Source: a virus. Taken from it: 64,000 bases of DNA. Numbering within the stretch: the first letter of the stretch is position 1; the number at the start of each line of letters is the position of its first letter. Made by a program: the position numbers and the translations under genes. Below are positions 1-64,000 of the stretch, in pieces. The notes beneath the pieces are model-generated. The model saw nothing but the letters and a program-made list of their open reading frames with translations. It was not told the origin of the DNA and did no database searches. The stretch is taken from IMG/VR virus record IMGVR_UViG_3300025141_000029, positions 1 to 64,000 of that record; one strand, written 5' to 3'.

Positions 1-653
1 TTGAGCCATCGGACTTCTGTCTCAATGGTCTCGGCAGTTCCGACAGGAAGCACAATCACGGGAATAGCACCCTTTGCAGCGCCAGCAACCTTATCAGGAT
101 AATCAACAATCATGACCATCTTGTTCGCAAAGCGCTTCTTCGCACTCAGCGAAGGTGGTGCAGTTTGGCGAATCTTCGCCATTGTTCCTACAGGAAAAGT
201 AGGAACCGAGTTCATGTTGTCAAGCACTTTTTGAACGTACTTGTTTTCAACCATTGCGCGATACTGCTTTTCAGTAGGAATGTGGTCATCGTCGTTCAAA
301 ATACGATTAGCCAAGTCTGCAAAATATGGCGGATTATTCAAATAATAACGTGCAGCAATACACATTTTGTCGCGCATTTCTTGAGAAAAGCTATCATTCC
401 AAGACTTTCGTGCAGCCTGCACAGCAGGGTCACGATTCTTCTCGATGCGCTGAACAATAGATTCTTGTTTGGCAGTCAAACTTCCGTAACGATTCACACT
501 GTCCTTGACGGAAGCGAGAAAACTCTTTTCCCAATCAGAAAGACCAGCGCCATTAACAAGAACTTTATCAATGCGCGCAATAAGTTCAGGATTCGCTTTT
601 TCCCTGCGTTGTCGCATAACGGCTTCTCGTCGGCTGCCAGAATAGTATCCCAT
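1..653 (-). CDS. Hypothetical protein, N-terminal part (runs off the left edge)
   Basis: Partial gene of 217 codons whose 3' end lies outside the window. It begins MGYYSGSRREAVMRQ at an ATG preceded by a GAGG Shine-Dalgarno. The visible part is helical and rich in charged residues up to about residue 165, then turns into a hydrophobic stretch (KGAIPVIVLPVG). I recognise no family. A sigma70-like promoter lies 30 bases upstream, so it heads its own transcript. Confidence 0.7.
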   Translation of the reverse strand, partial: MGYYSGSRREAVMRQRREKANPELIARIDKVLVNGAGLSDWEKSFLASVKDSVNRYGSLTAKQESIVQRIEKNRDPAVQAARKSWNDSFSQEMRDKMCIAARYYLNNPPYFADLANRILNDDDHIPTEKQYRAMVENKYVQKVLDNMNSVPTFPVGTMAKIRQTAPPSLSAKKRFANKMVMIVDYPDKVAGAAKGAIPVIVLPVGTAETIETEVRWL

Positions 654-682
654 TTTGATTTCCTCGTTTCGGGTACAGTTAA

Positions 683-710
683 AGTATAGGAACGGTGTTG
701 CTTAAATCAA
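683..710 (-). promoter_or_regulatory. Sigma70-like promoter for the leftmost gene
   Basis: On the minus strand: -35 TTGATT, 16-base spacer ending GTTCC, -10 TATACT. The -35 box contains the TGA stop codon of the gene ending at 707. It has the same architecture as the promoters at 1308, 2136, 2773 and 8147. Confidence 0.65.
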
Positions 711-991
711 GAATCTACATGAGAAATAATCATTAGTTCCCAATTTTCACGCTGTTGTACGCGATGAGGCTCATTATCTCCCCACTGCTTGCGAGGAATC
801 GTTCGCGAAGGTCCGAGCCAATGCACCATCACATCAAAGCGTTCCTTCTTTTTTTGGCAAAGTAACTTGGCTGTGTGCTCACCGACAAAATGCTTTGTGG
901 ACAATACAATACCCTGAACCTTGGAATCTGGATGCCACGCTTCTCTAACGATTGCGCCTGGTTCTAACTTCTTTGCTTCTTTGAGGTTCAC
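707..991 (-). CDS. Small SH3-like hypothetical protein
   Basis: 94 residues. The first half (LEPGAIVREAWHPDSKVQGIVLS, split here as a pattern of short beta strands, then FDVMVHWLG) follows the same G-x-(I/L)-V, GIVL and V-x-W pattern as the tandem small proteins at 2797-6199, so it is probably a diverged relative with a small beta barrel. This relation is inferred from pattern only. It shares one base (TAATG type junction) with the gene starting at 1290. Function unknown. Confidence 0.6.
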   Translation of the reverse strand: MNLKEAKKLEPGAIVREAWHPDSKVQGIVLSTKHFVGEHTAKLLCQKKKERFDVMVHWLGPSRTIPRKQWGDNEPHRVQQRENWELMIISHVDS

Positions 992-1290
992 TAACGGCGG
1001 CCCTCGATGAAGGAGGCCTTATCATCCGAGAAACCATCTTCGATGGACCTTCGCTTCTCAGCGTTGATGCTCATTTGCTCAACGGTTAGAGGTTTTGTGT
1101 CAACATCATAAATAGCTTTTTCAGCTTGATAGACTGCTTCTGCTAGTTGCTTACGTTTATTGTTTGTAAATACAACTTCTGCCCTTTCCAGGTTATCTGG
1201 TGCCGTTGGCTCCGTCATTCCAAGGACATTATTCGCAACAGAAAGAAAAGTCTCAAGTGATTCGCGAGGAATCGTGATTAAATCGTCCAT
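991..1290 (-). CDS. Hypothetical protein
   Basis: 99 residues, mainly helical and acidic or basic in turn, with no recognisable domain. It starts at an ATG after a good Shine-Dalgarno (GGAGG, about 6 bases upstream) and directly follows the promoter at 1308-1335, so it is first in a two-gene unit with the gene at 707-991. Confidence 0.6.
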   Translation of the reverse strand: MDDLITIPRESLETFLSVANNVLGMTEPTAPDNLERAEVVFTNNKRKQLAEAVYQAEKAIYDVDTKPLTVEQMSINAEKRRSIEDGFSDDKASFIEGRR

Positions 1291-1307
1291 TAAAACCTCC
1301 GTAAAAA

Positions 1308-1335
1308 ACTATAGGAACAAAATACTGAGAGTAAA
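1308..1335 (-). promoter_or_regulatory. Sigma70-like promoter
   Basis: TTTACT, 16-base spacer ending in GTTCC, TATAGT on the minus strand. It lies between the zinc-knuckle gene (stop at 1337) and the gene starting at 1290. The GTTCCTATAG core is shared with the promoter of tRNA-Ile. Confidence 0.65.
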
Positions 1336-1336
1336 A

Positions 1337-2104
1337 CTACTCATCATCATAATCAATGCCATGGTACGAATAGGGGCGCTCTTTCTTGAAGTCCCCGCGC
1401 AGCTTTGCAGTGTTAAGGCAACACTCCATAGTCAAAAAATCTTCAGGGTACACCACATCAACCGGACTGGTGATCGTCATGGCAGACTCCCGGCGGCCTC
1501 TCTTGGGGTTGTCTTTGCAGATATCCTCAATGTCGGCGATTGAGCGAGGAAGCATACAACTATTGCGTCGACCAGTAAGTGTCTCAGTAGTAATCAAATC
1601 TATGTATTCTTGGTCGCCACCGAGCGCGGCATGATGTGTAATATACGTCCAGTTGACGCCGCTAACCATAGCCAACTCTTCCGCATCCCAGTTCTTTATC
1701 ATTACCAGGGCCCCAACACCCAGCCCATGCTCAGTAAACCTATCGATAAACTTTTCACGGGCTTCGAGAGTCTTCGTGGCAAAGTTATTCATATCGCCGT
1801 TGCGATAGCTACAGGTTCTACGAGTGTGACCTTGCTCTTTACAATAAGAACACTTGCGATTCTTGCCACGGTTGACAGTCTTGTTCAACTCTGCCTTGTG
1901 GCGGCTAAGATTGCGCTGCGCGTAGTTGCGCTCCCAATCATCGGTGAAGTTATCGTCTGCGATTTCCTTTTCATACGCAGCAATCTGATCCAGATGACTC
2001 TGCTTCTTCGCCTTGCACGAACCCTTGTTGTGACCCTTTTCATAGCAGTGGCCACAAGTTACAGTGCGCTTCCAGTTTCCATTTTCATCAGTATAATACG
2101 ACAT
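1337..2104 (-). CDS. Protein with two CCHC zinc knuckles
   Basis: 255 residues. Two retroviral-type zinc knuckles (C-x2-C-x4-H-x4-C) are visible: CGHCYEKGHNKGSC at about residues 17-30 and CSYCKEQGHTRRTC at about 85-98, separated by a charged helical segment. The remaining 150 residues contain GVGALVMIKNWD and a predicted mixed fold with no family I recognise. CCHC knuckles bind single-stranded nucleic acid, so a role in RNA or ssDNA binding is inferred. It has its own promoter at 2136-2163 and a GGAGGG Shine-Dalgarno. Confidence 0.7.
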   Translation of the reverse strand: MSYYTDENGNWKRTVTCGHCYEKGHNKGSCKAKKQSHLDQIAAYEKEIADDNFTDDWERNYAQRNLSRHKAELNKTVNRGKNRKCSYCKEQGHTRRTCSYRNGDMNNFATKTLEAREKFIDRFTEHGLGVGALVMIKNWDAEELAMVSGVNWTYITHHAALGGDQEYIDLITTETLTGRRNSCMLPRSIADIEDICKDNPKRGRRESAMTITSPVDVVYPEDFLTMECCLNTAKLRGDFKKERPYSYHGIDYDDE

Positions 2105-2135
2105 TTCAACCCTCCGTTGTGTCGTTTACAGTATA

Positions 2136-2163
2136 AGTATAATTACGCAGCTTGAAGAGTCAA
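2136..2163 (-). promoter_or_regulatory. Sigma70-like promoter for the zinc-knuckle gene
   Basis: TTGACT, 16 bases, TATACT on the minus strand. The -35 box is the Leu-Thr codon pair near the end of the gene at 2143-2622, so the promoter is embedded in coding sequence. A second TATACT follows immediately. Confidence 0.7.
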
Positions 2164-2622
2164 GAGTGCGTCCAACATATCTACAGTTTTTGGGAGTCCG
2201 CCGCCCACTGGATAAACCCAGCACTTTGAGCCCCATGGACTATAAATGTTTGTGTCCTTTTCACATAGGACATCCAAAACCTGACAAACCTCAACATCTT
2301 CTAAAATATATTTTGGGGTTTCGTCGGGCTCGTCTTGATGAATGTTGTAAGCCACTCCAGCTTCAACCAACAAAATCATCATATGCTCGGTTAGTTCTTC
2401 GCCATCGAGTGGATTGTCGGAAAAGCAGTTCTCCGTAAAATACTCGTGGCACGACGGATCGTCGATGATGGCCTGTATTTCAACATAGCCGTTTTTAAGT
2501 TCTATGAGTTGCATATCAACTCCGTTGTCATACCAACTAAGATAGTTGTGAGTGAAACAACGAATCACTTTCTCATAAATATCTTTGCTATACTTGGGCT
2601 TAAAGATCCAAGATGATTGCAT
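2143..2622 (-). CDS. Hypothetical protein
   Basis: 159 residues, acidic, with several cysteines (CFTHN, SCHEYFTENCF, EVCQVLDVLC) but no regular metal-binding spacing. No family recognised. It follows tRNA-Ile by 54 bases and is probably transcribed with it from the promoter at 2773. Its leader carries a perfect 15-base tandem duplication (2634-2663). Confidence 0.65.
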   Translation of the reverse strand: MQSSWIFKPKYSKDIYEKVIRCFTHNYLSWYDNGVDMQLIELKNGYVEIQAIIDDPSCHEYFTENCFSDNPLDGEELTEHMMILLVEAGVAYNIHQDEPDETPKYILEDVEVCQVLDVLCEKDTNIYSPWGSKCWVYPVGGGLPKTVDMLDALLTLQAA

Positions 2623-2633
2623 TTTTTACCTTA

Positions 2634-2663
2634 TGTGTCTTGTGTGCGTGTGTCTTGTGTGCG
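2634..2663. repeat. Perfect 15-base tandem repeat
   Basis: TGTGTCTTGTGTGCG occurs twice in a row on the plus strand, in the leader between tRNA-Ile and the gene at 2143-2622. On the RNA this gives an unstructured CA-rich stretch. No function evident. Confidence 0.8.
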
Positions 2664-2676
2664 TGAGCAAAAAAAA

Positions 2677-2753
2677 TGGTTGACCCGGTGGGACTTGAAC
2701 CCACGACTCCCACCTTATAAGGATGACGCTCTAACCTACTGAGCTACGGGTCA
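2677..2753 (-). tRNA. tRNA-Ile (anticodon UAU)
   Basis: A complete cloverleaf is readable: acceptor TGACCCG/CGGGTCA, D stem GCTC/GAGC, anticodon loop CTTATAA giving UAU, T arm GTGGG TTCAAGT CCCAC, discriminator A and an encoded CCA. UAU reads the AUA codon directly. Bacteria normally read AUA with a lysidine-modified CAU tRNA, so this is a typically viral type of supplement. Its promoter is at 2773-2800. Confidence 0.95.
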
Positions 2754-2772
2754 GTAATCTGTCTACGCCCCA

Positions 2773-2800
2773 ACTATAGGAACCAAAAGATTCTAGTCAA
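2773..2800 (-). promoter_or_regulatory. Sigma70-like promoter for tRNA-Ile
   Basis: TTGACT, 16 bases, TATAGT on the minus strand. The -35 box includes the TGA stop codon of the last array gene (ending at 2797). It gives the tRNA and the following gene their own transcription start behind the long accessory operon. Confidence 0.75.
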
Positions 2801-2979
2801 GACTCAGAAACAAGAAGTAATGTTTCTTCTCGTCGGCTGTGTTCCTCGCCTTCAAGTATATATAATCTAACGGATTTTCCATCTCGCTCACTTTCAATAA
2901 CCTCAACAATCATCTTGGCTGGATAGATTTCTTTGTAGTTTGAGTAACTTGAAGGTATTACTAAATCACCGACTTTCAC
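2797..2979 (-). CDS. Array member 18 (last), SH3-like small protein
   Basis: 60 residues beginning VKVGDLVIPSSYSNYKEIY at a GTG; a frame ATG four codons earlier exists, but the family start and the 14-base overlap with the preceding copy favour the GTG. It ends LLLVSES. Its stop codon lies within the -35 box of the tRNA-Ile promoter. The central strand IVEVIES matches the GIVLE position of other copies. Confidence 0.75.
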   Translation of the reverse strand: MKVGDLVIPSSYSNYKEIYPAKMIVEVIESERDGKSVRLYILEGEEHSRREETLLLVSES

Positions 2980-3139
2980 TGATAACCTCACAGCCTGATT
3001 GGACCATCCAACGAACTTCTCCGCTCTGGTCGATGGTTCTTACAGTCCCGCCTTCGTTGTTAATAAACAAAACAACAGCAATGCTCACAGGCGGGGGCAG
3101 CTTCAGAGGATTATACCTAATCAAATCACCGACTTTCAT
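2966..3139 (-). CDS. Array member 17, SH3-like small protein
   Basis: 57 residues from ATG: MKVGDLIRYNPLKLPPPVSI, then IAVVLFINNEGG, VRWMV and CEVISESR. It overlaps both neighbours by 14 bases. A longer reading from an ATG five codons upstream is possible, but the family start at MKVGD is preferred. Confidence 0.8.
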   Translation of the reverse strand: MKVGDLIRYNPLKLPPPVSIAVVLFINNEGGTVRTIDQSGEVRWMVQSGCEVISESR

Positions 3140-3305
3140 AGTGATATTCCACATCGTCAGATTCTATTCCTTCGATTTCTCCATCGGACCACAAACATTC
3201 GAGCCAAAAGTTTTGTTTTAAGGGTCCGTGGCCGGCAGGTATACCTGAAACATCCAGAATGATAGCAAACTCGCCACCACACTTTATCAAATCACCGACT
3301 TTCAT
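3126..3305 (-). CDS. Array member 16, SH3-like small protein
   Basis: 59 residues: MKVGDLIKCGGEFAIILDV, then FWLECLWSDGEIEGIESDD and a final ESR. The WSDGEIEG segment resembles the matching segment of member 15 (WCDDIGEVEG). It overlaps both neighbours by 14 bases. Confidence 0.8.
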   Translation of the reverse strand: MKVGDLIKCGGEFAIILDVSGIPAGHGPLKQNFWLECLWSDGEIEGIESDDVEYHYESR

Positions 3306-3458
3306 TTACAATCTCCAGTTCTCCCGCATAAAAGTCGACGCCTTCAACTTCCCCAATATCATCGCACCACTTCACCAAGGCTCGGTGGAGGGCTGATTGT
3401 TGACAATCAGCCCAAATGTATTTGAAGGAATGTGTCTTACCAGATCACCTGCTTTCAC
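3292..3458 (-). pseudogene. Array member 15, frameshifted copy
   Basis: From the GTG at 3458 the frame reads MKAGDLVRHIPSNTFGLIV then NNQPSTEPW and stops. The family's second half (ALVKWCDDIGEVEG, then ELEIVNESR, stop at 3292) is intact in another frame, one base back (-1 or +2). The break is within a few codons of a 24-base palindrome at 3390-3413. Both 14-base junctions with the neighbours are kept. It is either a recently broken gene or one read by -1 ribosomal frameshifting; I see no classical slippery heptamer, so breakage is more likely. Confidence 0.75.
3390..3413. repeat. 24-base palindrome in the frameshifted array copy
   Basis: Arms of 11 bases (GGGCTGATTGT and its exact reverse complement) are separated by TG. 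No other array copy I read carries it. It sits at the point where the reading frame changes. Confidence 0.85.
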
Positions 3459-3624
3459 TGACTAACTCCATACGAGGCTCAACCGTCCACACGGGAACCT
3501 CTCTTTCAGAAGTCAGAGATTGAACTTTCCACCAGCGGTTGCCAAATCCATAAGTTTTGTCTCTCTCAATTAAAATGTAATAACCATCTTGTTCAAGTAA
3601 AGTAACTAAATCGCCGGCCTTCAT
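3445..3624 (-). CDS. Array member 14, SH3-like small protein
   Basis: 59 residues: MKAGDLVTLLEQDGYYILIE, then RWWKVQSL, VWTVEP and RMELVSESR. Four-base ATGA overlap with the gene upstream and a 14-base overlap with the frameshifted copy downstream. The MKAGD variant start is shared with member 15, suggesting these two are close duplicates. Confidence 0.8.
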   Translation of the reverse strand: MKAGDLVTLLEQDGYYILIERDKTYGFGNRWWKVQSLTSEREVPVWTVEPRMELVSESR

Positions 3625-3851
3625 ATTTTTCTACCAGCACCTACGATTGAGCTATCGCTTTCTTCAATCACTTCATTTGCCGGAATCCAATGAACTTTGT
3701 AATAAGGAATATCGGCCAACCTCAAATCAATATCTATTACGATTCCTATTTCCCAATCGTTTCCCTGTTCAGGCGTCCAGCCCTCTTCATTGAGGAGGTT
3801 CTTTTCTTCGTTGGCAGAAAGCTTAACTAAATCACCAACTTCAAACTTCAC
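3621..3851 (-). CDS. Array member 13, longer SH3-like small protein
   Basis: 76 residues from a GTG: VKFEVGDLVKLSANEE, then WEIGIVIDIDL, YYKVHWIPANEVIEES and a non-family tail SSIVGAGRKI. The open frame extends further upstream inside the preceding gene, but the family start and an 11-base overlap point to the GTG at 3851. It carries an insertion of about 15 residues between the first two strands. Confidence 0.75.
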   Translation of the reverse strand: MKFEVGDLVKLSANEEKNLLNEEGWTPEQGNDWEIGIVIDIDLRLADIPYYKVHWIPANEVIEESDSSIVGAGRKI

Positions 3852-4047
3852 CGGAAACAACCTCAATGCATTGTGATGGTGTCCAGGCTTCTTGTGGGCC
3901 ATATTCATCAGAAAACCAATAAATCCAAGCGCCTTCGCTGCTGCCTTCTCCATGCTTGACGTCATGCATGCGCAAAATAATCCCCGTGTGACCGTGGAAA
4001 TAAGCTCGGCCGGACCTCGCCCACCTGACCAAATCACCCGGCTTCAT
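3841..4047 (-). CDS. Array member 12, SH3-like small protein
   Basis: 68 residues: MKPGDLVRWARSGRAYFHGH, TGIILRMHDV, GAWIYWFSDEYG, QCIEVVSGEV. The most Trp/Gly-rich copy. It overlaps the preceding copy by 14 bases and the next by 11. Confidence 0.8.
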   Translation of the reverse strand: MKPGDLVRWARSGRAYFHGHTGIILRMHDVKHGEGSSEGAWIYWFSDEYGPQEAWTPSQCIEVVSGEV

Positions 4048-4252
4048 TTAGAACCTCCAGCCAGCCGGCGAGCATACAATCTCGGTCCTCACCTTCTTTT
4101 GCTAGGTGTGCCGGTGAAACCCAACGAACCCACCAGCGATGAACACGCTGCTTGTGTTGCCGGTATACAATACCGATCGGGTAGTATTGTTCGCCTCCAA
4201 TATCGTCTGGACCCCATGCGTCGACACTTCTTACCAAGTTACCTACTTTCAT
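4034..4252 (-). CDS. Array member 11, SH3-like small protein
   Basis: 72 residues: MKVGNLVRSVDAWGPDDIGG, PIGIVYRQH, RWWVRWVSPAHL, AGWLEVLNEAG. MKVGN replaces MKVGD. It starts at the base where the unrelated 51-residue gene stops (TAATG). Confidence 0.8.
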   Translation of the reverse strand: MKVGNLVRSVDAWGPDDIGGEQYYPIGIVYRQHKQRVHRWWVRWVSPAHLAKEGEDRDCMLAGWLEVLNEAG

Positions 4253-4407
4253 TACCTACAACCATCGCAGCGGCTATCAGTCCATCGTTTGATTGCTGCA
4301 TCGATGACTTCCATGACGGCCTTGAAATCCTCTTCATCGTCTAGACACCGTGCGAGACACTGCTGTTCAAGCATGTGCTTAATCTCTTTTGCCAGTTCAT
4401 GATTCAC
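4252..4407 (-). CDS. Unrelated 51-residue gene inside the array
   Basis: From a GTG with a GGAG Shine-Dalgarno it reads VNHELAKEIKHMLEQQCLAR, CLDDEEDFKAVMEVIDAAIK, RWTDSRCDGCR. It is all-helical with five cysteines and bears no resemblance to the beta-rich array family. It overlaps the preceding copy by 11 bases and the next by 1, so it has been inserted without breaking coupling. Function unknown. Confidence 0.65.
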   Translation of the reverse strand: MNHELAKEIKHMLEQQCLARCLDDEEDFKAVMEVIDAAIKRWTDSRCDGCR

Positions 4408-4588
4408 TTATCAACTCCAACTGTTCTTCTTCGTGAAAGGAAAAATCGTCGTTCCATTGAACCCTATACGACTTCCAGGCTCCAATACCGTTGGCGCCTT
4501 CCTCAATAAATGTAATAACGCCTGGTCCATAGTAAACACCGGTCCAGCGCCAGTTTTCCCTAAGTAAAACAATATCACCGACTTTCAT
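4397..4588 (-). CDS. Array member 10, SH3-like small protein
   Basis: 63 residues: MKVGDIVLLRENWRWTGVYY, GPGVITFIEEG, YRVQWNDDFSFHEEE, LELISES. It is very close to member 3 (5636-5824), sharing VYYGPGVIT and WNDDFSFH, so these two, separated by six units, descend from a recent duplication. Four-base overlap with the preceding copy. Confidence 0.85.
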   Translation of the reverse strand: MKVGDIVLLRENWRWTGVYYGPGVITFIEEGANGIGAWKSYRVQWNDDFSFHEEEQLELISES

Positions 4589-4770
4589 ACTTTCTCCAGC
4601 CAGCTACAACTGTTCCAAGATACCTCTGCAATACCCTCCGGAGGGTTTAACCAGTGTATCAAGTATCCTACTCGCCAGTCGTCAACTCGCGGTTGGTCGA
4701 CCTCAAGTATAATCCCCAAATCGCAACGGACGTTGGCGTAGGTGTTTTTTACTAAATCACCGACTTTCAT
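4585..4770 (-). CDS. Array member 9, SH3-like small protein
   Basis: 61 residues: MKVGDLVKNTYANVRCDLGI, ILEVDQPRVDDW, VGYLIHWLNPPEG, CSWLEKV. It lacks the SESR tail and therefore joins the next copy by a 4-base rather than a 14-base overlap. Confidence 0.8.
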   Translation of the reverse strand: MKVGDLVKNTYANVRCDLGIILEVDQPRVDDWRVGYLIHWLNPPEGIAEVSWNSCSWLEKV

Positions 4771-4930
4771 CGGCTACCTCCAACATAGATGCTTGATAAT
4801 AGCCGGTTGCCGTGTACTTACAACACCATACGATTTTGAAGGAACCTCCGACATGCGTGTGAATAGCTATACCGAGAGGGCCTGAATCAATCGTATGACT
4901 CTTAAACTTTACCAAATCACCAACTTTCAC
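4757..4930 (-). CDS. Array member 8, SH3-like small protein
   Basis: 57 residues from GTG: VKVGDLVKFKSHTIDSGPLG, IAIHTHVGGSFKIVWCCKY, MLEVADESR. 14-base overlaps on both sides. Confidence 0.8.
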   Translation of the reverse strand: MKVGDLVKFKSHTIDSGPLGIAIHTHVGGSFKIVWCCKYTATGYYQASMLEVADESR

Positions 4931-5105
4931 TTACAACCTCGATAAACTTCTCGGCCATCTTGCCGCCGGAATGAAAGTTCGCTTTGCATACGGGTGCCAG
5001 AATCCATGTTCGTGAATAACCCCAAGAACTGTCGTCTGCTCCTTCGACTATAATATAGTAACCAATCTTCGCGGGTAAAACTTGTACGAGATCACCGACT
5101 TTCAC
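4917..5105 (-). CDS. Array member 7, SH3-like small protein
   Basis: 62 residues from GTG: VKVGDLVQVLPAKIGYYIIV, RTWILAPVCKANF, KFIEVVSESW. The final residue is W rather than R because the stop shifts one codon, but the 14-base junction is kept. Confidence 0.8.
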   Translation of the reverse strand: MKVGDLVQVLPAKIGYYIIVEGADDSSWGYSRTWILAPVCKANFHSGGKMAEKFIEVVSESW

Positions 5106-5280
5106 TTACCATCTCCAGTTCGCATTCATGCCACCATCCAATCTCTTGTCTCCAGCAGACCTCGTAGTATAATATACCGTACTCATCTTCATGAGAGTCT
5201 AAAACAATACCGTATTTGAAATCAACGCCAAGCACATTGACCACGCCGGAACGTAATCGAACAACATCACCGGTCTTCAC
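5092..5280 (-). CDS. Array member 6, SH3-like small protein
   Basis: 62 residues from GTG: VKTGDVVRLRSGVVNVLGVD, YGIVLDSHEDEYG, YYEVCWRQEIGWW, LEMVSESR. Here MKTGD replaces MKVGD. 14-base overlaps on both sides. Confidence 0.8.
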   Translation of the reverse strand: MKTGDVVRLRSGVVNVLGVDFKYGIVLDSHEDEYGILYYEVCWRQEIGWWHECELEMVSESR

Positions 5281-5440
5281 TAATTACCTTTAGATATTCA
5301 ACGTCATAGTCGCTAGTGCGTCCAGTGTGCGGCCAACAAATAGAAACATAAGTACAGCCAGGAACCTTTGTCGGCTCTGATATCACAATCGCGATAGTGA
5401 CGGGGTCGCCCCGATATAATACCAAATCACCAACTTTCAT
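5267..5440 (-). CDS. Array member 5, SH3-like small protein
   Basis: 57 residues: MKVGDLVLYRGDPVTIAIVI, TYVSICWPHTGR, YLKVISEDR. It begins on the last base of the previous stop codon (TAATG) and overlaps the next copy by 14 bases. Confidence 0.8.
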   Translation of the reverse strand: MKVGDLVLYRGDPVTIAIVISEPTKVPGCTYVSICWPHTGRTSDYDVEYLKVISEDR

Positions 5441-5649
5441 TATAACACCACGATTGCGCCGTCGGCGACGTCTGCTAAACTAAACCAAGAGCCGCCAAGT
5501 TGTCCATCAATAATATCGCAGCCCCACACGACTCTCCATTCTGGTCCGGTGTTGTCGACAGACGGTCTGATTTCGAGTACGTGGCCGATGCCACTGTCGA
5601 TAGGGTCGTTCTTGTGTGCAACATATTGTACCAAATCACCTACTTTCAC
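5440..5649 (-). CDS. Array member 4, SH3-like small protein
   Basis: 69 residues from GTG: VKVGDLVQYVAHKNDPIDSG, IGHVLEIRPSVDN, EWRVVWGCDIIDG, and a divergent tail SLADVADGAIVVL without SESR. 14-base overlap with the preceding copy, 1-base with the next. Confidence 0.8.
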   Translation of the reverse strand: MKVGDLVQYVAHKNDPIDSGIGHVLEIRPSVDNTGPEWRVVWGCDIIDGQLGGSWFSLADVADGAIVVL

Positions 5650-5824
5650 TGATTAGCTCCAATTCTTCTGTTCCGTGGAAGGAAAAATCGTCGTTCCAAT
5701 GTACTCTGTGAGAGACAAACCCCTCTTCGGGGTAGTCAGTTATAGATGTAATAACGCCAGGACCATAGTAAACATATTTTATCTGGTACTCTTCTTTAAG
5801 CAGAACTATATCACCGACTTTCAT
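5636..5824 (-). CDS. Array member 3, SH3-like small protein
   Basis: 62 residues: MKVGDIVLLKEEYQIKYVYY, GPGVITSITDYPEEG, HRVHWNDDFSFHGTEE, LELISESR. It is near-duplicate of member 10. 14-base overlaps on both sides. Confidence 0.85.
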   Translation of the reverse strand: MKVGDIVLLKEEYQIKYVYYGPGVITSITDYPEEGFVSHRVHWNDDFSFHGTEELELISESR

Positions 5825-5993
5825 TTACGACCTCCAAATGGTCTGGTCGACCAAACAACGATGCGCCATCCTTCCACAAGATTAGCACGCCATGGCGTAC
5901 AGTAGCACAACGTATCACGATGCCTATTTGATCTTGACGTTCATACGTCGACCAAAATCCACCAGCAACCTTTACCAAATCACCGACTTTCAT
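5811..5993 (-). CDS. Array member 2, SH3-like small protein
   Basis: 60 residues: MKVGDLVKVAGGFWSTYERQ, DQIGIVIRCATVRHG, VLILWKDGASLFG, HLEVVNESR. Four-base ATGA overlap with member 1 and 14-base overlap with member 3. Confidence 0.85.
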   Translation of the reverse strand: MKVGDLVKVAGGFWSTYERQDQIGIVIRCATVRHGVLILWKDGASLFGRPDHLEVVNESR

Positions 5994-6199
5994 GCTCGGC
6001 TCATGACATGGAACAGAGCATCTTCAGTACAAAAATCTTCAGAAGTCCAGGGATCAGACAATATCTGGCCTGAACTCCAGGCAACCTCGATCATAAGATA
6101 ACATTCATCATGGTAGCATTTTAACACAATGCCGACGTCGCCATCTCTGCAACCAATAATATCACCCGTCTTCGGGGTTTCGTAGTATAATGTATTCAT
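5990..6199 (-). CDS. Array member 1, SH3-like protein with relocated start
   Basis: 69 residues: MNTLYYETPKTGDIIGCRDG, VGIVLKCYHDECY, MIEVAWSSGQIL. The family start position (before KTGD) is CCG, not a start codon; the ATG eight codons upstream, inside the GIY-YIG gene, is the available start. The KTGD codons overlap the GIY-YIG stop codon in the same phase as the SESR/MKVGD junctions elsewhere. Confidence 0.75.
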   Translation of the reverse strand: MNTLYYETPKTGDIIGCRDGDVGIVLKCYHDECYLMIEVAWSSGQILSDPWTSEDFCTEDALFHVMSRA

Positions 6200-6431
6200 C
6201 TTTCTGTTTTCGCGTCAGTTGTTTGAACCTATATTCGGCTTTTTGAGCAGAAGATCTATCTTTGAAGGTTGTCCAATAAACCACCTCAACAGGTCTCCTC
6301 GTCTTCGTATATTTTGCGCCCTTTGGCGAAGTATTGTGCTCATTAAGACGTCGCTTAACGTCGGTTGTCACACCAGTATAGTAAGAACCATCGGAGCAGA
6401 GTAAAACGTATAAAAACCAGTGTTTAATCAA
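6162..6431 (-). CDS. GIY-YIG nuclease-domain protein (UPF0213-like)
   Basis: About 89 residues from the TTG at 6431 (LIKHWFLYVLLC); no ATG fits, and the open frame upstream only reads into the protease gene. The GIY-YIG core is clear: FLYVLLCSDGSYYTGVTTD, then VKRRLNEH with the conserved Arg, GAKYTKTRRPVEVVY, and AEYRFKQL at the position of the catalytic Glu. Size and motifs match the stand-alone UPF0213/YhbQ-type proteins, whose targets are unclear. It overlaps the serine-protease gene by 8 bases and array member 1 by 38, so it leads into the array and might have helped spread it, which is speculation. Confidence 0.8.
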   Translation of the reverse strand: MIKHWFLYVLLCSDGSYYTGVTTDVKRRLNEHNTSPKGAKYTKTRRPVEVVYWTTFKDRSSAQKAEYRFKQLTRKQKDEYIILRNPEDG

Positions 6432-7104
6432 GGGAAAAGATAAAATTTCGCAAAGATCTGCGAGAGGGCGAGATAACAATATGATGAAAGCTCTTGTTGA
6501 TTCGCGAAACAAGACCAATGATTTCACCAGCTATGTTAAGAATCGGGGCTCCAGATGAGCCGGGGTAAGCCGGAATGGTGAAAACAGACGTTAAACTATC
6601 GCCGCCAGCAAAATGTCCAGAAACAACCGGAATTAAACCTTTTCCGGCTACTCCATCGGGGGCCATCATACTCCACACCACTTTACCTCGCGAGGGGCTC
6701 GACGTCGCTATAGGTATCGGATCGGCTAACAGGCTCCGGCCGGTCGTCATTAAACAAATGTCCCTTGAAGGATGAATATCCAATCCAATTGCGGCATATA
6801 CATTATCTTTGTCATCGTGAACAGTCACAAGAACTTTATCAAGAACTTCAGATTGTGCTGCGTTATCAAGCATTTTACGAACCCCAGCACAAATATGCCC
6901 AGCCGTCAAAATTTTGTTTGACCTTACAACAGTTCCAGAGCCAAAGCCGGCTTCCAGTACACAAGTAATACAATTTGCCTTATAGCGTTTCACCTTAATT
7001 TGTACAAAAGAATCGAATGGAATATTTGGCTTTGTGTCCACATACACGCGAGTGCAGGAGCAAAAAATTATTGAGCATAATACAATTAAAAACTTATTCT
7101 TCAT
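6424..7104 (-). CDS. Trypsin-like serine protease, predicted lipoprotein
   Basis: 226 residues from the ATG giving MKNKFLIVLCSIIFCSCTR, a signal peptide ending in a lipobox-like FCSC. The chymotrypsin-fold triad is visible: His in ILTAGHIC (about residue 70), Asp in HPSRDICLM, Ser in AYPGSSGAPIL with GEIIGLVS after it. It should be exported and cleave protein in the host envelope. It overlaps the MazG-like gene by 11 bases. A secreted trypsin-family enzyme is unusual in a tailed phage; roles in superinfection exclusion or envelope modification are only guesses. Confidence 0.85.
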   Translation of the reverse strand: MKNKFLIVLCSIIFCSCTRVYVDTKPNIPFDSFVQIKVKRYKANCITCVLEAGFGSGTVVRSNKILTAGHICAGVRKMLDNAAQSEVLDKVLVTVHDDKDNVYAAIGLDIHPSRDICLMTTGRSLLADPIPIATSSPSRGKVVWSMMAPDGVAGKGLIPVVSGHFAGGDSLTSVFTIPAYPGSSGAPILNIAGEIIGLVSRINKSFHHIVISPSRRSLRNFIFSLD

Positions 7105-7396
7105 CAACTTTCTCCAAAATAATTCTTCCAGAAAAGCCGCCGCGACACTCTCTTTTGTCCATGGCGGTGCTCTCCACACCATCAATATCTAACTCATGAA
7201 GCATACACAAAGACCTGAAAACTTCAAAAACATCAGCGGCTTCTTCGTAACACGGATTGTCTATGAACTCTTGCATCTCTTCTTTCATTTTAGCAAAAAG
7301 ACGCATCTCATATTCATCAGCGGTGGCCACATGATAATCACATTTTCTTCCACTTTCCTCAATGATACGAGGAATTAAATCTCTAACCAATTTCAC
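7094..7396 (-). CDS. MazG-like nucleoside triphosphate pyrophosphohydrolase
   Basis: 100 residues from the GTG giving VKLVRDLIPRIIEES; the signature KLVRDLIP, the MKEEMQEF helix and YEEAADVFEVF (acidic Mg-binding helices, E-x3-D) match the small phosphoribosyl-ATP pyrophosphatase/MazG-like family. The tail GGFSGRIIL is also typical. It would hydrolyse non-canonical or signalling NTPs. Four-base GTGA overlap with the gene upstream and a GGAGAGG Shine-Dalgarno support this start. Confidence 0.8.
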   Translation of the reverse strand: MKLVRDLIPRIIEESGRKCDYHVATADEYEMRLFAKMKEEMQEFIDNPCYEEAADVFEVFRSLCMLHELDIDGVESTAMDKRECRGGFSGRIILEKVDEE

Positions 7397-7749
7397 CTGC
7401 CCTCTCCTTCTTTTTCTATGTGCCACTTATCGGACATACATTTGCGCCATCTAATTGTTCCATCTAGGTGTTTTACATAAAGATAATCTATTCCTAAGTG
7501 GCCATCATCGTCTGGGCTATATATGTAATCCGGTTGAGAGTCTTCCAAGAATTCAGATGCGCCAGTTTTTGGCGAAAAAAGACGATAGCCGCCTTTTGTT
7601 CCTGCGATAATGATATTATCATGTAATTCTTTAGGAGAACAATGTCCTATTTGTTCTAGCATATGTTCGGGATATCCGTCATAGTAACAAAAGACTCCAA
7701 TGTAGCTTCCGTCTTCCTTTTCAACATATAAATTACTTTGTGTGCCCAT
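7393..7749 (-). CDS. Conserved phage hypothetical protein (MGTQSNLYVE type)
   Basis: 118 residues beginning MGTQSNLYVEKEDGSYIGVF, then CYYDGYPEHML. This N-terminal pattern (MGTRS, then WDGYPE) recurs in uncharacterised proteins of many phages. It is part of the accessory operon that starts at the deaminase. Function unknown. Confidence 0.75.
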   Translation of the reverse strand: MGTQSNLYVEKEDGSYIGVFCYYDGYPEHMLEQIGHCSPKELHDNIIIAGTKGGYRLFSPKTGASEFLEDSQPDYIYSPDDDGHLGIDYLYVKHLDGTIRWRKCMSDKWHIEKEGEGR

Positions 7750-7758
7750 TATCCACCA

Positions 7759-8112
7759 TTAAAATTTAATTATTTCCCAATCACCATCACAGTTTGTATA
7801 GCGAACTTTTTTAATACCCGCTTCCTCAATATACTTGATACAATGTCGACATGGCTTGGCCATTGCCCAGCCACCAGACTTCTTAAAGCGAAGAACCTCC
7901 ATTGTATCACCGGGTTTCGCAAAACGAAGCACATTCATTTCAGCATGCATACAGTGGCCCTGTTTTCCGTCAGGATAACGACGTCCAAAACGGGGATGTG
8001 TTTTGTGTGTATTGACCCCAACACGAACGACACTCTTGCCTCGTCGTAAGATAGCGGCCAAATGATAATGTTGGCCGTTATTCATCGCTTTTTTTTCAGC
8101 TTTGTAGTACAC
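7759..8112 (-). CDS. Cytidine/deoxycytidylate deaminase-family protein
   Basis: 117 residues from a GTG (VYYKAEKKAMNNGQ); an in-frame ATG ten codons in is an alternative. The zinc site of the deaminase fold is present: HAEMN (His ligand and catalytic Glu) and PCRHC (two Cys ligands). It is likely a dCMP or cytosine-type deaminase feeding dUMP for the phage ThyX. It is the first gene behind the promoter at 8147-8174. A strong AGGAGG lies 15 bases before the GTG, with a hairpin in between. Confidence 0.8.
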   Translation of the reverse strand: MYYKAEKKAMNNGQHYHLAAILRRGKSVVRVGVNTHKTHPRFGRRYPDGKQGHCMHAEMNVLRFAKPGDTMEVLRFKKSGGWAMAKPCRHCIKYIEEAGIKKVRYTNCDGDWEIIKF

Positions 8113-8113
8113 T

Positions 8114-8126
8114 GGACATAGTGTCC
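8114..8126. repeat. Small inverted repeat between Shine-Dalgarno and deaminase start
   Basis: GGACA TAG TGTCC lies between the AGGAGG ribosome-binding site and the GTG start of the deaminase. An ATG inside it opens a seven-codon frame (MSSVLQS) at ideal distance from the Shine-Dalgarno. A translation-control element is possible. Confidence 0.5.
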
Positions 8127-8146
8127 ACCTCCTGGCTTACACACCT

Positions 8147-8174
8147 AGTATAATTACAGAAGAACACGAGTCAA
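8147..8174 (-). promoter_or_regulatory. Sigma70-like promoter of the accessory/array operon
   Basis: TTGACT, 16 bases, TATACT on the minus strand. Its -35 contains the TGA stop of the 34-residue membrane protein gene. No terminator or other promoter is seen between here and 2797, so it probably drives the deaminase through the whole small-gene array. Confidence 0.75.
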
Positions 8175-8275
8175 GAGTCTTTTTTATTTTTTTTGAAGAC
8201 CTGGCGTATGGCAGCGAAAGACAGCAAATTAATTGCCAAACACCCAAGAAATAATAATATTGCGTACCACTCCAT
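8171..8275 (-). CDS. 34-residue single-span membrane protein
   Basis: Reads MEWYAILLFLGCLAINLLSF then AAIRQVFKKNKKDS: one hydrophobic helix followed by a basic tail, so probably inner-membrane with the C-terminus in the cytoplasm. It starts on the last base of the preceding stop (TAATG), supporting coupled translation. Function unknown. Confidence 0.65.
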   Translation of the reverse strand: MEWYAILLFLGCLAINLLSFAAIRQVFKKNKKDS

Positions 8276-8451
8276 TATTCTTCAGTTTCATATTCATCTA
8301 GCTCATCTAAAAGCCACTGGAAGTCGCTATCTTCTATCAGGCTTTCAAAATCACTGTCTTCCAAACATGAACTATAGTGACAACGTAATATCTTAACATT
8401 TGCCAGAATATTATTTACAAGATTTTCAGCAATTTCACATTCGTCATTCAT
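8275..8451 (-). CDS. 58-residue acidic hypothetical protein
   Basis: Begins MNDECEIAENLVNNILANVK and ends in a strongly acidic tail (DSDFQWLLDELDEYETEE). Four-base ATGA overlap with the preceding gene and 1-base overlap with the next. No family recognised. Confidence 0.6.
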   Translation of the reverse strand: MNDECEIAENLVNNILANVKILRCHYSSCLEDSDFESLIEDSDFQWLLDELDEYETEE

Positions 8452-8609
8452 AAGTTTGTACCCGCCTCAACTAATAGTTTTCTAATATTATCTATGCGAA
8501 TATTTAATTTTTGTTCATTTTCAGTTAAAATTGCAGTTTTTAAAAGATACAATTGTTTTTTCGCCTCTTCAAGCAACTCGCCGGCTTTTGAGGGCACATA
8601 AACTTTCAC
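8448..8609 (-). CDS. 53-residue coiled-coil hypothetical protein
   Basis: From a GTG: VKVYVPSKAGELLEEAKKQL, then helical heptad-like sequence to VEAGTNL. Overlaps the next gene by ATGA. Function unknown. Confidence 0.55.
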   Translation of the reverse strand: MKVYVPSKAGELLEEAKKQLYLLKTAILTENEQKLNIRIDNIRKLLVEAGTNL

Positions 8610-8614
8610 TCGAA

Positions 8615-8830
8615 CTACTCCTTTTTTCGTTTGTTAAAAATTTTATTGGATTTAATTTCTTCTTTCAATTTTAAGTTTTCTGCTAGTATTTCTTGTAACA
8701 TACCGGTCAGCTCATCAATGAGATGCATCGCTGTAAAATCTGTTGCGAACACAGAGCCTTTTTGCATTTTTAGACTGTATTTGCGTGCTTTTTCTAACAG
8801 AAGAAGTTTTTTTTGAATAGCCATCTTCAT
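8615..8830 (-). CDS. 71-residue helical hypothetical protein
   Basis: Lysine-rich helices (MKMAIQKKLLLLEKARKYSL, then ELTGMLQEILAENLKLKEEI and a basic tail). It starts 5 bases after purA. A TATAAT overlaps the purA stop codon only a few bases before the ATG, and no Shine-Dalgarno is visible, so translation start is uncertain. Confidence 0.6.
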   Translation of the reverse strand: MKMAIQKKLLLLEKARKYSLKMQKGSVFATDFTAMHLIDELTGMLQEILAENLKLKEEIKSNKIFNKRKKE

Positions 8831-8835
8831 GTGTA

Positions 8836-9822
8836 TTATATGCTATTTTTACAATCAGAAAAGAAAATTTCTATATTACTAGCTAGTTGCGAAGTTATAT
8901 AACTACACATTTCTTTTTCGTTTTTTAAATCAATAAGCTGTGAATTGTGATATATTTTCCATTGTCCCAATTCTCGCAATACATCCATTTTGCTGATAAC
9001 AAGTTTATTAACAGAATTAAGGGCAATATTTTTTTGTAACTCGTCTAAGTTAAGCCAATTACATTGGCGCGGACGGCCGGTGGTCGCGCCGTATTCGTCG
9101 CCTAAATCACGCAGAGCTTGAAACACCGGATCGGATGGCTCGAAAGATTTGGCTCCAACATAGGTCTCATAAATCTTTGCGACACCCCATACATCACGAA
9201 GCCATCGTGGACTAACGGCATTCAAAAATACGCCGCCTAAACCACAGTGACTAGAAGTGACATATGGATAGTCGCCCCAATCAATATCCAAACCGAATCC
9301 TTGTGCTCCTTCGCATAATACTTTAATTGTTTTATCATTGTGAAATTCCTCGTATAAGTCTATGATATAAGATCGTAATGAAGCTACCTCGTCGGCCCGC
9401 ATTCCTTTGCGGGCATACTTATCGCGATAAGCTGGTCCGTTACCACGACGCGTGGTACCAATCTTATTTTCTGCTGCTTCTTCAAGAAGATGCCCTTCGG
9501 TAATTACATGAGCATTCTTCGCAATAAAAAGCGTACCATCTAATTTAATTCCAGCATCTTGTAGCTCTCTTACTTCTTCAAAAAAATGTTTAGGGCTGAT
9601 TACACATCCAGGTCCAATAATTGATTTAACCCCATAAAATACGCCGGCAGGAATATGATGTGTTACAAATTTCCTACCTTCGTGATAAATTGTGTGACCA
9701 GCGTTACAGCCTCCATTAAATCTCAAAACATGAGTATAATTTTTGTTCTTGGATAAGTAGTGTGTAACTTTTCCTTTGGCCTCGTCGCCATGTTGAATTC
9801 CTAATACTACGTCAGCTAACAT
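8836..9822 (-). CDS. purA: Adenylosuccinate synthetase
   Basis: 328 residues, shorter than the roughly 430 of bacterial PurA. It joins IMP and aspartate with GTP to make adenylosuccinate. Visible: GIQHGDEAKGK (P-loop with the catalytic Asp kept), NGGCNAGHTI, GPGCVISP, GTTRRGNGPAYRDK, CEGAQGFGLDIDWGDYPYVT and TTGRPRQCNWLNL. The phage enzyme of aminoadenine DNA synthesis (PurZ) has Ser in place of the P-loop Asp, so this looks like a PurA-type activity. With the IMPDH/GMPR-family gene it gives the phage control over the IMP branch point. It lies just downstream of tRNA-Lys. Confidence 0.9.
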   Translation of the reverse strand: MLADVVLGIQHGDEAKGKVTHYLSKNKNYTHVLRFNGGCNAGHTIYHEGRKFVTHHIPAGVFYGVKSIIGPGCVISPKHFFEEVRELQDAGIKLDGTLFIAKNAHVITEGHLLEEAAENKIGTTRRGNGPAYRDKYARKGMRADEVASLRSYIIDLYEEFHNDKTIKVLCEGAQGFGLDIDWGDYPYVTSSHCGLGGVFLNAVSPRWLRDVWGVAKIYETYVGAKSFEPSDPVFQALRDLGDEYGATTGRPRQCNWLNLDELQKNIALNSVNKLVISKMDVLRELGQWKIYHNSQLIDLKNEKEMCSYITSQLASNIEIFFSDCKNSI

Positions 9823-9842
9823 TTTTTTCCTTTGTTATTTAG

Positions 9843-9915
9843 TACCCCCTGTAGGGATCGAACCTACGACCTGCGGATTAAGAGTCCGATGCTCTACCAA
9901 CTGAGCTAAGAGGGC
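9843..9915 (-). tRNA. tRNA-Lys (anticodon CUU)
   Basis: Cloverleaf: acceptor GCCCTCT/AGGGGGT (with G-U pairs), D stem GCTC/GAGC, anticodon arm TCGGA CTCTTAA TCCGC giving CUU, T arm GTAGG TTCGATC CCTAC, discriminator A. CCA is not encoded (CTA follows). Confidence 0.93.
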
Positions 9916-9940
9916 TTATCTTGGTGGTTGCTTTTATCCG

Positions 9941-10606
9941 CTAATCAAGAATAGTTTTCGCTATATTTTTGACTGCCATCCTTTCGTTGCGAGACAAATC
10001 CCTGTAAGTCTCTAAGCCCTCGGTAAAAGTAAATGGCCGGTTATTAACTCTTGTCATAAACTCTGCTTCTTCGCCCAGCTTGATATTGCCAACCTGTACA
10101 GTTTGTCCTAAGCCTGGAAATTCACTGTAATTTGTGCCATACAAGTGTGCGCCTTCACCACCAGCGGGGATAATTAAAACAGAATCTTGACAAAATTTCT
10201 TGCCGAGCATTATAATATTATCAATAAAATCAGAAGCTTCTGGTAAATTAACAACTATATAACTTTCCTCTCCAACTTCCACGGCTTGTGGGGTATCAAA
10301 ATCTTCAACGTAGTTGCCGCCAACTCTTGTAACTCCATAATTTAATGATAGAAGTGTGGCCTTAAGATCTCGATTTCTTTGCTTGTTGACGCGAAGTTGG
10401 ACGCCTGTTCTGCCACCTTTTCCCTTTACTTCGGGTGGTAAATCCTCTCCGCCTCTCAAGGCATCGTCTACACATTTAGACATATCGTTGGGATCGTTAC
10501 GAAAAGCTGTCAATATTGCCGTCTCTGTCGAGTAAATAAACTTATGTACTCTTGAAAGCGAAGATTCATTGAGAAATGATTTCCATTTACCGAGCAAATC
10601 TTTCAT
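9941..10606 (-). CDS. Hypothetical protein with WKSFLNE N-terminal motif
   Basis: 221 residues. The N-terminus MKDLLGKWKSFLNESSLSR resembles that of the gene two upstream (MKLLFKNWKKFLLQED), suggesting a shared N-terminal tag. The middle (LNYGVTRVGGNYVED, then EESYIVVNLP and QDSVLIIPAGGEGAHLYG) looks like the fold of DUF3293-type proteins, a tentative match. Function unknown. Confidence 0.65.
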   Translation of the reverse strand: MKDLLGKWKSFLNESSLSRVHKFIYSTETAILTAFRNDPNDMSKCVDDALRGGEDLPPEVKGKGGRTGVQLRVNKQRNRDLKATLLSLNYGVTRVGGNYVEDFDTPQAVEVGEESYIVVNLPEASDFIDNIIMLGKKFCQDSVLIIPAGGEGAHLYGTNYSEFPGLGQTVQVGNIKLGEEAEFMTRVNNRPFTFTEGLETYRDLSRNERMAVKNIAKTILD

Positions 10607-10878
10607 AGATTTCTCTCTGCATATTCAGTACACTTCTTTAGAGAATCAACTTCCCGACTTGGTTCAACAACCACCAGTTCATCAATTCGATATTCATGAT
10701 AATAGTGATCGCCTCCGCGCATTTCGTTTATAAAATCCATCGCACTTTCATACTTCTCATCGTTAAACCATTTTACTTTTGCAAACGACCAATTGTTCTT
10801 TCTTGCTTCCAGATTTGTTACCACGCCATAACGTCGTATGCCTTGATAATTCTGAAATACAATATCGCTAACTTTCAC
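10603..10878 (-). CDS. Dispersed member of the MKVGD small-protein family
   Basis: 91 residues from GTG: VKVSDIVFQNYQGIRRYGVV, then FAKVKWFNDEKYES and IDELVVVEPS, with a charged helical extension of about 20 residues. It has the MKVGD start, GVV and V-x-W features of the array. Its start overlaps the preceding gene's LSES-stop in the same two-frame arrangement as the array junctions (11 bases), and its end overlaps the next start by ATGA. Confidence 0.75.
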   Translation of the reverse strand: MKVSDIVFQNYQGIRRYGVVTNLEARKNNWSFAKVKWFNDEKYESAMDFINEMRGGDHYYHEYRIDELVVVEPSREVDSLKKCTEYAERNL

Positions 10879-11422
10879 TTAAACCTCCTTCAAGTTTATG
10901 TTTTGTGACTTCAATTGGCTCAAACCACACTACAATATCCATGTCCCCTGTCTTGTAACGCGCACCTTTATAGTTTGATTCTTCGGGACTCAACAAGCTT
11001 TCAGGCTCGGAACCATATTTGGATTGTCGTGGTTTATTGGCCAAACTTCTCAATATTCTATCGTAATCCGGTGTCACTCGAAATTGCGACATTGATTTAT
11101 TTTTCAGGTCCAGCGGATCCGTCGTTAAATCGTATATCTGTTCCGCAGGTACAGTTGCTGAGTACAAAGCAGAGTCTTGTTTGACCTGTTCTTCTGCTTG
11201 TTCTTTTTTCATATAGAAAAATACTCTTGGCATGTCTGATACTCTATAATCATTGCGGGAATAATGTTGTCTTTTTGTCAAAAAATATTGAGGATCCAGC
11301 ATTAAGCTGTCTCCCTGTTCTTTTGAAAAGTGATATAGCTTGATATTTTCGTTAGAAAATACATAATCATTGATATCTTCCTGTAAAAGGAATTTTTTCC
11401 AATTTTTAAATAGGAGTTTCAC
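10868..11422 (-). CDS. Hypothetical protein, possible ADP-ribosyltransferase-like fold
   Basis: 184 residues. Starts MKLLFKNWKKFLLQEDINDY and ends GGLSES. The segment IKLYHFSKEQGDSLMLDP, the MPRVFFYMKKEQAEE stretch and IYDLTTDPLDL recall phage proteins that start with an LYH-type strand of ADP-ribosyltransferase folds, but catalytic residues cannot be assigned. First gene behind the promoter at 11487-11515. Confidence 0.6.
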   Translation of the reverse strand: MKLLFKNWKKFLLQEDINDYVFSNENIKLYHFSKEQGDSLMLDPQYFLTKRQHYSRNDYRVSDMPRVFFYMKKEQAEEQVKQDSALYSATVPAEQIYDLTTDPLDLKNKSMSQFRVTPDYDRILRSLANKPRQSKYGSEPESLLSPEESNYKGARYKTGDMDIVVWFEPIEVTKHKLEGGLSES

Positions 11423-11486
11423 AATTAATAATTAGTCTAATCCTTCTTGATGTTCTTAACCAATCGAGTTATAAACATATAATATA

Positions 11487-11515
11487 ATTATAATAACAAA
11501 ATACTAATTTGTAAA
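11487..11515 (-). promoter_or_regulatory. Sigma70-like promoter
   Basis: TTTACA, 17 bases, TATAAT on the minus strand, in the AT-rich gap between tRNA-Arg and the gene starting at 11422. The leader is about 60 bases. Confidence 0.6.
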
Positions 11516-11530
11516 GAATTTAATTCCTTG

Positions 11531-11607
11531 TGGTACGTTCGACAGGATTCGAACCTGTGACCCTCGGCTTAGAAGGCCGATGCTCTATCCATCTGAGCTA
11601 CGAACGC
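11531..11607 (-). tRNA. tRNA-Arg (anticodon UCU)
   Basis: Acceptor GCGTTCG/CGAACGT, D stem GCTC/GAGC, anticodon arm TCGGC CTTCTAA GCCGA giving UCU, T arm ACAGG TTCGAAT CCTGT, discriminator A and encoded CCA. Reads AGA. Confidence 0.95.
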
Positions 11608-11612
11608 ACAAA

Positions 11613-11626
11613 GCCCCTTGCGGGGC
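11613..11626 (-). other. GC hairpin between small gene and tRNA-Arg
   Basis: GCCCC GCAA GGGGC stem with a GNRA-type loop, six bases before the tRNA 5' end. Only a three-T run follows, so it may be a weak terminator or a processing signal for the tRNA. Confidence 0.5.
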
Positions 11627-11631
11627 AGCTC

Positions 11632-11727
11632 TCAAATAATAACAATAAGTGCGATATAAGTAATGGCGCTAGATATCATGAGATTCTTGAAAAGACCATC
11701 ACCGCTATAGCGTGAAAAACTATTCAT
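11632..11727 (-). CDS. 31-residue membrane peptide
   Basis: MNSFSRYSGDGLFKNLMISS then AITYIALIVII: a polar start and one hydrophobic C-terminal helix. The ribosome-binding site AAAGGAGG, 7-8 bases before the ATG, is among the best in the window, which is the main argument that it is real. It sits between two tRNA genes. Function unknown. Confidence 0.55.
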   Translation of the reverse strand: MNSFSRYSGDGLFKNLMISSAITYIALIVII

Positions 11728-11793
11728 ATTATTTTCCTCCTTTTTGAATTGTATATATAGTAACTTCCTTGTGAAAGGAAAGTGTTTTTTTGA

Positions 11794-11865
11794 AGCCTTC
11801 TCGCGGATTTGAACCGCGAACGTCCACTTTACAAGAGTGGTGCTCTACCGTTGAGCTAAGAAGGC
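11794..11865 (-). tRNA. tRNA-Thr (anticodon UGU)
   Basis: Acceptor GCCTTCT/AGAAGGC, D stem GCTC/GAGC, anticodon arm CCACT CTTGTAA AGTGG giving UGU, T arm CGCGG TTCAAAT CCGCG, discriminator T, no encoded CCA. Its first 10 bases lie inside the 3' end of the methyltransferase gene. Confidence 0.93.
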
Positions 11866-12710
11866 ATACAATAATCGCGTATCCTTCTTTCAGATATATC
11901 AATATATTTTGTTTCTAAATCAATTCCTATAAACTTTCTATTCTCCAAAAGAGATGCTATTCCGGTACTTCCCGATCCACAAAAAGGATCGATAACAGTA
12001 CCTCCCTCGGGTACAAAAACCTTGACCAAGTAGGACATTAAAGAAATAGGCTTTGGAGTTGGGTGATCGTTGTATTCTCCCCTTTCTTTGCGTGTTACGC
12101 GAGGAGCATAAAAATACTTTTGATGAGCCGGATTATCAAAATATCCAATTATATTAGAAGGATAGCGTCCAGCTGGGTTGGCATCTTCTTTGCCAAATTC
12201 TTTTTGGGTTCCAGTTGTTTTCCCATCTTTTCCAAAGGTAAGCCTCTGTAAACCGCCCTTTACCCAGCCGGTTGGAGGTTTCCCATCCCATGGAATTCTA
12301 GTATTTTGTGTATCAATTAGCCCCACATTCCATTCCTCATGATTCTTTTTCAAAGAACCTTTGAAAGGTTTTTGAGCCACAACTATAGGCTCGTGGGCCG
12401 GCTTAAGCTTATTTTTCTTGGGCATTTTAGTTGTCACCATCCATATAATTTGATCTTTTATCAAAAATCCACCGTCCTCGACGGCGCAGGCCATCCGATG
12501 ATATAGTTGCGGACTACAAAAACTAAGACAAAAGGCACCTGGCTTTAGAATTCTCTTAACTTCGACCCATATTTCAGACGTCGGTACCGAATGGTCCCAC
12601 GCTTCCATTCCCATGCCATACGGAGGATCAGTAACGCAGCCATCAATACTATTATCGGGCAACTCTTTCATCGCCCCCAAGCAGTTTCCTACTATTAACC
12701 TATGAGACAT
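11856..12710 (-). CDS. DNA methyltransferase (beta-class, N6-adenine or N4-cytosine)
   Basis: 284 residues from the ATG giving MSHRLIVGNCLGAMKELPDN; a longer upstream frame only reads into the neighbour. The catalytic DPPYG (motif IV, about residue 30) precedes the AdoMet-binding DPFCGSGST (motif I, about residue 240), with HPTPKP just before it; this order defines the beta class. It overlaps the PD-(D/E)XK protein gene by 11 bases, the layout of a type II restriction-modification pair. Its last codons and stop form the first bases of tRNA-Thr. Confidence 0.9.
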   Translation of the reverse strand: MSHRLIVGNCLGAMKELPDNSIDGCVTDPPYGMGMEAWDHSVPTSEIWVEVKRILKPGAFCLSFCSPQLYHRMACAVEDGGFLIKDQIIWMVTTKMPKKNKLKPAHEPIVVAQKPFKGSLKKNHEEWNVGLIDTQNTRIPWDGKPPTGWVKGGLQRLTFGKDGKTTGTQKEFGKEDANPAGRYPSNIIGYFDNPAHQKYFYAPRVTRKERGEYNDHPTPKPISLMSYLVKVFVPEGGTVIDPFCGSGSTGIASLLENRKFIGIDLETKYIDISERRIRDYCMPS

Positions 12711-13353
12711 AATCAAATACCTTTTGTTCGCATGCGGTGCGCATAGAATGTAAGAAATAGTCGACATAATCTTTGCCGCCCATTTGATTGTACATCGCCC
12801 GCGTATAAAATTGAAATCCACGCTTAAACTCATCACTCTCTCTTAATTTTTGATTAAGTTCTTCGTCTGCTTTTCTTGCTTTTTCAAGATGTTCTCTTAA
12901 CATCTTTCCTTGCTCACAAGAAAGGATATCCTGCCCTCGATAGACAGTAGTTTCGTCGGTTTTGTCAGAGCAAAAAATATAAATATATTTCGGATTAGGG
13001 AGACCGCTATTATAAATTGGGTAAACTCCTTGGGCGCTCTTACACTCTAGGTAATAAAGCTTGCCCCCAGACTTAACTATGAAGTCTGGACTTTTGTGAG
13101 TTCCGCATGGTTGCGGAATAAAAGAATTATCAGGTAGTTCCGAATGGTCCCCTCCATCTAGCCACAAGTCTCTTAGACCAGTTTTGGGCGCATGTGTGGG
13201 CATCGATGTTTCGACCAAATGATGTTTAACGAGCAGATCTTGAACAGCATCCTCGTGTTTAGCTTCATTGTGGACATTTCCACTTGACGCAGCATAATTT
13301 TGATAATAGGGCATTCGTTGAATATCCTTCATAATCGCGAGCATGTTGCTCAT
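12700..13353 (-). CDS. PD-(D/E)XK restriction endonuclease-like protein
   Basis: 217 residues. The nuclease core is SPDFIVKSGGKLYYLECKS (about residues 88-106): PD, then E-x-K on the next strand, with an upstream acidic helix (HEDAVQDLL). Its size and the overlapping methyltransferase downstream suggest a type II restriction enzyme. The ATG has an AAGGAG site. No separate specificity or control gene is seen. It could also be a phage nuclease against host or rival DNA from which the methylase protects phage DNA. Confidence 0.75.
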   Translation of the reverse strand: MSNMLAIMKDIQRMPYYQNYAASSGNVHNEAKHEDAVQDLLVKHHLVETSMPTHAPKTGLRDLWLDGGDHSELPDNSFIPQPCGTHKSPDFIVKSGGKLYYLECKSAQGVYPIYNSGLPNPKYIYIFCSDKTDETTVYRGQDILSCEQGKMLREHLEKARKADEELNQKLRESDEFKRGFQFYTRAMYNQMGGKDYVDYFLHSMRTACEQKVFDYVS

Positions 13354-13370
13354 AATTGGTCTCCTTAAGG

Positions 13371-13919
13371 CTACTTGTAGTTTTTTACAATCCAGTCGTA
13401 CATCGCAATACCAGAACTGGTACCAACATTTAAACTTCGTACAGAGCCGAACTGCGCTATGTTAACACAATAGTCACATTCTTTTAAGAGTAAAGGAGAA
13501 ATTCCTTCTCCCTCCTCGCCGAAAATCATTAACGCGTTGGGCGGCCACTCAAATGTTTCCATCGGAACACAACAATCTAAGTTGTTATCAAGCGCAACAA
13601 AAACATACTTCTCTTTAAGTTTAAGTAACTCATCGAAATCATTAAGATAATTTAAATCAACATAGTGATGAGTACCAACAGCGCCTCGTCGATCCCAACG
13701 CTTGCGACCAATGTAAAACACCTGAGATGCGTTGAAAGCATTGGCGTTTCTAATCATTGTGCTGATATTAAAGTCACCTTTCCAATGTTCCATTAAGACT
13801 GCGAATGGATGAGCCTTTGAACATAAATCTTCTTTGATATCTTCGATGCTCCATGACTTATATTCATCAGTCACATTATATTTCCAAGCACTCAGTCGCT
13901 CTTTATCATTCATATTCAT
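13371..13919 (-). CDS. SpoU/TrmH-family RNA 2'-O-methyltransferase
   Basis: 182 residues. SPOUT knot motifs are clear: NISTMIRNANAF (motif 1, about residue 51), NALMIFGEEGEGIS (motif 2) and FGSVRSLNVGTSSGIAMYDW (motif 3), which form the AdoMet-binding trefoil knot. The enzyme would methylate ribose in tRNA or rRNA. With four phage tRNAs nearby, a tRNA substrate is a reasonable inference. It overlaps the upstream gene by 14 bases. Confidence 0.87.
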   Translation of the reverse strand: MNMNDKERLSAWKYNVTDEYKSWSIEDIKEDLCSKAHPFAVLMEHWKGDFNISTMIRNANAFNASQVFYIGRKRWDRRGAVGTHHYVDLNYLNDFDELLKLKEKYVFVALDNNLDCCVPMETFEWPPNALMIFGEEGEGISPLLLKECDYCVNIAQFGSVRSLNVGTSSGIAMYDWIVKNYK

Positions 13920-14205
13920 CTTGAAATGTATTCCTATGAAACTCTAACATAGTCTCAGCCGCGAGCAGCTTAGTTGCATGTCCATTCAAATTAGCTGAAG
14001 GATTGTTTCCAATTTTAACGATTGGAATATATGTAACAATATATCTTTCGCCCGGTGCCATTTTCAATGACTTATCTGCACGGTAGGGGCCCCAATCAAT
14101 ATTTCTGTTCTCTTTCAAAAGAGTAAAAATTTCTCCAATAAATATTCCATCATGCCAAACATTCAGGCGACCAGTGTGAGACTGCTTCTTAAAGACAAAA
14201 TTCAT
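13906..14205 (-). CDS. Hypothetical protein
   Basis: 99 residues, beta-rich at the N-terminus (MNFVFKKQSHTGRLNVWHDG, IGEIFTLLK) and helical at the end. I do not recognise it. It is co-transcribed with the SpoU gene. Confidence 0.6.
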   Translation of the reverse strand: MNFVFKKQSHTGRLNVWHDGIFIGEIFTLLKENRNIDWGPYRADKSLKMAPGERYIVTYIPIVKIGNNPSANLNGHATKLLAAETMLEFHRNTFQDEYE

Positions 14206-14225
14206 TTTTCCTCATTTAAAATGAT

Positions 14226-14248
14226 CAAAAAAAAGCGCCCGGAGGCGC
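14226..14248 (-). terminator. Rho-independent terminator of the lipoprotein gene
   Basis: On the minus strand: GCGCC TCCG GGCGC stem-loop followed by nine T. It lies 20 bases after the stop codon at 14268. Confidence 0.85.
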
Positions 14249-14267
14249 ACAAAACTTAAAAAAAGTT

Positions 14268-14498
14268 TTAGTTTTCTACGTCTTCTTCAACAGCAAGAAC
14301 AACATCGGCGGTGTCAAGGGACACTTCTAGATCAGAATCAACATCGACACTTTCAAATGTGTCCTCAGTCACTTCTTCAACTAGAATATCGCCAACGACA
14401 ACATCGTCGGTCACTTGTTCCAACACCGTTGAGTCATCCGTAGTACAGCCTTGGATAGCTGTAATCATTAACAAAATCATTGCAAATGTGATTTTCAT
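14268..14498 (-). CDS. Small acidic lipoprotein
   Basis: 76 residues from the ATG with AAAGGAG upstream: MKITFAMILLMITAIQGCTT is a lipoprotein signal peptide with lipobox AIQGC. The mature part is almost all Thr, Val, Asp and Glu (about 58 residues), so very acidic. It is monocistronic, with its own promoter (14528) and terminator (14226). An envelope-surface role, such as exclusion of other phages or periplasmic lysis control, is conceivable but unsupported. Confidence 0.75.
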   Translation of the reverse strand: MKITFAMILLMITAIQGCTTDDSTVLEQVTDDVVVGDILVEEVTEDTFESVDVDSDLEVSLDTADVVLAVEEDVEN

Positions 14499-14527
14499 AA
14501 TATACTCCTTTGAAATCATGAAGTATA

Positions 14528-14555
14528 AATATACGCACCGATAAAAAATAGTAAA
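14528..14555 (-). promoter_or_regulatory. Sigma70-like promoter of the lipoprotein gene
   Basis: TTTACT, 16 bases, TATATT on the minus strand, about 30 bases before the ATG at 14498. Confidence 0.55.
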
Positions 14556-14560
14556 TAATA

Positions 14561-14803
14561 TTACTTAAAATCTGGAGTTGGCACACAAGTTTCTGGATCG
14601 ATTGTGACTTCGTTGTTTTTGTGAGCCTCGATAAATTCTTGAGCTGCTTTCTTATTCTTGAAATTTGTAAGATAAATTAGCTTCTCATCTTCTTTAAGAA
14701 GAACCTCGTAACATCCATGCCGTGCGTGATTAATATCATAAACGCTGGGCCTCTCATTTTCTTTGAGTTTCTTGAAGTTTCTTGGTCTTTTGCAAAACTT
14801 CAT
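14561..14803 (-). CDS. Hypothetical protein
   Basis: 80 residues starting MKFCKRPRNFKKLKENERPS; an ATG five codons earlier is possible, but AAAGGA is correctly spaced for this one. The middle, YEVLLKEDEKLIYLTNFKNK, suggests a small alpha-beta domain. Unknown function. Confidence 0.6.
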   Translation of the reverse strand: MKFCKRPRNFKKLKENERPSVYDINHARHGCYEVLLKEDEKLIYLTNFKNKKAAQEFIEAHKNNEVTIDPETCVPTPDFK

Positions 14804-14814
14804 CTTGTGTCCTT

Positions 14815-14961
14815 TCATATATCAATTATAATAACACCACGCTCATCGTCAAGATCTTCTTCTTCCTGTTGCTGTACATTTTCTTTAAGCCATTGAACAT
14901 ATCTTTCCTGCTCTTCCTGTGGTGAAGGTACCCGAACGTACAATCTTTCATATTCGCTCAT
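14815..14961 (-). CDS. 48-residue acidic hypothetical protein
   Basis: MSEYERLYVRVPSPQEEQER, helical Gln/Glu-rich middle, end RGVIIIDI. It overlaps the preceding coiled-coil gene by 14 bases. Function unknown. Confidence 0.55.
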   Translation of the reverse strand: MSEYERLYVRVPSPQEEQERYVQWLKENVQQQEEEDLDDERGVIIIDI

Positions 14962-15103
14962 TACTCAACTCCTCAATTATTTCTCTTAACTGTTGATTTT
15001 CGCTACCTAATTCATGAATCAACTCATTCATTTCGTGAACAGCTTGAACTAAAAGATCGTATCTGGTTTTCAGATCTTTTAATTCCTGCTCATGTGTTTT
15101 CAC
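14948..15103 (-). CDS. 51-residue coiled-coil protein
   Basis: From a GTG: VKTHEQELKDLKTRYDLLVQ with continuous heptads to EELSNERI. GTGA overlaps the stop of the upstream gene. Probably a small dimeric coiled coil. Function unknown. Confidence 0.55.
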   Translation of the reverse strand: MKTHEQELKDLKTRYDLLVQAVHEMNELIHELGSENQQLREIIEELSNERI

Positions 15104-15285
15104 CTTCCCTGGCCTCGGTAGGGCTTTTTGCGACGTCGAGCGTTGCTCGGCGGGGTGCCGTCGCGATGGCCATTGTGAAATGTCTCACCTCCCGAATGAG
15201 GGGTTCTAGAATAAGTCCCATTTCCCTGTGAGGTTTTTTTCGGAATGCTACCGATGCTATACACAATTCCTCTAATCTTTGCCAT
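15100..15285 (-). CDS. Small basic, disordered hypothetical protein
   Basis: 61 residues: MAKIRGIVYSIGSIPKKTSQ, then Gly/Asn/His/Arg-rich sequence to RRRKKPYRGQGR. The short N-terminal strand plus basic tail suggests nucleic-acid binding, which is inference. Good Shine-Dalgarno (AAGGAG). Confidence 0.55.
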   Translation of the reverse strand: MAKIRGIVYSIGSIPKKTSQGNGTYSRTPHSGGETFHNGHRDGTPPSNARRRKKPYRGQGR

Positions 15286-15314
15286 TTTATTCTCCTTATA
15301 GTAATTAGGGCAAG

Positions 15315-15331
15315 AGACGTTTCAAACGTCT
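15315..15331 (+). terminator. Hairpin with T-run facing the plus strand
   Basis: AGACGTTT C AAACGTCT followed by TTTT on the plus strand, directly adjoining the Hsp20 terminator. No plus-strand gene needs it, so it may stop antisense transcription or act in the leader of the gene starting at 15285. Confidence 0.5.
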
Positions 15332-15335
15332 TTTT

Positions 15336-15363
15336 AAAAAAAAAGGATACCCGTTGGGTATCC
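15336..15363 (-). terminator. Rho-independent terminator of hsp20
   Basis: GGATACCC AAC GGGTATCC stem-loop followed by nine T on the minus strand, 25 bases after the Hsp20 stop. Confidence 0.88.
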
Positions 15364-15388
15364 TTTAGAAACTTAAGATCTTAAAAGA

Positions 15389-15823
15389 TTACTTAATATT
15401 AATACACAACGGCTTAACTTCAGGTCTCGTTGGTACAACGAGCTTAAGCAGGCCGTTCTCAAATTCTGCTGTTATAGCATTAAGATCTAAATTGTTATCA
15501 TAATTAACATACGTCTTAGAAAAGTTCCGGCGTGCTACGCGCCTGGAGCGTTCTCGTGCGTTGATATCCTCAGTGTTCGCACTAACTGTGATACTGTTCT
15601 TTTCTGGTTTGATTTCAATATTCAAATCTTCCTTTGAAAATCCAGCCAAAGCAAATTCCATTACAGTATCTCCATTGTCTTCCCGATAAATATCGGCTAC
15701 AGGATATCCCTGTGTTGTTCTCTGCATCAACTGTGGAAAATCCAGCATTGAATCAAAGATGTCCTCAAAAACATTCCGACCCAGAAGGCTCGGACGATAA
15801 GTTGCAAGTGTTGTACTAGTCAT
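15389..15823 (-). CDS. hsp20: Small heat-shock protein (Hsp20/alpha-crystallin)
   Basis: 144 residues from the ATG with AAAGGAG upstream (MTSTTLATYRPSLLGRNVFE). The alpha-crystallin domain runs from PVADIYREDNGDTVMEFALA through GFSKEDLNIEIKPEKNSITV to AEFENGLLKLVVP, with the A-x-x-x-N-G-x-L box present. It holds unfolded proteins for refolding; together with the phage GroEL and GroES it forms a phage proteostasis set. It has its own promoter (15892) and terminator. Confidence 0.92.
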   Translation of the reverse strand: MTSTTLATYRPSLLGRNVFEDIFDSMLDFPQLMQRTTQGYPVADIYREDNGDTVMEFALAGFSKEDLNIEIKPEKNSITVSANTEDINARERSRRVARRNFSKTYVNYDNNLDLNAITAEFENGLLKLVVPTRPEVKPLCINIK

Positions 15824-15891
15824 AATATTTTCTCCTTTTAAAGCAAGTATTTGAGCGAGAATCCCTTGCAGGCGACACTCGCTATATCTAA

Positions 15892-15919
15892 ACAATAAGC
15901 ACGCTCAAGAATCAGTCAA
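15892..15919 (-). promoter_or_regulatory. Sigma70-like promoter of hsp20
   Basis: TTGACT, 16 bases, TATTGT on the minus strand, about 70 bases before the start codon. The -35 matches the phage consensus; the -10 is weaker. Confidence 0.5.
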
Positions 15920-15936
15920 GAAGAAAATATATTTTT

Positions 15937-16293
15937 TTAATGAAGGGACAAAGAACAATTTAATTTTAGAAGTTCTTTTTTTGTGAAGGCTCTTGCCAAT
16001 ATCGCCTGCTCTGTTAAAATAATATCTGTCTCATTTAATGCGATAACACTACCTTCGTTATCATCTTTCATAAGATTGGAGTTCAAGTTTGATTTTAAAA
16101 CTCTCCATATATGATAGTTTGATGAGAATGAATCACACAATAGTGTCATCAGCCTTGAGTCTAGTGGGTCTTCCGAGGCCTTATCACTAATTAAATCCGC
16201 TAAAATATCAATTTGTTCATCGGCTATTTTTATCATCAAAATGACAATTGATTCATCTAGCGTATACAGATTTGGATTTTCTTTGTCAGACAT
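15937..16293 (-). CDS. Hypothetical protein
   Basis: 118 residues, helical, acidic, with no recognised motif (MSDKENPNLYTLDESIVILM). Three bases from the glutaredoxin gene, so in the same operon as groEL. Confidence 0.6.
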   Translation of the reverse strand: MSDKENPNLYTLDESIVILMIKIADEQIDILADLISDKASEDPLDSRLMTLLCDSFSSNYHIWRVLKSNLNSNLMKDDNEGSVIALNETDIILTEQAILARAFTKKELLKLNCSLSLH

Positions 16294-16296
16294 ATC

Positions 16297-16548
16297 TCAC
16301 TCCTCTATATCCAGACGCTCAATCAAATCGGTATAGCCTCCCAGGAGTTTATAGGTTTTTTCATCAGTCACTTCAAATACCATAGGTACAGTCTGCCATC
16401 CATAAATATCTTTTAGTTCTTCCCAAACCAGTGGCCGCCAATCCAGTAAAAATGTCTTGAAATCAATATTTTCATCTCGTAATTTTTTTACTGCTTTGGT
16501 ACAAAAACAACATTCTTTCTTTATGTAAAGGATAAATTTTTTATTCAT
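16297..16548 (-). CDS. Glutaredoxin
   Basis: 83 residues, thioredoxin fold: FILYIKKECCFCTKAVKKL with redox pair C-C-F-C at about residues 13-16, TVPMVF with the cis-proline, and GGYTDL glutathione-binding turn. It would reduce disulfides at the expense of glutathione. A class II ribonucleotide reductase is encoded elsewhere in the window and needs such a reductant. Confidence 0.88.
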   Translation of the reverse strand: MNKKFILYIKKECCFCTKAVKKLRDENIDFKTFLLDWRPLVWEELKDIYGWQTVPMVFEVTDEKTYKLLGGYTDLIERLDIEE

Positions 16549-16549
16549 T

Positions 16550-16840
16550 TTAATCTCGTAATTTTTCCAGTATTATCTCTAAGTTACCTATAATATTCAT
16601 AGTATGTGAGCCATTGCCTACCCCCGACAAATGAATTTTTACAAATTCAGCTTTCTCGTTTAGGTTAGCCGGCCACTTCTTAAGTTTTATAAGTTTTTGT
16701 TTTAAATCATGATTTGGCTTAATAGCCACAATAAAGTCGCGATTAATCAAAACTTCTTTTATAGAATAATTTCTATTTTCATTAGATAATCTTTGTCTAT
16801 CTTCTTGTATTTCAACCAACGATACTAATTTAAACACCAT
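16550..16840 (-). CDS. Hypothetical protein
   Basis: 96 residues. The pattern VLINRDFIVAIKPN, then FVKIHLSGVGN and a final LEIILEKL resembles small flagellar FlbD-like or related phage proteins with a strand-rich body and a C-terminal helix; this is a weak resemblance. Overlaps the upstream gene by 11 bases. Confidence 0.6.
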   Translation of the reverse strand: MVFKLVSLVEIQEDRQRLSNENRNYSIKEVLINRDFIVAIKPNHDLKQKLIKLKKWPANLNEKAEFVKIHLSGVGNGSHTMNIIGNLEIILEKLRD

Positions 16841-17030
16841 ACACCTTTCTTTTTTCTACGTACCATACATCACCTTGAAAATAAACACCAAGGTCATTTT
16901 CCTGTTCTTCTTTCACTAATAAATATTTTGGCTTCTCTAAACATACAACTTTATTGGGACATCCATCGGTGTATTTCATCAAATTTGTATCTGAAGGAAT
17001 ATACACTAGTTTTCCCACCGTATTATTCAT
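16830..17030 (-). CDS. Hypothetical protein
   Basis: 66 residues: MNNTVGKLVYIPSDTNLMKY, KYLLVKEEQENDLGVYF, VWYVEKRKVYGV. Beta-rich with an SH3-like look (GKLVYIPSD, then LGVYF, VWYVE), reminiscent of but not clearly part of the MKVGD family. Confidence 0.55.
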   Translation of the reverse strand: MNNTVGKLVYIPSDTNLMKYTDGCPNKVVCLEKPKYLLVKEEQENDLGVYFQGDVWYVEKRKVYGV

Positions 17031-17523
17031 CCTTAAGGATTTCCTCTACTTTGTTGCCGGCTGTCAGCGAACTCAAATCGATATTCGGAAACGTTGGCAG
17101 CGGCTCGTTTGTATCAAAATAGTTTTCCTCAAGTAATTTATTATATGTGTTTTTTAAAGATTCGAGAGTGGGTAGATTTTTTGGAACTTCACCAACATTT
17201 TGTTGTTTCGGATCGGCCATAAAATCACTTGCACCGGTATCTTCATCAGGATTTTCATTCTTATTTTCTTTTGCTGTTGCTTGCTCAAGAGTCTTCTGGT
17301 ACGCATAAATCAGAGAAGCGCACTCCTCAAATCTTGCATCAACTTGAAACATTCTTTTTCTCAAAAAATCTAAATTTTTCAGAAAATCATCTATTTTTGT
17401 GACATCGAGCGCGCCGGCTGAGTGTGATAAAGCTTTAAGCTGCTCGGTCGCTTGTAAGAGTATACCATTCGCACGAAAGGGAACTTCTTCAAGCTCAACT
17501 ACTTGTTGTATTGTTACTTTCAT
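17023..17523 (-). CDS. Hypothetical protein
   Basis: 166 residues, helical, with a polar linker (KENKNENPDEDTGASDF) in the middle. It begins MKVTIQQVVELEEVPFRANG and directly follows groEL with no gap. It could be a chaperonin-associated factor, but only the position suggests this. Confidence 0.65.
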   Translation of the reverse strand: MKVTIQQVVELEEVPFRANGILLQATEQLKALSHSAGALDVTKIDDFLKNLDFLRKRMFQVDARFEECASLIYAYQKTLEQATAKENKNENPDEDTGASDFMADPKQQNVGEVPKNLPTLESLKNTYNKLLEENYFDTNEPLPTFPNIDLSSLTAGNKVEEILKDE

Positions 17524-19107
17524 TTATGCCTCCACTATTGCATAGTTTGTTATTATTAATATTGATGCGACCGAAACAGCATTTGTCAAAGCAATTCGAG
17601 CGACCTTTGTCGGGTCAACAATACCTGCCTCAATCATATCAACAATCTCACCATTTTTAAAGTTATAACCACAATTGCCCACTTCAGATTCAATCATGCT
17701 GACGACAATATCGGCCGACTCGCCGGCATTTGTGGCCATCTGTCTGATCGGCTCATATGCGGCTTTCTTGAGAATTTCAACACCTAGATGCTGGTCCTCG
17801 TTGTCTACTTCGACTTCTAAATCTTCTATTGCTCGTACAAAAGCCACTCCGCCGCCGGGAAGAATTCCCTCTTCCTGTGCTGACTTGATTGCCTCAAGGG
17901 CATCTTCAATTCGATGCTTCTTTTCAATCATTTCAACTTCTGTGGCAGCACCGATTCGAATTACAGCAACGCCGCTGGCAAGTCTAGTTATCCTTTCTTG
18001 CATCCTTTCGCAATCTTGTATGTTATCGTTTGCTTTAATTTGTTCCTTGAGGTCTTCGATAGTTTCCTCGACCTTTTCCCAATCTGCATTACCGCCGATA
18101 AAAGTAGTATTATACTTCAGAATATCAGCTTTCTTACATTTACCAAAATCAACTAACTTAACCTCGGATAGTTTTTTACCAGATTCACGATTAACAAATG
18201 TACCGCCGACAGAGAGTGCCAAATCATTAAGAATTTTGCGACGTTCAGTACCATATCGCGGTGCTTTTACAGCAACGATCTTCATTGTGCCCCTCACTGT
18301 ATTCATGATAAGGGCTGCTAGGGCCTGTCCTTCAATATCTTCAGCAACAATTACAAGAGGTTTGCTCTCTCTGGCTACCAATTCTAGTATTGGAAGGATG
18401 TCCTGTACCTTGTCAATTTTGTGATCAGTCACCAAGATGTAGGGATCATCGTATTCAACCGATCCTCTCCTCTGGTTTGTAACAAAGGCATTCGCAAGAA
18501 AACCAGAATCAAAATGAAAACCTTCGGTTACGTCTAGGGTCGTTTCAAATGATTTGCCATCCTCTACGCTAATTGAACCATCATGGCCGGCCTGCTCAAC
18601 AGCCATTGAAATAAGTTTACCAATCGACACATCGTTGTTCGCAGAAATGGCCGCTATGTGTTCTATGTCTTCTTGAGACTCAATGGGACGTGATATATCT
18701 TGTAGCTTAACTACAATCGCTTCTAGCGCCTTATCCATACCTCGTTTAAGCTCCACAGGAGAGACACCAGTAGAAATATACTTCTGAGCTGTGTTAAGTA
18801 TTGCTCGGGCTAATATTGTCGAAGTGGTTGTCCCATCGCCAGCTAAATTTGCAGTCTGCGAAGCAGCTTGTTTGATTAGCTGTGCTCCAGCATTTTCAAA
18901 CGGATCGTCAAAATCAACAAATTTGGCAACTGTTACGCCATCTTTTGTGACTATCGGATTTAATCCTTTTTTATGTAAGAGAACATTTCGTCCCTTTGGC
19001 CCAAGTGTTGAACCAACAACATCTGCTAATTTATTTACCCCATCTAATATTTGGGTCTGTAATCTGTTCCCGCTCTGATATTGCTTTGACGTTATTTCTT
19101 GTGTCAT
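17524..19107 (-). CDS. groEL: GroEL-type chaperonin
   Basis: 527 residues, near the usual 545. Visible: STLGPKGRNVLLHKK, DGVTVAK, AGDGTTTSTILARAIL (ATP site), the apical-domain segment through PRYGTERRKILNDLA, and AATEVEMIEKKHRIEDALEA with the hydrolytic Asp region, then EEGILPGGGVAF. The flexible GGM tail is missing; it ends IITNYAIVEA. It would form a folding chamber for phage proteins such as the capsid protein. A phage GroES-like protein is encoded at 33681-33959. Confidence 0.95.
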   Translation of the reverse strand: MTQEITSKQYQSGNRLQTQILDGVNKLADVVGSTLGPKGRNVLLHKKGLNPIVTKDGVTVAKFVDFDDPFENAGAQLIKQAASQTANLAGDGTTTSTILARAILNTAQKYISTGVSPVELKRGMDKALEAIVVKLQDISRPIESQEDIEHIAAISANNDVSIGKLISMAVEQAGHDGSISVEDGKSFETTLDVTEGFHFDSGFLANAFVTNQRRGSVEYDDPYILVTDHKIDKVQDILPILELVARESKPLVIVAEDIEGQALAALIMNTVRGTMKIVAVKAPRYGTERRKILNDLALSVGGTFVNRESGKKLSEVKLVDFGKCKKADILKYNTTFIGGNADWEKVEETIEDLKEQIKANDNIQDCERMQERITRLASGVAVIRIGAATEVEMIEKKHRIEDALEAIKSAQEEGILPGGGVAFVRAIEDLEVEVDNEDQHLGVEILKKAAYEPIRQMATNAGESADIVVSMIESEVGNCGYNFKNGEIVDMIEAGIVDPTKVARIALTNAVSVASILIITNYAIVEA

Positions 19108-19288
19108 TCACACCTCGTTCTAATTCTGTGACTTTTGTTTGAAGCACTGCCGCTTCGAGCTTTAACTCATTATAAACAGCATCCATGTGGCGATGCATCT
19201 CGTTTATTTTACTTTGTAAATATATACCTATAATAGTCCCTAATAATATAAGACTAATCAATACAATTGTCAAGGATAAAGTTTGCAT
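19031..19288 (-). CDS. Small membrane-anchored coiled-coil protein
   Basis: 85 residues: hydrophobic N-terminal helix (LSLTIVLISLILLGTIIGIY) then a coiled coil (EMHRHMDAVYNELKLEAAVL and onward). Topology fits an inner-membrane anchored protein such as an i-spanin, and the endolysin gene is two genes upstream. Its last 25 codons overlap the start of groEL by 77 bases in another frame, which is unusually long for this genome. Confidence 0.6.
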   Translation of the reverse strand: MQTLSLTIVLISLILLGTIIGIYLQSKINEMHRHMDAVYNELKLEAAVLQTKVTELERGVNDTRNNVKAISEREQITDPNIRWGK

Positions 19289-19296
19289 TTTTTAAA

Positions 19297-20907
19297 TTAT
19301 TCTTCGGCGGGACGTAGAGCATGCGGAAGAACTGTCGTATCCATCCGTGTTTCTCCTGTTCCTTTCATTTGCGCAACCGATTTTTCTACCGCACTTTTCA
19401 ATATCATGGAATTCTGAATTGCGGCTTGGCCGTGCTTGTCTTGATTCTGCGCATCTCTTTTGCTGCACTTGTTTCCACCACAGTCGGTTAAGAAAAATCT
19501 ACCAATATTATCAGTAAGTTCGGCCATAGCGTTGAACATTTCTGTCATCTGGGGGCCAACTTGATCAGCACCAAGTTGAAAAACGTCTTTAACCTTTTGA
19601 TCTGTAATTTTCAAGAATCCAATTTTTTCTCCCTTGCCTTTGTAGTGAACAGGCGTAATATGGAATTGCTGATTTGTCTTGTATCCTGGTGCTTCGGTCG
19701 AAACTTTGGCCCAAAACTCATTGCGCGGAAGATCCTGGGCCAGACCAAGCCAACGAGACCGCTCATCTGGGCTTCCCCAGATCTTGTCAGTAGATTTTCC
19801 ACCGAGACCGGGCACTTCTTCATAACCTTTTTGTAAGGTTGCCCCTCCAAAGCCGCCGGCAGTATACTGTGCCAAATCGACAGTATAACTTACACCAGGA
19901 TCCAAAGTCCCCTCTCTCACCGGACCATCAGAACCTTGAAGGTTAACTAGCTCTGCTACCTCGGGATTTATAACGTAAATGCCACCTTTAGCTCTTTTGG
20001 CCAAGGCATACCACTCTTTAGTAGCTGTGTGCTTGCCGGTGACCTTTGCGTGCTTGACCAGAAAGCGTTCGCCAGTATTTTTAAATGGGCCTTTTTTGCC
20101 TTTTTCTAGAAACAATTTAAATTTTCTCGGCGCGCCTTTTTCAATTGTTTCGGTGTGTTTTAAATATCCAATCCAATCAAAGAAGGTATCATTGTTGATA
20201 TCAAATTCATAAAAAGTAACAGCAGACACACCTTTGTTTTTACCACTCTGATCTTTAACAACAATTACATAGCGCATATTTTGGCCGCCTTTAGCGAAAT
20301 GATTAACTAGATCTGTAAAACTTCCTTTGACGTCTCCGTCCTTATTAAGAATTTTGAGACTAATTGGCTCATCTTTACCCATCGGAGTATCAATACGAAT
20401 ATCAGCAATATCGTGTTCGCTGGTTGGAACTTGGCGAGATTTGCCACCAAATAGAGAAGCCAAAAATGGTTCCCACAAGAAACCAGCAACAGACGCATTA
20501 AACTCTTTCAGCATCCAGGTAAAGTAATTTAAAAACATCAAATAAGATAAAACTTCTGGAATACTTGAGCCTTGAATTTGGGGTCCTGGATTTTCAAAAT
20601 ACTCGCTAATAATTGTTAGTTTATCATTAACGCTGGCTTCGCCTCCAATATTCGTCATCCATTTTTCAAAGTCGGCGCGTTCGGCGCTAGAAGGCTTTTG
20701 TCCAACTGAAATTTCAGTCGCGGCCATACTTGGTAAACGAATAGCTCGCTGTCTTTCTTTGGCCCCCTCAAAGAGAAAATTACTTTCAGTAAATTCTCTC
20801 ATTCTTGTTTCAAGCTCAAGCAACAGATTAAACGGTGTTGTCTTCTTGTTTTCTTTAATTGTTTTGAGTGCGTTATCGATGGACGCTTCAGTCATTTTAA
20901 ATTCCAT
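19297..20907 (-). CDS. Large hypothetical protein with PD-(D/E)XK-like core
   Basis: 536 residues. Around residues 145-190 the sequence LWEPFLASLFGG, then SEHDIADIRID and EPISLKILNK has the E ... D ... (S)LK spacing of PD-(D/E)XK nucleases as seen in some phage proteins. The N-terminus (ESNFLFEGAKERQRAIRLPS) and long C-terminal half are unassigned. A nuclease function is inferred only from this spacing. Confidence 0.65.
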   Translation of the reverse strand: MEFKMTEASIDNALKTIKENKKTTPFNLLLELETRMREFTESNFLFEGAKERQRAIRLPSMAATEISVGQKPSSAERADFEKWMTNIGGEASVNDKLTIISEYFENPGPQIQGSSIPEVLSYLMFLNYFTWMLKEFNASVAGFLWEPFLASLFGGKSRQVPTSEHDIADIRIDTPMGKDEPISLKILNKDGDVKGSFTDLVNHFAKGGQNMRYVIVVKDQSGKNKGVSAVTFYEFDINNDTFFDWIGYLKHTETIEKGAPRKFKLFLEKGKKGPFKNTGERFLVKHAKVTGKHTATKEWYALAKRAKGGIYVINPEVAELVNLQGSDGPVREGTLDPGVSYTVDLAQYTAGGFGGATLQKGYEEVPGLGGKSTDKIWGSPDERSRWLGLAQDLPRNEFWAKVSTEAPGYKTNQQFHITPVHYKGKGEKIGFLKITDQKVKDVFQLGADQVGPQMTEMFNAMAELTDNIGRFFLTDCGGNKCSKRDAQNQDKHGQAAIQNSMILKSAVEKSVAQMKGTGETRMDTTVLPHALRPAEE

Positions 20908-20915
20908 AACTATAA

Positions 20916-21785
20916 TTAGGCCTCCAGTTCCTTAATACTATCAACAATTTCGTCAAGTTTTAAACCAGCTGTATCAATTTTATTTTTAGTTAAGTTATAA
21001 TGATTGACAATACCTTTGAATTTATTTTCAATAGCTGGTTTGTAAATTGTCGTACATAAAAATCCATTTTCATCTTTTGGATAATCAAGTGGAATATCAT
21101 ATGTACTACACAAAAAGCGTACCAAAGCAGTGTAAGCTTGAATTTGAACTGGATAATATCCCAAATGAGTTGGCAGCCTGCGATTGTGAACAACACTGTT
21201 TGACAACAACGGCCTGGGACCAAATCCTTTCTTGGTGTAAGTATTGAAATATTTTGTGTAATATGCTGACGATATATCAATTCCTATTCCAACGTTGTTC
21301 GCGCCCCGGGCATGCCACGCAACATCATTTGGATCAACTAACTGAACAATTGTTCCGTCATTATCAATCACGAAATGTGTAGAAATATTTCTCTTTTCTA
21401 AGACTCTTTTACAGGAATCAGCAGAAGTACAAACATCCCAGTGAGTCACAATAACGTGTGGCTTTCTTTCTTTTCTAGATGTCTTGTAACAACTGGATGG
21501 TAAAAAATCACGCTTTACTCTGTGCCAGCCAATCGACTTTAGTTCACCATTCACTAATATTTTATTCGGTGACTGATCCGTATTTTCTTGTAATTCGTGC
21601 CATAATTTTAAACGCCGAAATGTATTAGTACCAACATAGCCATCGGGCTTTAAGCTATGACTTCCTTGAAATTGAATAATTTTTTCAATCAAATCACGAT
21701 TAAAGTCAGTGGCTTCTAGCCATGAAGGAAACCATCCCAATTCTTTGGATGATTTTTTATTATATCTAATTTTTCTCCACATCAT
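20916..21785 (-). CDS. Endolysin: N-acetylmuramoyl-L-alanine amidase
   Basis: 289 residues. The N-terminal part (LIEKIIQFQGSHSLKPDGYV, then GTNTFRRLKLW) is a peptidoglycan-binding type-1 repeat. The amidase_2 domain follows: VIVTHWDVCTSADSC (zinc His), ISTHFVIDNDGTIVQLVDPN, DVAWHARGANNVGIGIDIS and a late His/Cys. It cleaves the amide bond between muramic acid and the stem peptide. ATGA overlap with clpP. No signal peptide, so a holin is needed. Confidence 0.88.
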   Translation of the reverse strand: MMWRKIRYNKKSSKELGWFPSWLEATDFNRDLIEKIIQFQGSHSLKPDGYVGTNTFRRLKLWHELQENTDQSPNKILVNGELKSIGWHRVKRDFLPSSCYKTSRKERKPHVIVTHWDVCTSADSCKRVLEKRNISTHFVIDNDGTIVQLVDPNDVAWHARGANNVGIGIDISSAYYTKYFNTYTKKGFGPRPLLSNSVVHNRRLPTHLGYYPVQIQAYTALVRFLCSTYDIPLDYPKDENGFLCTTIYKPAIENKFKGIVNHYNLTKNKIDTAGLKLDEIVDSIKELEA

Positions 21786-22471
21786 ATTATTATATCTGCT
21801 ATTCCCAAATCAACGGCTTCTTGAGCCGATAGATAAACATTGCTCTTTTTCTTAATTAGATTTCTTATGTATCTTTCAGTCATATTTGTTTCTTCCGCAA
21901 GCGCCTGTATGTACATCTTTTGTGTCATTTTGGCTTCATCAAATTCATTTTCAATATCAGCCAAGTGACCATGCTGACCAGATACGACACCATGTATCAT
22001 CACGCGACAATATTTTCCAATTCGTCGTTCACCTTTAGTGCCGCCGGCCAAGAGTAGCGCGCCCGCTGACATGACTTTTCCTATTCCAATTGTATGGATA
22101 GGCATTGTTTGTTTAATCTGCCTCATCACATCATATATCGCAAACATATCTAGCGCGTTGCCGCCATATGTAGAAATATAAAATTCAAATGGTTCGTATA
22201 CCTCTATTAATTCGGATTCTGGATCATCAGGATCAGAGGGTTCCAATTGTTTTCCAGACTGCTCCAATAACAATATTGAATACAACACTTCAGAGCATCT
22301 TTCTTCGTTAATGTCACCATATAATCCAGTTGTCCGTAGCTTTGGAGTATTTTCATTCATACTATCTCCCAAATTAACAAGAAAAGATAAATCTTCTACG
22401 CCTGTTTCGGGCTCTTTTACATTGTCTTTTTCTTCTTTCTTCTCTTTTTTTTCTTTTTTTGTACCAAACAC
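21782..22471 (-). CDS. clpP: ClpP-family serine protease
   Basis: 229 residues after a lysine/glutamate-rich leader (KKEKKEKKEEKD). ClpP core: FEFYISTYGGNALDMFAIYD, GIGKVMSAGALLLAGG with the catalytic Ser, RVMIHGVVSGQHGH with the His, and LSAQEAVDLGIAD at the C-terminus. It could act as a Clp subunit or as a prohead-type protease; it lies far from the capsid gene but next to an acidic core-like protein carrying a late promoter. Confidence 0.88.
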   Translation of the reverse strand: MFGTKKEKKEKKEEKDNVKEPETGVEDLSFLVNLGDSMNENTPKLRTTGLYGDINEERCSEVLYSILLLEQSGKQLEPSDPDDPESELIEVYEPFEFYISTYGGNALDMFAIYDVMRQIKQTMPIHTIGIGKVMSAGALLLAGGTKGERRIGKYCRVMIHGVVSGQHGHLADIENEFDEAKMTQKMYIQALAEETNMTERYIRNLIKKKSNVYLSAQEAVDLGIADIII

Positions 22472-22480
22472 TTTAAATTC

Positions 22481-22849
22481 CTATTTTTTTAATAATTGCA
22501 TCGCAGTTCGCCAGTCTTTAAATTTTAAAATACCCCGAATATTTTTGGGACAACAAGAAATAATTGTACTTATAATCATTGTTCTCCAAAGTTCATGAGC
22601 TTGCAAATTTATGTTTCTAGCATTTCTCATCTGTTCTTCATCGATCCCCTCTTGACCTGAAAAATCTTGTTGTTTTTCGAGCACAAGAAGCATCTGTTCA
22701 TCAGCTTTCTTAATCATAATTAAGGAGCCCATCATAGTTTGAGCAAATAAATTAGCCGATATGCTTAAGCCAAAAAGGTGAGCCCCAAACTTATAGATCA
22801 AGGCACCTCCCAAAAACCAAAGTAAATTTATCAACATTACATTCTCCAT
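22481..22849 (-). CDS. Hypothetical membrane protein
   Basis: 122 residues from MENVMLINLLWFLGGALIYK, preceded by GAGGT. One or two hydrophobic segments in the first 45 residues, then helices (KKADEQMLLVLEKQQDF), and a C-terminal segment with two adjacent cysteines. Holin function is conceivable from its place beside clpP and the endolysin, but not shown. Confidence 0.6.
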   Translation of the reverse strand: MENVMLINLLWFLGGALIYKFGAHLFGLSISANLFAQTMMGSLIMIKKADEQMLLVLEKQQDFSGQEGIDEEQMRNARNINLQAHELWRTMIISTIISCCPKNIRGILKFKDWRTAMQLLKK

Positions 22850-22862
22850 TATAACCTCATTC

Positions 22863-22893
22863 AAAAAAAAAGGCAAGGTTTAAAAACCTTGCC
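22863..22893 (-). terminator. Rho-independent terminator of the acidic core-like gene
   Basis: GGCAAGGTTT TT AAACCTTGCC followed by nine T on the minus strand, 28 bases after the stop at 22921. Confidence 0.9.
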
Positions 22894-22920
22894 TTCAAAA
22901 CCTCAAGTTTTAAGTATTAA

Positions 22921-23430
22921 TTATTTTTTACTTTCCTTCAAAAGGCGTGCGGCGACGCGTTGAGTAACTTTCTGTACGATGTTTTCAACGACCATTCCCC
23001 CTTCTTCTTCTTCTTCTTCTTCTTCGCCGGGAAGCATCTCGCCAGATTCAACATCCTCGTCGCCCTCTTCTTCGCCGCCAAACTCTTCTTCACCGCCAAA
23101 CTCTTCTTCACCGCCAAGCTCTTCTTCGCCGCCAAGCTCTTCTTCGCCAGCTTCGCCTTCAACCGAAATATCAACATTCGTGTGCTTTGAGATAATATCT
23201 ACTAAATCACGAACCAAGTCTTCTACTTCTACTTCGGCCTCTTCCAGTACTTCTTCTGTGACGGGATCAGATTCAGTATACGACCCCGAGTCGGCCGGGC
23301 GATCCTCATCAATAGTTTCTTCTAGATTCTCTTCGCTTATACGATCGAGAAAATTTTCAGTAAGTGGGATTATATCCGCAAATTTCATAAATTTGCGAAT
23401 TTCTGATTCAGTTAGAAGACTCTTTTTCAT
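22921..23430 (-). CDS. Acidic, repeat-containing protein, probable virion core protein
   Basis: 169 residues. Starts MKKSLLTESEIRKFMKFADI, a pattern seen in uncharacterised proteins of T4-like marine phages. The middle contains about four copies of the six-residue unit LGGEEE/FGGEEE (18-base DNA repeats near 23070-23155) and a run of nine Glu; the end is a basic helix (VTQRVAARLLKESKK). A candidate late-promoter motif precedes it and a strong terminator follows, so it is a single late transcription unit, consistent with a prohead core or DNA-mimicking protein. Confidence 0.7.
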   Translation of the reverse strand: MKKSLLTESEIRKFMKFADIIPLTENFLDRISEENLEETIDEDRPADSGSYTESDPVTEEVLEEAEVEVEDLVRDLVDIISKHTNVDISVEGEAGEEELGGEEELGGEEEFGGEEEFGGEEEGDEDVESGEMLPGEEEEEEEEGGMVVENIVQKVTQRVAARLLKESKK

Positions 23431-23461
23431 TGTAAAACTCCTGGAAAAATAGATATCAAAA

Positions 23462-23470
23462 ATAAATAGT
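23462..23470 (-). promoter_or_regulatory. Candidate late promoter motif (ACTATTTAT)
   Basis: Exact 9-base motif on the minus strand, 31 bases before the acidic core-like gene. It is the only exact copy outside the virion block. Confidence 0.6.
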
Positions 23471-23480
23471 TTAAAAAAAA

Positions 23481-23753
23481 CTAAAAGTCATCTTTTAAAA
23501 GATATTCAAGCAGCTGTGGGTTACCCAAATTTAACTTTTTTAACGCTTTATCCTCGATTTGTTTTACTCTTACAAAGCTAATGCCAAGTCTTTTCGCAAC
23601 TTCACGTAGAGTTAGTGGTCGATTACCACTGCTCTCAATAGTTTGTAGGGCACAATTCAGATCTTCCGGAAAGTCAATCCACTGGCGGCAATCTGCATCA
23701 TCGCAGGGTTTTTTTTCCTGGCGCACCTTCCTCAAACATTTAATACATTTCAT
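23481..23753 (-). CDS. Mini sigma factor-like protein: zinc finger plus sigma region 4
   Basis: 90 residues. The N-terminus has C3-x2-C6 and C17-x4-C22, a possible zinc site. The C-terminal part TLREVAKRLGISFVRVKQIE then DKALKKLNL is an excellent match to sigma70 region 4.2 (recognition helix RVKQIE, like RIRQIE). No region 2 is present. It could redirect host RNA polymerase to the phage late motif, in the role T4 gives to gp55/gp33. ATGA overlap with the upstream gene. Confidence 0.75.
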   Translation of the reverse strand: MKCIKCLRKVRQEKKPCDDADCRQWIDFPEDLNCALQTIESSGNRPLTLREVAKRLGISFVRVKQIEDKALKKLNLGNPQLLEYLLKDDF

Positions 23754-24094
23754 AATTCTGGAAATTCCTCCGCAATAATATCGAATATATCTTCAATTTC
23801 ATTTTCATTAAGAGCGAATTGTTTTTTAGTTTCGTTATATTTTTTGAGACCTTTTACAATTTGTTTGCGTTTTTGAACTCCCTGCGTCACATGCTTCTCT
23901 TTATATTCATCTAAATATTTGGTTATGTGTTCGTCTTTCTCTAGGTAGCCAGTGATCATTGCGCGAAAAAAATGAGACTGTGTAAATCCGTCTAATTGTA
24001 ATCTTATTTTTAAATCAGCCTGTCGTTTTGGAGAATCCCAAAACATTAATTTTTTACGATCATCGGGCCTAGGCTGCGCCGGATCTCTAGCCAT
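23750..24094 (-). CDS. Hypothetical DNA-binding-like protein
   Basis: 114 residues. The segment QADLKIRLQLDGFTQSHFFR then AMITGYLEKD has the strand-helix-helix pattern of ribbon-helix-helix repressors (LKIRL strand, TQSHFFRAMI helix). Proteins of this pattern occur in T4-like marine phages. It lies between the sigma-like gene and the IMPDH/GMPR gene, sharing one base with each junction. Confidence 0.6.
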   Translation of the reverse strand: MARDPAQPRPDDRKKLMFWDSPKRQADLKIRLQLDGFTQSHFFRAMITGYLEKDEHITKYLDEYKEKHVTQGVQKRKQIVKGLKKYNETKKQFALNENEIEDIFDIIAEEFPEL

Positions 24095-25116
24095 TAACTC
24101 CTCCTCAAAATGTGGGTGGAACTTTCGGATTGACCAGAATATGTCTGTCGGATGAAAGTTGCTTTACATCGAAGCTCTTGCAAGCTTCGTACGCCTGAGT
24201 AAGAGAGACCACTGCGTATACCCCCAGCAAGATCTTTAAGAATAGCATTAACACTGCCTTTATACGGAACGGTAGTCGAAATTCCTTCCGGTGCGGAAGA
24301 TTTGCCCCGCCAATCATTTTGCGCTTCGGACGATGCCATGCCCCTGTAGACTTTGTATTTTTTGCCTGAGTTTGCTGTGAATATTTCACCAGGAGATTCC
24401 TTGGTACCAGCGAGCAAAGAGCCAATCATAACAAAATCTGCGCCAGCTGCCAATGATTTAATTATATCGCCGGAAGTTTTTATTCCCCCATCGGCAATAA
24501 TTTTTGTATCATATTCACTTTTCGCGCAGTCCATAATGCTTTGTAATGTTGGTATGCCATGGCCAGAAACTAGGCGCGTAGAGCATATAGAGCCTCCTCC
24601 GATGCCAACACGAATTGAATCGGCACCCCAGGAGGCCAAAGCATCAAATCCTTCAAGAGTGGCAACATTCCCAGCCATAATATGAACTTCATCCCCAAAA
24701 CGATCTTTGAGTGTTTTGAGGCAACGTTCCATCATAATATGATGTCCATGAGCAACGTCAACACACAATACTTGTACACCAACCATCTTCAATGCCATGG
24801 CGCGTTCTTCAAAATCACCAGTCATTCCAATCGCCGCACCGACTTTTAATTTACCATTCTCATAAAGTACCCGGGCAGCAATTCTCACTTGTTCGGGAAT
24901 TTCATTATATCGATGAACAATTCCCATCCCACCGCACCTTGACATTGCAATTGCCATTTTATCTTCTGTGATGGTATCCATCGGGCTTGATATAATTGGT
25001 AATTTAAAACTTAAACTTTCATCTAATTTGCTACCAATGTCAACCTGATTTCTACTTTCGATATTGCTGTATTTTGGCACCAACAATACATCATCATATG
25101 ATAATACTTCTTTCAC
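24094..25116 (-). CDS. IMP dehydrogenase/GMP reductase family enzyme
   Basis: 340 residues, without the CBS domains of cellular IMPDH. TIM-barrel motifs: SYDDVLLVPKYSNIESR, ISSPMDTIT, GIGGGSICSTR with the catalytic Cys, IIADGGIKTSGDIIKSLAAG, and YRGMASSEAQ, whose Ser-Ser-Glu recalls GMP reductase, while EGISTTVPYKGSV and GGIRSGLSY suit both. It converts between IMP and guanine nucleotides; which direction is uncertain. Partner of the phage PurA at the IMP branch point. Confidence 0.88.
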   Translation of the reverse strand: MKEVLSYDDVLLVPKYSNIESRNQVDIGSKLDESLSFKLPIISSPMDTITEDKMAIAMSRCGGMGIVHRYNEIPEQVRIAARVLYENGKLKVGAAIGMTGDFEERAMALKMVGVQVLCVDVAHGHHIMMERCLKTLKDRFGDEVHIMAGNVATLEGFDALASWGADSIRVGIGGGSICSTRLVSGHGIPTLQSIMDCAKSEYDTKIIADGGIKTSGDIIKSLAAGADFVMIGSLLAGTKESPGEIFTANSGKKYKVYRGMASSEAQNDWRGKSSAPEGISTTVPYKGSVNAILKDLAGGIRSGLSYSGVRSLQELRCKATFIRQTYSGQSESSTHILRRS

Positions 25117-25143
25117 TGACTCTCCTTTATTTTAAATGTCATA

Positions 25144-25386
25144 TCAATTATATCCCGGGATAGGTTTGTCCATGATAATTATGGATCCAATATTAGTATA
25201 ATTTTCGTATTTCCAATATAGTTCATTCTTTTTTAACAGTTGAATCACCAGGGTATGTATGTGTTTTGATTTACCAGTTATAATTCTAAACGGTAGGTCA
25301 AGAGGAAGACGATGATTAACAAACTTTATTAACTTTTCTTCCACCTTACTGTGCTTGGTGTTGTGTAGATCAAGAGTCTTCAACAA
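25144..25386 (-). CDS. Smr-domain-like protein
   Basis: 80 residues. LDLHNTKHSKVEEKLIKFVN matches the LDLHG-x-x-x-x-E-A start of Smr (MutS2-type) domains with N for G, and RIITGKSKHIH matches the TGKG loop. Smr domains nick DNA or cleave RNA. The changed G residues leave activity open. Overlaps the DUF3310 gene by 17 bases. Confidence 0.7.
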   Translation of the reverse strand: MLKTLDLHNTKHSKVEEKLIKFVNHRLPLDLPFRIITGKSKHIHTLVIQLLKKNELYWKYENYTNIGSIIIMDKPIPGYN

Positions 25387-25711
25387 GGGTCTCCAAGTAC
25401 CTCTTCAGGTACCAAATTGCCTTCTCAATATCTTGTCTGGGGTTCTCCTTGTGATTGTGTCTAGAGATATATTTAACTGCGTTTCCGCAATGGAAATCTA
25501 AATTCCAATCTTCTATTACATCAATGGTCTCATACTTGCCACCATTATAGTGTTTTGGGTGGTTAACTTTGGGATCGTATATTTCATCTCCTAGTTGTAC
25601 ACCTGGTAGTGGATTAATTTGTTCGCGGGCTCGGGGGATCTCCCTTAAGTCTCTTTCATGTAAATCTGCTAAGCCACTTATTCCGCGCCACTGTTCTTTG
25701 TTAATTTTCAT
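25370..25711 (-). CDS. DUF3310 protein
   Basis: 113 residues. The C-terminal 60 residues VNHPKHYNGGKYETIDVIED, FHCGNAVKYISRHNHKENPR, QDIEKAIWYLKRYLE are the DUF3310 signature (phage 'SaV-like' or nucleotide-kinase-annotated proteins). Starts on the last base of the dUTPase stop. Exact role unknown. Confidence 0.85.
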   Translation of the reverse strand: MKINKEQWRGISGLADLHERDLREIPRAREQINPLPGVQLGDEIYDPKVNHPKHYNGGKYETIDVIEDWNLDFHCGNAVKYISRHNHKENPRQDIEKAIWYLKRYLETLVEDS

Positions 25712-26205
25712 TAGAAGCCGCCTCCGTTTTGTCCATTTAATGGGTGCTGCTTTTTTAGATCTGTGCTACCCAAGGCCCCTTCCCCTCGATTACTTATTGT
25801 AAGCCCTTGATTTTCATATAAATTCTGACCAATGCTTTTTCTAGGCCGGAAATGAACTACGGGTACTAAAATCAATTGTGCTATCTTGTCACCGTTGGCA
25901 ATGATTTGTATCTCTGAGCCAATATTATGAAGATCAATAAAAACTTCTCCATCGTAGCCCGAATCGATTATATGTGCCCCGACAACCAATGATCGCTTTG
26001 CTCCCATACTAGATCTATTACACACTTGTAACATGTAGCCATGCGGAATTCCAAAACGTAAACCAGTTGGAATCATTTTGTTTTGCCCGGGCTCAACTTG
26101 AACTGTTTCTGGCAATTGCGCATATATATCTAAACCTGCGTCAGATGGATTACCCCTCGTTGGTGTTTTAACGCCGATACCAGTTGTTGTATACTCAATT
26201 ATCAT
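25711..26205 (-). CDS. dut: dUTP diphosphatase
   Basis: 164 residues, trimeric dUTPase type. All five motifs: SDAGLDIYA, RSSMGAKRSL, IDSGYDGEVFIDLHN, NGDKIAQLIL and RGEGALGSTD. It keeps uracil out of DNA and yields dUMP for ThyX. Good Shine-Dalgarno, ATGA overlap with the zinc-finger gene upstream. Confidence 0.95.
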   Translation of the reverse strand: MIIEYTTTGIGVKTPTRGNPSDAGLDIYAQLPETVQVEPGQNKMIPTGLRFGIPHGYMLQVCNRSSMGAKRSLVVGAHIIDSGYDGEVFIDLHNIGSEIQIIANGDKIAQLILVPVVHFRPRKSIGQNLYENQGLTISNRGEGALGSTDLKKQHPLNGQNGGGF

Positions 26206-26462
26206 TCTTTACTCCTTGCGAATTCCTCAATAATGTTTTTTGCTTTTGTCCAACATCCAGGACAATAAAGATTCACTTTGTTTTCTTTTTTGCGAACTAC
26301 AACATTCCAACTTTGAACTTGTTCTTTGTTTTTTTTATCAAAAGGTTCTCTACAGGCTAGGCATTCGTCACCTAGTTTGTCAAACATGAACATTTTTTCT
26401 TCTAGTTCTTTTTGTGCTCGTTTCTGTTTAGCGCGCTTAATTTTTCTTTTTGCTCCACTCAT
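26202..26462 (-). CDS. Small zinc-ribbon protein
   Basis: 86 residues from the ATG preceded by AAGGAG (MSGAKRKIKRAKQKRAQKEL), a basic helix, then CLACREPFDK and YCPGCW forming a C-x2-C ... C-x2-C zinc site. Conserved type in T4-like phages; function unknown. It directly follows dnaE. Confidence 0.75.
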   Translation of the reverse strand: MSGAKRKIKRAKQKRAQKELEEKMFMFDKLGDECLACREPFDKKNKEQVQSWNVVVRKKENKVNLYCPGCWTKAKNIIEEFARSKE

Positions 26463-26485
26463 AATATCAAGCTCCTTTTTGCTTG

Positions 26486-29400
26486 TCAACCTAATAATAC
26501 TAATTTATTTCTATTTAGCCTCAAGCTAAATCCCCAATCTTCACTAAAGCTTAGTTGGGCACCATAAGGGCGATTCAAATGAATTAAATCTCTGCGAGGA
26601 TCAACACCCCAAACTCTAATGGTATTAACAGTTGAAGTACTATCGATAACCTTCAATATCCAGTATGGCTTATCATTTTTCGTCTTCTTGGCAATTTTTT
26701 CACGCGGAATAAACCAGGCTGCTCCAAGTTCTGGATCCCAATCGCCGAGCGCTGGAACCTCATATCGTTGTATTGCCGCCTTGACATCTTTCGAGAGAAC
26801 AATGTCAAAAGGAAAAATTCCCGTCAAATCTGATATATTATTAATCTTTTCCTCTCGCGAGAATTCGCGCTCCTCGTGAAACTCCTGAATATTGTCTTGT
26901 AGTTTCTTTTTGTTCTTCGGACGATTTTGAACGCAGGCCATCCAAAAGTGTTTCATTCCCGTAAATGTATCGTCAACAATTTTATCCAGCGCGCCGGAAC
27001 GACATAATACATCTAATGCTTTCTTGTTCAATTTGGAATAAGTAACTCCTTCTTTAAATAATAGATCTTCAGCATTTTCAAATGGACGATTATTGACAAT
27101 CTGCTTAATAGCCGCAACGCCTAAGCCCTTGATAGAACTCAAAGGTTGAACTAAGGTTTTACCATCATCGCTAATCTCCCAAGAAATTCCCGCAGAAGTA
27201 TTAATATCAATATCTGTTACATTGAAACCATACTGTTGCGCTAGAGAAATAGCCAATTCTTTACGTGATTCTGGTTCTTTATCCAAGAAAGCCGCAACCC
27301 AACATTCTGGATAATAATTTAGAAGCCAGGCACATTGATAAGATAAGAGACTATAAGCAACAGCATGAGACTTGTTAAAGCCATACCCACTAAAATACTC
27401 AAAATTTCTCCAGAGTTTATCGGCGGTGGCTCGATCAATTGACTTAGCAGAGCATCCTTCAATAAATCTTTTTCTGATTTGTTCTTTTTCTTCATTTCCT
27501 TTACCTGTACCTTTTTTTGTCAAAAGCTTTCGAAGCTTGTTGCCCTCATCAAGGCTGATTCCGTTGCCAAGCTTGTGTGCTAACAGCGCAATCTGCTCTT
27601 GAAAAATAAGAAACCCGGCGGTCTCTTGTGTAACTTCTTTTACTAGATCATTTACATATTGGATCTCAGAAGGATTTCGCTTTGCCTTTACATATGATCG
27701 ATCGACGTTAGCACTCAGGGGCCCTGGACGATAAATGGAAGTAATAGCAGAAATATCAATGATACTAGTAGGTTTTGCCGACTTACAAAAGCGCTGTGCA
27801 CCCTCATTTGTAAACTGGAATATCCCAATAAATTTACCCTTTTGAAAGATATTCTTGTAGACTTTCTGGTCATTTAAGTCAATCTTATCTGGATGTAAAT
27901 ATGTATTATAATATTTCTTAATGTCTTGATAAGTTGGATTCTCAACTCCTTTGTGGCGACGAAGAATATGTCCGACGCAAGATTGAATCATCTCAAGTGT
28001 TGAAAGGCCAAGCAAATCAAATTTAATGAAGCCCATAGGCTCCAGATGTCTTACATGTTGGCCCTCGGCCCACGGAGTTTGAATAACGCCACCTCTATTG
28101 ATTAGAGGCATGTGCTTGTCCAAATCTTCTCCAATAACAACACCGCCGGCATGTCGACTAACAGAACGCACCTGTCCATATAGAGCCTCAATATGAGTCT
28201 TGATATGAGGATACTTCTCCAAAAAGACCTTCAAAGAATCAGAATATTTCATTAGCTCTTCAAAATCTGGAATATATAAACCAGCTTTAATACCTTTTGC
28301 TGCTTTTGCTTTTGGAGTAGCTTCTTTGGCCATTCGACCAGTTACAATGTTTACTTCTGTGAAATCGACTCCATAAAACTTTGATATATCTTTAATTAAA
28401 GATCTCAGCTGAAGCGTATTAAAATTTGAGATAGGCACAACGTTGGTGTCTCCCCATTCCTTTGCCAAAATCTCTTTCAGCCCAAAGGCGTCACTGACAT
28501 CATAATCAATATCTGGATAATCTGTTGCGTCCGAGCGCAGAAAACGGCTAAAGAGGAGGCCGTGCTTAATAGGATCGACCTGTGTAATACCTAGAACGTA
28601 AGCTACAAGTGAGCCGGCCGCTGATCCGCGACCAGGACCTGAGAGCATATTCTCGTTCGCTTTATCTGCTATTGCTTTCATCGTAAGAAAGTACTTTGAA
28701 AAACCACGGTCAATAATGACATCTAGTTCGTGCCGTAGTCTTCCTGTATATACTTCATCGCCATCCAAATCAAGATTACGTAGCGCTGTGACAGAGATTT
28801 TTAGGAGTGCCTCATCTGCAGTTGCGCCCTCCGGAACAACAAAGCTTGGGAGGCGAACTGTGTCATCAGGCATAAAATCCTCAATACGCTCATTAGCAAT
28901 GTAATGAGTTTTCACTAGAGAATCATAAATCAAATCATCATCATAAATTACCTGACACTCCTCTGAGTACTTCTTGTACGATTCCCACATTTGATCGCCA
29001 TTTTTTGGATAGAGTTCCATTCCCATTTCATCGACATCAATAGGAAGTTCCGATGTTAACCATTCTGGCTTCTTTGGCCTGTTGAGATAACCCAGGCGCC
29101 TGTATAACTCACGATCCTTCCAGGCATCGCGAGTTGGGTAGTGACTATCAGCAGTTGAAATAAGCTCAATTCCAAATTCATCATGCATCTGGATGACATA
29201 CTCATTTAAAGTATGTTGTTCTGGGACATTATTCCACTGTAGTTCCCCATACCAACGATCTCCAAAAATAGATTGCATTGTGCTGGTTGTTTCGCGCATT
29301 GCGCCTAGGATAGCATCAGGTCCACTATCACGGTTATCCCAATAATTACCAGCGTACACGCCGCCCAAACAAGCAGACGAAGCGATAATTCCTTCATTAT

Positions 29401-29920
29401 ATTTCTCCAATAATTCATAATCAACACGAGGGTAACGATAAAAATGATCTCCCTGATGAGTTTCAGATACAATCTTAAAAATATTGTTGAGGCCGGTTTG
29501 ATTCTGTGCTAACAGCACTAAATGCCGGCGGGCCTTAATTAAATTACTCTTTTGTTTTGAGGCATTTTCATCTTCTGTTACCAGGCGGCCGTCATCTTTT
29601 TCAAGACCTTTCGCTGTCTTTTTATCGGTTTTAGCTTCTTCATAGGCCTCTTTCCATTTTGTGATAGAAGGCACAAAGTAGGCTTCAACACCAAAAATCG
29701 GTTTAAACTCTTTGCCTTCCGACTTCATCTTCTTGGCGTGTAAAACCTGATAGGATGTACCGTTCATGTTTCCGTGATCTGTTAACGCTAAAGCATTCGT
29801 ACCATTTTGATATGCAAAATCCATATGATCTTGCGGATATCCAAATCCATCAAATGGAGAGCCCACAACACTATGTGCATGTAGGCCTACAAAAGGAATG
29901 CTTGATTTTATTCGTTCCAT
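26486..29920 (-). CDS. dnaE: DNA polymerase III alpha subunit (DnaE, family C)
   Basis: 1144 residues, close to the bacterial length. N-terminal PHP domain (FVGLHAHSVVGSPFDGFGYP, then ALALTDHGNMNGT). GPGRGSAAGSLVAYVLGIT precedes the catalytic acidic pair PDIDYD near residue 470; the helical fingers include YRPGPLSANVDRSYVKAKRN and GYGFNKSHAVAYSLLSYQCA near 850. The C-terminal OB/tau-binding part is short. It has its own sigma70-like promoter (29941). The window also holds a family A polymerase, so this phage carries two replicative-type polymerases. Confidence 0.95.
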   Translation of the reverse strand: MERIKSSIPFVGLHAHSVVGSPFDGFGYPQDHMDFAYQNGTNALALTDHGNMNGTSYQVLHAKKMKSEGKEFKPIFGVEAYFVPSITKWKEAYEEAKTDKKTAKGLEKDDGRLVTEDENASKQKSNLIKARRHLVLLAQNQTGLNNIFKIVSETHQGDHFYRYPRVDYELLEKYNEGIIASSACLGGVYAGNYWDNRDSGPDAILGAMRETTSTMQSIFGDRWYGELQWNNVPEQHTLNEYVIQMHDEFGIELISTADSHYPTRDAWKDRELYRRLGYLNRPKKPEWLTSELPIDVDEMGMELYPKNGDQMWESYKKYSEECQVIYDDDLIYDSLVKTHYIANERIEDFMPDDTVRLPSFVVPEGATADEALLKISVTALRNLDLDGDEVYTGRLRHELDVIIDRGFSKYFLTMKAIADKANENMLSGPGRGSAAGSLVAYVLGITQVDPIKHGLLFSRFLRSDATDYPDIDYDVSDAFGLKEILAKEWGDTNVVPISNFNTLQLRSLIKDISKFYGVDFTEVNIVTGRMAKEATPKAKAAKGIKAGLYIPDFEELMKYSDSLKVFLEKYPHIKTHIEALYGQVRSVSRHAGGVVIGEDLDKHMPLINRGGVIQTPWAEGQHVRHLEPMGFIKFDLLGLSTLEMIQSCVGHILRRHKGVENPTYQDIKKYYNTYLHPDKIDLNDQKVYKNIFQKGKFIGIFQFTNEGAQRFCKSAKPTSIIDISAITSIYRPGPLSANVDRSYVKAKRNPSEIQYVNDLVKEVTQETAGFLIFQEQIALLAHKLGNGISLDEGNKLRKLLTKKGTGKGNEEKEQIRKRFIEGCSAKSIDRATADKLWRNFEYFSGYGFNKSHAVAYSLLSYQCAWLLNYYPECWVAAFLDKEPESRKELAISLAQQYGFNVTDIDINTSAGISWEISDDGKTLVQPLSSIKGLGVAAIKQIVNNRPFENAEDLLFKEGVTYSKLNKKALDVLCRSGALDKIVDDTFTGMKHFWMACVQNRPKNKKKLQDNIQEFHEEREFSREEKINNISDLTGIFPFDIVLSKDVKAAIQRYEVPALGDWDPELGAAWFIPREKIAKKTKNDKPYWILKVIDSTSTVNTIRVWGVDPRRDLIHLNRPYGAQLSFSEDWGFSLRLNRNKLVLLG

Positions 29921-29940
29921 AATACCCTCTCTGTTTCTAT

Positions 29941-29968
29941 ATTATAATAATGAAAAACTAAGAGTAAA
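29941..29968 (-). promoter_or_regulatory. Sigma70-like promoter of dnaE
   Basis: TTTACT, 16 bases, TATAAT on the minus strand; the -35 lies in the last codons of the cysteine synthase gene. Confidence 0.7.
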
Positions 29969-30818
29969 GAGATAAATATCTTTCACCGCGATCATGAAGA
30001 AAGGTGATAATCGCTCCGGTACCTTTGTGAGTTTTAGCACACTGTTCAGCCGCCAAGATATTAGCACCGGAGCTAATGCCAACCAATAAGCCATTTGAGG
30101 ACAATTCTCTAGCCTTCTTCATCGCGTCGTCGGTCTTAATATAAACAATTTCATCAATAAAATCAGGATCTACTAGATAATCTCCGCCGTCTCCAATGCC
30201 CTGTATACCATGATTTAAGGCATCTTCGGCCGGCTTGACCTGTATGATCCTGAGATCTTTATTAATTCGCTTAAGGGCCCTTCCCACGCCCATTATGGTG
30301 CCTCCAGTTCCTGCACCGCAAATCAATACTTCTGGCTCTCTCTGGCGGTCGATAAAAACCTGTCTTATAATTTCACGAGCAGTTGTTTTTTCGTGACATT
30401 CGATGTTTAGTGGGTTCTCAAATTGATTTAGAGACCACCAATTGTTATTCTCTTGAACGGATCGATCCCTCAACGCAATTGCGCCTGGAAAATCATTAGG
30501 ACCAACTTCAATGATTTCTGCTCCATACAATCTCATGAGCTGTTTCCGCTCTGCAGACATGTTGGAGGGCATTATGATTTTTACTTTGTAGCCTTTTATA
30601 GCACCAAGCATAGCGAGAGCAATACCAGTGTTGCCGCTCGTTGCTTCAACCAAAACAGTGTTTTCATTAATTAAACCTTCTTTCTCGGCTTGAGATATTA
30701 TATATAGTACAATACGATCTTTAATACTTCCTGACAAATTAAAAGTTTCCAACTTAGCAAAAATATTAGACTTTAATTCAACTATTGGTGTGTTACCAAT
30801 AAGATCTTCAATGTTCAT
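29958..30818 (-). CDS. cysK: Cysteine synthase (O-acetylserine sulfhydrylase)
   Basis: 286 residues, fold type II PLP enzyme. Visible: GNTPIVEL, FNLSGSIKDRIV with the PLP-binding Lys, EATSGNTGIALAM, CGAGTGGTIMGVGRALK phosphate-binding loop, GISSGANI, and DRGERYLSLYS at the end as in CysK/CysM. It makes cysteine from O-acetylserine (or phosphoserine) and sulfide. It is a metabolic gene rarely seen in phages, here co-directional with nucleotide and replication genes. Confidence 0.92.
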   Translation of the reverse strand: MNIEDLIGNTPIVELKSNIFAKLETFNLSGSIKDRIVLYIISQAEKEGLINENTVLVEATSGNTGIALAMLGAIKGYKVKIIMPSNMSAERKQLMRLYGAEIIEVGPNDFPGAIALRDRSVQENNNWWSLNQFENPLNIECHEKTTAREIIRQVFIDRQREPEVLICGAGTGGTIMGVGRALKRINKDLRIIQVKPAEDALNHGIQGIGDGGDYLVDPDFIDEIVYIKTDDAMKKARELSSNGLLVGISSGANILAAEQCAKTHKGTGAIITFLHDRGERYLSLYS

Positions 30819-30827
30819 TTGGCCTCT

Positions 30828-31694
30828 TTAATCATCGACTCCAACAGGATTAATCTGGTTAGCTTTCAAAAGACTTCGTGGAATAGGATATTGCACTTTT
30901 CCTTCCGAAGATATATAGTCAGAATATAAATCCCAAGTATCTATTCTATGATATTTTTCGAGATCAAGATACACAACGTTGTCTGTGTCGATTGTATTAA
31001 AAATTTGATCTAAAGTAAAAAATCTATATGAATATCTTTCTTTTAAAGATAATTTTTCCCTTTGTTCATTTTTAAACAACCCAGTTGATTTTTCTCTTAC
31101 CTCGTCGATAAATTGCTGTAAATCTGATTGATTAAATGTGAACCCCAAGTATTCTCCATCCATAATAGTTTTATCACCGTAGCGATATAAAACTTTTTTA
31201 TTTTGTTTTGTAGATATTTTATCGCGGTGGGGACGAGGGAACCAATGCGGATATACGCCATAGGGAAAAGCCACATAAAATCGATGTGGTGTGAGCCAAG
31301 TACTTATTGCTCGACTTATCTTATCTGCTGTCTTGGCACCATATAAAATTGACCACCCATAACAATCTCTCTTGTTTTTATCTCTTGGGTGAATTGGAAC
31401 ATATTGAATTGGAATAAATTTCTTTTTTTTACTTTTTTCTCTATCAAAATGTCTGTAAACCCAAACAGGATCATTCACATATTCGCCTAGGCGATATCTT
31501 ATAAGCGGCTGCATATCATCATCACAAACAATCCAAATTGTCTCACAGCCGGCATATGCACACTCTAAAACAGCGCGCTCAATAGCAAGATAATCTTTCG
31601 CTATGGGCATCATACAATCATGCCATGGAAAATTAAAATCTAATTTTGGGCCGGCAACAGGAATAATACCAGCAAGATGAAATCCTGCACTCAT
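30828..31694 (-). CDS. Nucleotidyltransferase-like (GT-A fold) protein
   Basis: 288 residues. The start AGIIPVAGPKLDFNFPWHDC then MPIAKDYLAIERAVLECAYA and GCETIWIVCDDDMQPLIRYR follow the pattern of sugar-nucleotide transferases (glycine-rich N-terminal loop, then a D-D-D strand end). Similar proteins are known from marine phages without assigned function. It overlaps the next gene by ATGA. Confidence 0.7.
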   Translation of the reverse strand: MSAGFHLAGIIPVAGPKLDFNFPWHDCMMPIAKDYLAIERAVLECAYAGCETIWIVCDDDMQPLIRYRLGEYVNDPVWVYRHFDREKSKKKKFIPIQYVPIHPRDKNKRDCYGWSILYGAKTADKISRAISTWLTPHRFYVAFPYGVYPHWFPRPHRDKISTKQNKKVLYRYGDKTIMDGEYLGFTFNQSDLQQFIDEVREKSTGLFKNEQREKLSLKERYSYRFFTLDQIFNTIDTDNVVYLDLEKYHRIDTWDLYSDYISSEGKVQYPIPRSLLKANQINPVGVDD

Positions 31695-32413
31695 CTAAAC
31701 TCCCTGGTATCTAATATATAATTATCTCTTTTTTGTGTAATTTCTTCTTTAATTTTAAAGACTTGTCGCTCAATTAGTTCCATTTTAATTGGATACCAAT
31801 AAGTTTTCGTATGTTTTGTTCCCAAAATGCCCACTTCTTTCATTGTTGAAATAGTTTTTAGGCGCGCCATTGTTGAAGTATAATCAACATGATTCAGGTT
31901 TTCTTGTGAAATAAAAGATTGCGAAACACAATCTTTATACTTTGGCAAAGTAATTTTAGGAAAAAAATAGATCTTATTCACAAAGTCATCGTCAGTTTCT
32001 AATAACAAATGGTCATGGTTCGTACCTGATGTAACCCGAAACCAATCACACACACAATAGTTTTTAATGTTAATTCTAGAAAATGGAAAATTTTCGATAT
32101 TATCCTCATCAAAGAATTTGATATTTTTATAATTAACGACATATTTTCTAATTCCACAGAATACTTCTATTTCATTTTGGTTAATGCGAATAGAAGAAAT
32201 CTTATCTCCGAAAGGAACTAGGCCTCGCAAAGATAAATCAGAAACAATTTCTTGCCACTTTTCATGCTCAAGATCACCAGAATTAAGCTTCTTAAACTTA
32301 AAAAAGGCCGGCTCTTTGTTAAAAAGAACTGGCCAATTCATTTCTTGGGCCCACTTGACAGCAGATAGCGTAGTGCCTATTACTACGTTATCCCACACAA
32401 ATTCAGCAGCCAT
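31691..32413 (-). CDS. Hypothetical protein
   Basis: 240 residues from MAAEFVWDNVVIGTTLSAVK, whose hydrophobic strand plus VIGTTLSA might be a nucleotide-binding turn; a longer frame upstream lies in the muramidase gene. Otherwise strand-rich with no known motif. Its fixed position next to the GT-A-like gene suggests they work together. Confidence 0.65.
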   Translation of the reverse strand: MAAEFVWDNVVIGTTLSAVKWAQEMNWPVLFNKEPAFFKFKKLNSGDLEHEKWQEIVSDLSLRGLVPFGDKISSIRINQNEIEVFCGIRKYVVNYKNIKFFDEDNIENFPFSRINIKNYCVCDWFRVTSGTNHDHLLLETDDDFVNKIYFFPKITLPKYKDCVSQSFISQENLNHVDYTSTMARLKTISTMKEVGILGTKHTKTYWYPIKMELIERQVFKIKEEITQKRDNYILDTREFR

Positions 32414-32996
32414 TCGCCCTTTTAATTTTAATATTTTTGTACCAACGCTTAAGTATACGTAGATGATTGGGTGCTTGGCGACATCGACCACCTATTTTTT
32501 TAGAGCGTATACCAGTCACCCAGGCAGCTACCCAAATCTTAGCATCTGTTTTATAGCCACACTTGCGTTTAATTTTGGGTATTTGTTTTACAATATGTCC
32601 CATCCAGGCCCGGGCGGCTGCTCTTGGATCTGTTCTGTCTAATCCAGGATACATTTTTTTATAAATTGGCCACATCTGTAATATGCCAATGGCCATTGGT
32701 GTTTTTTTGTTTTTACTAAACTTTCTATCGCCCCTGGCTTTAGGATTATATGCGCTTTCCTGGCAGGCAGCTGCCAATATCATTCCTCTAAGTTCGGGGG
32801 GTACGCCAAATTCTTTTTCAATTTCAATTAATTCTCGTAATAATTTAATATCAACCTTTCCCGGATTGACACCCCGACAATTATGAATTGCTTCCTGAAG
32901 AACCTCATCATATGTTGGATATTCAACATTATATGTTTCTAAATAAGTCTCTGATGGAGGTATTGTAGCCAATACCAATAATAGTAAATAAGTCAT
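32403..32996 (-). CDS. Secreted lytic transglycosylase/lysozyme-like protein
   Basis: 197 residues. Hydrophobic leader MTYLLLLVLATIPPSETYL, then GVPPELRGMILAAACQESAY with the candidate catalytic Glu in CQES, and PMAIGILQMWPIYKK matching the G-x-x-Q-(I/M) turn of SLT lysozymes. The C-terminal part is basic with several cysteines. A second cell-wall enzyme beside the amidase; the leader implies export. Confidence 0.8.
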   Translation of the reverse strand: MTYLLLLVLATIPPSETYLETYNVEYPTYDEVLQEAIHNCRGVNPGKVDIKLLRELIEIEKEFGVPPELRGMILAAACQESAYNPKARGDRKFSKNKKTPMAIGILQMWPIYKKMYPGLDRTDPRAAARAWMGHIVKQIPKIKRKCGYKTDAKIWVAAWVTGIRSKKIGGRCRQAPNHLRILKRWYKNIKIKRANGC

Positions 32997-33694
32997 TTTA
33001 TTTTAATCTCCCTGTAGGCACTCACGGCGCATGGCCACAAATCAGTGACCATCTCTAGTAGTGCTGTGGCAACTTTTTGAATTTCCCACTGAGCGCCTTC
33101 GTGTGTTCTTAAGTCTATAAATTTAAATAGATTATTTAAATTACAAGTACCATAATATTCTGTATATAAGTTCTGTGGTAATACACCGCGAGCCTGTTCG
33201 CGGCAGATACCATTTTTAATAAGTTTGTTGTAAAGTTTCAACGATTTTTTGTGGTGACTCATCACTAGATATGATGCCAAACTTCCCCCGCAAATATCTT
33301 CAGGATCTATCATCGGATTCTGAATATCATCCTGGTTGCTGGCTTGCCTGTTTGACTGATGCTGTGTTCTGAACGCTTTTGGCTCGTAAAAACGAATATC
33401 TACATCGGTATAGCGACGGCTAATTTCATTATAGGACCAAGTCCTGTGGCGATGATGCTGGCTGCGGATAAACAAAGGTACCACAAACCTAAATGTAGCA
33501 ATGTTGTGTTCAAAGGTTGATGTATGTTTATGTTTAACCAAGTAGTTAATGAGTTTTTTGTCTTTTTCGTCAAGTTCATCTTTATGTTTTCCAAAGGAAA
33601 CGCGAGCAGAATTGACAATCGTAAGGTCAGAACCCATATGATCAACTAATTCTACTGCGCCTATTCCATCTCCGTAAAGTTCAATTCGTTTCAT
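32993..33694 (-). CDS. thyX: FAD-dependent thymidylate synthase
   Basis: 233 residues from MKRIELYGDGIGAVELVDHM. The ThyX signature R-H-R-x7-S is present in HHRHRTWSYNEISRRY. Other family features: TSTFEHNIATFRFVVPLFIR and RGVLPQNLYTEYYGTCNL. It methylates dUMP to dTMP using FADH2 and methylene-tetrahydrofolate. Overlaps the GroES-like gene by 14 bases. Confidence 0.95.
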   Translation of the reverse strand: MKRIELYGDGIGAVELVDHMGSDLTIVNSARVSFGKHKDELDEKDKKLINYLVKHKHTSTFEHNIATFRFVVPLFIRSQHHRHRTWSYNEISRRYTDVDIRFYEPKAFRTQHQSNRQASNQDDIQNPMIDPEDICGGSLASYLVMSHHKKSLKLYNKLIKNGICREQARGVLPQNLYTEYYGTCNLNNLFKFIDLRTHEGAQWEIQKVATALLEMVTDLWPCAVSAYREIKIK

Positions 33695-33959
33695 GAATAA
33701 TACCAAGTACATAGTTCTCTAAAAGAAGAAAAGACTCTTTTCCACCAAGAGCTACATTCTCAGTCATGCTTATTGAATATACTACAGTATCTCCTTCGCA
33801 AACATCAATATTACAATCTTTTGCTTTGCTGATTACAAGGGCGATTCCAAATGGATTTTGTTTCTTATAATCATCCGGCAATAAAATAGATGATTCTTCT
33901 AGTTCATCTTCTTCTAGGGGCTCAATTAGGAGATATCTGTTACAGGGTCTCAGCAGCAT
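33681..33959 (-). CDS. groES: GroES-like co-chaperonin
   Basis: 92 residues. LLRPCNRYLLIEPLEEDELE matches the GroES start (LRPLxDRVLV), followed by the mobile-loop region SSILLPDDYKKQNPFGIALV, GDTVVYS and the typical end FLLLENYVLGII. It should cap the phage GroEL (17524-19107), although the two genes are 14.6 kb apart. Confidence 0.87.
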   Translation of the reverse strand: MLLRPCNRYLLIEPLEEDELEESSILLPDDYKKQNPFGIALVISKAKDCNIDVCEGDTVVYSISMTENVALGGKESFLLLENYVLGIIHETN

Positions 33960-33967
33960 TCTTTCTC

Positions 33968-34207
33968 CTAACTAATCTTTTTTTGTAGCTTGTCAAAAAT
34001 TTCGGTAAAATCATCAATATTTTCACCCTTCTTTAGCATTCGATAGGCGCGCAGACCCTGACTAATCTCTTGTTTTGATAGCCAGCCGTTCTCAACATAG
34101 TTCTTCTTAAGGTCCTTTTTGTGTTCCTTATAGGGCTCCATTTCCAGCTCGACGGCCTGAAAAGCCTTAAAATACTCAACCAAATAATCATTTGTTTCAT
34201 CAGACAT
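33968..34207 (-). CDS. Hypothetical protein conserved in T4-like marine phages
   Basis: 79 residues, all-helical (MSDETNDYLVEYFKAFQAVE, MEPYKEHKKDLKKNYVENGW, LSKQEISQGLRAYRMLKKGE). First gene behind the promoter at 34234. Function unknown. Confidence 0.65.
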   Translation of the reverse strand: MSDETNDYLVEYFKAFQAVELEMEPYKEHKKDLKKNYVENGWLSKQEISQGLRAYRMLKKGENIDDFTEIFDKLQKKIS

Positions 34208-34233
34208 ATCTTCCTCCTTGATGTCTCGACTAT

Positions 34234-34261
34234 ATTATACGTACTATTTTTATGAAGTCAA
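34234..34261 (-). promoter_or_regulatory. Sigma70-like promoter of the groES/thyX operon
   Basis: TTGACT, 16 bases, TATAAT on the minus strand: the best match to consensus in the window. It starts just after the stop of the ribonucleotide reductase gene. Confidence 0.82.
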
Positions 34262-34268
34262 TACTTTT

Positions 34269-36125
34269 CTACATTATTTCGCAAGAACCACCAGAACAAG
34301 CTAATTCACCCTGCAGGTCAGTATTATCCTCAAGCTCAACGACTTGGGTTAAATCAATATCTTCCAAAGAATCATATAACACTTGGTATTTTTCTTTCGA
34401 ACACTCTTCAAATGGCGGTTGTACATAAGTGTGCTCTTCATAAGGTAACACCGAGAGACCGTTATAATAATCTCGATTTTCCCACATCCAATCGCCCACA
34501 TCAACCCATTCATCATTTCTTATTGAAAGGGTAGCAGAAATATTATGAGTATTTTGGCCACGTCGGGTGCCCGGGCGCACCCATTCATTCGTAACATATT
34601 TAATTCTCTTAAGAAGTTGGAGGGCGCTCTCTTTACGCGTGACTGCATTTTCAGGTGCCTTCTGAGGAACTGTGATAACCGCAGTATCGTGAGGCCTGAA
34701 ATATTCATCCTCTATCAACTCAGGGTGATGAATTAATAAGTGTGTATAGATTGATTCATTTTTTGCGACACGAATTCTTCGTAAATAATATTCGCTGTGC
34801 CACGGATGAATTCCACTGGAAGTTCCAAGAGCCAAAGAAGTTGTTCCGGCCGGCTTTACAGTTGTACAACGGGCCGCGCTTTTAATTCCGATCAACTTAG
34901 CAACTCTTGCATTTTCTCTTTTAACAACCGTTGCCGCCTTTTTCATATCAAGTTCTACAGCTTTTCCAGAGGCAATGCCAGTCATCGAAACACCAATGAG
35001 AGCCTCTTTTTCAGTTTGTTTCTGCCATATATCGCGAAGATAATGAAAATCTGTATACCCAGCCTGAAGAGTTCCAATTAAGGCAGCTGCTTTGGCCCTA
35101 TCTTCATATTCTTTTTGGGTCTCAAGATCCGAAGTATTCACCTCCGTTAAATTACAGAACTGATAGGGGCGCAAAGCTATTTCACAGCAAGGATTGGTAC
35201 CCCAATCTTTATCGTTGGAAAAATAAAAACCGGGTTCCCCGCAGCCACTGGCTTTTACTCGATCCCAAAGATCTATAAAATATTCTTTTGTAATTCTATG
35301 TCTGAGGAGAACTACTGAATTGTTGGCTCTCCCTCTTTGTGGGTTTTTTTCCCACCAGTTTCCGGTTTTGGCGGCGAGCATTTCATCATCATCAGCCGAA
35401 AAAAGTGATATAAGAGCAGCACGACGAATCCCCCCGGCAAGAACAGCATCAGCAATGTGACAAACAATATCGTGAACTTCAATAGGACGTAATTTATCAC
35501 CAGTCTCCTTTTCGGCTAGAATACCTTCAATTTTGACAAGACATTCGCGCAAAGGTTGCGGGCCAGGTGCCTTGCCGCCACTAGTAACTAGTGAGGCGCC
35601 CTTCGGACGGATATCAGAAAAATCAAATCTTAGCGGGGTACCTCCAAAAAAATAACTTTTTATTAAAGTCTTGATAGCATCGGCCCAGCCCTCAATTGAA
35701 TCGCCAATCAAATACCGTTTTGTTCTTTTCGATACAGGTTTTTGTATTTCAGGAAGCTTCTCAATATGGTGCTTTTGTACACTAAATCCAACACCAGTTC
35801 CCCCAAGTAAGAGAAACATTGTTTCACTGAAAGATAACCAATTATCAACAGGAAGGTAGGCACAATTATAAATACGGTTAGGAGCCACCTCGATAGGTTT
35901 ACCGCCAAATTGCATAGAGCGCATAGAAGGGAGGACTTTTTTGTTATAGACATATTCATAAGCATTTTTAATCTCCTCTTTGAGTTGAGGGTATTTCTTA
36001 AGGTGCATATTTTTATTTCGTGTAACTAGTTCTTTCCAGGTCTCACGACGATTTTTCTTCTTTAAATAACGCGCATATTTCATGTAAATTGTAATATCTG
36101 ATAAAATTTTTGATGATAGCTCCAT
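34269..36125 (-). CDS. nrdJ: Ribonucleotide reductase, class II (B12-dependent)
   Basis: 618 residues. Features: MQFGGKPIEVAPNRIYNCAY, LLLGGTGVGFSVQKHHIEKL, RPKGASLVTSGGKAPGPQPL, NPCCEIALRPYQFCNLTEVN with the catalytic Cys, CTTVKPAGTTSLALGTSSG, and the C-terminal redox pair CSGGSC. Monomeric adenosylcobalamin-dependent type, so the host must supply B12. Gives dNTPs or dNDPs independent of oxygen. Shares one base with the helicase gene. Confidence 0.93.
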   Translation of the reverse strand: MELSSKILSDITIYMKYARYLKKKNRRETWKELVTRNKNMHLKKYPQLKEEIKNAYEYVYNKKVLPSMRSMQFGGKPIEVAPNRIYNCAYLPVDNWLSFSETMFLLLGGTGVGFSVQKHHIEKLPEIQKPVSKRTKRYLIGDSIEGWADAIKTLIKSYFFGGTPLRFDFSDIRPKGASLVTSGGKAPGPQPLRECLVKIEGILAEKETGDKLRPIEVHDIVCHIADAVLAGGIRRAALISLFSADDDEMLAAKTGNWWEKNPQRGRANNSVVLLRHRITKEYFIDLWDRVKASGCGEPGFYFSNDKDWGTNPCCEIALRPYQFCNLTEVNTSDLETQKEYEDRAKAAALIGTLQAGYTDFHYLRDIWQKQTEKEALIGVSMTGIASGKAVELDMKKAATVVKRENARVAKLIGIKSAARCTTVKPAGTTSLALGTSSGIHPWHSEYYLRRIRVAKNESIYTHLLIHHPELIEDEYFRPHDTAVITVPQKAPENAVTRKESALQLLKRIKYVTNEWVRPGTRRGQNTHNISATLSIRNDEWVDVGDWMWENRDYYNGLSVLPYEEHTYVQPPFEECSKEKYQVLYDSLEDIDLTQVVELEDNTDLQGELACSGGSCEIM

Positions 36126-37489
36126 TAGCTTAGTACTCCGTCTTGTCTGTATTTTTTATATTTATCTTTAAGTTTTTGATTCAAATCTCCAGGATCAGAA
36201 GCCGGCATGATATTTCCAATCTCAGTCTTGTCAATAATTTGTAATCTTACACACGACGTATCCATATGCATAGAAAATATCAGCCCGTCGGGGCCATTGC
36301 GATTTTTAGCAATGTACATTCTTGCTTGGTTAGAATTTTTATCTTTGATTGTTCTCGATATAGAACAAATAAAATCTGCTACAAAACATTTATTGAAGGC
36401 TTCTGAGATTGATTCCATAGTTACGACTTCGGCACTTAATCCTGAACGATTTGTCTGCGATGCTGTCCAGATTGGACATTGTTGTTCTTGAGCAATTGCC
36501 CTTAGCTCTTCATAAATAGACTCTAATTCATTCCTTTTCTCTTTGTAAGTTTTGGTCGGTCGGAGCAAATCAGCGTAATCTACTATAATCATATCAATTT
36601 TTCGATTTTGTTTTTTTAATTTTTCTAAATGTTTTCTTATTGTGTTGGGAGAAGCAGTTTTTGTTGGGTATTCTTTAATTATAAGAGATCCTTTAATATC
36701 TACAATATTTTCAAATACTTCGTCCTTTCTATCGAATAATTGTGACAATGGTACGCCTGTTGTACAACTATCATATCGCTGGCCAGTTACGGCTTCAGAC
36801 AGTTCCAAAGTATAATGTACTATATCTAGCCCATTTTTAACAGCTGTCGATCCCAAGTGGGCCAGAGCCATCGACTTACCAGCACCAGTAGGGGCAATAA
36901 TAACACCTAACTCCCCGGAACCAATACCTTTTCCTAGGATACTATCAATCTTTTCCCATCCGGTTGAAACAGGATTGCGCGCCCTAATTTCATATCGCGC
37001 CTCAAAATCTTTTAGGAAGTCATGGCCAAAATTATTGTCCATTCCTAGTTTCAAGGCTTCATCAATAACTTGTTTTACCTCATCAAAAGATGAATTACGA
37101 ATTAGCTCTACAGACTGTACCAGCGCGCTTTTTAGCTTTTGTTTCTTACAAAAATCTAAGCTTGTGTCTTTGATATATTTCTTATCTTGAATATCACGAG
37201 CTTCGCAGCGCGCATAATAATCACGAACCTGTTTTTGTAAAGCAGGCGAATAATGTTCTAATTCTGTACGCAATATTGACGTGAATATATCTGTCGACGG
37301 ATGTACTCCGTATTGCTTCCTATAATTAAAAACGCGCTCAATAAAGGCGCGCAAATACTTTAATTCAAAAAAGTTTATATCTAATACTTCTTCAATTTGA
37401 TCACAGAAAGGACGATCTTCAAATATTAGCTGTGCTAATGATTCTTGAAAGGCCTTTCCATACTTGGAAAAATCCATACCCTCAGTCAT
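36125..37489 (-). CDS. Replicative DNA helicase (DnaB/gp41-like)
   Basis: 454 residues. RecA-type core after an N-terminal helical domain: STGWEKIDSILGKGIGSGEL, Walker A IIAPTGAGKSMALAHLG (about residue 200), KIDMIIVDYADLLRP as Walker B, and WTASQTNRSGL as the sensor. It would unwind DNA as a hexamer. The gp59/primase partners are not in this window. Confidence 0.92.
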   Translation of the reverse strand: MTEGMDFSKYGKAFQESLAQLIFEDRPFCDQIEEVLDINFFELKYLRAFIERVFNYRKQYGVHPSTDIFTSILRTELEHYSPALQKQVRDYYARCEARDIQDKKYIKDTSLDFCKKQKLKSALVQSVELIRNSSFDEVKQVIDEALKLGMDNNFGHDFLKDFEARYEIRARNPVSTGWEKIDSILGKGIGSGELGVIIAPTGAGKSMALAHLGSTAVKNGLDIVHYTLELSEAVTGQRYDSCTTGVPLSQLFDRKDEVFENIVDIKGSLIIKEYPTKTASPNTIRKHLEKLKKQNRKIDMIIVDYADLLRPTKTYKEKRNELESIYEELRAIAQEQQCPIWTASQTNRSGLSAEVVTMESISEAFNKCFVADFICSISRTIKDKNSNQARMYIAKNRNGPDGLIFSMHMDTSCVRLQIIDKTEIGNIMPASDPGDLNQKLKDKYKKYRQDGVLS

Positions 37490-37498
37490 TTTATCCTC

Positions 37499-38467
37499 TT
37501 ACTGTTTCGCCATTCTCTGGAAAGCCTGAAACATCCCAGAGAAACTTACCTGTGCAAATTCATCTCGCATCATCATCTTCATAACATTCATTTTGCTAAA
37601 AGTCAAATCTGGATTTTCAATTACTTCTTGAATTTCTTTTTTGTGATCCAGAGACAATTGTGGAGCGTAAAGTTGCATCATCTTATAGTTTAATCTAATA
37701 ACCCTTTCATTATCGACAACCTCTTTCCACATTTTTCTTTTACTAGTTTGTTGATTTTCGCGACAATAATCTAATAATTCATCAATTGTAATTTGTTGAT
37801 CGCTATTAAATTGCGGAAAATCCTTTTTGATTCGGCCTTCGCCAACCCCAGAAATTCCCGGTAAGTTATCACTCTTGTCGCCAATCATTGCTTTTGCTAA
37901 AGCAAAATTATGAGGATGTATTTTAAATTCATTGAGAACGGTTCTGCTATTATATACACGATTCTTTTCGATTGGGCGCATCAATACTGTTTTGCCAGAA
38001 ACTAATTGATAAAAGTCTTTATCATTAGATACGATTACCTTTTCACAATTTTCTAGTTCTGGCATTTGACAAATATATGCCACGATATCATCCGCCTCAA
38101 TATTATCGAAACGAAATTGAATTACTGGCATTTCGTTAAAATATTCAATCAAGCGAAGCTCTTGAAAAAAACGATTCTGTTTTGCCTCATCTTCATCCAA
38201 ATGATGAAAAGCTCGATTTAAACGCAATGGCGCTCTTCCTGCTTTATAATCTTTCTTCATTTGTTTGCGCTTTAATGAGCCGCCGGGACCATCCCAACAA
38301 ATAACAATATGATCTGGCTTTATATCATTACAAAGTTTCTGTAATGATTGTAAAGTACCTTTAATGCCCCCAATCGGCCCCCATTGGGACTCTGATGGAT
38401 TGACCACATAATTACGCAAAAACAAGTTGAGCTGATCAATGACCAACACCCTTCCACTAATTGACAT
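37499..38467 (-). CDS. 5'-3' exonuclease / RNase H (FEN family)
   Basis: 322 residues. Metal-binding acidic residues in VLVIDQLNLFLRNY, ICWDGPGGSLKRKQMKKDYK, FDNIEADDIVAYIC, VIVSNDKDFYQLV, then the helix-3-turn loop MIGDKSDNLPGISGVGEGRI. Removes RNA primers and flaps, as T4 Rnh does. It can supply the 5' nuclease missing from the family A polymerase. Confidence 0.93.
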   Translation of the reverse strand: MSISGRVLVIDQLNLFLRNYVVNPSESQWGPIGGIKGTLQSLQKLCNDIKPDHIVICWDGPGGSLKRKQMKKDYKAGRAPLRLNRAFHHLDEDEAKQNRFFQELRLIEYFNEMPVIQFRFDNIEADDIVAYICQMPELENCEKVIVSNDKDFYQLVSGKTVLMRPIEKNRVYNSRTVLNEFKIHPHNFALAKAMIGDKSDNLPGISGVGEGRIKKDFPQFNSDQQITIDELLDYCRENQQTSKRKMWKEVVDNERVIRLNYKMMQLYAPQLSLDHKKEIQEVIENPDLTFSKMNVMKMMMRDEFAQVSFSGMFQAFQRMAKQ

Positions 38468-38476
38468 TTTAAACCT

Positions 38477-38806
38477 CTATCTGTAAATTCGACTATAGTA
38501 TTTTGAAGCCTTCACCGGCATAAAAGAATATACGCCTTGAATTTTTCTGGCCTCGGTGGACATTTTGCGAAGATGTGATTTGAGATTATTCTCTGATAAA
38601 AAGAAACGTACATTTAATGTTACTCGCTCAACAGCATCAGAAACAGGTTTTGAGGGTACCGTGACATTAACAATTGTAATGCCACAAACGCCACGTAATT
38701 TATCTGATATAATTGTTAGATTCTCGTCTCGTGAAAGTCTCATTATCACAGTTGCTTCAAACAGACCTTCATCGAACACTTCTTTTATCAAGTTTTTTAA
38801 ATTCAT
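38477..38806 (-). CDS. Hypothetical protein
   Basis: 109 residues, starting MNLKNLIKEVFDEGLFEATV, with an alpha-beta body (GITIVNVTVP, VERVTLNVRFFLS) suggestive of a small ferredoxin-like fold. Conserved type in marine T4-like phages. Located between uvsX and the 5' nuclease. Confidence 0.65.
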   Translation of the reverse strand: MNLKNLIKEVFDEGLFEATVIMRLSRDENLTIISDKLRGVCGITIVNVTVPSKPVSDAVERVTLNVRFFLSENNLKSHLRKMSTEARKIQGVYSFMPVKASKYYSRIYR

Positions 38807-38871
38807 ACTATTATTAAATAGTTATAATCAAATATAGAAACTCTTTAATCTGAAATATCGCAAATATTATC

Positions 38872-39960
38872 TTATGCTTTATTTTTATCCATCGAATGCC
38901 AACCCTGTACAACAACCTCGTCCATTATCTGGAGGATTCTTGATCTAAACTTTTCATTCTTAATTTTCTCGTGCCACTTGGTAAATTGAAACTTTTCTGA
39001 CGTTCCATCTTCAAATACCAGAGTATACCATGCGCCGTTACGTTGTAGGTGTTCAGATGGCTGAATCGCATCAAACCAACTTTCTTCATCACATATTCCA
39101 ACGTTGCCGCCCCAAAGAATCTTAAATGTACATTCTCGACCTAGGGATCCAAAACGTGACTTTTTAATTCGCGCCTTGACTTCAGAACCAATCTTGTAGC
39201 CATATTCATCGGTGACATATGATGCTTTCGCTTTTCGTACAGTAAGCCAAATTCGTAAAGAATATGAATATGGTAACGCTTTGCCTCCAGGTGTGACATA
39301 TGGTTCTGTCATCAAAGAAGCACGATCGGTTGTAATATTTGTCTTTAACTGGTTCAAAGCCAGCAAAGTACATTGACCATTAGCGAGCGGTATCGTCATC
39401 TTTTTCATTGCCTTAGATAAAAGACGTGCCTTATAGCCAATAGACGATTGCGGATCAAAATCCTCATCCAACATCTTTCTAGTTGGCGTTTGAGCAACAC
39501 TATCCCAGACAAACAAAATTTTCTTATCAGTTTCGCCCAAGAGCATTTCCATGGTCTCATACACAAATTCAACAGTTTTTGCTTGCGTATAGACAATATC
39601 GGCAACATCACAGCCGGCCTGCTCTAAAAATGCCGGATCTAGCGCTGATTCTGAATCAAAATAAACAACCGAGATTCCCATCTTTTGAGCATTTGCAGCA
39701 ATTTGAGCTGCCATATAAGATTTACCTGATCCTTCTAGGCCAGCTAATTCTGTAATTTTACCAACGGGAACTCCCCCATTTACGTTGCCCACACAAACAA
39801 TTTTGTTGAGCCATGTTGATCCGGTTGGAATCCATTCTTTGACTTCTGTTGGATTGTCCTTCGTGAGATCATAAGCGAGAACTTCGCCTGCCTTTTTATT
39901 GATTAAGTCTCTTAAACTTGTCGTATCTAATCTGCCATTTGTATTCTTTTTCTTGGCCAT
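38872..39960 (-). CDS. uvsX: UvsX/RecA-like recombinase
   Basis: 362 residues. Walker A ELAGLEGSGKSYMAAQIAAN (about residue 73), Walker B KKILFVWDSVAQTPTRKM, and LALNQLKTNITTDRASLMTE then TPGGKALPYSYSLRIWL matching L2-type loop and core of the RecA fold. Catalyses strand exchange for recombination-dependent replication and repair. Confidence 0.93.
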   Translation of the reverse strand: MAKKKNTNGRLDTTSLRDLINKKAGEVLAYDLTKDNPTEVKEWIPTGSTWLNKIVCVGNVNGGVPVGKITELAGLEGSGKSYMAAQIAANAQKMGISVVYFDSESALDPAFLEQAGCDVADIVYTQAKTVEFVYETMEMLLGETDKKILFVWDSVAQTPTRKMLDEDFDPQSSIGYKARLLSKAMKKMTIPLANGQCTLLALNQLKTNITTDRASLMTEPYVTPGGKALPYSYSLRIWLTVRKAKASYVTDEYGYKIGSEVKARIKKSRFGSLGRECTFKILWGGNVGICDEESWFDAIQPSEHLQRNGAWYTLVFEDGTSEKFQFTKWHEKIKNEKFRSRILQIMDEVVVQGWHSMDKNKA

Positions 39961-40022
39961 TTATTCCCTCGGATTAAAAATTGGGACCTCTGTAAACCCA
40001 GGCCCCCCTGCGGTTGAGGGCT

Positions 40023-40760
40023 TTACCCGTTCAATAGCTCTTTAAAAGCGCGATCGGTGTTGCTATCACTGCTGTCATAGCGCTTCGATTCGGTTGAAAC
40101 GTCTTCCGCATCATCCTGACTCAGGAGAAATTCATCAAGCATGGTTCGAACCTCTTGCGGGGTCTTGCGCTCAAAAACCTCCTCAAAGTTAGGAATGGAA
40201 TCAAGCCACGCATGAACCTGATTTTCGTCCTCCGACAAAGCAGAAGTCTTACGACGAGGCGTAATTGACGTCTGCGGAAACTGTGCGCCAACAGGCTTGC
40301 CATAATTAATGACTAAATCAGTACCCTCGGCTGTGTCGGTAACATCGCCGTAATCGGGGTTTAATACTAGGCTAAGCAGCTCTTTGTAGGCAGTCTTACC
40401 GTAGCCCCAAATTTTAACGCCCTGGTCTTCCTGGCCCCTTACAATGACCGGTGTGAAGAAACGCTGGCGTGCGCCGAGCTTCTTCGCAAGTCGGACATTA
40501 TCGTCACCGCCTTCGCGATAAAGCTGGCGGATAAAACTATCCAATGGATCTTCCTCGCCGAAGTTCTTCTTCGGGCTCAAGAATCCCGGGTTGTTTCCAA
40601 CGTTGTAGTGAAACCAATACTCCTTGAAAGGATCGCCATCAGCAGTCGGCACCAGGCGAATGGTGGTTTCTCCGTCATCGGGGCGCCAAAAAATATTCTT
40701 GCCGCCTCGGTTCTCTAGTGCGCTCATCTTCTCGCGCATCTTCTTCAAATCAATACCCAT
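40023..40760 (-). CDS. ssb: Single-stranded DNA-binding protein (gp32-like)
   Basis: 245 residues. NIFWRPDDGETTIRLVPTAD, then FHYNVGNNPGFLSPKKNFGE are hallmarks of gp32-type proteins in marine T4-like phages; the acidic C-terminal tail (SQDDAEDVSTESKRYDSSD) is the usual partner-binding segment. The zinc-binding insertion of T4 gp32 is not evident. Own promoter at 40836. Confidence 0.9.
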   Translation of the reverse strand: MGIDLKKMREKMSALENRGGKNIFWRPDDGETTIRLVPTADGDPFKEYWFHYNVGNNPGFLSPKKNFGEEDPLDSFIRQLYREGGDDNVRLAKKLGARQRFFTPVIVRGQEDQGVKIWGYGKTAYKELLSLVLNPDYGDVTDTAEGTDLVINYGKPVGAQFPQTSITPRRKTSALSEDENQVHAWLDSIPNFEEVFERKTPQEVRTMLDEFLLSQDDAEDVSTESKRYDSSDSNTDRAFKELLNG

Positions 40761-40835
40761 GATAAACTCCTTTTTTTTTGTTCCGTTAAGGTATAGTCAG
40801 TCCGATTGGTCGATCGAACCGCTTATTATGTGTAT

Positions 40836-40864
40836 ATTATAGTAACGCTATTCTTCGGAGTCAA
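40836..40864 (-). promoter_or_regulatory. Sigma70-like promoter of ssb
   Basis: TTGACT, 17 bases, TATAAT on the minus strand; the -35 is inside the last codons of the tubulin-like gene. Confidence 0.78.
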
Positions 40865-41708
40865 GAGAAAAATCATAATTTTCTTCTTGAATCATCGAAG
40901 CGAAAGAACAAGAATACACATAATCTTGATCATAGTTGTTTTCGTATACTGAATACGAAACTTTCATTTTGTCTGTCATGAAAGATCTAACTTGTTTCTT
41001 TATATTTTTGATCAATGACGCGTCCGACTCTAAGTTCTTTTTACATATTGAATAATATAGGTGTTTTTCCCTCGGAAACTTTAAATCATAAAATAAAGAT
41101 TCTTTTCCATCTTTATCGACCAAGCCAAAAGTCGCTATCTTGCACATCTCCTGTGGACTTCCCTGTGTTTGTATAATTGGATCAATATTTTGATAAACGT
41201 TATACATATGAAAAGTCGACGCAATCAATTCATTGATTTTGCTAAAATAGCTCTTTATTGTTAAATCGCCCAAGGCCTCTTCACATTGAGAATTTGAAAC
41301 AACAAACATCTTATCTAATAAGCTTGAACGGGCGTATTGCTGTAAAACATGAAACACCAAGCGTTCTTGTCTATAAGCCGCCTCAGACAATAGATCAATA
41401 TCGGGCTTAATATATAAAATTGATATCTTTTGTGAATCAATTTGTTCCAAAAGTCGCAATATAGCGCCGGATATAGCGCCGGATCCACCAACAATAACGG
41501 TATAGGGATTTTTTGTACCCTCCAAGAATTCTTTAATAGAAGGAAAATTTTCTTCATATTTTTCAATATTTTCTTGTGCTTCTATAAGCTTAAAATTTTC
41601 TTCATCTCGACCTTGAGAATCAATATACAACGTTTTGTATTGTGGATATTTATTCAATATTCGAGCAATATTGCAGCCGGCGTTTCCTAAACCAATAATA
41701 GTTGACAT
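40848..41708 (-). CDS. Possible FtsZ/tubulin-like protein
   Basis: 286 residues. Starts MSTIIGLGNAGCNIARILNK, which matches the FtsZ opening (IxVGGxGCNxV), and about residue 72 reads VIVGGSGAISGAILRLLEQI, in the place of the tubulin signature GGTGSG. The rest is alpha-beta. The signature is imperfect, so GTP binding is not assured. Phage tubulins centre DNA or anchor replication sites in other phages. Shares one base with the polymerase gene upstream. Confidence 0.65.
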   Translation of the reverse strand: MSTIIGLGNAGCNIARILNKYPQYKTLYIDSQGRDEENFKLIEAQENIEKYEENFPSIKEFLEGTKNPYTVIVGGSGAISGAILRLLEQIDSQKISILYIKPDIDLLSEAAYRQERLVFHVLQQYARSSLLDKMFVVSNSQCEEALGDLTIKSYFSKINELIASTFHMYNVYQNIDPIIQTQGSPQEMCKIATFGLVDKDGKESLFYDLKFPREKHLYYSICKKNLESDASLIKNIKKQVRSFMTDKMKVSYSVYENNYDQDYVYSCSFASMIQEENYDFSLDSEE

Positions 41709-42874
41709 TATATTTTTCTCATATCTCCAAAATTTCTACCCAATGAAACGTTTGTTTTAAATATTCCAAGATCTGTATTTGAAAATATTTCAATGATTTC
41801 ATTAAGTTTATGTCCTTCTGACTTACAAACATCAATTATAATACTATCGTGTATAACAAAAGCAATAAAAGATTTTTCAAGAAGTTTGTTTATTTTAGTG
41901 GCCTGCTTCAATACCAGATCGCTGGTTGTGCTCTGTATAATATAGTTCAGAGCTTTTCTTTCTTCAACGAGAATTTTTCGATCATAAAAAGTATTAACAA
42001 ACTCGCCATCGTAATAATAATCTAATATCTTCTCTTTGTCAAATATTTTTTCTAATTTCTTATTCGAAGCCTTCGTATTATAAAGCCAGGCAAATGTTTT
42101 TTCTTTGGATTTCTCTCTTGTAATCTTGTTGTTAAAGACATTTTCCAATATCCAATCATGAATATCAATTGTTGGCTGCTCCATCTTCAAGAGTCCAAAT
42201 GCAGTTCTCAACTCTGCTGAATTGTAATCAAGTTCCAAAAATAAATCATTTTGAGGCTCGATTATGTTTCTACTTTCTTTGTTAATCGTTAATATTGGAA
42301 AACTACTTGATGTTGTGGCCAATCGTCCTGTTTTGGTCTTCCATGGATCATAGCAAATTTTATTGGGCATATGTGGCTTCTTTTTTAAAAGGGCCCTCGA
42401 CTTTATATTTGTTGTTTTGATCGAATTCCAATTTAAATTTAAATCGGCACCCTCAATACCGGCAATCAACTCAACTATATCTTTCATTAAATCATAATTT
42501 TTAGGTTTCTCGTAATTTTCGAAAATCCACTGGCATATTTCATTTTTAATCTCGCAATATTGAAATAAAAATTTTTGAGGCACCAAATCATAAAAACAAA
42601 CATCGTTTAAATTAAGTTTAGCAACACCAAAGCTGGTGTAGAAAGTACGTAATTTTGCCTGAGCTGTCTCCCACTCTTTTTCAAGGTGTTCCGGACATAT
42701 TTCATCCAGAGTTTTTCCTAGTACATATATTTGTGCATAATCTATATTTTTATCAATTAATGCGGAATTTTGTCTCCAGGTCATAGAAAAATCTTCTTTT
42801 GCCTCGGGCCAAAATTGCTTTTTATGATAAAAGTTAATACAACCATTTTTATTATCAAGCGCTTGAAACAACAT
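41708..42874 (-). CDS. Family A DNA polymerase, palm/fingers only
   Basis: 388 residues from the ATG giving MLFQALDNKNGC. Motif A LELDYNSAELRTAFG near residue 213 keeps the catalytic Asp and ELR; motif B region KEKTFAWLYNTKAS near 255 lacks the usual glycines; motif C FVIHDSIII near 340 keeps the Asp but has Ser for Glu. GRLATTSSSFPILTI is the usual T(G)R-L-S/T-x-x-x-P-N-L element. No 3'-5' exonuclease motifs are seen. The ATG lies 7 bases after a TATAAT box, so the message may be leaderless. Confidence 0.85.
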   Translation of the reverse strand: MLFQALDNKNGCINFYHKKQFWPEAKEDFSMTWRQNSALIDKNIDYAQIYVLGKTLDEICPEHLEKEWETAQAKLRTFYTSFGVAKLNLNDVCFYDLVPQKFLFQYCEIKNEICQWIFENYEKPKNYDLMKDIVELIAGIEGADLNLNWNSIKTTNIKSRALLKKKPHMPNKICYDPWKTKTGRLATTSSSFPILTINKESRNIIEPQNDLFLELDYNSAELRTAFGLLKMEQPTIDIHDWILENVFNNKITREKSKEKTFAWLYNTKASNKKLEKIFDKEKILDYYYDGEFVNTFYDRKILVEERKALNYIIQSTTSDLVLKQATKINKLLEKSFIAFVIHDSIIIDVCKSEGHKLNEIIEIFSNTDLGIFKTNVSLGRNFGDMRKI

Positions 42875-42881
42875 ATAGTAC

Positions 42882-42909
42882 ATTATAGCAACGATTTATA
42901 AAAAATCAA
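42882..42909 (-). promoter_or_regulatory. Sigma70-like promoter of the family A polymerase
   Basis: TTGATT, 16 bases, TATAAT on the minus strand. It separates replication genes from the virion block. A start about 7 bases after the -10 would fall on the ATG at 42874, and no Shine-Dalgarno is present. Confidence 0.65.
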
Positions 42910-44234
42910 TAAGATTTAAATGATACATGGCTCGTTCCAACACTCGTTGGAACAATATTTTGTGAACTTTTCGGAAAAGTACGTCCAGAATTTAATAAAA
43001 ACGCGGCTTCAGTGAGTTCATTTAAGAAATATTTTTTAATTCTTCGATTTAAAAACCCATAAGCATGATCAGGGCTTTTTGCCACATACAATGTTTTTGC
43101 TATCTTCATAGTATATTTTATATCTTCTTCCTTTAAATCATGTTTAAGTTCCAAAAGCCTGAATCTAAAAACTTTTTCCATCCAATAATCTTTATAATTG
43201 TAAACTACACTTTTTTCATAATCCGTGAGTTCTTTCCTGGGAACGCTTCTTCTTAGGAGACCACCAACGTTATTTCTACATACATAATAAGAAGATTCTG
43301 GATATTTCACTTTGTATTGGAGCAATGTTGTATACATCGCATACATATACTCTCTTATCAGGCTATAATCTAAAATAAATGTCTTTATATAATATTGATC
43401 AAAAAGATTTTTCGTACCATATTGATATGTTATATCAAAGGCCGGCTGAGCCATCATAATTTGCATTGATTCAGAATTTAAATTGGCTATTAAGCGCCAA
43501 GGAATATTTCTGTCGACCGCAAATCCAAATTTGTTTGCCAGATTTTTGAAAAAGCTAAAATTAATATCATTAACAAAAACATTTTGTTTTGGCAAATCAT
43601 CTGCCGGATTTGCTCCAAAAAATAAATCTATTATCAAGCCACTAATGTGGGGCGGCACTAAGTTACTTGTAACATAAGAAGAAAACGTAAACGGAGATCC
43701 GTGCGCCGTAACATTGTCTCGAATAAATATAAAAAACTCTTCCACAAAGTCATCAAAATTTGAAACACGATACTCTATGTTCCGATATTCCAGATAAGAG
43801 GTAAACATATTAAGCAAACTAGTCATATATCTATGATAAGGTTGATATGCCGCACTGAATGCTTGACCAGGAGTAAATTGTCTAAATACTGTTTGGTTAC
43901 TTGGTATTAGATTTTTTGCCAAATATTTATTCATTTCAATTAACAGTTGATTAAATGCCAATGAAACAAAATTTAAAGTATAATATGTTTTATTATCTTT
44001 TGCTTTTAGAGATCTCAGAAAACTTTCTCGCGCAACAATAATATTTCCTTTTCTATCAAGCCTGCCATATAAATTTCTATCATACCATAAATCAGCAGTA
44101 CCAATTTCAGGTGGGCGCTCTGCTTGTCCCTTATTAACTAAAATATCTTTTTTATATTTCTTTCTATAGGCATATAGATCAAGCGTATCTGATGTATTTG
44201 TTGCTAAAGATTTTGGTGGTAAATTTATTGACAT
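42906..44234 (-). CDS. Virion structural protein, unknown
   Basis: 442 residues, aromatic-rich and helical (e.g. FFIFIRDNVTAHGSPFTFSS, YYIKTFILDYSLIREYMYAM). I recognise no family; position at the end of the tail gene block and co-direction with the 1094-residue protein suggest a baseplate-associated or peripheral virion role. Confidence 0.65.
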   Translation of the reverse strand: MSINLPPKSLATNTSDTLDLYAYRKKYKKDILVNKGQAERPPEIGTADLWYDRNLYGRLDRKGNIIVARESFLRSLKAKDNKTYYTLNFVSLAFNQLLIEMNKYLAKNLIPSNQTVFRQFTPGQAFSAAYQPYHRYMTSLLNMFTSYLEYRNIEYRVSNFDDFVEEFFIFIRDNVTAHGSPFTFSSYVTSNLVPPHISGLIIDLFFGANPADDLPKQNVFVNDINFSFFKNLANKFGFAVDRNIPWRLIANLNSESMQIMMAQPAFDITYQYGTKNLFDQYYIKTFILDYSLIREYMYAMYTTLLQYKVKYPESSYYVCRNNVGGLLRRSVPRKELTDYEKSVVYNYKDYWMEKVFRFRLLELKHDLKEEDIKYTMKIAKTLYVAKSPDHAYGFLNRRIKKYFLNELTEAAFLLNSGRTFPKSSQNIVPTSVGTSHVSFKSY

Positions 44235-44251
44235 ATATTAAATCTCTTTTA

Positions 44252-47200
44252 TTAGTAAATCAGGTCCCAAATATCTCCTATGAGAGTCGTTGGGTCGTCG
44301 TCGGCTGCGGCGTGAGCTACGGTTATAGTCTTACAGCCGCTATGGGTCCAGCCCGGGGTATTCATACAGTCGTCATACACTTGTTTTCTCTCCGGATCCA
44401 AGCCATTAATCCACTCTCGGTCGACGGCTGCGCCCATCTCGCCGGCAGTCCCCGGTGGCGCCTCCGGTGGAGGGCCAGTTGTTGGCGTAGTAGCGCCGCC
44501 CGTTGATGGGGGGCCCACAATAGTAGCCGACGTTAGCGCACTGCCGGCAACCTCTTCTTCTGAATCAGCGCATACACCATTTGAGTTAAACATACACTTG
44601 AGCTTTGTAACATAGCCGGACGGACTCAATTGCCCCGCCACATTAAAAATATTATAATAGCCACCCAACCCTATTGTGCGCGCAACTTCCGAATCGACGC
44701 CCATAGTTTTTGGATCCAAAAAAACATATTGACCATTTCGAAACATTGGGCAGCCAAATAAATCTACAGTAGCATTAAATTTTGCGAATAATTGGCCTAG
44801 GCCGGTCTGGCCATCATAAATCGTTCGGGCTTCAGTCGCATATTTTAAATCAGCGGCTTCAAATTTTATATTTTTTACAATGCCTCGATCAAGACCAATG
44901 CCCAAGTGATATATGCCATCTTTCTCATCTTCTACTTTATTGACTTTTCGCTTTATAAGATTTCGGGCTGCGCCATGGAGTATATTATAATGAAGTATTT
45001 TGTCAGAAGAAACGCCATCTAGTGGACGAGTAAAAAAGTCTGATATAGGTTGTCCCCGGGCCGATAAAACTCCGAGTTGGGAAGTAATTCTAGGATATTT
45101 CCATTCGGCGGCCGGCGTACGAAGATCCTCTCCTTGTGTTCGAGGACCGTCCTCCAGGACTCTGGTACCCGTCGCTGCCCTAGTCATGCGCGGAATTGGC
45201 TCACATTTCGAAACATCGCCAGGATTATGGCACTGACCGGCCGGTCTGTATTTGGTAGTAATTGAGGTGGTACTCAGAGCCGGAACGGGAGCACCGCGAC
45301 CGCCGATGCATGCGTCGCCCATGGCTCTAAAAAATAAATCATTCATGATGTCTTTGATATAATCTCCAACAAAATAACTCGTACGACCGGGTTTAATTAC
45401 ATGTTCTCTCCAGAACATAACAAATTGATCAAGTGACACCGGAATATCAGCGATGTTCACAGATTTGGGGCGTTCTTGAAAATCATGATAATCAATTTTT
45501 CCGGTACACAAACGCGAATTTGTTCCCGCAATAGTTGCCTGTTGGTTCGCCGCGTTGAGGCCAATATAATTTGGATTCATAAAATTAACGTAGTACATCC
45601 CCAAATCGAGAAGATCCCCCATAAATATAAAGGTAACAACGCGGCGGTTTGATTGTGCCATCGAGGATTGTATGAAACTCTCACAGTCGATGATCTCCTC
45701 GGCGTCCTCCGGCTCTTCGGCCTGATCAACGATAGGCTGCTGCGGATCCTCTCTGCCAAAATATTCGGATTCGCGACCTTCTTCGCGGGCTCGGTCCAGC
45801 GCTCGGCCGGCCTCTCGACTTATTCGACTAGTTTCACAATCAATGGCGGCGACCATTCCTCCTTCGGTACCGCGGGGGCCTCGGCCAATGCCTGGACGTC
45901 CATCAGGACCAAGCATACCAGAACCGCCCGTAAGGCCTTGGGTAGCCGGCGCGCCGTGGCCGCGCTTCGTGCGTCTGAGTGTAGTTAGAGTTTGATCCAA
46001 ATCTTTTACTAACATGGCTTGCGTCACGCCATGCCAAGAAGAAGAGGTATTTGCGGCTTCGCGTGCGCTGGCATAATCTTTGTTCTTGGCTTCGATTTCG
46101 CCAGGCTTGATTTGAGAGCCTACAGCCGGGTCCATCTGATCAACTGCCCTATATTGCTTAAGCGTATCGTCCCTCACATAAAATTGATAAACTTTTTCGT
46201 GCGCCAACAGATCTTCTAGAAATCTTCTATAAAAGTTAAGCCTGTGTATTTCAATTATGGCTTTTGTGGTCTTATCGACTGACTGTAATTCTCTTTTGGC
46301 TTGTTTTTTTATTGCCTCTTTTGATAGTTTTTTGGTCGCGCATGCACCGGGGAGTACCCCCGTCTCAACTTGATCAATCTTGTTCGAACGTTCTTGTTTT
46401 ATGCTTTCCTTTTTTTTGTTACCTCTCATGGTACGATCGCGGATCTGATCTTTTAATATGTAAAACATATCAGCAGTTGGCTCTGTTAATTCACCCTCAA
46501 GAGAACCCCTATAATCAATCGTTAAAGATACTGTTCCATTGTTTTTAAAATCCAAATTATAATTTATCATCTCTAAGAAAATATCAAGTTGTAGGTCTCT
46601 AATAAGATTTCGATCATCCTGAGAGAAAATAACGTCATCAGATGCTGGTGGCACTGCCCAGCCAACAGAAGCCTTAATTCTTCGATATTTTGGATTAAAA
46701 ATTAATTCACTGTTTGGCTTATATACATCACGCTCCTCTTTTGCTGTTCTACAAAAATTTAATATGTTATCGCTCGTATATGCTTTGTTATAATCATATC
46801 TGGGTATCATTCTTTTGGTACGAAGCAACAAATCTAAAAATGCGACACCATTGCGTTTTTTGGTAAGAGCTTCAAAATTTGTAAATACTAATTCTAATCT
46901 TGCCTTAATTGATTTACGAGTTGTCGCAGGATCTTTACCATCAAATTCATAATCAAAACTTTTTAATCCTATGCCATATGCCCTTCCTTTATGATTTGTC
47001 ATTATATCGTCGATGATATCGCTGCTGATATAGTCATCAAAAAGAAATTCTGAACTCGAAATTTCTTGTGGTAGTGGCCGGCCCTCCTCGCTCGACGCTG
47101 GATGATCTAGAACATTAGTATTTTGATTTTCATATTGAATCATAAATAATCTTATTTTAGGGATAAGAAACGATAATTGATGTGGCTTATATGTGAAGAA

Positions 47201-47536
47201 CTTCTCGGCGCCTGGTCGGTGAGCCAACTTACTAATAGCTGCAGCCGGATCTCCGCCGATCGGAATTAAATCATGCCATCGATTATTAAGATCTCCCGGC
47301 GGAAGGTAATTACGTATTACATCTTGAAAATCAAGTAAAAGGCACTGATCTTGAAAAGCGGCGATACGGCGGGCAGTCTCAGCGGCTTCAAAAGTTCCTT
47401 CATCATCATCTTCATCATCATCATCGCCCGGGTCGTCGTCGCAATCCTCGTCGGCTCTGATGAAACAATATTGACGCTGTTCTATAAAAAGAGGATCTAA
47501 TCGCTCTTCTATATCTAATTTATCAAATAAAAGCAT
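44252..47536 (-). CDS. Large virion protein, probable baseplate or fibre component
   Basis: 1094 residues. It starts with an acidic low-complexity run (DCDDDPGDDDDEDDDEG, about residues 32-48), contains a Gly/Arg-rich GC-rich linker in the middle (GMLGPDGRPGIGRGPRGTEG) and a Pro/Thr/Gly linker near the end (TPTTGPPPEAPPGTAGEMG). Between them are long ordered parts with no family recognised. It follows the LysM baseplate protein gene by 3 bases. Confidence 0.7.
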   Translation of the reverse strand: MLLFDKLDIEERLDPLFIEQRQYCFIRADEDCDDDPGDDDDEDDDEGTFEAAETARRIAAFQDQCLLLDFQDVIRNYLPPGDLNNRWHDLIPIGGDPAAAISKLAHRPGAEKFFTYKPHQLSFLIPKIRLFMIQYENQNTNVLDHPASSEEGRPLPQEISSSEFLFDDYISSDIIDDIMTNHKGRAYGIGLKSFDYEFDGKDPATTRKSIKARLELVFTNFEALTKKRNGVAFLDLLLRTKRMIPRYDYNKAYTSDNILNFCRTAKEERDVYKPNSELIFNPKYRRIKASVGWAVPPASDDVIFSQDDRNLIRDLQLDIFLEMINYNLDFKNNGTVSLTIDYRGSLEGELTEPTADMFYILKDQIRDRTMRGNKKKESIKQERSNKIDQVETGVLPGACATKKLSKEAIKKQAKRELQSVDKTTKAIIEIHRLNFYRRFLEDLLAHEKVYQFYVRDDTLKQYRAVDQMDPAVGSQIKPGEIEAKNKDYASAREAANTSSSWHGVTQAMLVKDLDQTLTTLRRTKRGHGAPATQGLTGGSGMLGPDGRPGIGRGPRGTEGGMVAAIDCETSRISREAGRALDRAREEGRESEYFGREDPQQPIVDQAEEPEDAEEIIDCESFIQSSMAQSNRRVVTFIFMGDLLDLGMYYVNFMNPNYIGLNAANQQATIAGTNSRLCTGKIDYHDFQERPKSVNIADIPVSLDQFVMFWREHVIKPGRTSYFVGDYIKDIMNDLFFRAMGDACIGGRGAPVPALSTTSITTKYRPAGQCHNPGDVSKCEPIPRMTRAATGTRVLEDGPRTQGEDLRTPAAEWKYPRITSQLGVLSARGQPISDFFTRPLDGVSSDKILHYNILHGAARNLIKRKVNKVEDEKDGIYHLGIGLDRGIVKNIKFEAADLKYATEARTIYDGQTGLGQLFAKFNATVDLFGCPMFRNGQYVFLDPKTMGVDSEVARTIGLGGYYNIFNVAGQLSPSGYVTKLKCMFNSNGVCADSEEEVAGSALTSATIVGPPSTGGATTPTTGPPPEAPPGTAGEMGAAVDREWINGLDPERKQVYDDCMNTPGWTHSGCKTITVAHAAADDDPTTLIGDIWDLIY

Positions 47537-47539
47537 TCA

Positions 47540-47881
47540 TTAAATTCCCAAAAACTGATATACAACTTCTAAAGGGCCCGGGATCATAATAAGATTTCCT
47601 GTTTGAACATGGGCTTCGGTGGGCTTTTGATTAAACCATCCAATAACCCACCACGCAGCGGGATCATCATAATAACTTGATGCTAATTTCCAAAAACGAT
47701 CTCCGGTTGTCCAGGTATGGTGTTGAACACTGAAACTACTCATTTGTTCTGTTGTTGGATATTGAAATCTTTTTGAGCCATAATGTGCTATAAAAGGCAC
47801 ATATCGATCTTTGAGTATTTTGCTATATATATCATTATTGTTCAGAAAAGTAATTCTTAATTTATCTCTTTCGATTGCCAT
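47540..47881 (-). CDS. LysM-domain baseplate wedge protein (gp53-like)
   Basis: 113 residues. The C-terminal 60 residues WTTGDRFWKLASSYYDDPAA, WWVIGWFNQKPTEAHVQTGN, LIMIPGPLEVV follow the LysM pattern as in T4 gp53 and many myovirus baseplate proteins. It would join baseplate wedges. Confidence 0.8.
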   Translation of the reverse strand: MAIERDKLRITFLNNNDIYSKILKDRYVPFIAHYGSKRFQYPTTEQMSSFSVQHHTWTTGDRFWKLASSYYDDPAAWWVIGWFNQKPTEAHVQTGNLIMIPGPLEVVYQFLGI

Positions 47882-47920
47882 AATATAACACCTCCCTGGC
47901 TATTGATTGTTTATCATATA

Positions 47921-48898
47921 TCAAAATGTTTGGAATGCTTTAGCGACGCCAAACATTTGACCCACCTCTGAATCTCTAAATGATCCTTCTGGTGTCACAA
48001 CTGCGCTATTTTGACATGTAGCATCTGTTGTGAGGCCTAGGCCGGTCACATAATCAGCTGCTTCACATTCTTTGGTCCCTGTTGCTAAGTCGGGCGGCCT
48101 CGTGGTACCAAAGTCACCGACGACGGCGGTACCGTATGGAAAATTTTGTTTTCTTCTTTCTATGCTTGTTCCAGATAATTTAAATCCCAGACCGTGCTCG
48201 TGTAAAACGTTAAATGAGCAATTTAAACTAAATTCCATTGGAATGAGTGTTCCCGAGGCCCCCTTATCATGAAAGCCGGCTTCAAAGTTTGGTGTAAAAT
48301 TAATCCCATCTAAATAACCAAGTAAACCTCCCGTTACAACATCAGGAAGAGGACCAAAGCTGGCCTTCGTTATTAAATTTCCAAATTTCATCCTCAAGAG
48401 AGGGGCGCCCACAATTTGACTGGCGCTGCCACCAGATTGTTCCTGATAAACAGGATATAACATGGTAATTAATCTACTTAATTTATCAAAATTACCCTTG
48501 GCCTCTTTATTATCATATGAAGGAACGCCAAATGAAACATTAAGTCTACGCGTAGTATTCTCAAATGTAGCAATTGGGTCCATACGTCCATATACGGAAT
48601 TTGGTGTCCATTTCGATGTATATTGATCGTCAAAAGCCGTTAAAAAAGCTTTAAAACTAACTACGAGCGGTTTTGATGTCCCTGACGCAACATAGAAAAA
48701 AGAAAGCTTTTGTTGTTTTCTGAAATACAGTGTATCAGTTGGATCAAAACTAACATCTTTCGCCGCAAGTTCAGAAGGCGGCGACGATTCACCACCAAAT
48801 GCAGCCGCAAGGCCTGCACCTATAGTACCGCCAGTCCGAGCACCAGAAGCAATACCTCCTACGGTGTCTCCGATATTAAAATCATCAAAAAATGCCAT
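47921..48898 (-). CDS. Baseplate/tail-tube cap-like structural protein
   Basis: 325 residues. After a Gly/Ala-rich N-terminus, KLSFFYVASGTSKPLVVSFK, AFLTAFDDQYTSKWTPNSVY, GRMDPIATFENTTRRLNVSF resembles the gp48/gp54-type tube-initiator proteins of marine T4-like phages. Lies between the tape measure and gp53-like genes, as expected. Confidence 0.7.
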   Translation of the reverse strand: MAFFDDFNIGDTVGGIASGARTGGTIGAGLAAAFGGESSPPSELAAKDVSFDPTDTLYFRKQQKLSFFYVASGTSKPLVVSFKAFLTAFDDQYTSKWTPNSVYGRMDPIATFENTTRRLNVSFGVPSYDNKEAKGNFDKLSRLITMLYPVYQEQSGGSASQIVGAPLLRMKFGNLITKASFGPLPDVVTGGLLGYLDGINFTPNFEAGFHDKGASGTLIPMEFSLNCSFNVLHEHGLGFKLSGTSIERRKQNFPYGTAVVGDFGTTRPPDLATGTKECEAADYVTGLGLTTDATCQNSAVVTPEGSFRDSEVGQMFGVAKAFQTF

Positions 48899-48937
48899 TA
48901 TTATATACCTTGTTCTTATTCATTTAAATCTCCTGTA

Positions 48938-51463
48938 TTAGGATCCAACATCTTTTATCATCCCCATTAATCGTCCGGATATGTAAGGAAGTACCACTTC
49001 CGCCATGCGATAGCCATCAGCTTCCATTATTACCGTACGCGAACCTCCTCCTCCTCCGCCTCCTTTACCACCAGCCTCAAATGCCTTAGATAATTTAGTA
49101 AGTACGTGAATTAGTTTATCCATAAATTGTAGATTCTTTTCATCGACTTTTAGCTTCGCAAGTTGCACAGTATTTTTAAGAATACCTTCAGTTGCCACCG
49201 CTGCCGAAGCATCAATTTCAGATACTTTTGTAACCAAATGTGTTACCCGTATGATGCCAGCTGAATCTGGAACATCAAGATCAGCAAGAGCATCAGTCAC
49301 GGTTAAGAAATTACTTACTGCGCTCGATGTCAAGCTGCCAATACTGGAAAATAAAAAACCAAGAGCATTAATTTCATCTTCCGGCAATAAGGCGAGGGAC
49401 AATGCCAAAATGGCAAGGGAGCCGCCAATAGCCGCCATACCGGCGCCGAGGACGAGAGCACCGCCGGCCATGAGGAAGGCGCCGAGGAGGGTGGCTGCGC
49501 CGGTAAAAGCAGCTAACCACTTCAAGACATCCCATAATTTATCGGTATCAAGACCTTGCAAAGAAGAAAACATAAGACCAAAACCGCCGGCGAGGAGTCC
49601 GATGCCGGCAGCTGCTAAACCAATGCCAGCGCCTATTTCCAAAACAGCCACACCAAATGCTGCCATACCACCCGCAGCTCCGCCGGCTGCTGTTCCCAAT
49701 GCCGCTACAGGGGGCCCCGCGAGTCCGGACGCTAGCGCCTGTGCTTCTGTTGCTGCAGCGACGGCGGCCGTATTTGCCGCTAACGCAGCTTGAATGCCAC
49801 TAATAGCAGCTATACCAGCTTTCATAGCTGCCATTGCCTTGTATGCTCTTACTACTTTCCATATGATTCCAACGATACCACCAATGACGATGAGATAGGC
49901 TGCCCATGTATTATCCGATAACCAATCAACGACAGTTTTTAAGCCGTCCGCGAGCCAGGAGATCACTCTGACTAGATCATCTAATACAGGAGTGAGTTGG
50001 AGCAATAAAGCGTTAAATTTTTGACTCCAAGATAAGTTTTTAAAAGCTTCGCTGGAAAGATCTCTTAAGCTCATTTCGCCACCTTCGGCCAAAGCCTGAA
50101 GTTCATCGTAAGCTGATAAACTTGTATTAAATAATTTATTGGCCTCGGCCATATCTGTGATACCAGCAGCATTTGCAATTGCTTTTTGCTCAAAACGTCC
50201 AAGCTGATTGAAAGATTTTCCAGTGGCCGCAACTCCTTGTATCAATAATCTAACTCTTTCTGATTCTGTGGCAGTAACCATCTGAACTGTATCAAAATAA
50301 GCGCCGCCCAAAAGAGCGTTTAAGCTACCAACTTTATCGCCGGCGTCTGCAAATGTATCGAATCCTGCGACGGTATTCAAAAGAGAATCCATAGACATTG
50401 CTGTTGCCTTGGCTGCAGCCGAAAGATCTTTAAATTCTTGTTCCATTCTACCGCCATGAGCCATTAAAGTAGTAGCTGCGCGGCCATAATCTTCCATTAT
50501 TATGTGAGGCGGAACCTTTAATTCCATCGCGAGGCCCCTAAGATTATTTATCAGCTGTTCTGACTCTCTGCCTGTTTTTCCTTGGGCCGCTGTCATGACG
50601 TCAAAAGCCGTAGCAAAGCTGCGGGCTTCAATACCAAACATCGCCATGGTTGACGCTGTTGTCACTACACTTTCTTGGACGCTCTGATCATATTGTAAAA
50701 ATCTTGCGGAGGAAGTGCCCAACTCCTCATAAGTTTGGCCGACGTGCTCGGACGCAATACCAAGTTTCTTAACATTTCTGGTTACCTCGGCAACAGATCT
50801 AGTTATTTCTGGGCCCACGCCTAATGTCACCCTTAAGTCAGCGGCGACTTCAGAAAGTTTATTTACATAATCTAAGGCTTGGGCAACGATTTTTGTCATC
50901 AGAGAACCAAACATATTCATCGGATTCATTGTTTCCTTAATGTTCGAACCAATTTCAGACATTGCTTGACCGAGATTAACACCCTTGTCAAGAGCATTAA
51001 TTAGACTACCAGTGAGGCCGGCCGCTCTCCAATTATTATCGATACCAAGAATACTTCCGGCCGTCTGACCAAATGCCGAACCAAGATCTCTTGCCGCTTC
51101 TGTGCTCTGCATAAGCGCAGCCGTCATATCAGCTTGAGCCTCAGTTCTGCGCATCGTATCTCTTATTTCTTCATCGCTAGCGCTCTTAAGAAATTTAAAA
51201 TGCTCTTGTTGTGCTTCTGTAAGTTTTCCAAGCGCTTTTCTTTGCGCAAGAATCCATTTTTTACGTTCAACAGAGTCGGCAGCGCCGGATTGCATAGCGC
51301 TTATTCTTAGTTTGTTTTGCTCACGTAGAGCAGTAATCTGCTTTTCATACTCTTTTATCTCTATATCGATAAGCTTTATATTAGATTGCGTAATCTTAGC
51401 AATCTCTTTTTTAAGAGCAATCTCTTTTTCTAGAGAAATATTTGCATCATCTCGCGAAGCCAT
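48938..51463 (-). CDS. Tail tape-measure protein
   Basis: 841 residues. N-terminal coiled coil (LKKEIAKITQSNIKLIDIEI and onward), central helical repeats, a hydrophobic Ala/Gly-rich stretch at about residues 500-680 typical of tape measures, and a glycine run (GGKGGGGGGG) before the end. It sets tail length and passes into the host membrane at infection. GC-rich relative to its neighbours in the hydrophobic part. Confidence 0.87.
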   Translation of the reverse strand: MASRDDANISLEKEIALKKEIAKITQSNIKLIDIEIKEYEKQITALREQNKLRISAMQSGAADSVERKKWILAQRKALGKLTEAQQEHFKFLKSASDEEIRDTMRRTEAQADMTAALMQSTEAARDLGSAFGQTAGSILGIDNNWRAAGLTGSLINALDKGVNLGQAMSEIGSNIKETMNPMNMFGSLMTKIVAQALDYVNKLSEVAADLRVTLGVGPEITRSVAEVTRNVKKLGIASEHVGQTYEELGTSSARFLQYDQSVQESVVTTASTMAMFGIEARSFATAFDVMTAAQGKTGRESEQLINNLRGLAMELKVPPHIIMEDYGRAATTLMAHGGRMEQEFKDLSAAAKATAMSMDSLLNTVAGFDTFADAGDKVGSLNALLGGAYFDTVQMVTATESERVRLLIQGVAATGKSFNQLGRFEQKAIANAAGITDMAEANKLFNTSLSAYDELQALAEGGEMSLRDLSSEAFKNLSWSQKFNALLLQLTPVLDDLVRVISWLADGLKTVVDWLSDNTWAAYLIVIGGIVGIIWKVVRAYKAMAAMKAGIAAISGIQAALAANTAAVAAATEAQALASGLAGPPVAALGTAAGGAAGGMAAFGVAVLEIGAGIGLAAAGIGLLAGGFGLMFSSLQGLDTDKLWDVLKWLAAFTGAATLLGAFLMAGGALVLGAGMAAIGGSLAILALSLALLPEDEINALGFLFSSIGSLTSSAVSNFLTVTDALADLDVPDSAGIIRVTHLVTKVSEIDASAAVATEGILKNTVQLAKLKVDEKNLQFMDKLIHVLTKLSKAFEAGGKGGGGGGGSRTVIMEADGYRMAEVVLPYISGRLMGMIKDVGS

Positions 51464-51475
51464 TCAGATAAACCC

Positions 51476-51790
51476 TTACTTAAAGGGCCACTTGATACCT
51501 GTGACCCGTTCAAAATTTCTTGTTGCGTTATTAAGCAATGCCTTACTATGATATGTACGTGGATCATTTAGGCCATACTGTAGGTATGCGCCCATATATT
51601 TTTTTTCTTTAACCAAGGTATCCAAAAAACTTTGGATATCTTGTTTTGAGCCCTTCACAGTCGTTGGCAAGCTAATACCGCCAAACATGGCACTCAGAAT
51701 TCTCTTTACTTTTAGACCCAGGTTACCAAGTGTTCGGCCGGCCGCCTCATCGATTGTACTTTTTGTTAAATCAATTTCAATAATTTCCAC
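51476..51790 (-). CDS. Small virion-associated hypothetical protein
   Basis: 104 residues from a GTG (VEIIEIDLTKSTIDEAAGRT), helical. It lies just before the tape measure gene and behind a candidate late promoter; a tape-measure chaperone or minor tail protein is possible. Confidence 0.65.
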   Translation of the reverse strand: MEIIEIDLTKSTIDEAAGRTLGNLGLKVKRILSAMFGGISLPTTVKGSKQDIQSFLDTLVKEKKYMGAYLQYGLNDPRTYHSKALLNNATRNFERVTGIKWPFK

Positions 51791-51812
51791 GATTAAACCT
51801 CATAACGCTATT

Positions 51813-51821
51813 ATAAATAGT
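51813..51821 (-). promoter_or_regulatory. Candidate late promoter motif (ACTATTTAT)
   Basis: Exact motif on the minus strand, 22 bases before the start at 51790. Confidence 0.6.
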
Positions 51822-51843
51822 ATTTTAATGAAAATAAAGACTG

Positions 51844-52125
51844 TTAAGATAACGTATGAGTTTGTTTGCCGGAAGAGGCACCTTTACCACGGGCTTTCTC
51901 AATTTGCTCATGTTCATATTCTTTTTGTTGATTTAGCCTTTCTGTAAACCAATTTCTTAGTTTTACAGGCAGGTTATAAATCTCAATAAAGCTCCAATTT
52001 CCATGATATTTGAGAGCGAATGCTTGTTCGTATAAATGCTTTTGATAATTATGATCTAGGCCAAAAAAATTCCGTAGTAAACGGCACCTCCATATCTTGG
52101 GAATGTCCACATTCAAAACACTCAA
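51844..52125 (-). CDS. Tail-assembly chaperone-like protein, probably made by +1 frameshift
   Basis: The conserved part reads FFGLDHNYQKHLYEQAFALK, YHGNWSFIEIYNLPVKLRNW, FTERLNQQKEYEHEQIEK. The open frame reaches back to a TTG at 52125, but no ATG precedes the conserved part, and the first 25 codons lie inside the gp26-like gene. At 52063-52069 a run of seven T lets the upstream frame (TTEFFW) pass in +1 into this frame (FFGLDHNY), giving a fused product. If so, the separate start is not used. It resembles the paired tail chaperones of many phages. Confidence 0.65.
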   Translation of the reverse strand: MSVLNVDIPKIWRCRLLRNFFGLDHNYQKHLYEQAFALKYHGNWSFIEIYNLPVKLRNWFTERLNQQKEYEHEQIEKARGKGASSGKQTHTLS

Positions 52126-52909
52126 AAAATTGAGTCAAGTCGACATTGGGTACTATTTTGGAATAATGATTACGTAAATATTTTGAATCAAAGGCTGGCA
52201 TTACATTAATAAATTCTGCAATAAGGTTTCTATCCTCGACATCATTTACTGCTACAATATACGCCTTAAATTGATCTGTTAGGGTAAATTCATTTTTATT
52301 CTTTTTTGAACTTTGTAAAAGTCTTTTTTCATCGCGTCCGGTTAAAAGCCTGGTTTCAACAACCGCTTTTGATCTAGGAAGGGTAAAAGCAAATGTGCCA
52401 CGCTCTGTTACTTTGGCTTCTCCAAGATCTAGATCATCAGGGGTTTTTGTTGTATTATCCTCTAAATTAAATGTAAATTCTTGTGCTGCCGCGCATGCTG
52501 GACATGTAACAGAGGCTTTATATTCGGCGCCATATGCCGAAATTCTACTGGCTACAATTAATGCATTCTTATCTCCAATACATAAATCTTCCAGTCGAAC
52601 GCCGGCTGTAACGATAAGCGATTGAAGCATTCTATCAAGAGCGACGCCCTTTTTAAGAAGAGATTTATTAACTAAAATATCTTCTTCTTTCGCTGTCATT
52701 AATTTAATTTCCACCTCTTCTTTCATATGAAGTGGATGTCCTTGCGGATAAAAACGTCCCTTTGTTGGTAAATCAACCAGCTCAGTGGGTACAACAAAGT
52801 GTAAACCGCCAGAAACATCTGCTGCTTCAACGGTCTCATCTGTTATATCATTGTGGGGGACGTTTGGAGTAGGCGCCTGAAAGCGGGCGCTATTATCTCT
52901 AACTGTCAT
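52049..52909 (-). CDS. Baseplate hub assembly protein (gp26/T4_baseplate-like)
   Basis: 286 residues. FVVPTELVDLPTKGRFYPQG, HPLHMKEEVEIKLMTAKEED, LLKKGVALDRMLQSLIV, and CIGDKNALIVASRISAYGAE are the pattern of the T4 baseplate-protein family. A zinc ribbon is suggested by CPAC and by C-x2-C in FFECFECGHSQDME near the end. The gene ends at the T-run used in the proposed frameshift. Confidence 0.85.
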   Translation of the reverse strand: MTVRDNSARFQAPTPNVPHNDITDETVEAADVSGGLHFVVPTELVDLPTKGRFYPQGHPLHMKEEVEIKLMTAKEEDILVNKSLLKKGVALDRMLQSLIVTAGVRLEDLCIGDKNALIVASRISAYGAEYKASVTCPACAAAQEFTFNLEDNTTKTPDDLDLGEAKVTERGTFAFTLPRSKAVVETRLLTGRDEKRLLQSSKKNKNEFTLTDQFKAYIVAVNDVEDRNLIAEFINVMPAFDSKYLRNHYSKIVPNVDLTQFFECFECGHSQDMEVPFTTEFFWPRS

Positions 52910-52931
52910 GAAAACCTCTTTTTTGTATTAG

Positions 52932-53621
52932 TTATGAAGACTCACCACCGGTATCGATAGTATTTGGAATGAATGCCGACCCAATAATATCTTTAGCGAG
53001 ACCCAGGCCGGCAGAATTGTTAATAATCTGACTAATTCCATTACTCTCGCCGCCGGCTTTGGTCATGTAGGCAAAGTCATATTGAAGAGTCATACTAACT
53101 GTAGTAAGCTCTTCATTGCCATAATCCAGTGATCCAAAATCAACAGTACCTTGAATAAAAGGATTAATTAATCTCCATTGATCAACTATTCTTTGTAGTG
53201 GGGGTGTCGTAAGATCAAAATTTGGGGGAATACCAAGTTGCGAGATCGTAACATCGCCTAAAACGCCAACCATCGATCCTTTAGTAAGATTTGTTGCTGC
53301 TGCATTTGCGGCGACGGAAGCACCGCCGGCCGGCACCTCGTAACCAGCCAATCTTAGAAAAGACATGACTGTCGCAGACGAGTCAGTCGGACTGACAGGA
53401 TCAACTAATGTTAAACTAATTGGTGACCAAGTAACGCGACCAGGATAATTAAAAGTATGATTAATGTACTGATGGGGAGTGCTGGAAACTTCAAATTTAG
53501 GTTTATCAACGGATTTAACAAGCCACTTGATATTATCAAAATTAGATATGCTGACAACAAATCTAAAATTTCTTTTTGGCTCAACTGCGGGGCTATCCCA
53601 GAAATTATCGAACGATCCCAT
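52932..53621 (-). CDS. Tail tube protein (gp19-like)
   Basis: 229 residues. RNFRFVVSISNFDNIKWLVK, SVDKPKFEVSSTPHQYINHT, FNYPGRVTWSPISLTLVDPV is a typical contractile-tail tube start. Location between sheath and hub genes agrees. Builds the rigid inner tube. Confidence 0.87.
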   Translation of the reverse strand: MGSFDNFWDSPAVEPKRNFRFVVSISNFDNIKWLVKSVDKPKFEVSSTPHQYINHTFNYPGRVTWSPISLTLVDPVSPTDSSATVMSFLRLAGYEVPAGGASVAANAAATNLTKGSMVGVLGDVTISQLGIPPNFDLTTPPLQRIVDQWRLINPFIQGTVDFGSLDYGNEELTTVSMTLQYDFAYMTKAGGESNGISQIINNSAGLGLAKDIIGSAFIPNTIDTGGESS

Positions 53622-53657
53622 TTATTTAAAGTCTCCCTGTATGATACTAACTCATTT

Positions 53658-53666
53658 ATAATTAGT
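53658..53666 (-). promoter_or_regulatory. Candidate late promoter motif, one mismatch (ACTAATTAT)
   Basis: Motif with one change at its fifth base on the coding strand, 36 bases before the tail tube gene. Confidence 0.45.
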
Positions 53667-53679
53667 TGTTAAATTGTTT

Positions 53680-56646
53680 TTAATCTTCGAAAGATGCTCC
53701 ACTGCGTGTAATTAAGAAATCAATCGCAATAAATTCAATTGCCTTGGCAGGTTTCAAGAATATTTTTGCGTACATAATGTTTCTATCACGCATTTCCGGA
53801 GTGGTCGTTGACTCATCCAAAATGAGTTTGTAATCTTCAAGACCAAATTTTGATTGAACATCTTTAAGAACCGGATTTGCTGCGCCGACGAAACGGGCCC
53901 AAGTTGAGGGAACGTTTTGATCAAATAAAACCAGGTTTGCAATTTGAGAAATTCTCTTTTTGAGATAAATCATCAAGCGACGAACATTAATTCTATCTAG
54001 CGCCGATTGCTCAAGCTGTAGTGTCTTCTGTCCAAAGACCACAATTCCTTCTGCCGGAAAAGAAGCAATCGGATTGATTCTAACATCATAAAGATCATCT
54101 CTTTCACGCGAAGTAAGTTTTCTGCGAACATTTGTTATCGGAATACCGGCAGCACCCTTGCTCAAGCCGCCTCGATTAAAGCCGGCTGGAGCAAACCAAA
54201 GTTCACTTCTTGCGGCAGAACTACCCATTGTTCCCAAAGCAGCTACAGAAGATGGAATCCACAACATTTGGCCTGTGCCCCCATCAACTGTCTGTACCCA
54301 CGGGAAGAAGGCGCAGCCATAACTTGAATTTGTAGATCTGGCTCTCATACTAGCAACGGCTTGAGCAACATCCGGAACTGCTGGATATGAAGTTGAATCT
54401 GGATCACCTTCCTGTACTGGTACGTAATCATTTTCTACATCGATGATCGCCAGAGCATCGCCCCGGTCTTCACAAACTTCGATCAAACGGTCAGTAAACG
54501 CCGGCACGTAAACACCAGGTATCGTCGCAAGATTACATTCTACAACTTCTGGATCCGCAATAATATTGATTGCTCTATTCACCGAGGCGCGTGCATAATT
54601 TGTAACATCGGTGGTGCCGCGGCCTCCGGTGGAGGTGACCCCATCTAATACGGTATTGCGGAATGGATCACGATCTGTAATATCAAGACCATCAAAACCT
54701 CCATGTAATACTGTGGTAAATTTACTAATCTTGTTTGTATTGATCAGTGCGGACGAGCCGGACTTGGCAGTCCAAGACGTACTGCTGGCGCGGGAGCCGG
54801 ATTCATAATACCAAGAATCACCATCGGCTTTTGTTGAGCTATTCTTGCCGCCAGAACCTGTTTTAATTAGATTATCTAATGTAAATACATATTGATACTT
54901 GACGGGCGTCGCGATGGTGGAGCCCGGGGTCCAACTATCAAGACCCATTGGCTTAGCTCGAACCAGATCTAAAGTGCCTTCATCAAATCTAGTTTTTGAG
55001 CCGGCTTGATTAACATTCACACCGAAATACGCATCTCGGGGGTCAATAAAGCCCATATCGCTCGAAGAACCAATAAGAGCCAAAGATGGGGAGGTAAAGC
55101 TGCCAGTCATGCCCTCGGTGTCGGTGCCGGGGGAGGTGGCGCAACGAATGTACGTTAACGGCATTTCATAGCCCTTGGCAATAAAGCCGGCGTCTTGGGT
55201 GTGAGGGTTCCGGCCGGTGGTAGCAATCTCAGCCGACACGCTCGTGAGCGAGCTGGAGACCATTGTCCAAGTCTTATATGTTAGCGGCCCTTTTACACCA
55301 AATGGCATGAGTTCCGCGTTCAAAGTACCAGCATCCACATCAGAATCCATTTCTACACGAATGTATTTGGAAACATTATTGTAGTTTCCATAATGTACGA
55401 GCCTCTGAGTTACTGAATCGTATTGAAATCTTTTATCGCCGATTTTACGTGCTATATAATTCGGAGATTGAGGATTTAAATTACAATTAGAGAAAGTCTC
55501 TAAAACTTTCGGACGTATATCAGTATCGCGCAATTGGCGAACTTCCAGCGTGAAAGAAGGGTAAGGATCTACTGATTTTTCTTGAGCACTTGGAGATCTT
55601 AAATCACGAATTGAAATTTTAATTTCTTTTTGTGTTTGCTCTCCATTTGCTGTCAGGCCATGAACTCTGAATAAGTTCTCCGTATGGACCGCTGGATTAA
55701 ATGTAACAGCGGGAGCACTAGTATCTTGTGAAATAAACCAACCAGTGGCGGCAGCTTGAGGGCCTTTATCTGTCGTCGTAAGTCCCAAGAAATCTGCGCC
55801 ATCGATTGAGCCCGAAAGAAGACCTAAAATTATACCATAATATCCGTCTGAACTTGACAATGCAGCAACAGCTTTTTCATAAGTTTCTCCTAGCCAATAA
55901 TCAATTCTTTTTTCCGATGATACGGTGCCCGTATTTATTCTTGTTGGATCCGTATTAAAGGCGGCCCGAATATAATTTGAACTGGTTCGAACAAAATCAA
56001 CGCTTTTTGTTTCCACAACTCCATTGGCGCCTGTTAAAGCAATCTTAAATTGTGGTGGATTTCCGGCCGTACCGACTGAGTTAATAAAAATTGCATTCCC
56101 TCGTTCGTTGCCGGCGGTACTGACAGCGCGAACAGAGCCAGATAAAACAGGAGTAGACCCAGTACAATAAAAAACCGCAGCAAGAGTACCAGTGACGGCC
56201 GTGTCGTACGAGGCCGATGGACAAATCCACAAACCATAAGCGCCGATGCCGTTGTCGTCACTGGATAAGCCGCCCGGTGACCAACCGGCTGCTCCAGCAG
56301 CTTTAGTGGCTCCGGCATTAACTGATTGTGCTCCCAATAAACGTACAAACGTTATTGGGCTGTTATTGGCCAGATATGCTTTTGCAGCATATGTAGCATA
56401 CATGGGACTGGTGAAATTTCCGTTTCTCCATACATCAAGCGACGTACCTCCAGGTACAGTATCTCCAAATATTTGGACAAATTCATCATAAGATCTAATA
56501 ACTGTTGGTACAAAAGCCGGTCCCATGGCGGTTCGGCCAATAATGACGGGTCCCTGAACCACATTTCCTAAATTTGGTACTTGAGATTGGTCGACTTCTG
56601 TTATGAAGACTCCAGGTGACACAAAACGATATTTATCTGCCGGCAT
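53680..56646 (-). CDS. Tail sheath protein (gp18-like)
   Basis: 988 residues, longer than T4 gp18 (659). The N-terminus KYRFVSPGVFITEVDQSQVP, PVIIGRTAMGPAFVPTVIRS, YDEFVQIFGD is the classical sheath opening, and the C-terminal domain has QKTLQLEQSALDRINVRRLM, IYLKKRISQIANLVLFDQNV. The roughly 330 extra residues in the middle are probably surface domains. Contracts to drive the tube into the host. Confidence 0.93.
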   Translation of the reverse strand: MPADKYRFVSPGVFITEVDQSQVPNLGNVVQGPVIIGRTAMGPAFVPTVIRSYDEFVQIFGDTVPGGTSLDVWRNGNFTSPMYATYAAKAYLANNSPITFVRLLGAQSVNAGATKAAGAAGWSPGGLSSDDNGIGAYGLWICPSASYDTAVTGTLAAVFYCTGSTPVLSGSVRAVSTAGNERGNAIFINSVGTAGNPPQFKIALTGANGVVETKSVDFVRTSSNYIRAAFNTDPTRINTGTVSSEKRIDYWLGETYEKAVAALSSSDGYYGIILGLLSGSIDGADFLGLTTTDKGPQAAATGWFISQDTSAPAVTFNPAVHTENLFRVHGLTANGEQTQKEIKISIRDLRSPSAQEKSVDPYPSFTLEVRQLRDTDIRPKVLETFSNCNLNPQSPNYIARKIGDKRFQYDSVTQRLVHYGNYNNVSKYIRVEMDSDVDAGTLNAELMPFGVKGPLTYKTWTMVSSSLTSVSAEIATTGRNPHTQDAGFIAKGYEMPLTYIRCATSPGTDTEGMTGSFTSPSLALIGSSSDMGFIDPRDAYFGVNVNQAGSKTRFDEGTLDLVRAKPMGLDSWTPGSTIATPVKYQYVFTLDNLIKTGSGGKNSSTKADGDSWYYESGSRASSTSWTAKSGSSALINTNKISKFTTVLHGGFDGLDITDRDPFRNTVLDGVTSTGGRGTTDVTNYARASVNRAINIIADPEVVECNLATIPGVYVPAFTDRLIEVCEDRGDALAIIDVENDYVPVQEGDPDSTSYPAVPDVAQAVASMRARSTNSSYGCAFFPWVQTVDGGTGQMLWIPSSVAALGTMGSSAARSELWFAPAGFNRGGLSKGAAGIPITNVRRKLTSRERDDLYDVRINPIASFPAEGIVVFGQKTLQLEQSALDRINVRRLMIYLKKRISQIANLVLFDQNVPSTWARFVGAANPVLKDVQSKFGLEDYKLILDESTTTPEMRDRNIMYAKIFLKPAKAIEFIAIDFLITRSGASFED

Positions 56647-56690
56647 TATTAATTTCTCCTTAAAAAAGCTTTGATGTGGAAATAGCTATA

Positions 56691-56699
56691 ATAAATAGT
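56691..56699 (-). promoter_or_regulatory. Candidate late promoter motif (ACTATTTAT)
   Basis: Exact motif on the minus strand, 44 bases before the sheath gene. Confidence 0.6.
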
Positions 56700-56724
56700 A
56701 AATAAATAACCAAAAAGAATTTTA

Positions 56725-57633
56725 TCAAGATTTATAGAAACTATCTTTGCCCGTAGGATTAGGAACTTCAAAAACAACTCGCTCGCGACCAATTTTAATT
56801 TCGACTGCGTTTTGCGTTTTGGTGATCTTGGGAAGATTTTCATTTGGGCCGGCGCCGTGGATATAACCAAGAACTCTTAAGCTCAAGGTCATTTTGAATT
56901 TACGCTCCTGTTCTTCTAAAGTTGATATGGTGTTATCTACCGCATAGTCAGAATCCAAAAAACCTTCATATGAGTGGCCATTGCGACTCAAAATAATATA
57001 ATTTGATGCGTTTGTCGCATCAATCATATATGCAGCAATATCATTCATTTGTTGTTGATATTCAGTGAAACACTCAACTTCATAGTTGATTTCCATGTAA
57101 GACGGCGCCGGTATTGTTATTGTTTCATATACAACCTTTTTGTTAATACGTTTAAAATTCTTGTCGCCGGCATCATTGCTTTTACGGAAAGCATCTGCTG
57201 TTGCGAACTTATTTGTATCATCTTGTGCTATACGTCGAGCGATGATAACATCTGACTCTCCTGCTTGCCGCAATCTATCAAGTGGCGAAAATAACTTTCC
57301 TCGCTTGGTGCGATCTTTTGATATTCCTCTGCGCTCAATTGTTACTGCGGGATAGACGACGGCGCCGAGATCGTCACTTTTCGCAATAAATGTTTCATCG
57401 TCAGTCCAATTCCTGTCTTTTCTATTAAATGCGCGCTCAATGCCAACCCAAGAAACTGGAACCAATCTAAAACCTTCATTTGAATAAGTTGAAATATTTA
57501 AATTTTGAAAAAAATTATAAACAGAAAAATCAATATTTTCCAAAGTCGAAGGCATAAATATCTGCTCTTCTACCCTATCAGGCTTTTCTACTTCCGTATA
57601 AGAATAATCAATATCTTTTCTTCTATCTACCAT
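56725..57633 (-). CDS. Tail completion/sheath stabiliser-like protein (gp15-like)
   Basis: 302 residues from MVDRRKDIDYSYTEVEKPDR. TITIPAPSYMEINYEVECFT then EYQQQMNDIAAYMIDATNAS recalls the tail-terminator proteins of T4-like phages, which sit between neck and sheath genes as here. Tentative by position and pattern. Confidence 0.65.
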   Translation of the reverse strand: MVDRRKDIDYSYTEVEKPDRVEEQIFMPSTLENIDFSVYNFFQNLNISTYSNEGFRLVPVSWVGIERAFNRKDRNWTDDETFIAKSDDLGAVVYPAVTIERRGISKDRTKRGKLFSPLDRLRQAGESDVIIARRIAQDDTNKFATADAFRKSNDAGDKNFKRINKKVVYETITIPAPSYMEINYEVECFTEYQQQMNDIAAYMIDATNASNYIILSRNGHSYEGFLDSDYAVDNTISTLEEQERKFKMTLSLRVLGYIHGAGPNENLPKITKTQNAVEIKIGRERVVFEVPNPTGKDSFYKS

Positions 57634-58114
57634 CAAAAAGTCCCTTTCTCGCTCTCACACATTTAGCGGTAATTTCAAATCTATGATCAGCTTGTCCAAA
57701 TAATTGTTTAGGTTCATTTAAAGTAACAATTTCATAATAAAATTTACCATATAAAACAAAATCACCTTCTCGAATAAATATATCTTGATCTTCTGTTAAT
57801 CTTCTTTTGTGAAAATGAATATTTATCGTCGTAATGACATCCAATCCGTATTTATCAGTTGTCGTTTGTAATCCTTCCCAATCAACCAAAGCAAATACCC
57901 TAACCGGTGGTAAAAATGTTTTTTCTATCGCTTCACCATATAAAGAATGATAATCCGTTGTTGTAACATCAATCGCATAATACAAAACTTGTTGACCAAT
58001 AATTCGCTCAACTAATTCATCGTTAACCTGCTTTACAAGATCACGCTCTTTTTTGTTTAAAAATAAAGGCGGGGGTGGATCTGCGGGTTGTGACCATTTA
58101 TTACTATCTGACAC
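57623..58114 (-). CDS. Neck protein (gp14-like, tentative)
   Basis: 163 residues. LVKQVNDELVERIIGQQVLY, YAIDVTTTDYHSLYGEAIEK, then GDFVLYGKFYYEIVTLNEPK and a final VRARKGLFDGR. Conserved in marine T4-like phages between gp13- and gp15-type genes. Overlaps the next gene by 11 bases. Confidence 0.65.
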   Translation of the reverse strand: MSDSNKWSQPADPPPPLFLNKKERDLVKQVNDELVERIIGQQVLYYAIDVTTTDYHSLYGEAIEKTFLPPVRVFALVDWEGLQTTTDKYGLDVITTINIHFHKRRLTEDQDIFIREGDFVLYGKFYYEIVTLNEPKQLFGQADHRFEITAKCVRARKGLFDGR

Positions 58115-58119
58115 TTACA

Positions 58120-59388
58120 TCACCCCACATATACGCCATATGGTATAGTCTTTAGCATATTATTGGTCGATTGGGCCATAGTAGCCTGGTCTTCCACAAT
58201 TTTACTATACGTTATTTCGGCCAATATAGTTTTAAGCTCTTCTCTCAGCTTATCTTGCTCTTCTTTAGCTTGAGCGGCCAATTCAGAAGCATTCAACGTG
58301 ACTGATTCTCCTGGTATCGGAATTGTCGTAAATTTACCTCTTATTTGCGCCAATATCTCCTTGGCCAAAGAAAAAGCAAAGCGTCGAATCCACTGTTTAC
58401 CAATTGAATTAATGTTTTGGTATGGAATATTTGCAAAAGGCAATGTATTCATATTATTGATTCCATTAACTCCAGTATCCACACTACCGGTAGCTTCCGT
58501 CCATGGATCACTCTTGATTGTAAAATCAACATACATCTTTTTAGGAGAATAATCGCCTGGACGCGGAAAGACTCTTATTTTATTACTCTTAATCTCATAA
58601 GAATAATGAGAATTTCTTGTATAAATTGCGTCTTCGTACGCCATAGATTGAAGTTTGTTTTGCCACGGTGGAATAACTTCAAAAGTAGAATCATCGGCGT
58701 ACATGCCGTATGTCGACATATTACCAATTGCGTTAATTCCGCCATAATAGCCGAAAAATCTCCACATCGCGTGTGGTGTTTTATAAAAAACTCGACGAAC
58801 TGTTACCCTATTTGTTCCTACTTTTCCATAGAATGAAGAGCTGGCATCGTTGGCTGAAGACGAAGCTATAATTTCTTGTAAATCATAATCTTGCTGACCA
58901 CTTACAATTGCAAATGAGCCAGAATAAATTGGCTCTGTGCCGCCAATACCAACTTCTGTTGCTGTTTTGTCGGCAATTTGTCTTGCGTAGCCAAAATCAA
59001 ATTTAGGATATTTTAAACTGGCGCTTAACGCAGCAACAGAAGTTTCTTTTATTTCGCCATCATGATCAAATGTGCCAGTAATAGCACCAAGAACCGATCC
59101 AATCGCATTTTTAGCCTGGTGTATATTGACTAGATATGAATACTCTAAAACAGCCTCTTCATAGGCCGCAAAAACGTTTTTTTGCGTTAATTCAACGTTT
59201 AGGACATCGCCACCAAGCTTTCGATAAGTATAATTAACTTGTTCGGCGGCTCCAGAAACGAAATCTGTATTTTCTACATATATGCCATACGGATAATTAG
59301 CAGCACTGGCAGCTGAAGTTAAAGATCCCGTCTCCGGTAATGTTATAGCTGGTGTTGTTGACGTCGGCGTTAATGTAGGTACAGCCAT
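58120..59388 (-). CDS. Neck protein (gp13-like)
   Basis: 422 residues. NVFAAYEEAVLEYSYLVNIH, QQDYDLQEI, VRRVFYKTPHAMWRFFGYYG and a C-terminal LAKEILAQIRGKFTTIPIPG then LREELKTILAEIT match the pattern of head-completion neck proteins of T4-like phages. Behind a candidate late promoter. Confidence 0.75.
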   Translation of the reverse strand: MAVPTLTPTSTTPAITLPETGSLTSAASAANYPYGIYVENTDFVSGAAEQVNYTYRKLGGDVLNVELTQKNVFAAYEEAVLEYSYLVNIHQAKNAIGSVLGAITGTFDHDGEIKETSVAALSASLKYPKFDFGYARQIADKTATEVGIGGTEPIYSGSFAIVSGQQDYDLQEIIASSSANDASSSFYGKVGTNRVTVRRVFYKTPHAMWRFFGYYGGINAIGNMSTYGMYADDSTFEVIPPWQNKLQSMAYEDAIYTRNSHYSYEIKSNKIRVFPRPGDYSPKKMYVDFTIKSDPWTEATGSVDTGVNGINNMNTLPFANIPYQNINSIGKQWIRRFAFSLAKEILAQIRGKFTTIPIPGESVTLNASELAAQAKEEQDKLREELKTILAEITYSKIVEDQATMAQSTNNMLKTIPYGVYVG

Positions 59389-59414
59389 TCATTTGTTCTC
59401 CGTGGATTACTAAT

Positions 59415-59423
59415 ATAAATAGT
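59415..59423 (-). promoter_or_regulatory. Candidate late promoter motif (ACTATTTAT)
   Basis: Exact motif on the minus strand, 26 bases before the gp13-like gene. Confidence 0.6.
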
Positions 59424-59437
59424 ATCTGCTGGGAGTA

Positions 59438-59647
59438 TCAAACTTTTTTAGTTGTTTTCTCGGCCACAGATCTTGAAAGATCCTTTTTTACAGGGGCCTT
59501 TTTTACAGGGGCCTTTTTTACAGGGGTCTCGACAGTTTTTTTTGGAGGTGCCGGTGGCGCTGCGACAACTGGAGCTTCTTCAACAACTGGCGTTGCTGCA
59601 GCTGCTTGTCTCGCTAATAATCTAAGTCTTTTCTTCTTTCTACCCAT
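59438..59647 (-). CDS. Small basic Ala/Pro/Lys-rich protein (histone H1-like)
   Basis: 69 residues: MGRKKKRLRLLARQAAAATP, an Ala/Pro/Val middle, then the five-residue repeat PVKKA about three times (15-base DNA repeat near 59483-59530) and a basic end. Composition is that of a DNA-condensing tail, so it may accompany packaged DNA. Own late motif at 59671. Confidence 0.65.
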   Translation of the reverse strand: MGRKKKRLRLLARQAAAATPVVEEAPVVAAPPAPPKKTVETPVKKAPVKKAPVKKDLSRSVAEKTTKKV

Positions 59648-59670
59648 GATAATAGGCCTCCTATTTCCTT

Positions 59671-59679
59671 ATAAATAGT
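59671..59679 (-). promoter_or_regulatory. Candidate late promoter motif (ACTATTTAT)
   Basis: Exact motif on the minus strand, 23 bases before the basic-protein gene. Confidence 0.6.
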
Positions 59680-59742
59680 TGATTATAAAACAAAAATCTC
59701 AAAAATTGACTGCGAAAAAAAATTGACCAATTGAGTTTTCAT

Positions 59743-59775
59743 AAAAAAACCCCGCCAAGGAAAACCAAGGCGGGG
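59743..59775 (-). terminator. Rho-independent terminator
   Basis: CCCCGCCTTGG TTTT CCTTGGCGGGG followed by seven T on the minus strand, 32 bases after the Ser/Gly-rich protein gene. Confidence 0.93.
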
Positions 59776-59806
59776 TATACTATAATAATAAAAGTTGAAT
59801 CTAAAT

Positions 59807-60109
59807 CTAAGCTGACCCAGCGCAGCCTTGAGAGCCAGTTACAAAAGTCCAAGCATAACCACCAGATCCAGACATACAAATATAAAATCTTTGACAATTT
59901 CCATCTGTCTGTATTGTCATTGTGCCCAGTGTATTTATGTTACAAGAACCAGTCGAAGCTACGGGAAATTGAGATCCTGACAGGCTTGTTCCGCTTGAGC
60001 CCGAAATTGAAGAGGCACCATAAGTTGTCTCTCCTTCGGATCCGCTAACAGTAGTCTGACTACCACTAATTGTTGTTTCGCCTGCTGACGATGATACGTT
60101 AATCGGCAT
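59807..60109 (-). CDS. Ser/Gly/Thr-rich virion surface-like protein
   Basis: 100 residues: repetitive SGSQTTVSGSEGETTYGASS in the first half, then a small domain with three cysteines (SCNINTLG, NCQRFYICMSGSGG). Likely a decoration or fibre-tip protein from composition and position. Overlaps the upstream gene by 11 bases. Confidence 0.6.
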   Translation of the reverse strand: MPINVSSSAGETTISGSQTTVSGSEGETTYGASSISGSSGTSLSGSQFPVASTGSCNINTLGTMTIQTDGNCQRFYICMSGSGGYAWTFVTGSQGCAGSA

Positions 60110-60389
60110 CTTCTTCTCCTTCTTCTATTTCCTCTAAAACAAATTTATAAAGTTTTCCATTCTGATTATTCTTTATAGACAAATAATTACTTTCCTCTAC
60201 AATTGTCCAATCACCTCTATCATTCTTTAGTTGTAAATCTTGTGTGTATATATTCGCAAATCTGTTATCGCGTGATCCTAAATTTGCGGCGCCGTTACTG
60301 GTTGGCCTAATATTTGCTTGTATTAAGATATCTTGTACTACTGCTTCTATTAGTGCTCGTATTCTTAGAGTACCGATTTTTTTGGCCAT
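60099..60389 (-). CDS. Fibre-like structural protein
   Basis: 96 residues. SNGAANLGSRDNRFANIYTQ then DLQLKNDRGDWTIVEESNYL and LSIKNNQNGKLYKFVLEEIE follow the 'NLGS-x-x-x-RF-x-NIY' pattern widespread in phage fibre and structural proteins. Behind a one-mismatch late motif at 60420. Confidence 0.75.
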   Translation of the reverse strand: MAKKIGTLRIRALIEAVVQDILIQANIRPTSNGAANLGSRDNRFANIYTQDLQLKNDRGDWTIVEESNYLSIKNNQNGKLYKFVLEEIEEGEEDAD

Positions 60390-60419
60390 TAACTAATCCC
60401 TCCCTTGTTCCTCACACTA

Positions 60420-60428
60420 ATAAGTAGT
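60420..60428 (-). promoter_or_regulatory. Candidate late promoter motif, one mismatch (ACTACTTAT)
   Basis: Motif with one change at its fifth base on the coding strand, 31 bases before the fibre-like gene and after the capsid terminator. Confidence 0.45.
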
Positions 60429-60458
60429 CTTCGATGTGGGCATGCTCTCAATTTTTAT

Positions 60459-60491
60459 AAAAAAACCCCGATCTCTCGAAAGAAACCGGGG
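60459..60491 (-). terminator. Rho-independent terminator of the capsid gene
   Basis: An 11-base-pair stem with a TTCG loop (CCCCGGTTTCT / AGAGATCGGGG) followed by seven T on the minus strand, 25 bases after the capsid stop codon. Confidence 0.93.
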
Positions 60492-60515
60492 CATATCAAA
60501 CTACGCTAATTGTTA

Positions 60516-62348
60516 TTAGCCGGTGCCAGACTCACCAAGGAGTCCGCGGACAACAACAAGGCCATACATATCAGGTCGGACCATCTTCTTAGCGTAACGA
60601 GTCATCACGCCCTTACGGGGCACGAAGTCTTCGGTACCGAAGATTGTCGGAGTGACCTGGAGAGGTACGTACGGGGCATATACATAACCCGTTTCGAGGA
60701 AACTGCCACCCTTACGGCCGACAAGAACCAAGTTACGCGGGAAGTACGGATCAACCCAGAGGTCCCATTTCTTGGAAATGGATCCAACGTTGACAGCACC
60801 AACAGTACCACGATCAGCATCAGCTGTAACGTTAGCACGGAAACCAGCAGTAAACTCAAGGATGTTAGCAACTTCAGGTGAGGTCACCAAGAAGTTAGCT
60901 CCACCACGTAGAGTCTTTCTGTGGATCTGAGCGCTTACGTCATTAACGGTCTCGACAAGAGTCTCATACCATTCGCTGACCGTACCAGTGAAGTCAGGAG
61001 CAGCTGCGCTAGCACCAACTTCTAGACCAGTTGTACGATTAACGAAAAGTCCCGGGGAGCGCGACCAGTAGTATGTACCAGCTGTAGCACCCTGAATAAG
61101 ATCGTTAACGATTTCGCGGTCAATCTCAAGAGCGATCTGCTCAGAAAGAATCTGAGTAAGCTCAACCTCGGCATCAAGGTTATGATAAGCATTTAGGTCT
61201 TGACCTAATTCCGGAGACCACTTGGCCTTCAGTTTCTTGGTCATCGCCGTAACAGCAATACTGTCGACTTTGATATCAATCTCGGGAATGGTATTCTTAA
61301 CATTTCCATCAAACTCATTATCAGGAACATTGCCAGCACCCTCCAAGGGGAAGATATCGCCAACGACGGCGCCAACAGCAGAAGCTTGATCGTAATCATC
61401 AGCAACGGGATAAGTCAAAGCAATTGTACCAGAAACAGCATCAAAGGTAGCTGCAGGACCAGCCAGAGTAACAACCAATCTTTCAGTTCCGCTGACGGTA
61501 ACAAGTTTAGTCAAACGACGAACAAGCTGAATGGTCGTGGAGGCGGGCGGGTCTTCGGCGGCATCTAAGACGAAGCCATTAATTGCCGAAGCCGAAATAG
61601 CAATTAAGTTCTTGCGATTAAGCGGACCAGAATTATTACCATCAGAAGAATAATCATCACTACCGGGCACACTCATTGTAATCTGCAGATAAGTATTAGT
61701 ACTATCAGCAAGAGTATCCGGATCCCAACGAAGAGAAGCCAGCTGAGCGGCACCAGCCGTAGTACCATTAAGGTTGGCCAGGTCCGCCATCGTAGTACTA
61801 GCTGTTATCGGAGCCCAGGCAGACTGGCCGGCCGACGCCGTCAAACCGGGCGCGGCGACAGCGACCGATCCTGTCGGCGAAGTATAACCAGTTTGGAGGT
61901 TATAAAAACCACCGCCGTCTTCTGTAATGTCGGTCACGCCACCAGTTAACTCACTGCCAACCACGCCACCGCCGTAAAGTGACTCACCAGCATCTAGACC
62001 CGACCGTTGTTCGTTAAAAGTAAAGTCCATGAAGAAAATGAGGCCTGACGGGAGGCTCATCGGCTGAACCGAAACGAGATCGTTTGCGATCAAACCACCG
62101 AAAACTCTGCGGACGAGAGGAAACGCAACTGCTGCGAAACCTTGAACGTCGGCGCCGCCCATTGAAGAGGCCTCTTTAAGTAATTGAGCCGCCTGGTTTT
62201 CGAGCAAGCGAGCCATTCCATTTTTGGCACTGTCCGTATTAAGACCCTCTAAAAGACCGGTGCGCTCCCATTTTTCAATGATGGCAGCACCTTCTTTAGC
62301 AAGGGATCTGTCAACGATGCCTTCTGTTAATTTTTTTAAAACTGACAT
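60516..62348 (-). CDS. Major capsid protein (gp23-like)
   Basis: 610 residues. GLIANDLVSVQPMSLPSGLI, FFMDFTF, then DSIAVTAMTKKLKAKWSPEL, GQDLNAYHNLDAEVELTQIL, and WVDPYFPRNLVLVGRKGGSF are gp23 hallmarks. The first about 60 residues (LLENQAAQLLKEASSMG) resemble the cleaved pro-region of gp23. An insertion of roughly 150-200 residues in the middle (Gly/Ser/Thr-rich) probably forms an extra surface domain. Confidence 0.95.
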   Translation of the reverse strand: MSVLKKLTEGIVDRSLAKEGAAIIEKWERTGLLEGLNTDSAKNGMARLLENQAAQLLKEASSMGGADVQGFAAVAFPLVRRVFGGLIANDLVSVQPMSLPSGLIFFMDFTFNEQRSGLDAGESLYGGGVVGSELTGGVTDITEDGGGFYNLQTGYTSPTGSVAVAAPGLTASAGQSAWAPITASTTMADLANLNGTTAGAAQLASLRWDPDTLADSTNTYLQITMSVPGSDDYSSDGNNSGPLNRKNLIAISASAINGFVLDAAEDPPASTTIQLVRRLTKLVTVSGTERLVVTLAGPAATFDAVSGTIALTYPVADDYDQASAVGAVVGDIFPLEGAGNVPDNEFDGNVKNTIPEIDIKVDSIAVTAMTKKLKAKWSPELGQDLNAYHNLDAEVELTQILSEQIALEIDREIVNDLIQGATAGTYYWSRSPGLFVNRTTGLEVGASAAAPDFTGTVSEWYETLVETVNDVSAQIHRKTLRGGANFLVTSPEVANILEFTAGFRANVTADADRGTVGAVNVGSISKKWDLWVDPYFPRNLVLVGRKGGSFLETGYVYAPYVPLQVTPTIFGTEDFVPRKGVMTRYAKKMVRPDMYGLVVVRGLLGESGTG

Positions 62349-62365
62349 GTTAAAATCTCCTTATA

Positions 62366-63784
62366 TTATTTTTTATTTAAGCCAGCCAAAATTTTCCATC
62401 TATCAATAGATGAATCATTTTGGATTGTTTTGTTTTCTCTGTCGCGGTTGCGATGAGAAAGGATCAATGTTGAAGTAGTCTTATTCATTGCTTCGCTCAA
62501 CGATTCTGGCTTATTATTCTTAATGGTGCTGCCCGTTGCGCTTTGAAGTGTTTCATAAATTATTTTAGCTTCTTCAACACTTTCAGAGTTAGATAAGGCT
62601 TCGACAATTTTATTTTTTTGTCGCTCATTCAGAGAGTCGCTCATCAAAACTTTGTTTGTATATAATAGTTTGGCATTCGCAAGATTGGATTCACTTAATT
62701 TATCCTTCAATCTGTTTGTAACACCAAGTAATTCTTTTTTATCAGATGTCAATTTATTAACATCTGTCTGTAATTTGTTGCTCGATTCTTCAAGATTTTT
62801 AAGAGCCTTTCTTTTAGCATCCCACTCTTCACGAACTTTTGAATCCTGAAGCATTGCCAAAAGTTCTTCTTCTGCCAATCGAAAAACAGATTCCGGTGGC
62901 GTGCCCCAACCCGATTGAAGCGTTTTTATATCTACATCAACCGTTAGGGCCTCTTCAACAACTTCGTTTAAATCTTCTTCATTAATCTCTAAGGATTCAC
63001 CATTTTCATCAACCACGTCGCGTTTCCAGCCCGAGCCCTTTATGGGCGGCGTGGACGGCGCAGTCTTCGACGGGATCCCCTTTGGGGCCTTGGGGTACGA
63101 CTTCGCCGCCGGCTGGGTAGTCGGGCCGGGCCTTGGATCACCGACGTCCCGGGTCGGCAAGTCCTTGACGGGGACGGCCATGGGTTGATCCAGGCCCGGG
63201 ATGGGGTTTTCAATGGGATCATAATCGAGCCCGGGGAGCATCGTCGACGGGTCACCCTCAGAAGCCTCGACCATCTGCGCTAGTTCGTCCAATAAATCTT
63301 CTTCCAATGTCATTTCCGTATATGTATCTTTGTTTGACATTTCTTTTAAAAAGCCTTCATCAAGCTCTAGGTTTTCTGGAATTGTTTCCAGGGGCCCTTC
63401 TTCGTCCCCCATTAGTTCAGTATCCTCTAAGGTGCCAGGCTCTTCTCCTGCCTCCAAATCAGACTCTAAACTCTGTAAATCAATATGTACTGTCTGTGTT
63501 TCGTCCGGACACGCACATAATTCTAGACCTTCGGCATTTGCTAGCGGAAGGTCGACTTCGGGATCTTCGGGATCTTCTTCTGCTTCGAGAGCACCAAATT
63601 CTTGACCCTCAATGCTTTCATCTTCGACGTCTCCAAAAACATCTTCTTCGACTTCTAAGATTTGCTGGACGGCTTCTTTAATTTGATCTGAAAATTTATC
63701 TAATACTGTTGCTTCTGCATTACGCAAAGCAACTTCTTTTAAAGCCTCCGCGTCAATAATAGCTTGATCAAGCAAATTTGACAT
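62366..63784 (-). CDS. Prohead core scaffolding protein (gp22-like)
   Basis: 472 residues. Acidic, helical N-terminus (LDQAIIDAEALKEVALRNAE), acidic middle, a Pro-rich segment of about 65 residues encoded by strikingly GC-rich DNA (63040-63250), then coiled coil (WDAKRKALKNLEESSNKLQT and onward) and a basic end. Immediately upstream of the capsid gene as gp22 is in T4. Assigned from position and composition. Confidence 0.75.
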   Translation of the reverse strand: MSNLLDQAIIDAEALKEVALRNAEATVLDKFSDQIKEAVQQILEVEEDVFGDVEDESIEGQEFGALEAEEDPEDPEVDLPLANAEGLELCACPDETQTVHIDLQSLESDLEAGEEPGTLEDTELMGDEEGPLETIPENLELDEGFLKEMSNKDTYTEMTLEEDLLDELAQMVEASEGDPSTMLPGLDYDPIENPIPGLDQPMAVPVKDLPTRDVGDPRPGPTTQPAAKSYPKAPKGIPSKTAPSTPPIKGSGWKRDVVDENGESLEINEEDLNEVVEEALTVDVDIKTLQSGWGTPPESVFRLAEEELLAMLQDSKVREEWDAKRKALKNLEESSNKLQTDVNKLTSDKKELLGVTNRLKDKLSESNLANAKLLYTNKVLMSDSLNERQKNKIVEALSNSESVEEAKIIYETLQSATGSTIKNNKPESLSEAMNKTTSTLILSHRNRDRENKTIQNDSSIDRWKILAGLNKK

Positions 63785-63814
63785 TTATAAACTCCTTAAG
63801 CTTAAGTTTCTAGA

Positions 63815-63823
63815 ATAAATAGT
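63815..63823 (-). promoter_or_regulatory. Candidate late promoter motif (ACTATTTAT)
   Basis: Exact motif on the minus strand, 31 bases before the scaffold gene; it would drive scaffold and capsid genes together to the terminator at 60459. Confidence 0.65.
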
Positions 63824-63852
63824 ATATATATCCTTTAAATGACAAAATCACT

Positions 63853-64000
63853 TTATAAAGTATTTACACCAGAGCCAGAAATATAATCACCAGGCATTCG
63901 AGTTGATGGGATGTTTGTTAATTCAGCGAATATTTGGAAGGATGCCGTTGCTGCGGTGCCACCTGCGATGACGGCGACATTGATGTGATTAGTTCTCACT
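63853..64000 (-). CDS. Hypothetical protein, C-terminal part (runs off the right edge)
   Basis: 48 codons visible, ending RMPGDYISGSGVNTL. The readable part (NHINVAVIAGGTAATASFQI, FAELTNIPSTRMPG) is beta-like and small-residue rich, suggesting a structural or decoration protein. Family unknown. Confidence 0.55.
   Translation of the reverse strand, partial: VRTNHINVAVIAGGTAATASFQIFAELTNIPSTRMPGDYISGSGVNTL

Follow-up and report, generated by a model that had tools for sequence, protein, structure and literature searches.

Single-gene cassettes for predicted SH3-like barrel proteins in large marine phages and their possible exchange at a short stop/start junction

The window analyzed here, a stretch of 64,000 nucleotides (positions 1 to 64,000 of the IMG/VR virus record IMGVR_UViG_3300025141_000029), contains a block of small related genes, and the question arises how a phage comes to carry so many diverged copies of one protein family. 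A reading of the sequence alone, without database searches, had placed about 18 paralogous genes at 2797–6199, and the array is indeed present there, on the minus strand from 6199 to 2797. The count largely stands, with 17 intact family members (57–76 aa) and one frameshifted member, but x11 (4252–4407) does not belong to the family, which the earlier reading had missed. When the whole record of 157.7 kb was searched with the family profile, all 17 intact copies (17/17) were recovered and none was found outside 2797–6199. Members 3 and 10, which had been singled out as a close pair, share 63–67% amino acid identity. A tRNA gene is located beside the array. The features are as follows, all the intact members being profile matches:

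2797..6199, minus strand: complete cassette array (17 intact family members, 1 frameshifted, 1 non-family)
6162..6449, minus strand: GIY-YIG nuclease gene, overlapping the array start
5990..6199, minus strand: m1, leading member, 69 aa, N-terminus diverged (profile E 7.9e-14)
5811..5993, minus strand: m2, 60 aa
5803..5836, minus strand: m2/m3 junction, a 34-bp repeat that in the related locus L138 bounds an additional cassette (10287–10320 and 10519–10552)
5636..5824, minus strand: m3, 62 aa, near relative of m10
5440..5649, minus strand: m4, 69 aa
5267..5440, minus strand: m5, 57 aa
5092..5280, minus strand: m6, 62 aa, predicted SH3-like barrel (AlphaFold2 pLDDT 90)
4917..5105, minus strand: m7, 62 aa
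4757..4930, minus strand: m8, 57 aa
4585..4770, minus strand: m9, 61 aa
4397..4588, minus strand: m10, 63 aa, near relative of m3
4252..4407, minus strand: x11, 51 aa, non-family, 11-nt overlap with m10
4034..4252, minus strand: m12, 72 aa
3841..4047, minus strand: m13, 68 aa
3621..3851, minus strand: m14, 76 aa, GTG start
3445..3624, minus strand: m15, 59 aa
3302..3458, minus strand: m16, frameshifted, in-frame TGA after 28 codons; the second half, in a different frame, runs on to LEIVNESR
3126..3305, minus strand: m17, 59 aa, predicted small beta-barrel (AlphaFold2 pLDDT 85)
2966..3139, minus strand: m18, 57 aa
2797..2979, minus strand: m19, final member, 60 aa, GTG start; also the final array gene in L138, L139 and L142 and in the first array of L143
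38872..39960, minus strand: RecA/UvsX-type recombinase, candidate catalyst for exchange at the junctions

Genes of the array meet in a junction of about 20–34 bp with the consensus TGGAGGTnATcaRTGAAAGTCGGTGATTTGGT; with up to two mismatches allowed, this motif occurs 16 times in the window (0.07 expected), and 15 of the occurrences are in the array. An exact stop/start overlap of 14 nt is present at 10 of the 18 array junctions (11 of 18 when the second half of m16 is counted) and in 2 of the 44 tight gene pairs in the rest of the window. In all the loci collected, 462 of 712 tight junctions have this exact overlap, and so do 293 of 499 once the junctions matching the search pattern are removed; about one-third of the tight junctions are without it. 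The junction has three jobs: namely, it encodes the last residues of the upstream protein (LEVISESR-stop), provides the Shine–Dalgarno sequence and the start codon for the next gene, and encodes, in overlapping frames, the first residues of that gene (MKVGDLV). The 14-nt overlap may also couple translation along the operon. While the LEVISES end had been taken as a feature of the family, it follows the overlap instead; across all loci, 75% of the members with the 14-nt stop/start overlap have this end, compared with 3–14% of the others. The LEVISESR end is a coding shadow of the next gene's Shine–Dalgarno sequence and start codon and no protein signature.

The window and L138 have near-identical phage flanks, and their arrays differ by insertions and deletions of whole genes; for example, m10 and x11 are jointly missing from L138. 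The blocks common to both are 95–99.5% identical and break at junctions with repeats of 12–34 bp. Both the copy number and the order of the genes, which the sequence-only reading had proposed to compare among related phages, turned out to be strongly variable, and orthologous cassettes in different phages mostly have different neighbors. We then surveyed 199 ends of similarity in 33 locus pairs, not all of which are independent given that one event is countable in both loci, and 145 of the 199 were within −20 to +30 of the start of a family gene, as against 25% expected. Of the 106 left ends, 67 were at −16 to +2 (9.5% expected), and of the 93 right ends, 54 were at +11 to +30 (10% expected). 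When the upstream cassette is common to two loci, the excess identity lasts to about the stop codon; when the downstream cassette is common, it starts at about the start codon. The switch therefore occurs within the 14-nt overlap.

From these comparisons, each gene of the array is probably a cassette of its own, which phages acquire, lose, and swap with one another through recombination at the short coding junction, and each cassette would encode one stand-alone SH3-like barrel protein. As the sequence is the same at every gene boundary, both genes would stay intact if a crossover fell inside the 14-nt overlap, and the incoming gene would remain in the operon, equipped with a ribosome-binding site. 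We infer that ordinary homologous or annealing recombination of the phage may catalyze the exchange. Indeed, the length of the junction (about 20–34 bp) is close to the minima for exact pairing, which are 23–27 bp for Red-beta and 31–34 bp for RecA (PMC3945230); some of the common junctions are, nonetheless, just 12–19 bp, under the usual minimum of RecA.

Conservation of the junction might alternatively reflect translation alone, as a ribosome-binding site with coupled re-initiation, with illegitimate recombination occurring anywhere and selection sparing the intact genes as in classical phage mosaicism. A Shine–Dalgarno-like sequence does precede the start in 88% of the −14 cases, and selection for intact genes would likewise put breakpoints at gene ends; the breakpoints, however, fall in a stretch of about 14 nt common to two overlapping genes, direct repeats of the junction flank the insertions, and unrelated genes have VKVGD and NESR ends, which are unexpected from random joining. 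We thus regard this alternative as unlikely. Local tandem duplication of the genes, with the copies then diversifying rapidly as arms-race gene families do, would fit the single family, its tandem layout, and the one pair with 63–67% identity, and the sequence-only reading had accordingly suggested a diversification cassette. That suggestion was not borne out, since the similarity within arrays is at random expectation: 13 within-locus pairs with at least 35% identity were observed against 15 expected from random draws from the pool, and within arrays there were 2 pairs at 60–80% (3.3 expected) and 1 at 80% or above (1.3 expected). In this respect, each array resembles a random sample of the whole pool. 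Also, dN/dS for orthologous cassettes between phages is 0.13–0.19 and exceeds 1 in none of 150 pairs, by which positive selection was rejected; judged by these ratios, the orthologous cassettes are under purifying selection. Together with the orthologs found beside different neighbors in other phages, these data make tandem duplication very improbable, and the source of the diversity is, as read from the sequences, the exchange of old, conserved genes.

Mobilization by a site-specific recombinase in the fashion of integrons would be consistent with a unit of one gene and one site, with the oriented array and with the freely variable order, but it appears less probable still. A tyrosine recombinase (PF00589) was not matched in the 157.7-kb record, which is possibly incomplete, whereas all 14 control genomes (14/14) gave matches; the junction DNA has no hairpin potential beyond that of shuffles (mean z −0.11), and the attC core motif GTTRRRY is little enriched, being found in 15% of the junctions versus 10% of the gene interiors. 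Another candidate, the GIY-YIG nuclease, has relatives elsewhere that adjoin or lie inside arrays, but it was rejected as a general mobilizer; it is found in just 8 of 128 loci and is therefore dispensable for mobilization. The best reading would be a cassette system based on junction homology with integron-like behavior.

Genes outside the family also appear to enter such arrays. Homologs of x11 were found in other arrays, where one starts with MKPGD and one ends with NESR. Of the 97 non-family array genes, 20 have an E[SNGA]R terminus, which is present in 35 of the 3525 background ORFs, and a [KQRE]xGD tag opens 11 of the 97; the GIY-YIG and DUF2061 genes in arrays bear junction-coded ends as well. 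By the evidence of these termini, unrelated genes are captured and given junction-coded ends.

In terms of known systems, integron cassette arrays are similarly composed of oriented one-gene units with a common site, which are exchanged whole and vary in content and order, and integron parts occur in phages (PMC9892861); here, however, no integrase was found, there is no attC-like fold, and it is the overlap of start and stop that serves as the site. The promoter early stem-loops (PeSL) of T4-type phages (Arbiol et al. 2010; Comeau et al. 2014), which PMC4503421 reports to mediate gene shuffling in T4-like phages, are also short repeated regulatory sequences between genes with shuffling breakpoints at a common motif. 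As described there, PeSL is a promoter plus a stem-loop, while the junction in our arrays acts in translation, sits within coding sequence that overlaps, has no hairpin, and for the most part connects genes of a single protein family. Start-Associated Sequences in cluster K mycobacteriophages, which are 13 bp long (GGGATAGGAGCCC) and mostly in gaps of >50 bp (PMC3203893), are likewise short repeats with a Shine–Dalgarno core, which many unrelated small genes have at their starts. The junction consensus differs from GGGATAGGAGCCC and is within overlapping genes instead of gaps; furthermore, gene exchange is proposed at our junctions, while none is reported at Start-Associated Sequences in the part of that source covered.

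As for the proteins, the AlphaFold2 models have five strands in m6 and four listed strands in m17, and Foldseek with predicted models gave TMq of 0.6–0.7 to Tudor, KOW, and PetP chains at E of at least 0.03. The array proteins are predicted small single-domain SH3-like barrels; the common SH3/KOW-like fold that had been suggested from the sequence is thus upheld by the two models, Foldseek, and faint profile similarity. The predicted fold resembles those of SPT5 and NusG (KOW), 53BP1 and ERCC6L2 (Tudor), MIB/HERC2, PetP, and NdhO, but the sequence similarity to these is marginal (best E 0.0017), and the array proteins fall outside Pfam families and are single domains from multi-gene arrays. 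Pfam and PHROG searches gave no convincing match either for eight window proteins, seven of which belong to the array, or for A2 with its 91 members, and no conserved catalytic site or residues were found across the members.

It is possible, although we propose it tentatively, that the proteins are accessory binders acting on host or defense components, each with its own target, and that shuffling alters the repertoire. A more specific form, in which the shuffled proteins serve counter-defense or host takeover, every one of them binding and blocking its own host target, would likewise be conceivable but somewhat doubtful. It is consistent with a small, free-standing binding fold that lacks conserved catalytic residues, net charges ranging from −8 to +6 among members, purifying selection, an array adjoining a tRNA gene, and the rarity of two similar copies within one array; no named anti-defense protein was, however, matched in Pfam, PHROGs, or the PDB, and small SH3-like barrels such as PetP and NdhO are also accessory subunits of complexes.

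Some 1,300 members, spread over some 125 loci, have this layout, and almost all of them are in uncultivated viral contigs. Most of the loci were collected by the junction DNA pattern and are biased in make-up to that extent; relatives collected by flanking genes, not by the motif, have an identical layout. Isolate phages searched with four members and one consensus gave nothing convincing, and scans of the whole records of T4, P-SSM2, HTVC008M, KVP40, S-PM2, and Morganella MP1 gave no match, while those of phiPMW and phiA8-29 gave one weak match each. Grouped at 50% identity, the family would comprise about 3,000 clusters (Chao1 estimate); it is very large and apparently rare among isolates. 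No description of MKVGDLV or of such arrays was found in the literature covered, preprints and many subscription papers being outside its scope.

In conclusion, we lean toward the view that large marine phages trade single SH3-like genes, drawn from a common pool of thousands, via a junction that would be stop, ribosome-binding site, start, and recombination site at once, an integrase-free analogue of the integron that also captures unrelated genes. If true, this would explain how single accessory genes are swapped while the operon stays unbroken, in that one sequence serves both as translation signal and as exchange site. It would also expose an undescribed and very large protein family, whose members look like single-domain binders, and the junction would be a simple sequence handle to find such arrays.

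The tandem array that had been claimed for this region was confirmed: it runs on the minus strand from 6199 to 2797 and contains 17 intact family members, one frameshifted member (3302-3458) and one gene outside the family, namely:

4252-4407, minus strand, within the array: unrelated gene of 51 aa (x11)

When the 157,733-bp virus record was searched, the member profile recovered all 17 intact copies, every one within the array. A possible remote relative outside it (10603-10878, minus strand, 91 aa; also in the loci L138 and L141) was matched by one profile only, and its kinship is uncertain. The frameshifted member is m16 (3302-3458, minus strand), whose break may reflect decay of the cassette, programmed frameshifting or faulty assembly; in L138, a locus with nearly identical flanks, other cassettes occupy the same place. 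A GIY-YIG nuclease gene (6162-6449, minus strand) overlaps the array start, and genes of this type touch a family gene in 7 of their 8 occurrences among the loci.

The suspected SH3/KOW fold was borne out by AlphaFold2 models of m6 and m17 (pLDDT 90.1 and 84.7), both of which are small beta-barrels. Profile matches in the PDB were all marginal, the top ones being SH3-like (MIB1, SPT5 KOW, HERC2, uL24, and PWWP), and Foldseek matched Tudor, PetP, NdhO, and eS4 chains (TMq 0.6-0.7, E 0.03 or higher) as well as numerous small uncharacterised phage proteins. Conserved in the family are glycine, aspartate and hydrophobic core residues, and the junction-coded ends, with no catalytic residue set among these positions. 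The family has no Pfam or PHROGs entry and is new within the library searched.

The sequence-only reading took the LEVISES end as a family signature, which proved wrong. A single DNA stretch, read in two frames, encodes both the LEVISESR that closes one protein and the MKVGDL that opens the next: TGGAGGT serves as the Shine-Dalgarno sequence, RTG as the start, and GTGAAAGTCGGTGA gives VKVGD in one frame and ESR-stop in the other. The SESR ending arises because the 14-nt overlap forces it, while the LEV portion (Shine-Dalgarno) is not so forced. Across all loci the C-terminal motif occurs in 75% of genes with the overlap versus 3-14% of the remaining genes. GGT-GAT codons are also favoured without the overlap (59% of such genes), and the conservation is thus due in part to the start region itself. 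In the window outside the array, 2 of 44 tight gene pairs have the 14-nt overlap.

Scanning viral contigs with the junction pattern gave at least 120 stretches, and iterated profiles over the loci found at least 1,190 members (at least 1,325 once later loci were added), with 32 records holding 2 to 36 apiece (E 0.001 or better). Motif-based sampling skews the locus set towards the 14-nt overlap, which was nonetheless present in 293 of 499 junctions after excluding motif-matching ones and also in loci retrieved through flanking genes. With a stricter pattern, four contigs matched among bacterial and archaeal genomes, all of them from MAGs; the isolate phages searched gave no convincing match. 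One chromosome, a candidate division WOR-3 MAG (L162, CP070664.1 2136000-2151000), carries a tight array of five family genes with 14-nt overlaps. A few kb from it lie ATP synthase genes and a gene resembling a terminase; the array could be a prophage, a remnant or an assembly chimera.

Cassette number and order vary among related phages, as had been anticipated. L138 has an identical flanking protein and DNA 99.5% identical as far as the array, where the two differ by whole genes: relative to the window, L138 has extra cassettes after m2 and m7, lacks m10 and x11, and has three other cassettes in place of m16-m18. At the sequence level, junction repeats of 12-34 bp border the m2 and m7 insertions and the m10/x11 loss. 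L139 (flanking protein 88% identical) has 17 members in or around its array, and L140 (84%) merely two nearby. Over 33 locus pairs, with duplicate loci removed, similarity ends at junctions in 145 of 199 cases versus 25% expected, the ends being partly non-independent. Comparison of cassettes common to different phages with differing neighbours places the switch point at the 14-nt overlap, and the upstream neighbour differs for 18 of 22 orthologues at 90-97% identity.

Non-family genes also carry junction ends. Single genes inserted between family members number 97; of these, 20 have an E[SNGA]R end, versus 35 of 3,525 background ORFs, and 11 start with a [KQRE]xGD tag, although a few of the latter resemble distant relatives of the barrels and not captured genes. 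Examples are a GIY-YIG gene with a VINESR end and a DUF2061 gene with a VKVGD start; x11 likewise belongs to a family with junction ends, one relative starting MKPGD (L143) and another ending NESR (L095). Inside an array in L135 (DQKQ01000147.1) lies a probable GTP cyclohydrolase II gene, identified by eye, with the junction-coded end IISESR.

Local duplication with rapid divergence would be another source of the diversity. Pairs of members from one array that reach at least 35% identity, however, total 13 versus 15 expected from random draws, and dN/dS is 0.13-0.19 across independent orthologue pairs (above 1 in 0 of 150). The array is therefore drawn from a pool of genes that are old and conserved, and did not arise in a local burst; by a rough Chao1 estimate this pool holds about 3,000 clusters at 50% identity.

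Closest in working are the PeSL-mediated shuffling of T4-type phages and integron arrays, but the junction is without the defining PeSL stem-loop and the system without the defining integrase and attC. It is classed here as a form of phage cassette shuffling distinct from both, and novel within the library searched. The junction length is near the exact-pairing minima reported for Red-beta (23-27 bp) and RecA (31-34 bp) (PMC3945230), the phage encodes a RecA-type protein, and neither an integrase in the phage record nor a hairpin at the junction was found. These observations favour homologous or annealing recombination, by which cassettes would be exchanged during co-infection.

Elsewhere in the window, the phage encodes a GroEL-type chaperonin (17524-19107, minus strand, 527 aa; judged by sequence), an IMP dehydrogenase-like protein (24094-25116), and a cysteine synthase-like protein (29958-30818, minus strand). 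An adenylosuccinate synthetase gene (8836-9822, minus strand; PF00709, E 8e-82; short at 328 aa) retains the GDEAKGK aspartate and hence looks PurA-like rather than PurZ-like.

As to function, the reading that we prefer, albeit tentatively, is that the array proteins may constitute a repertoire of binders acting on host or defence components.
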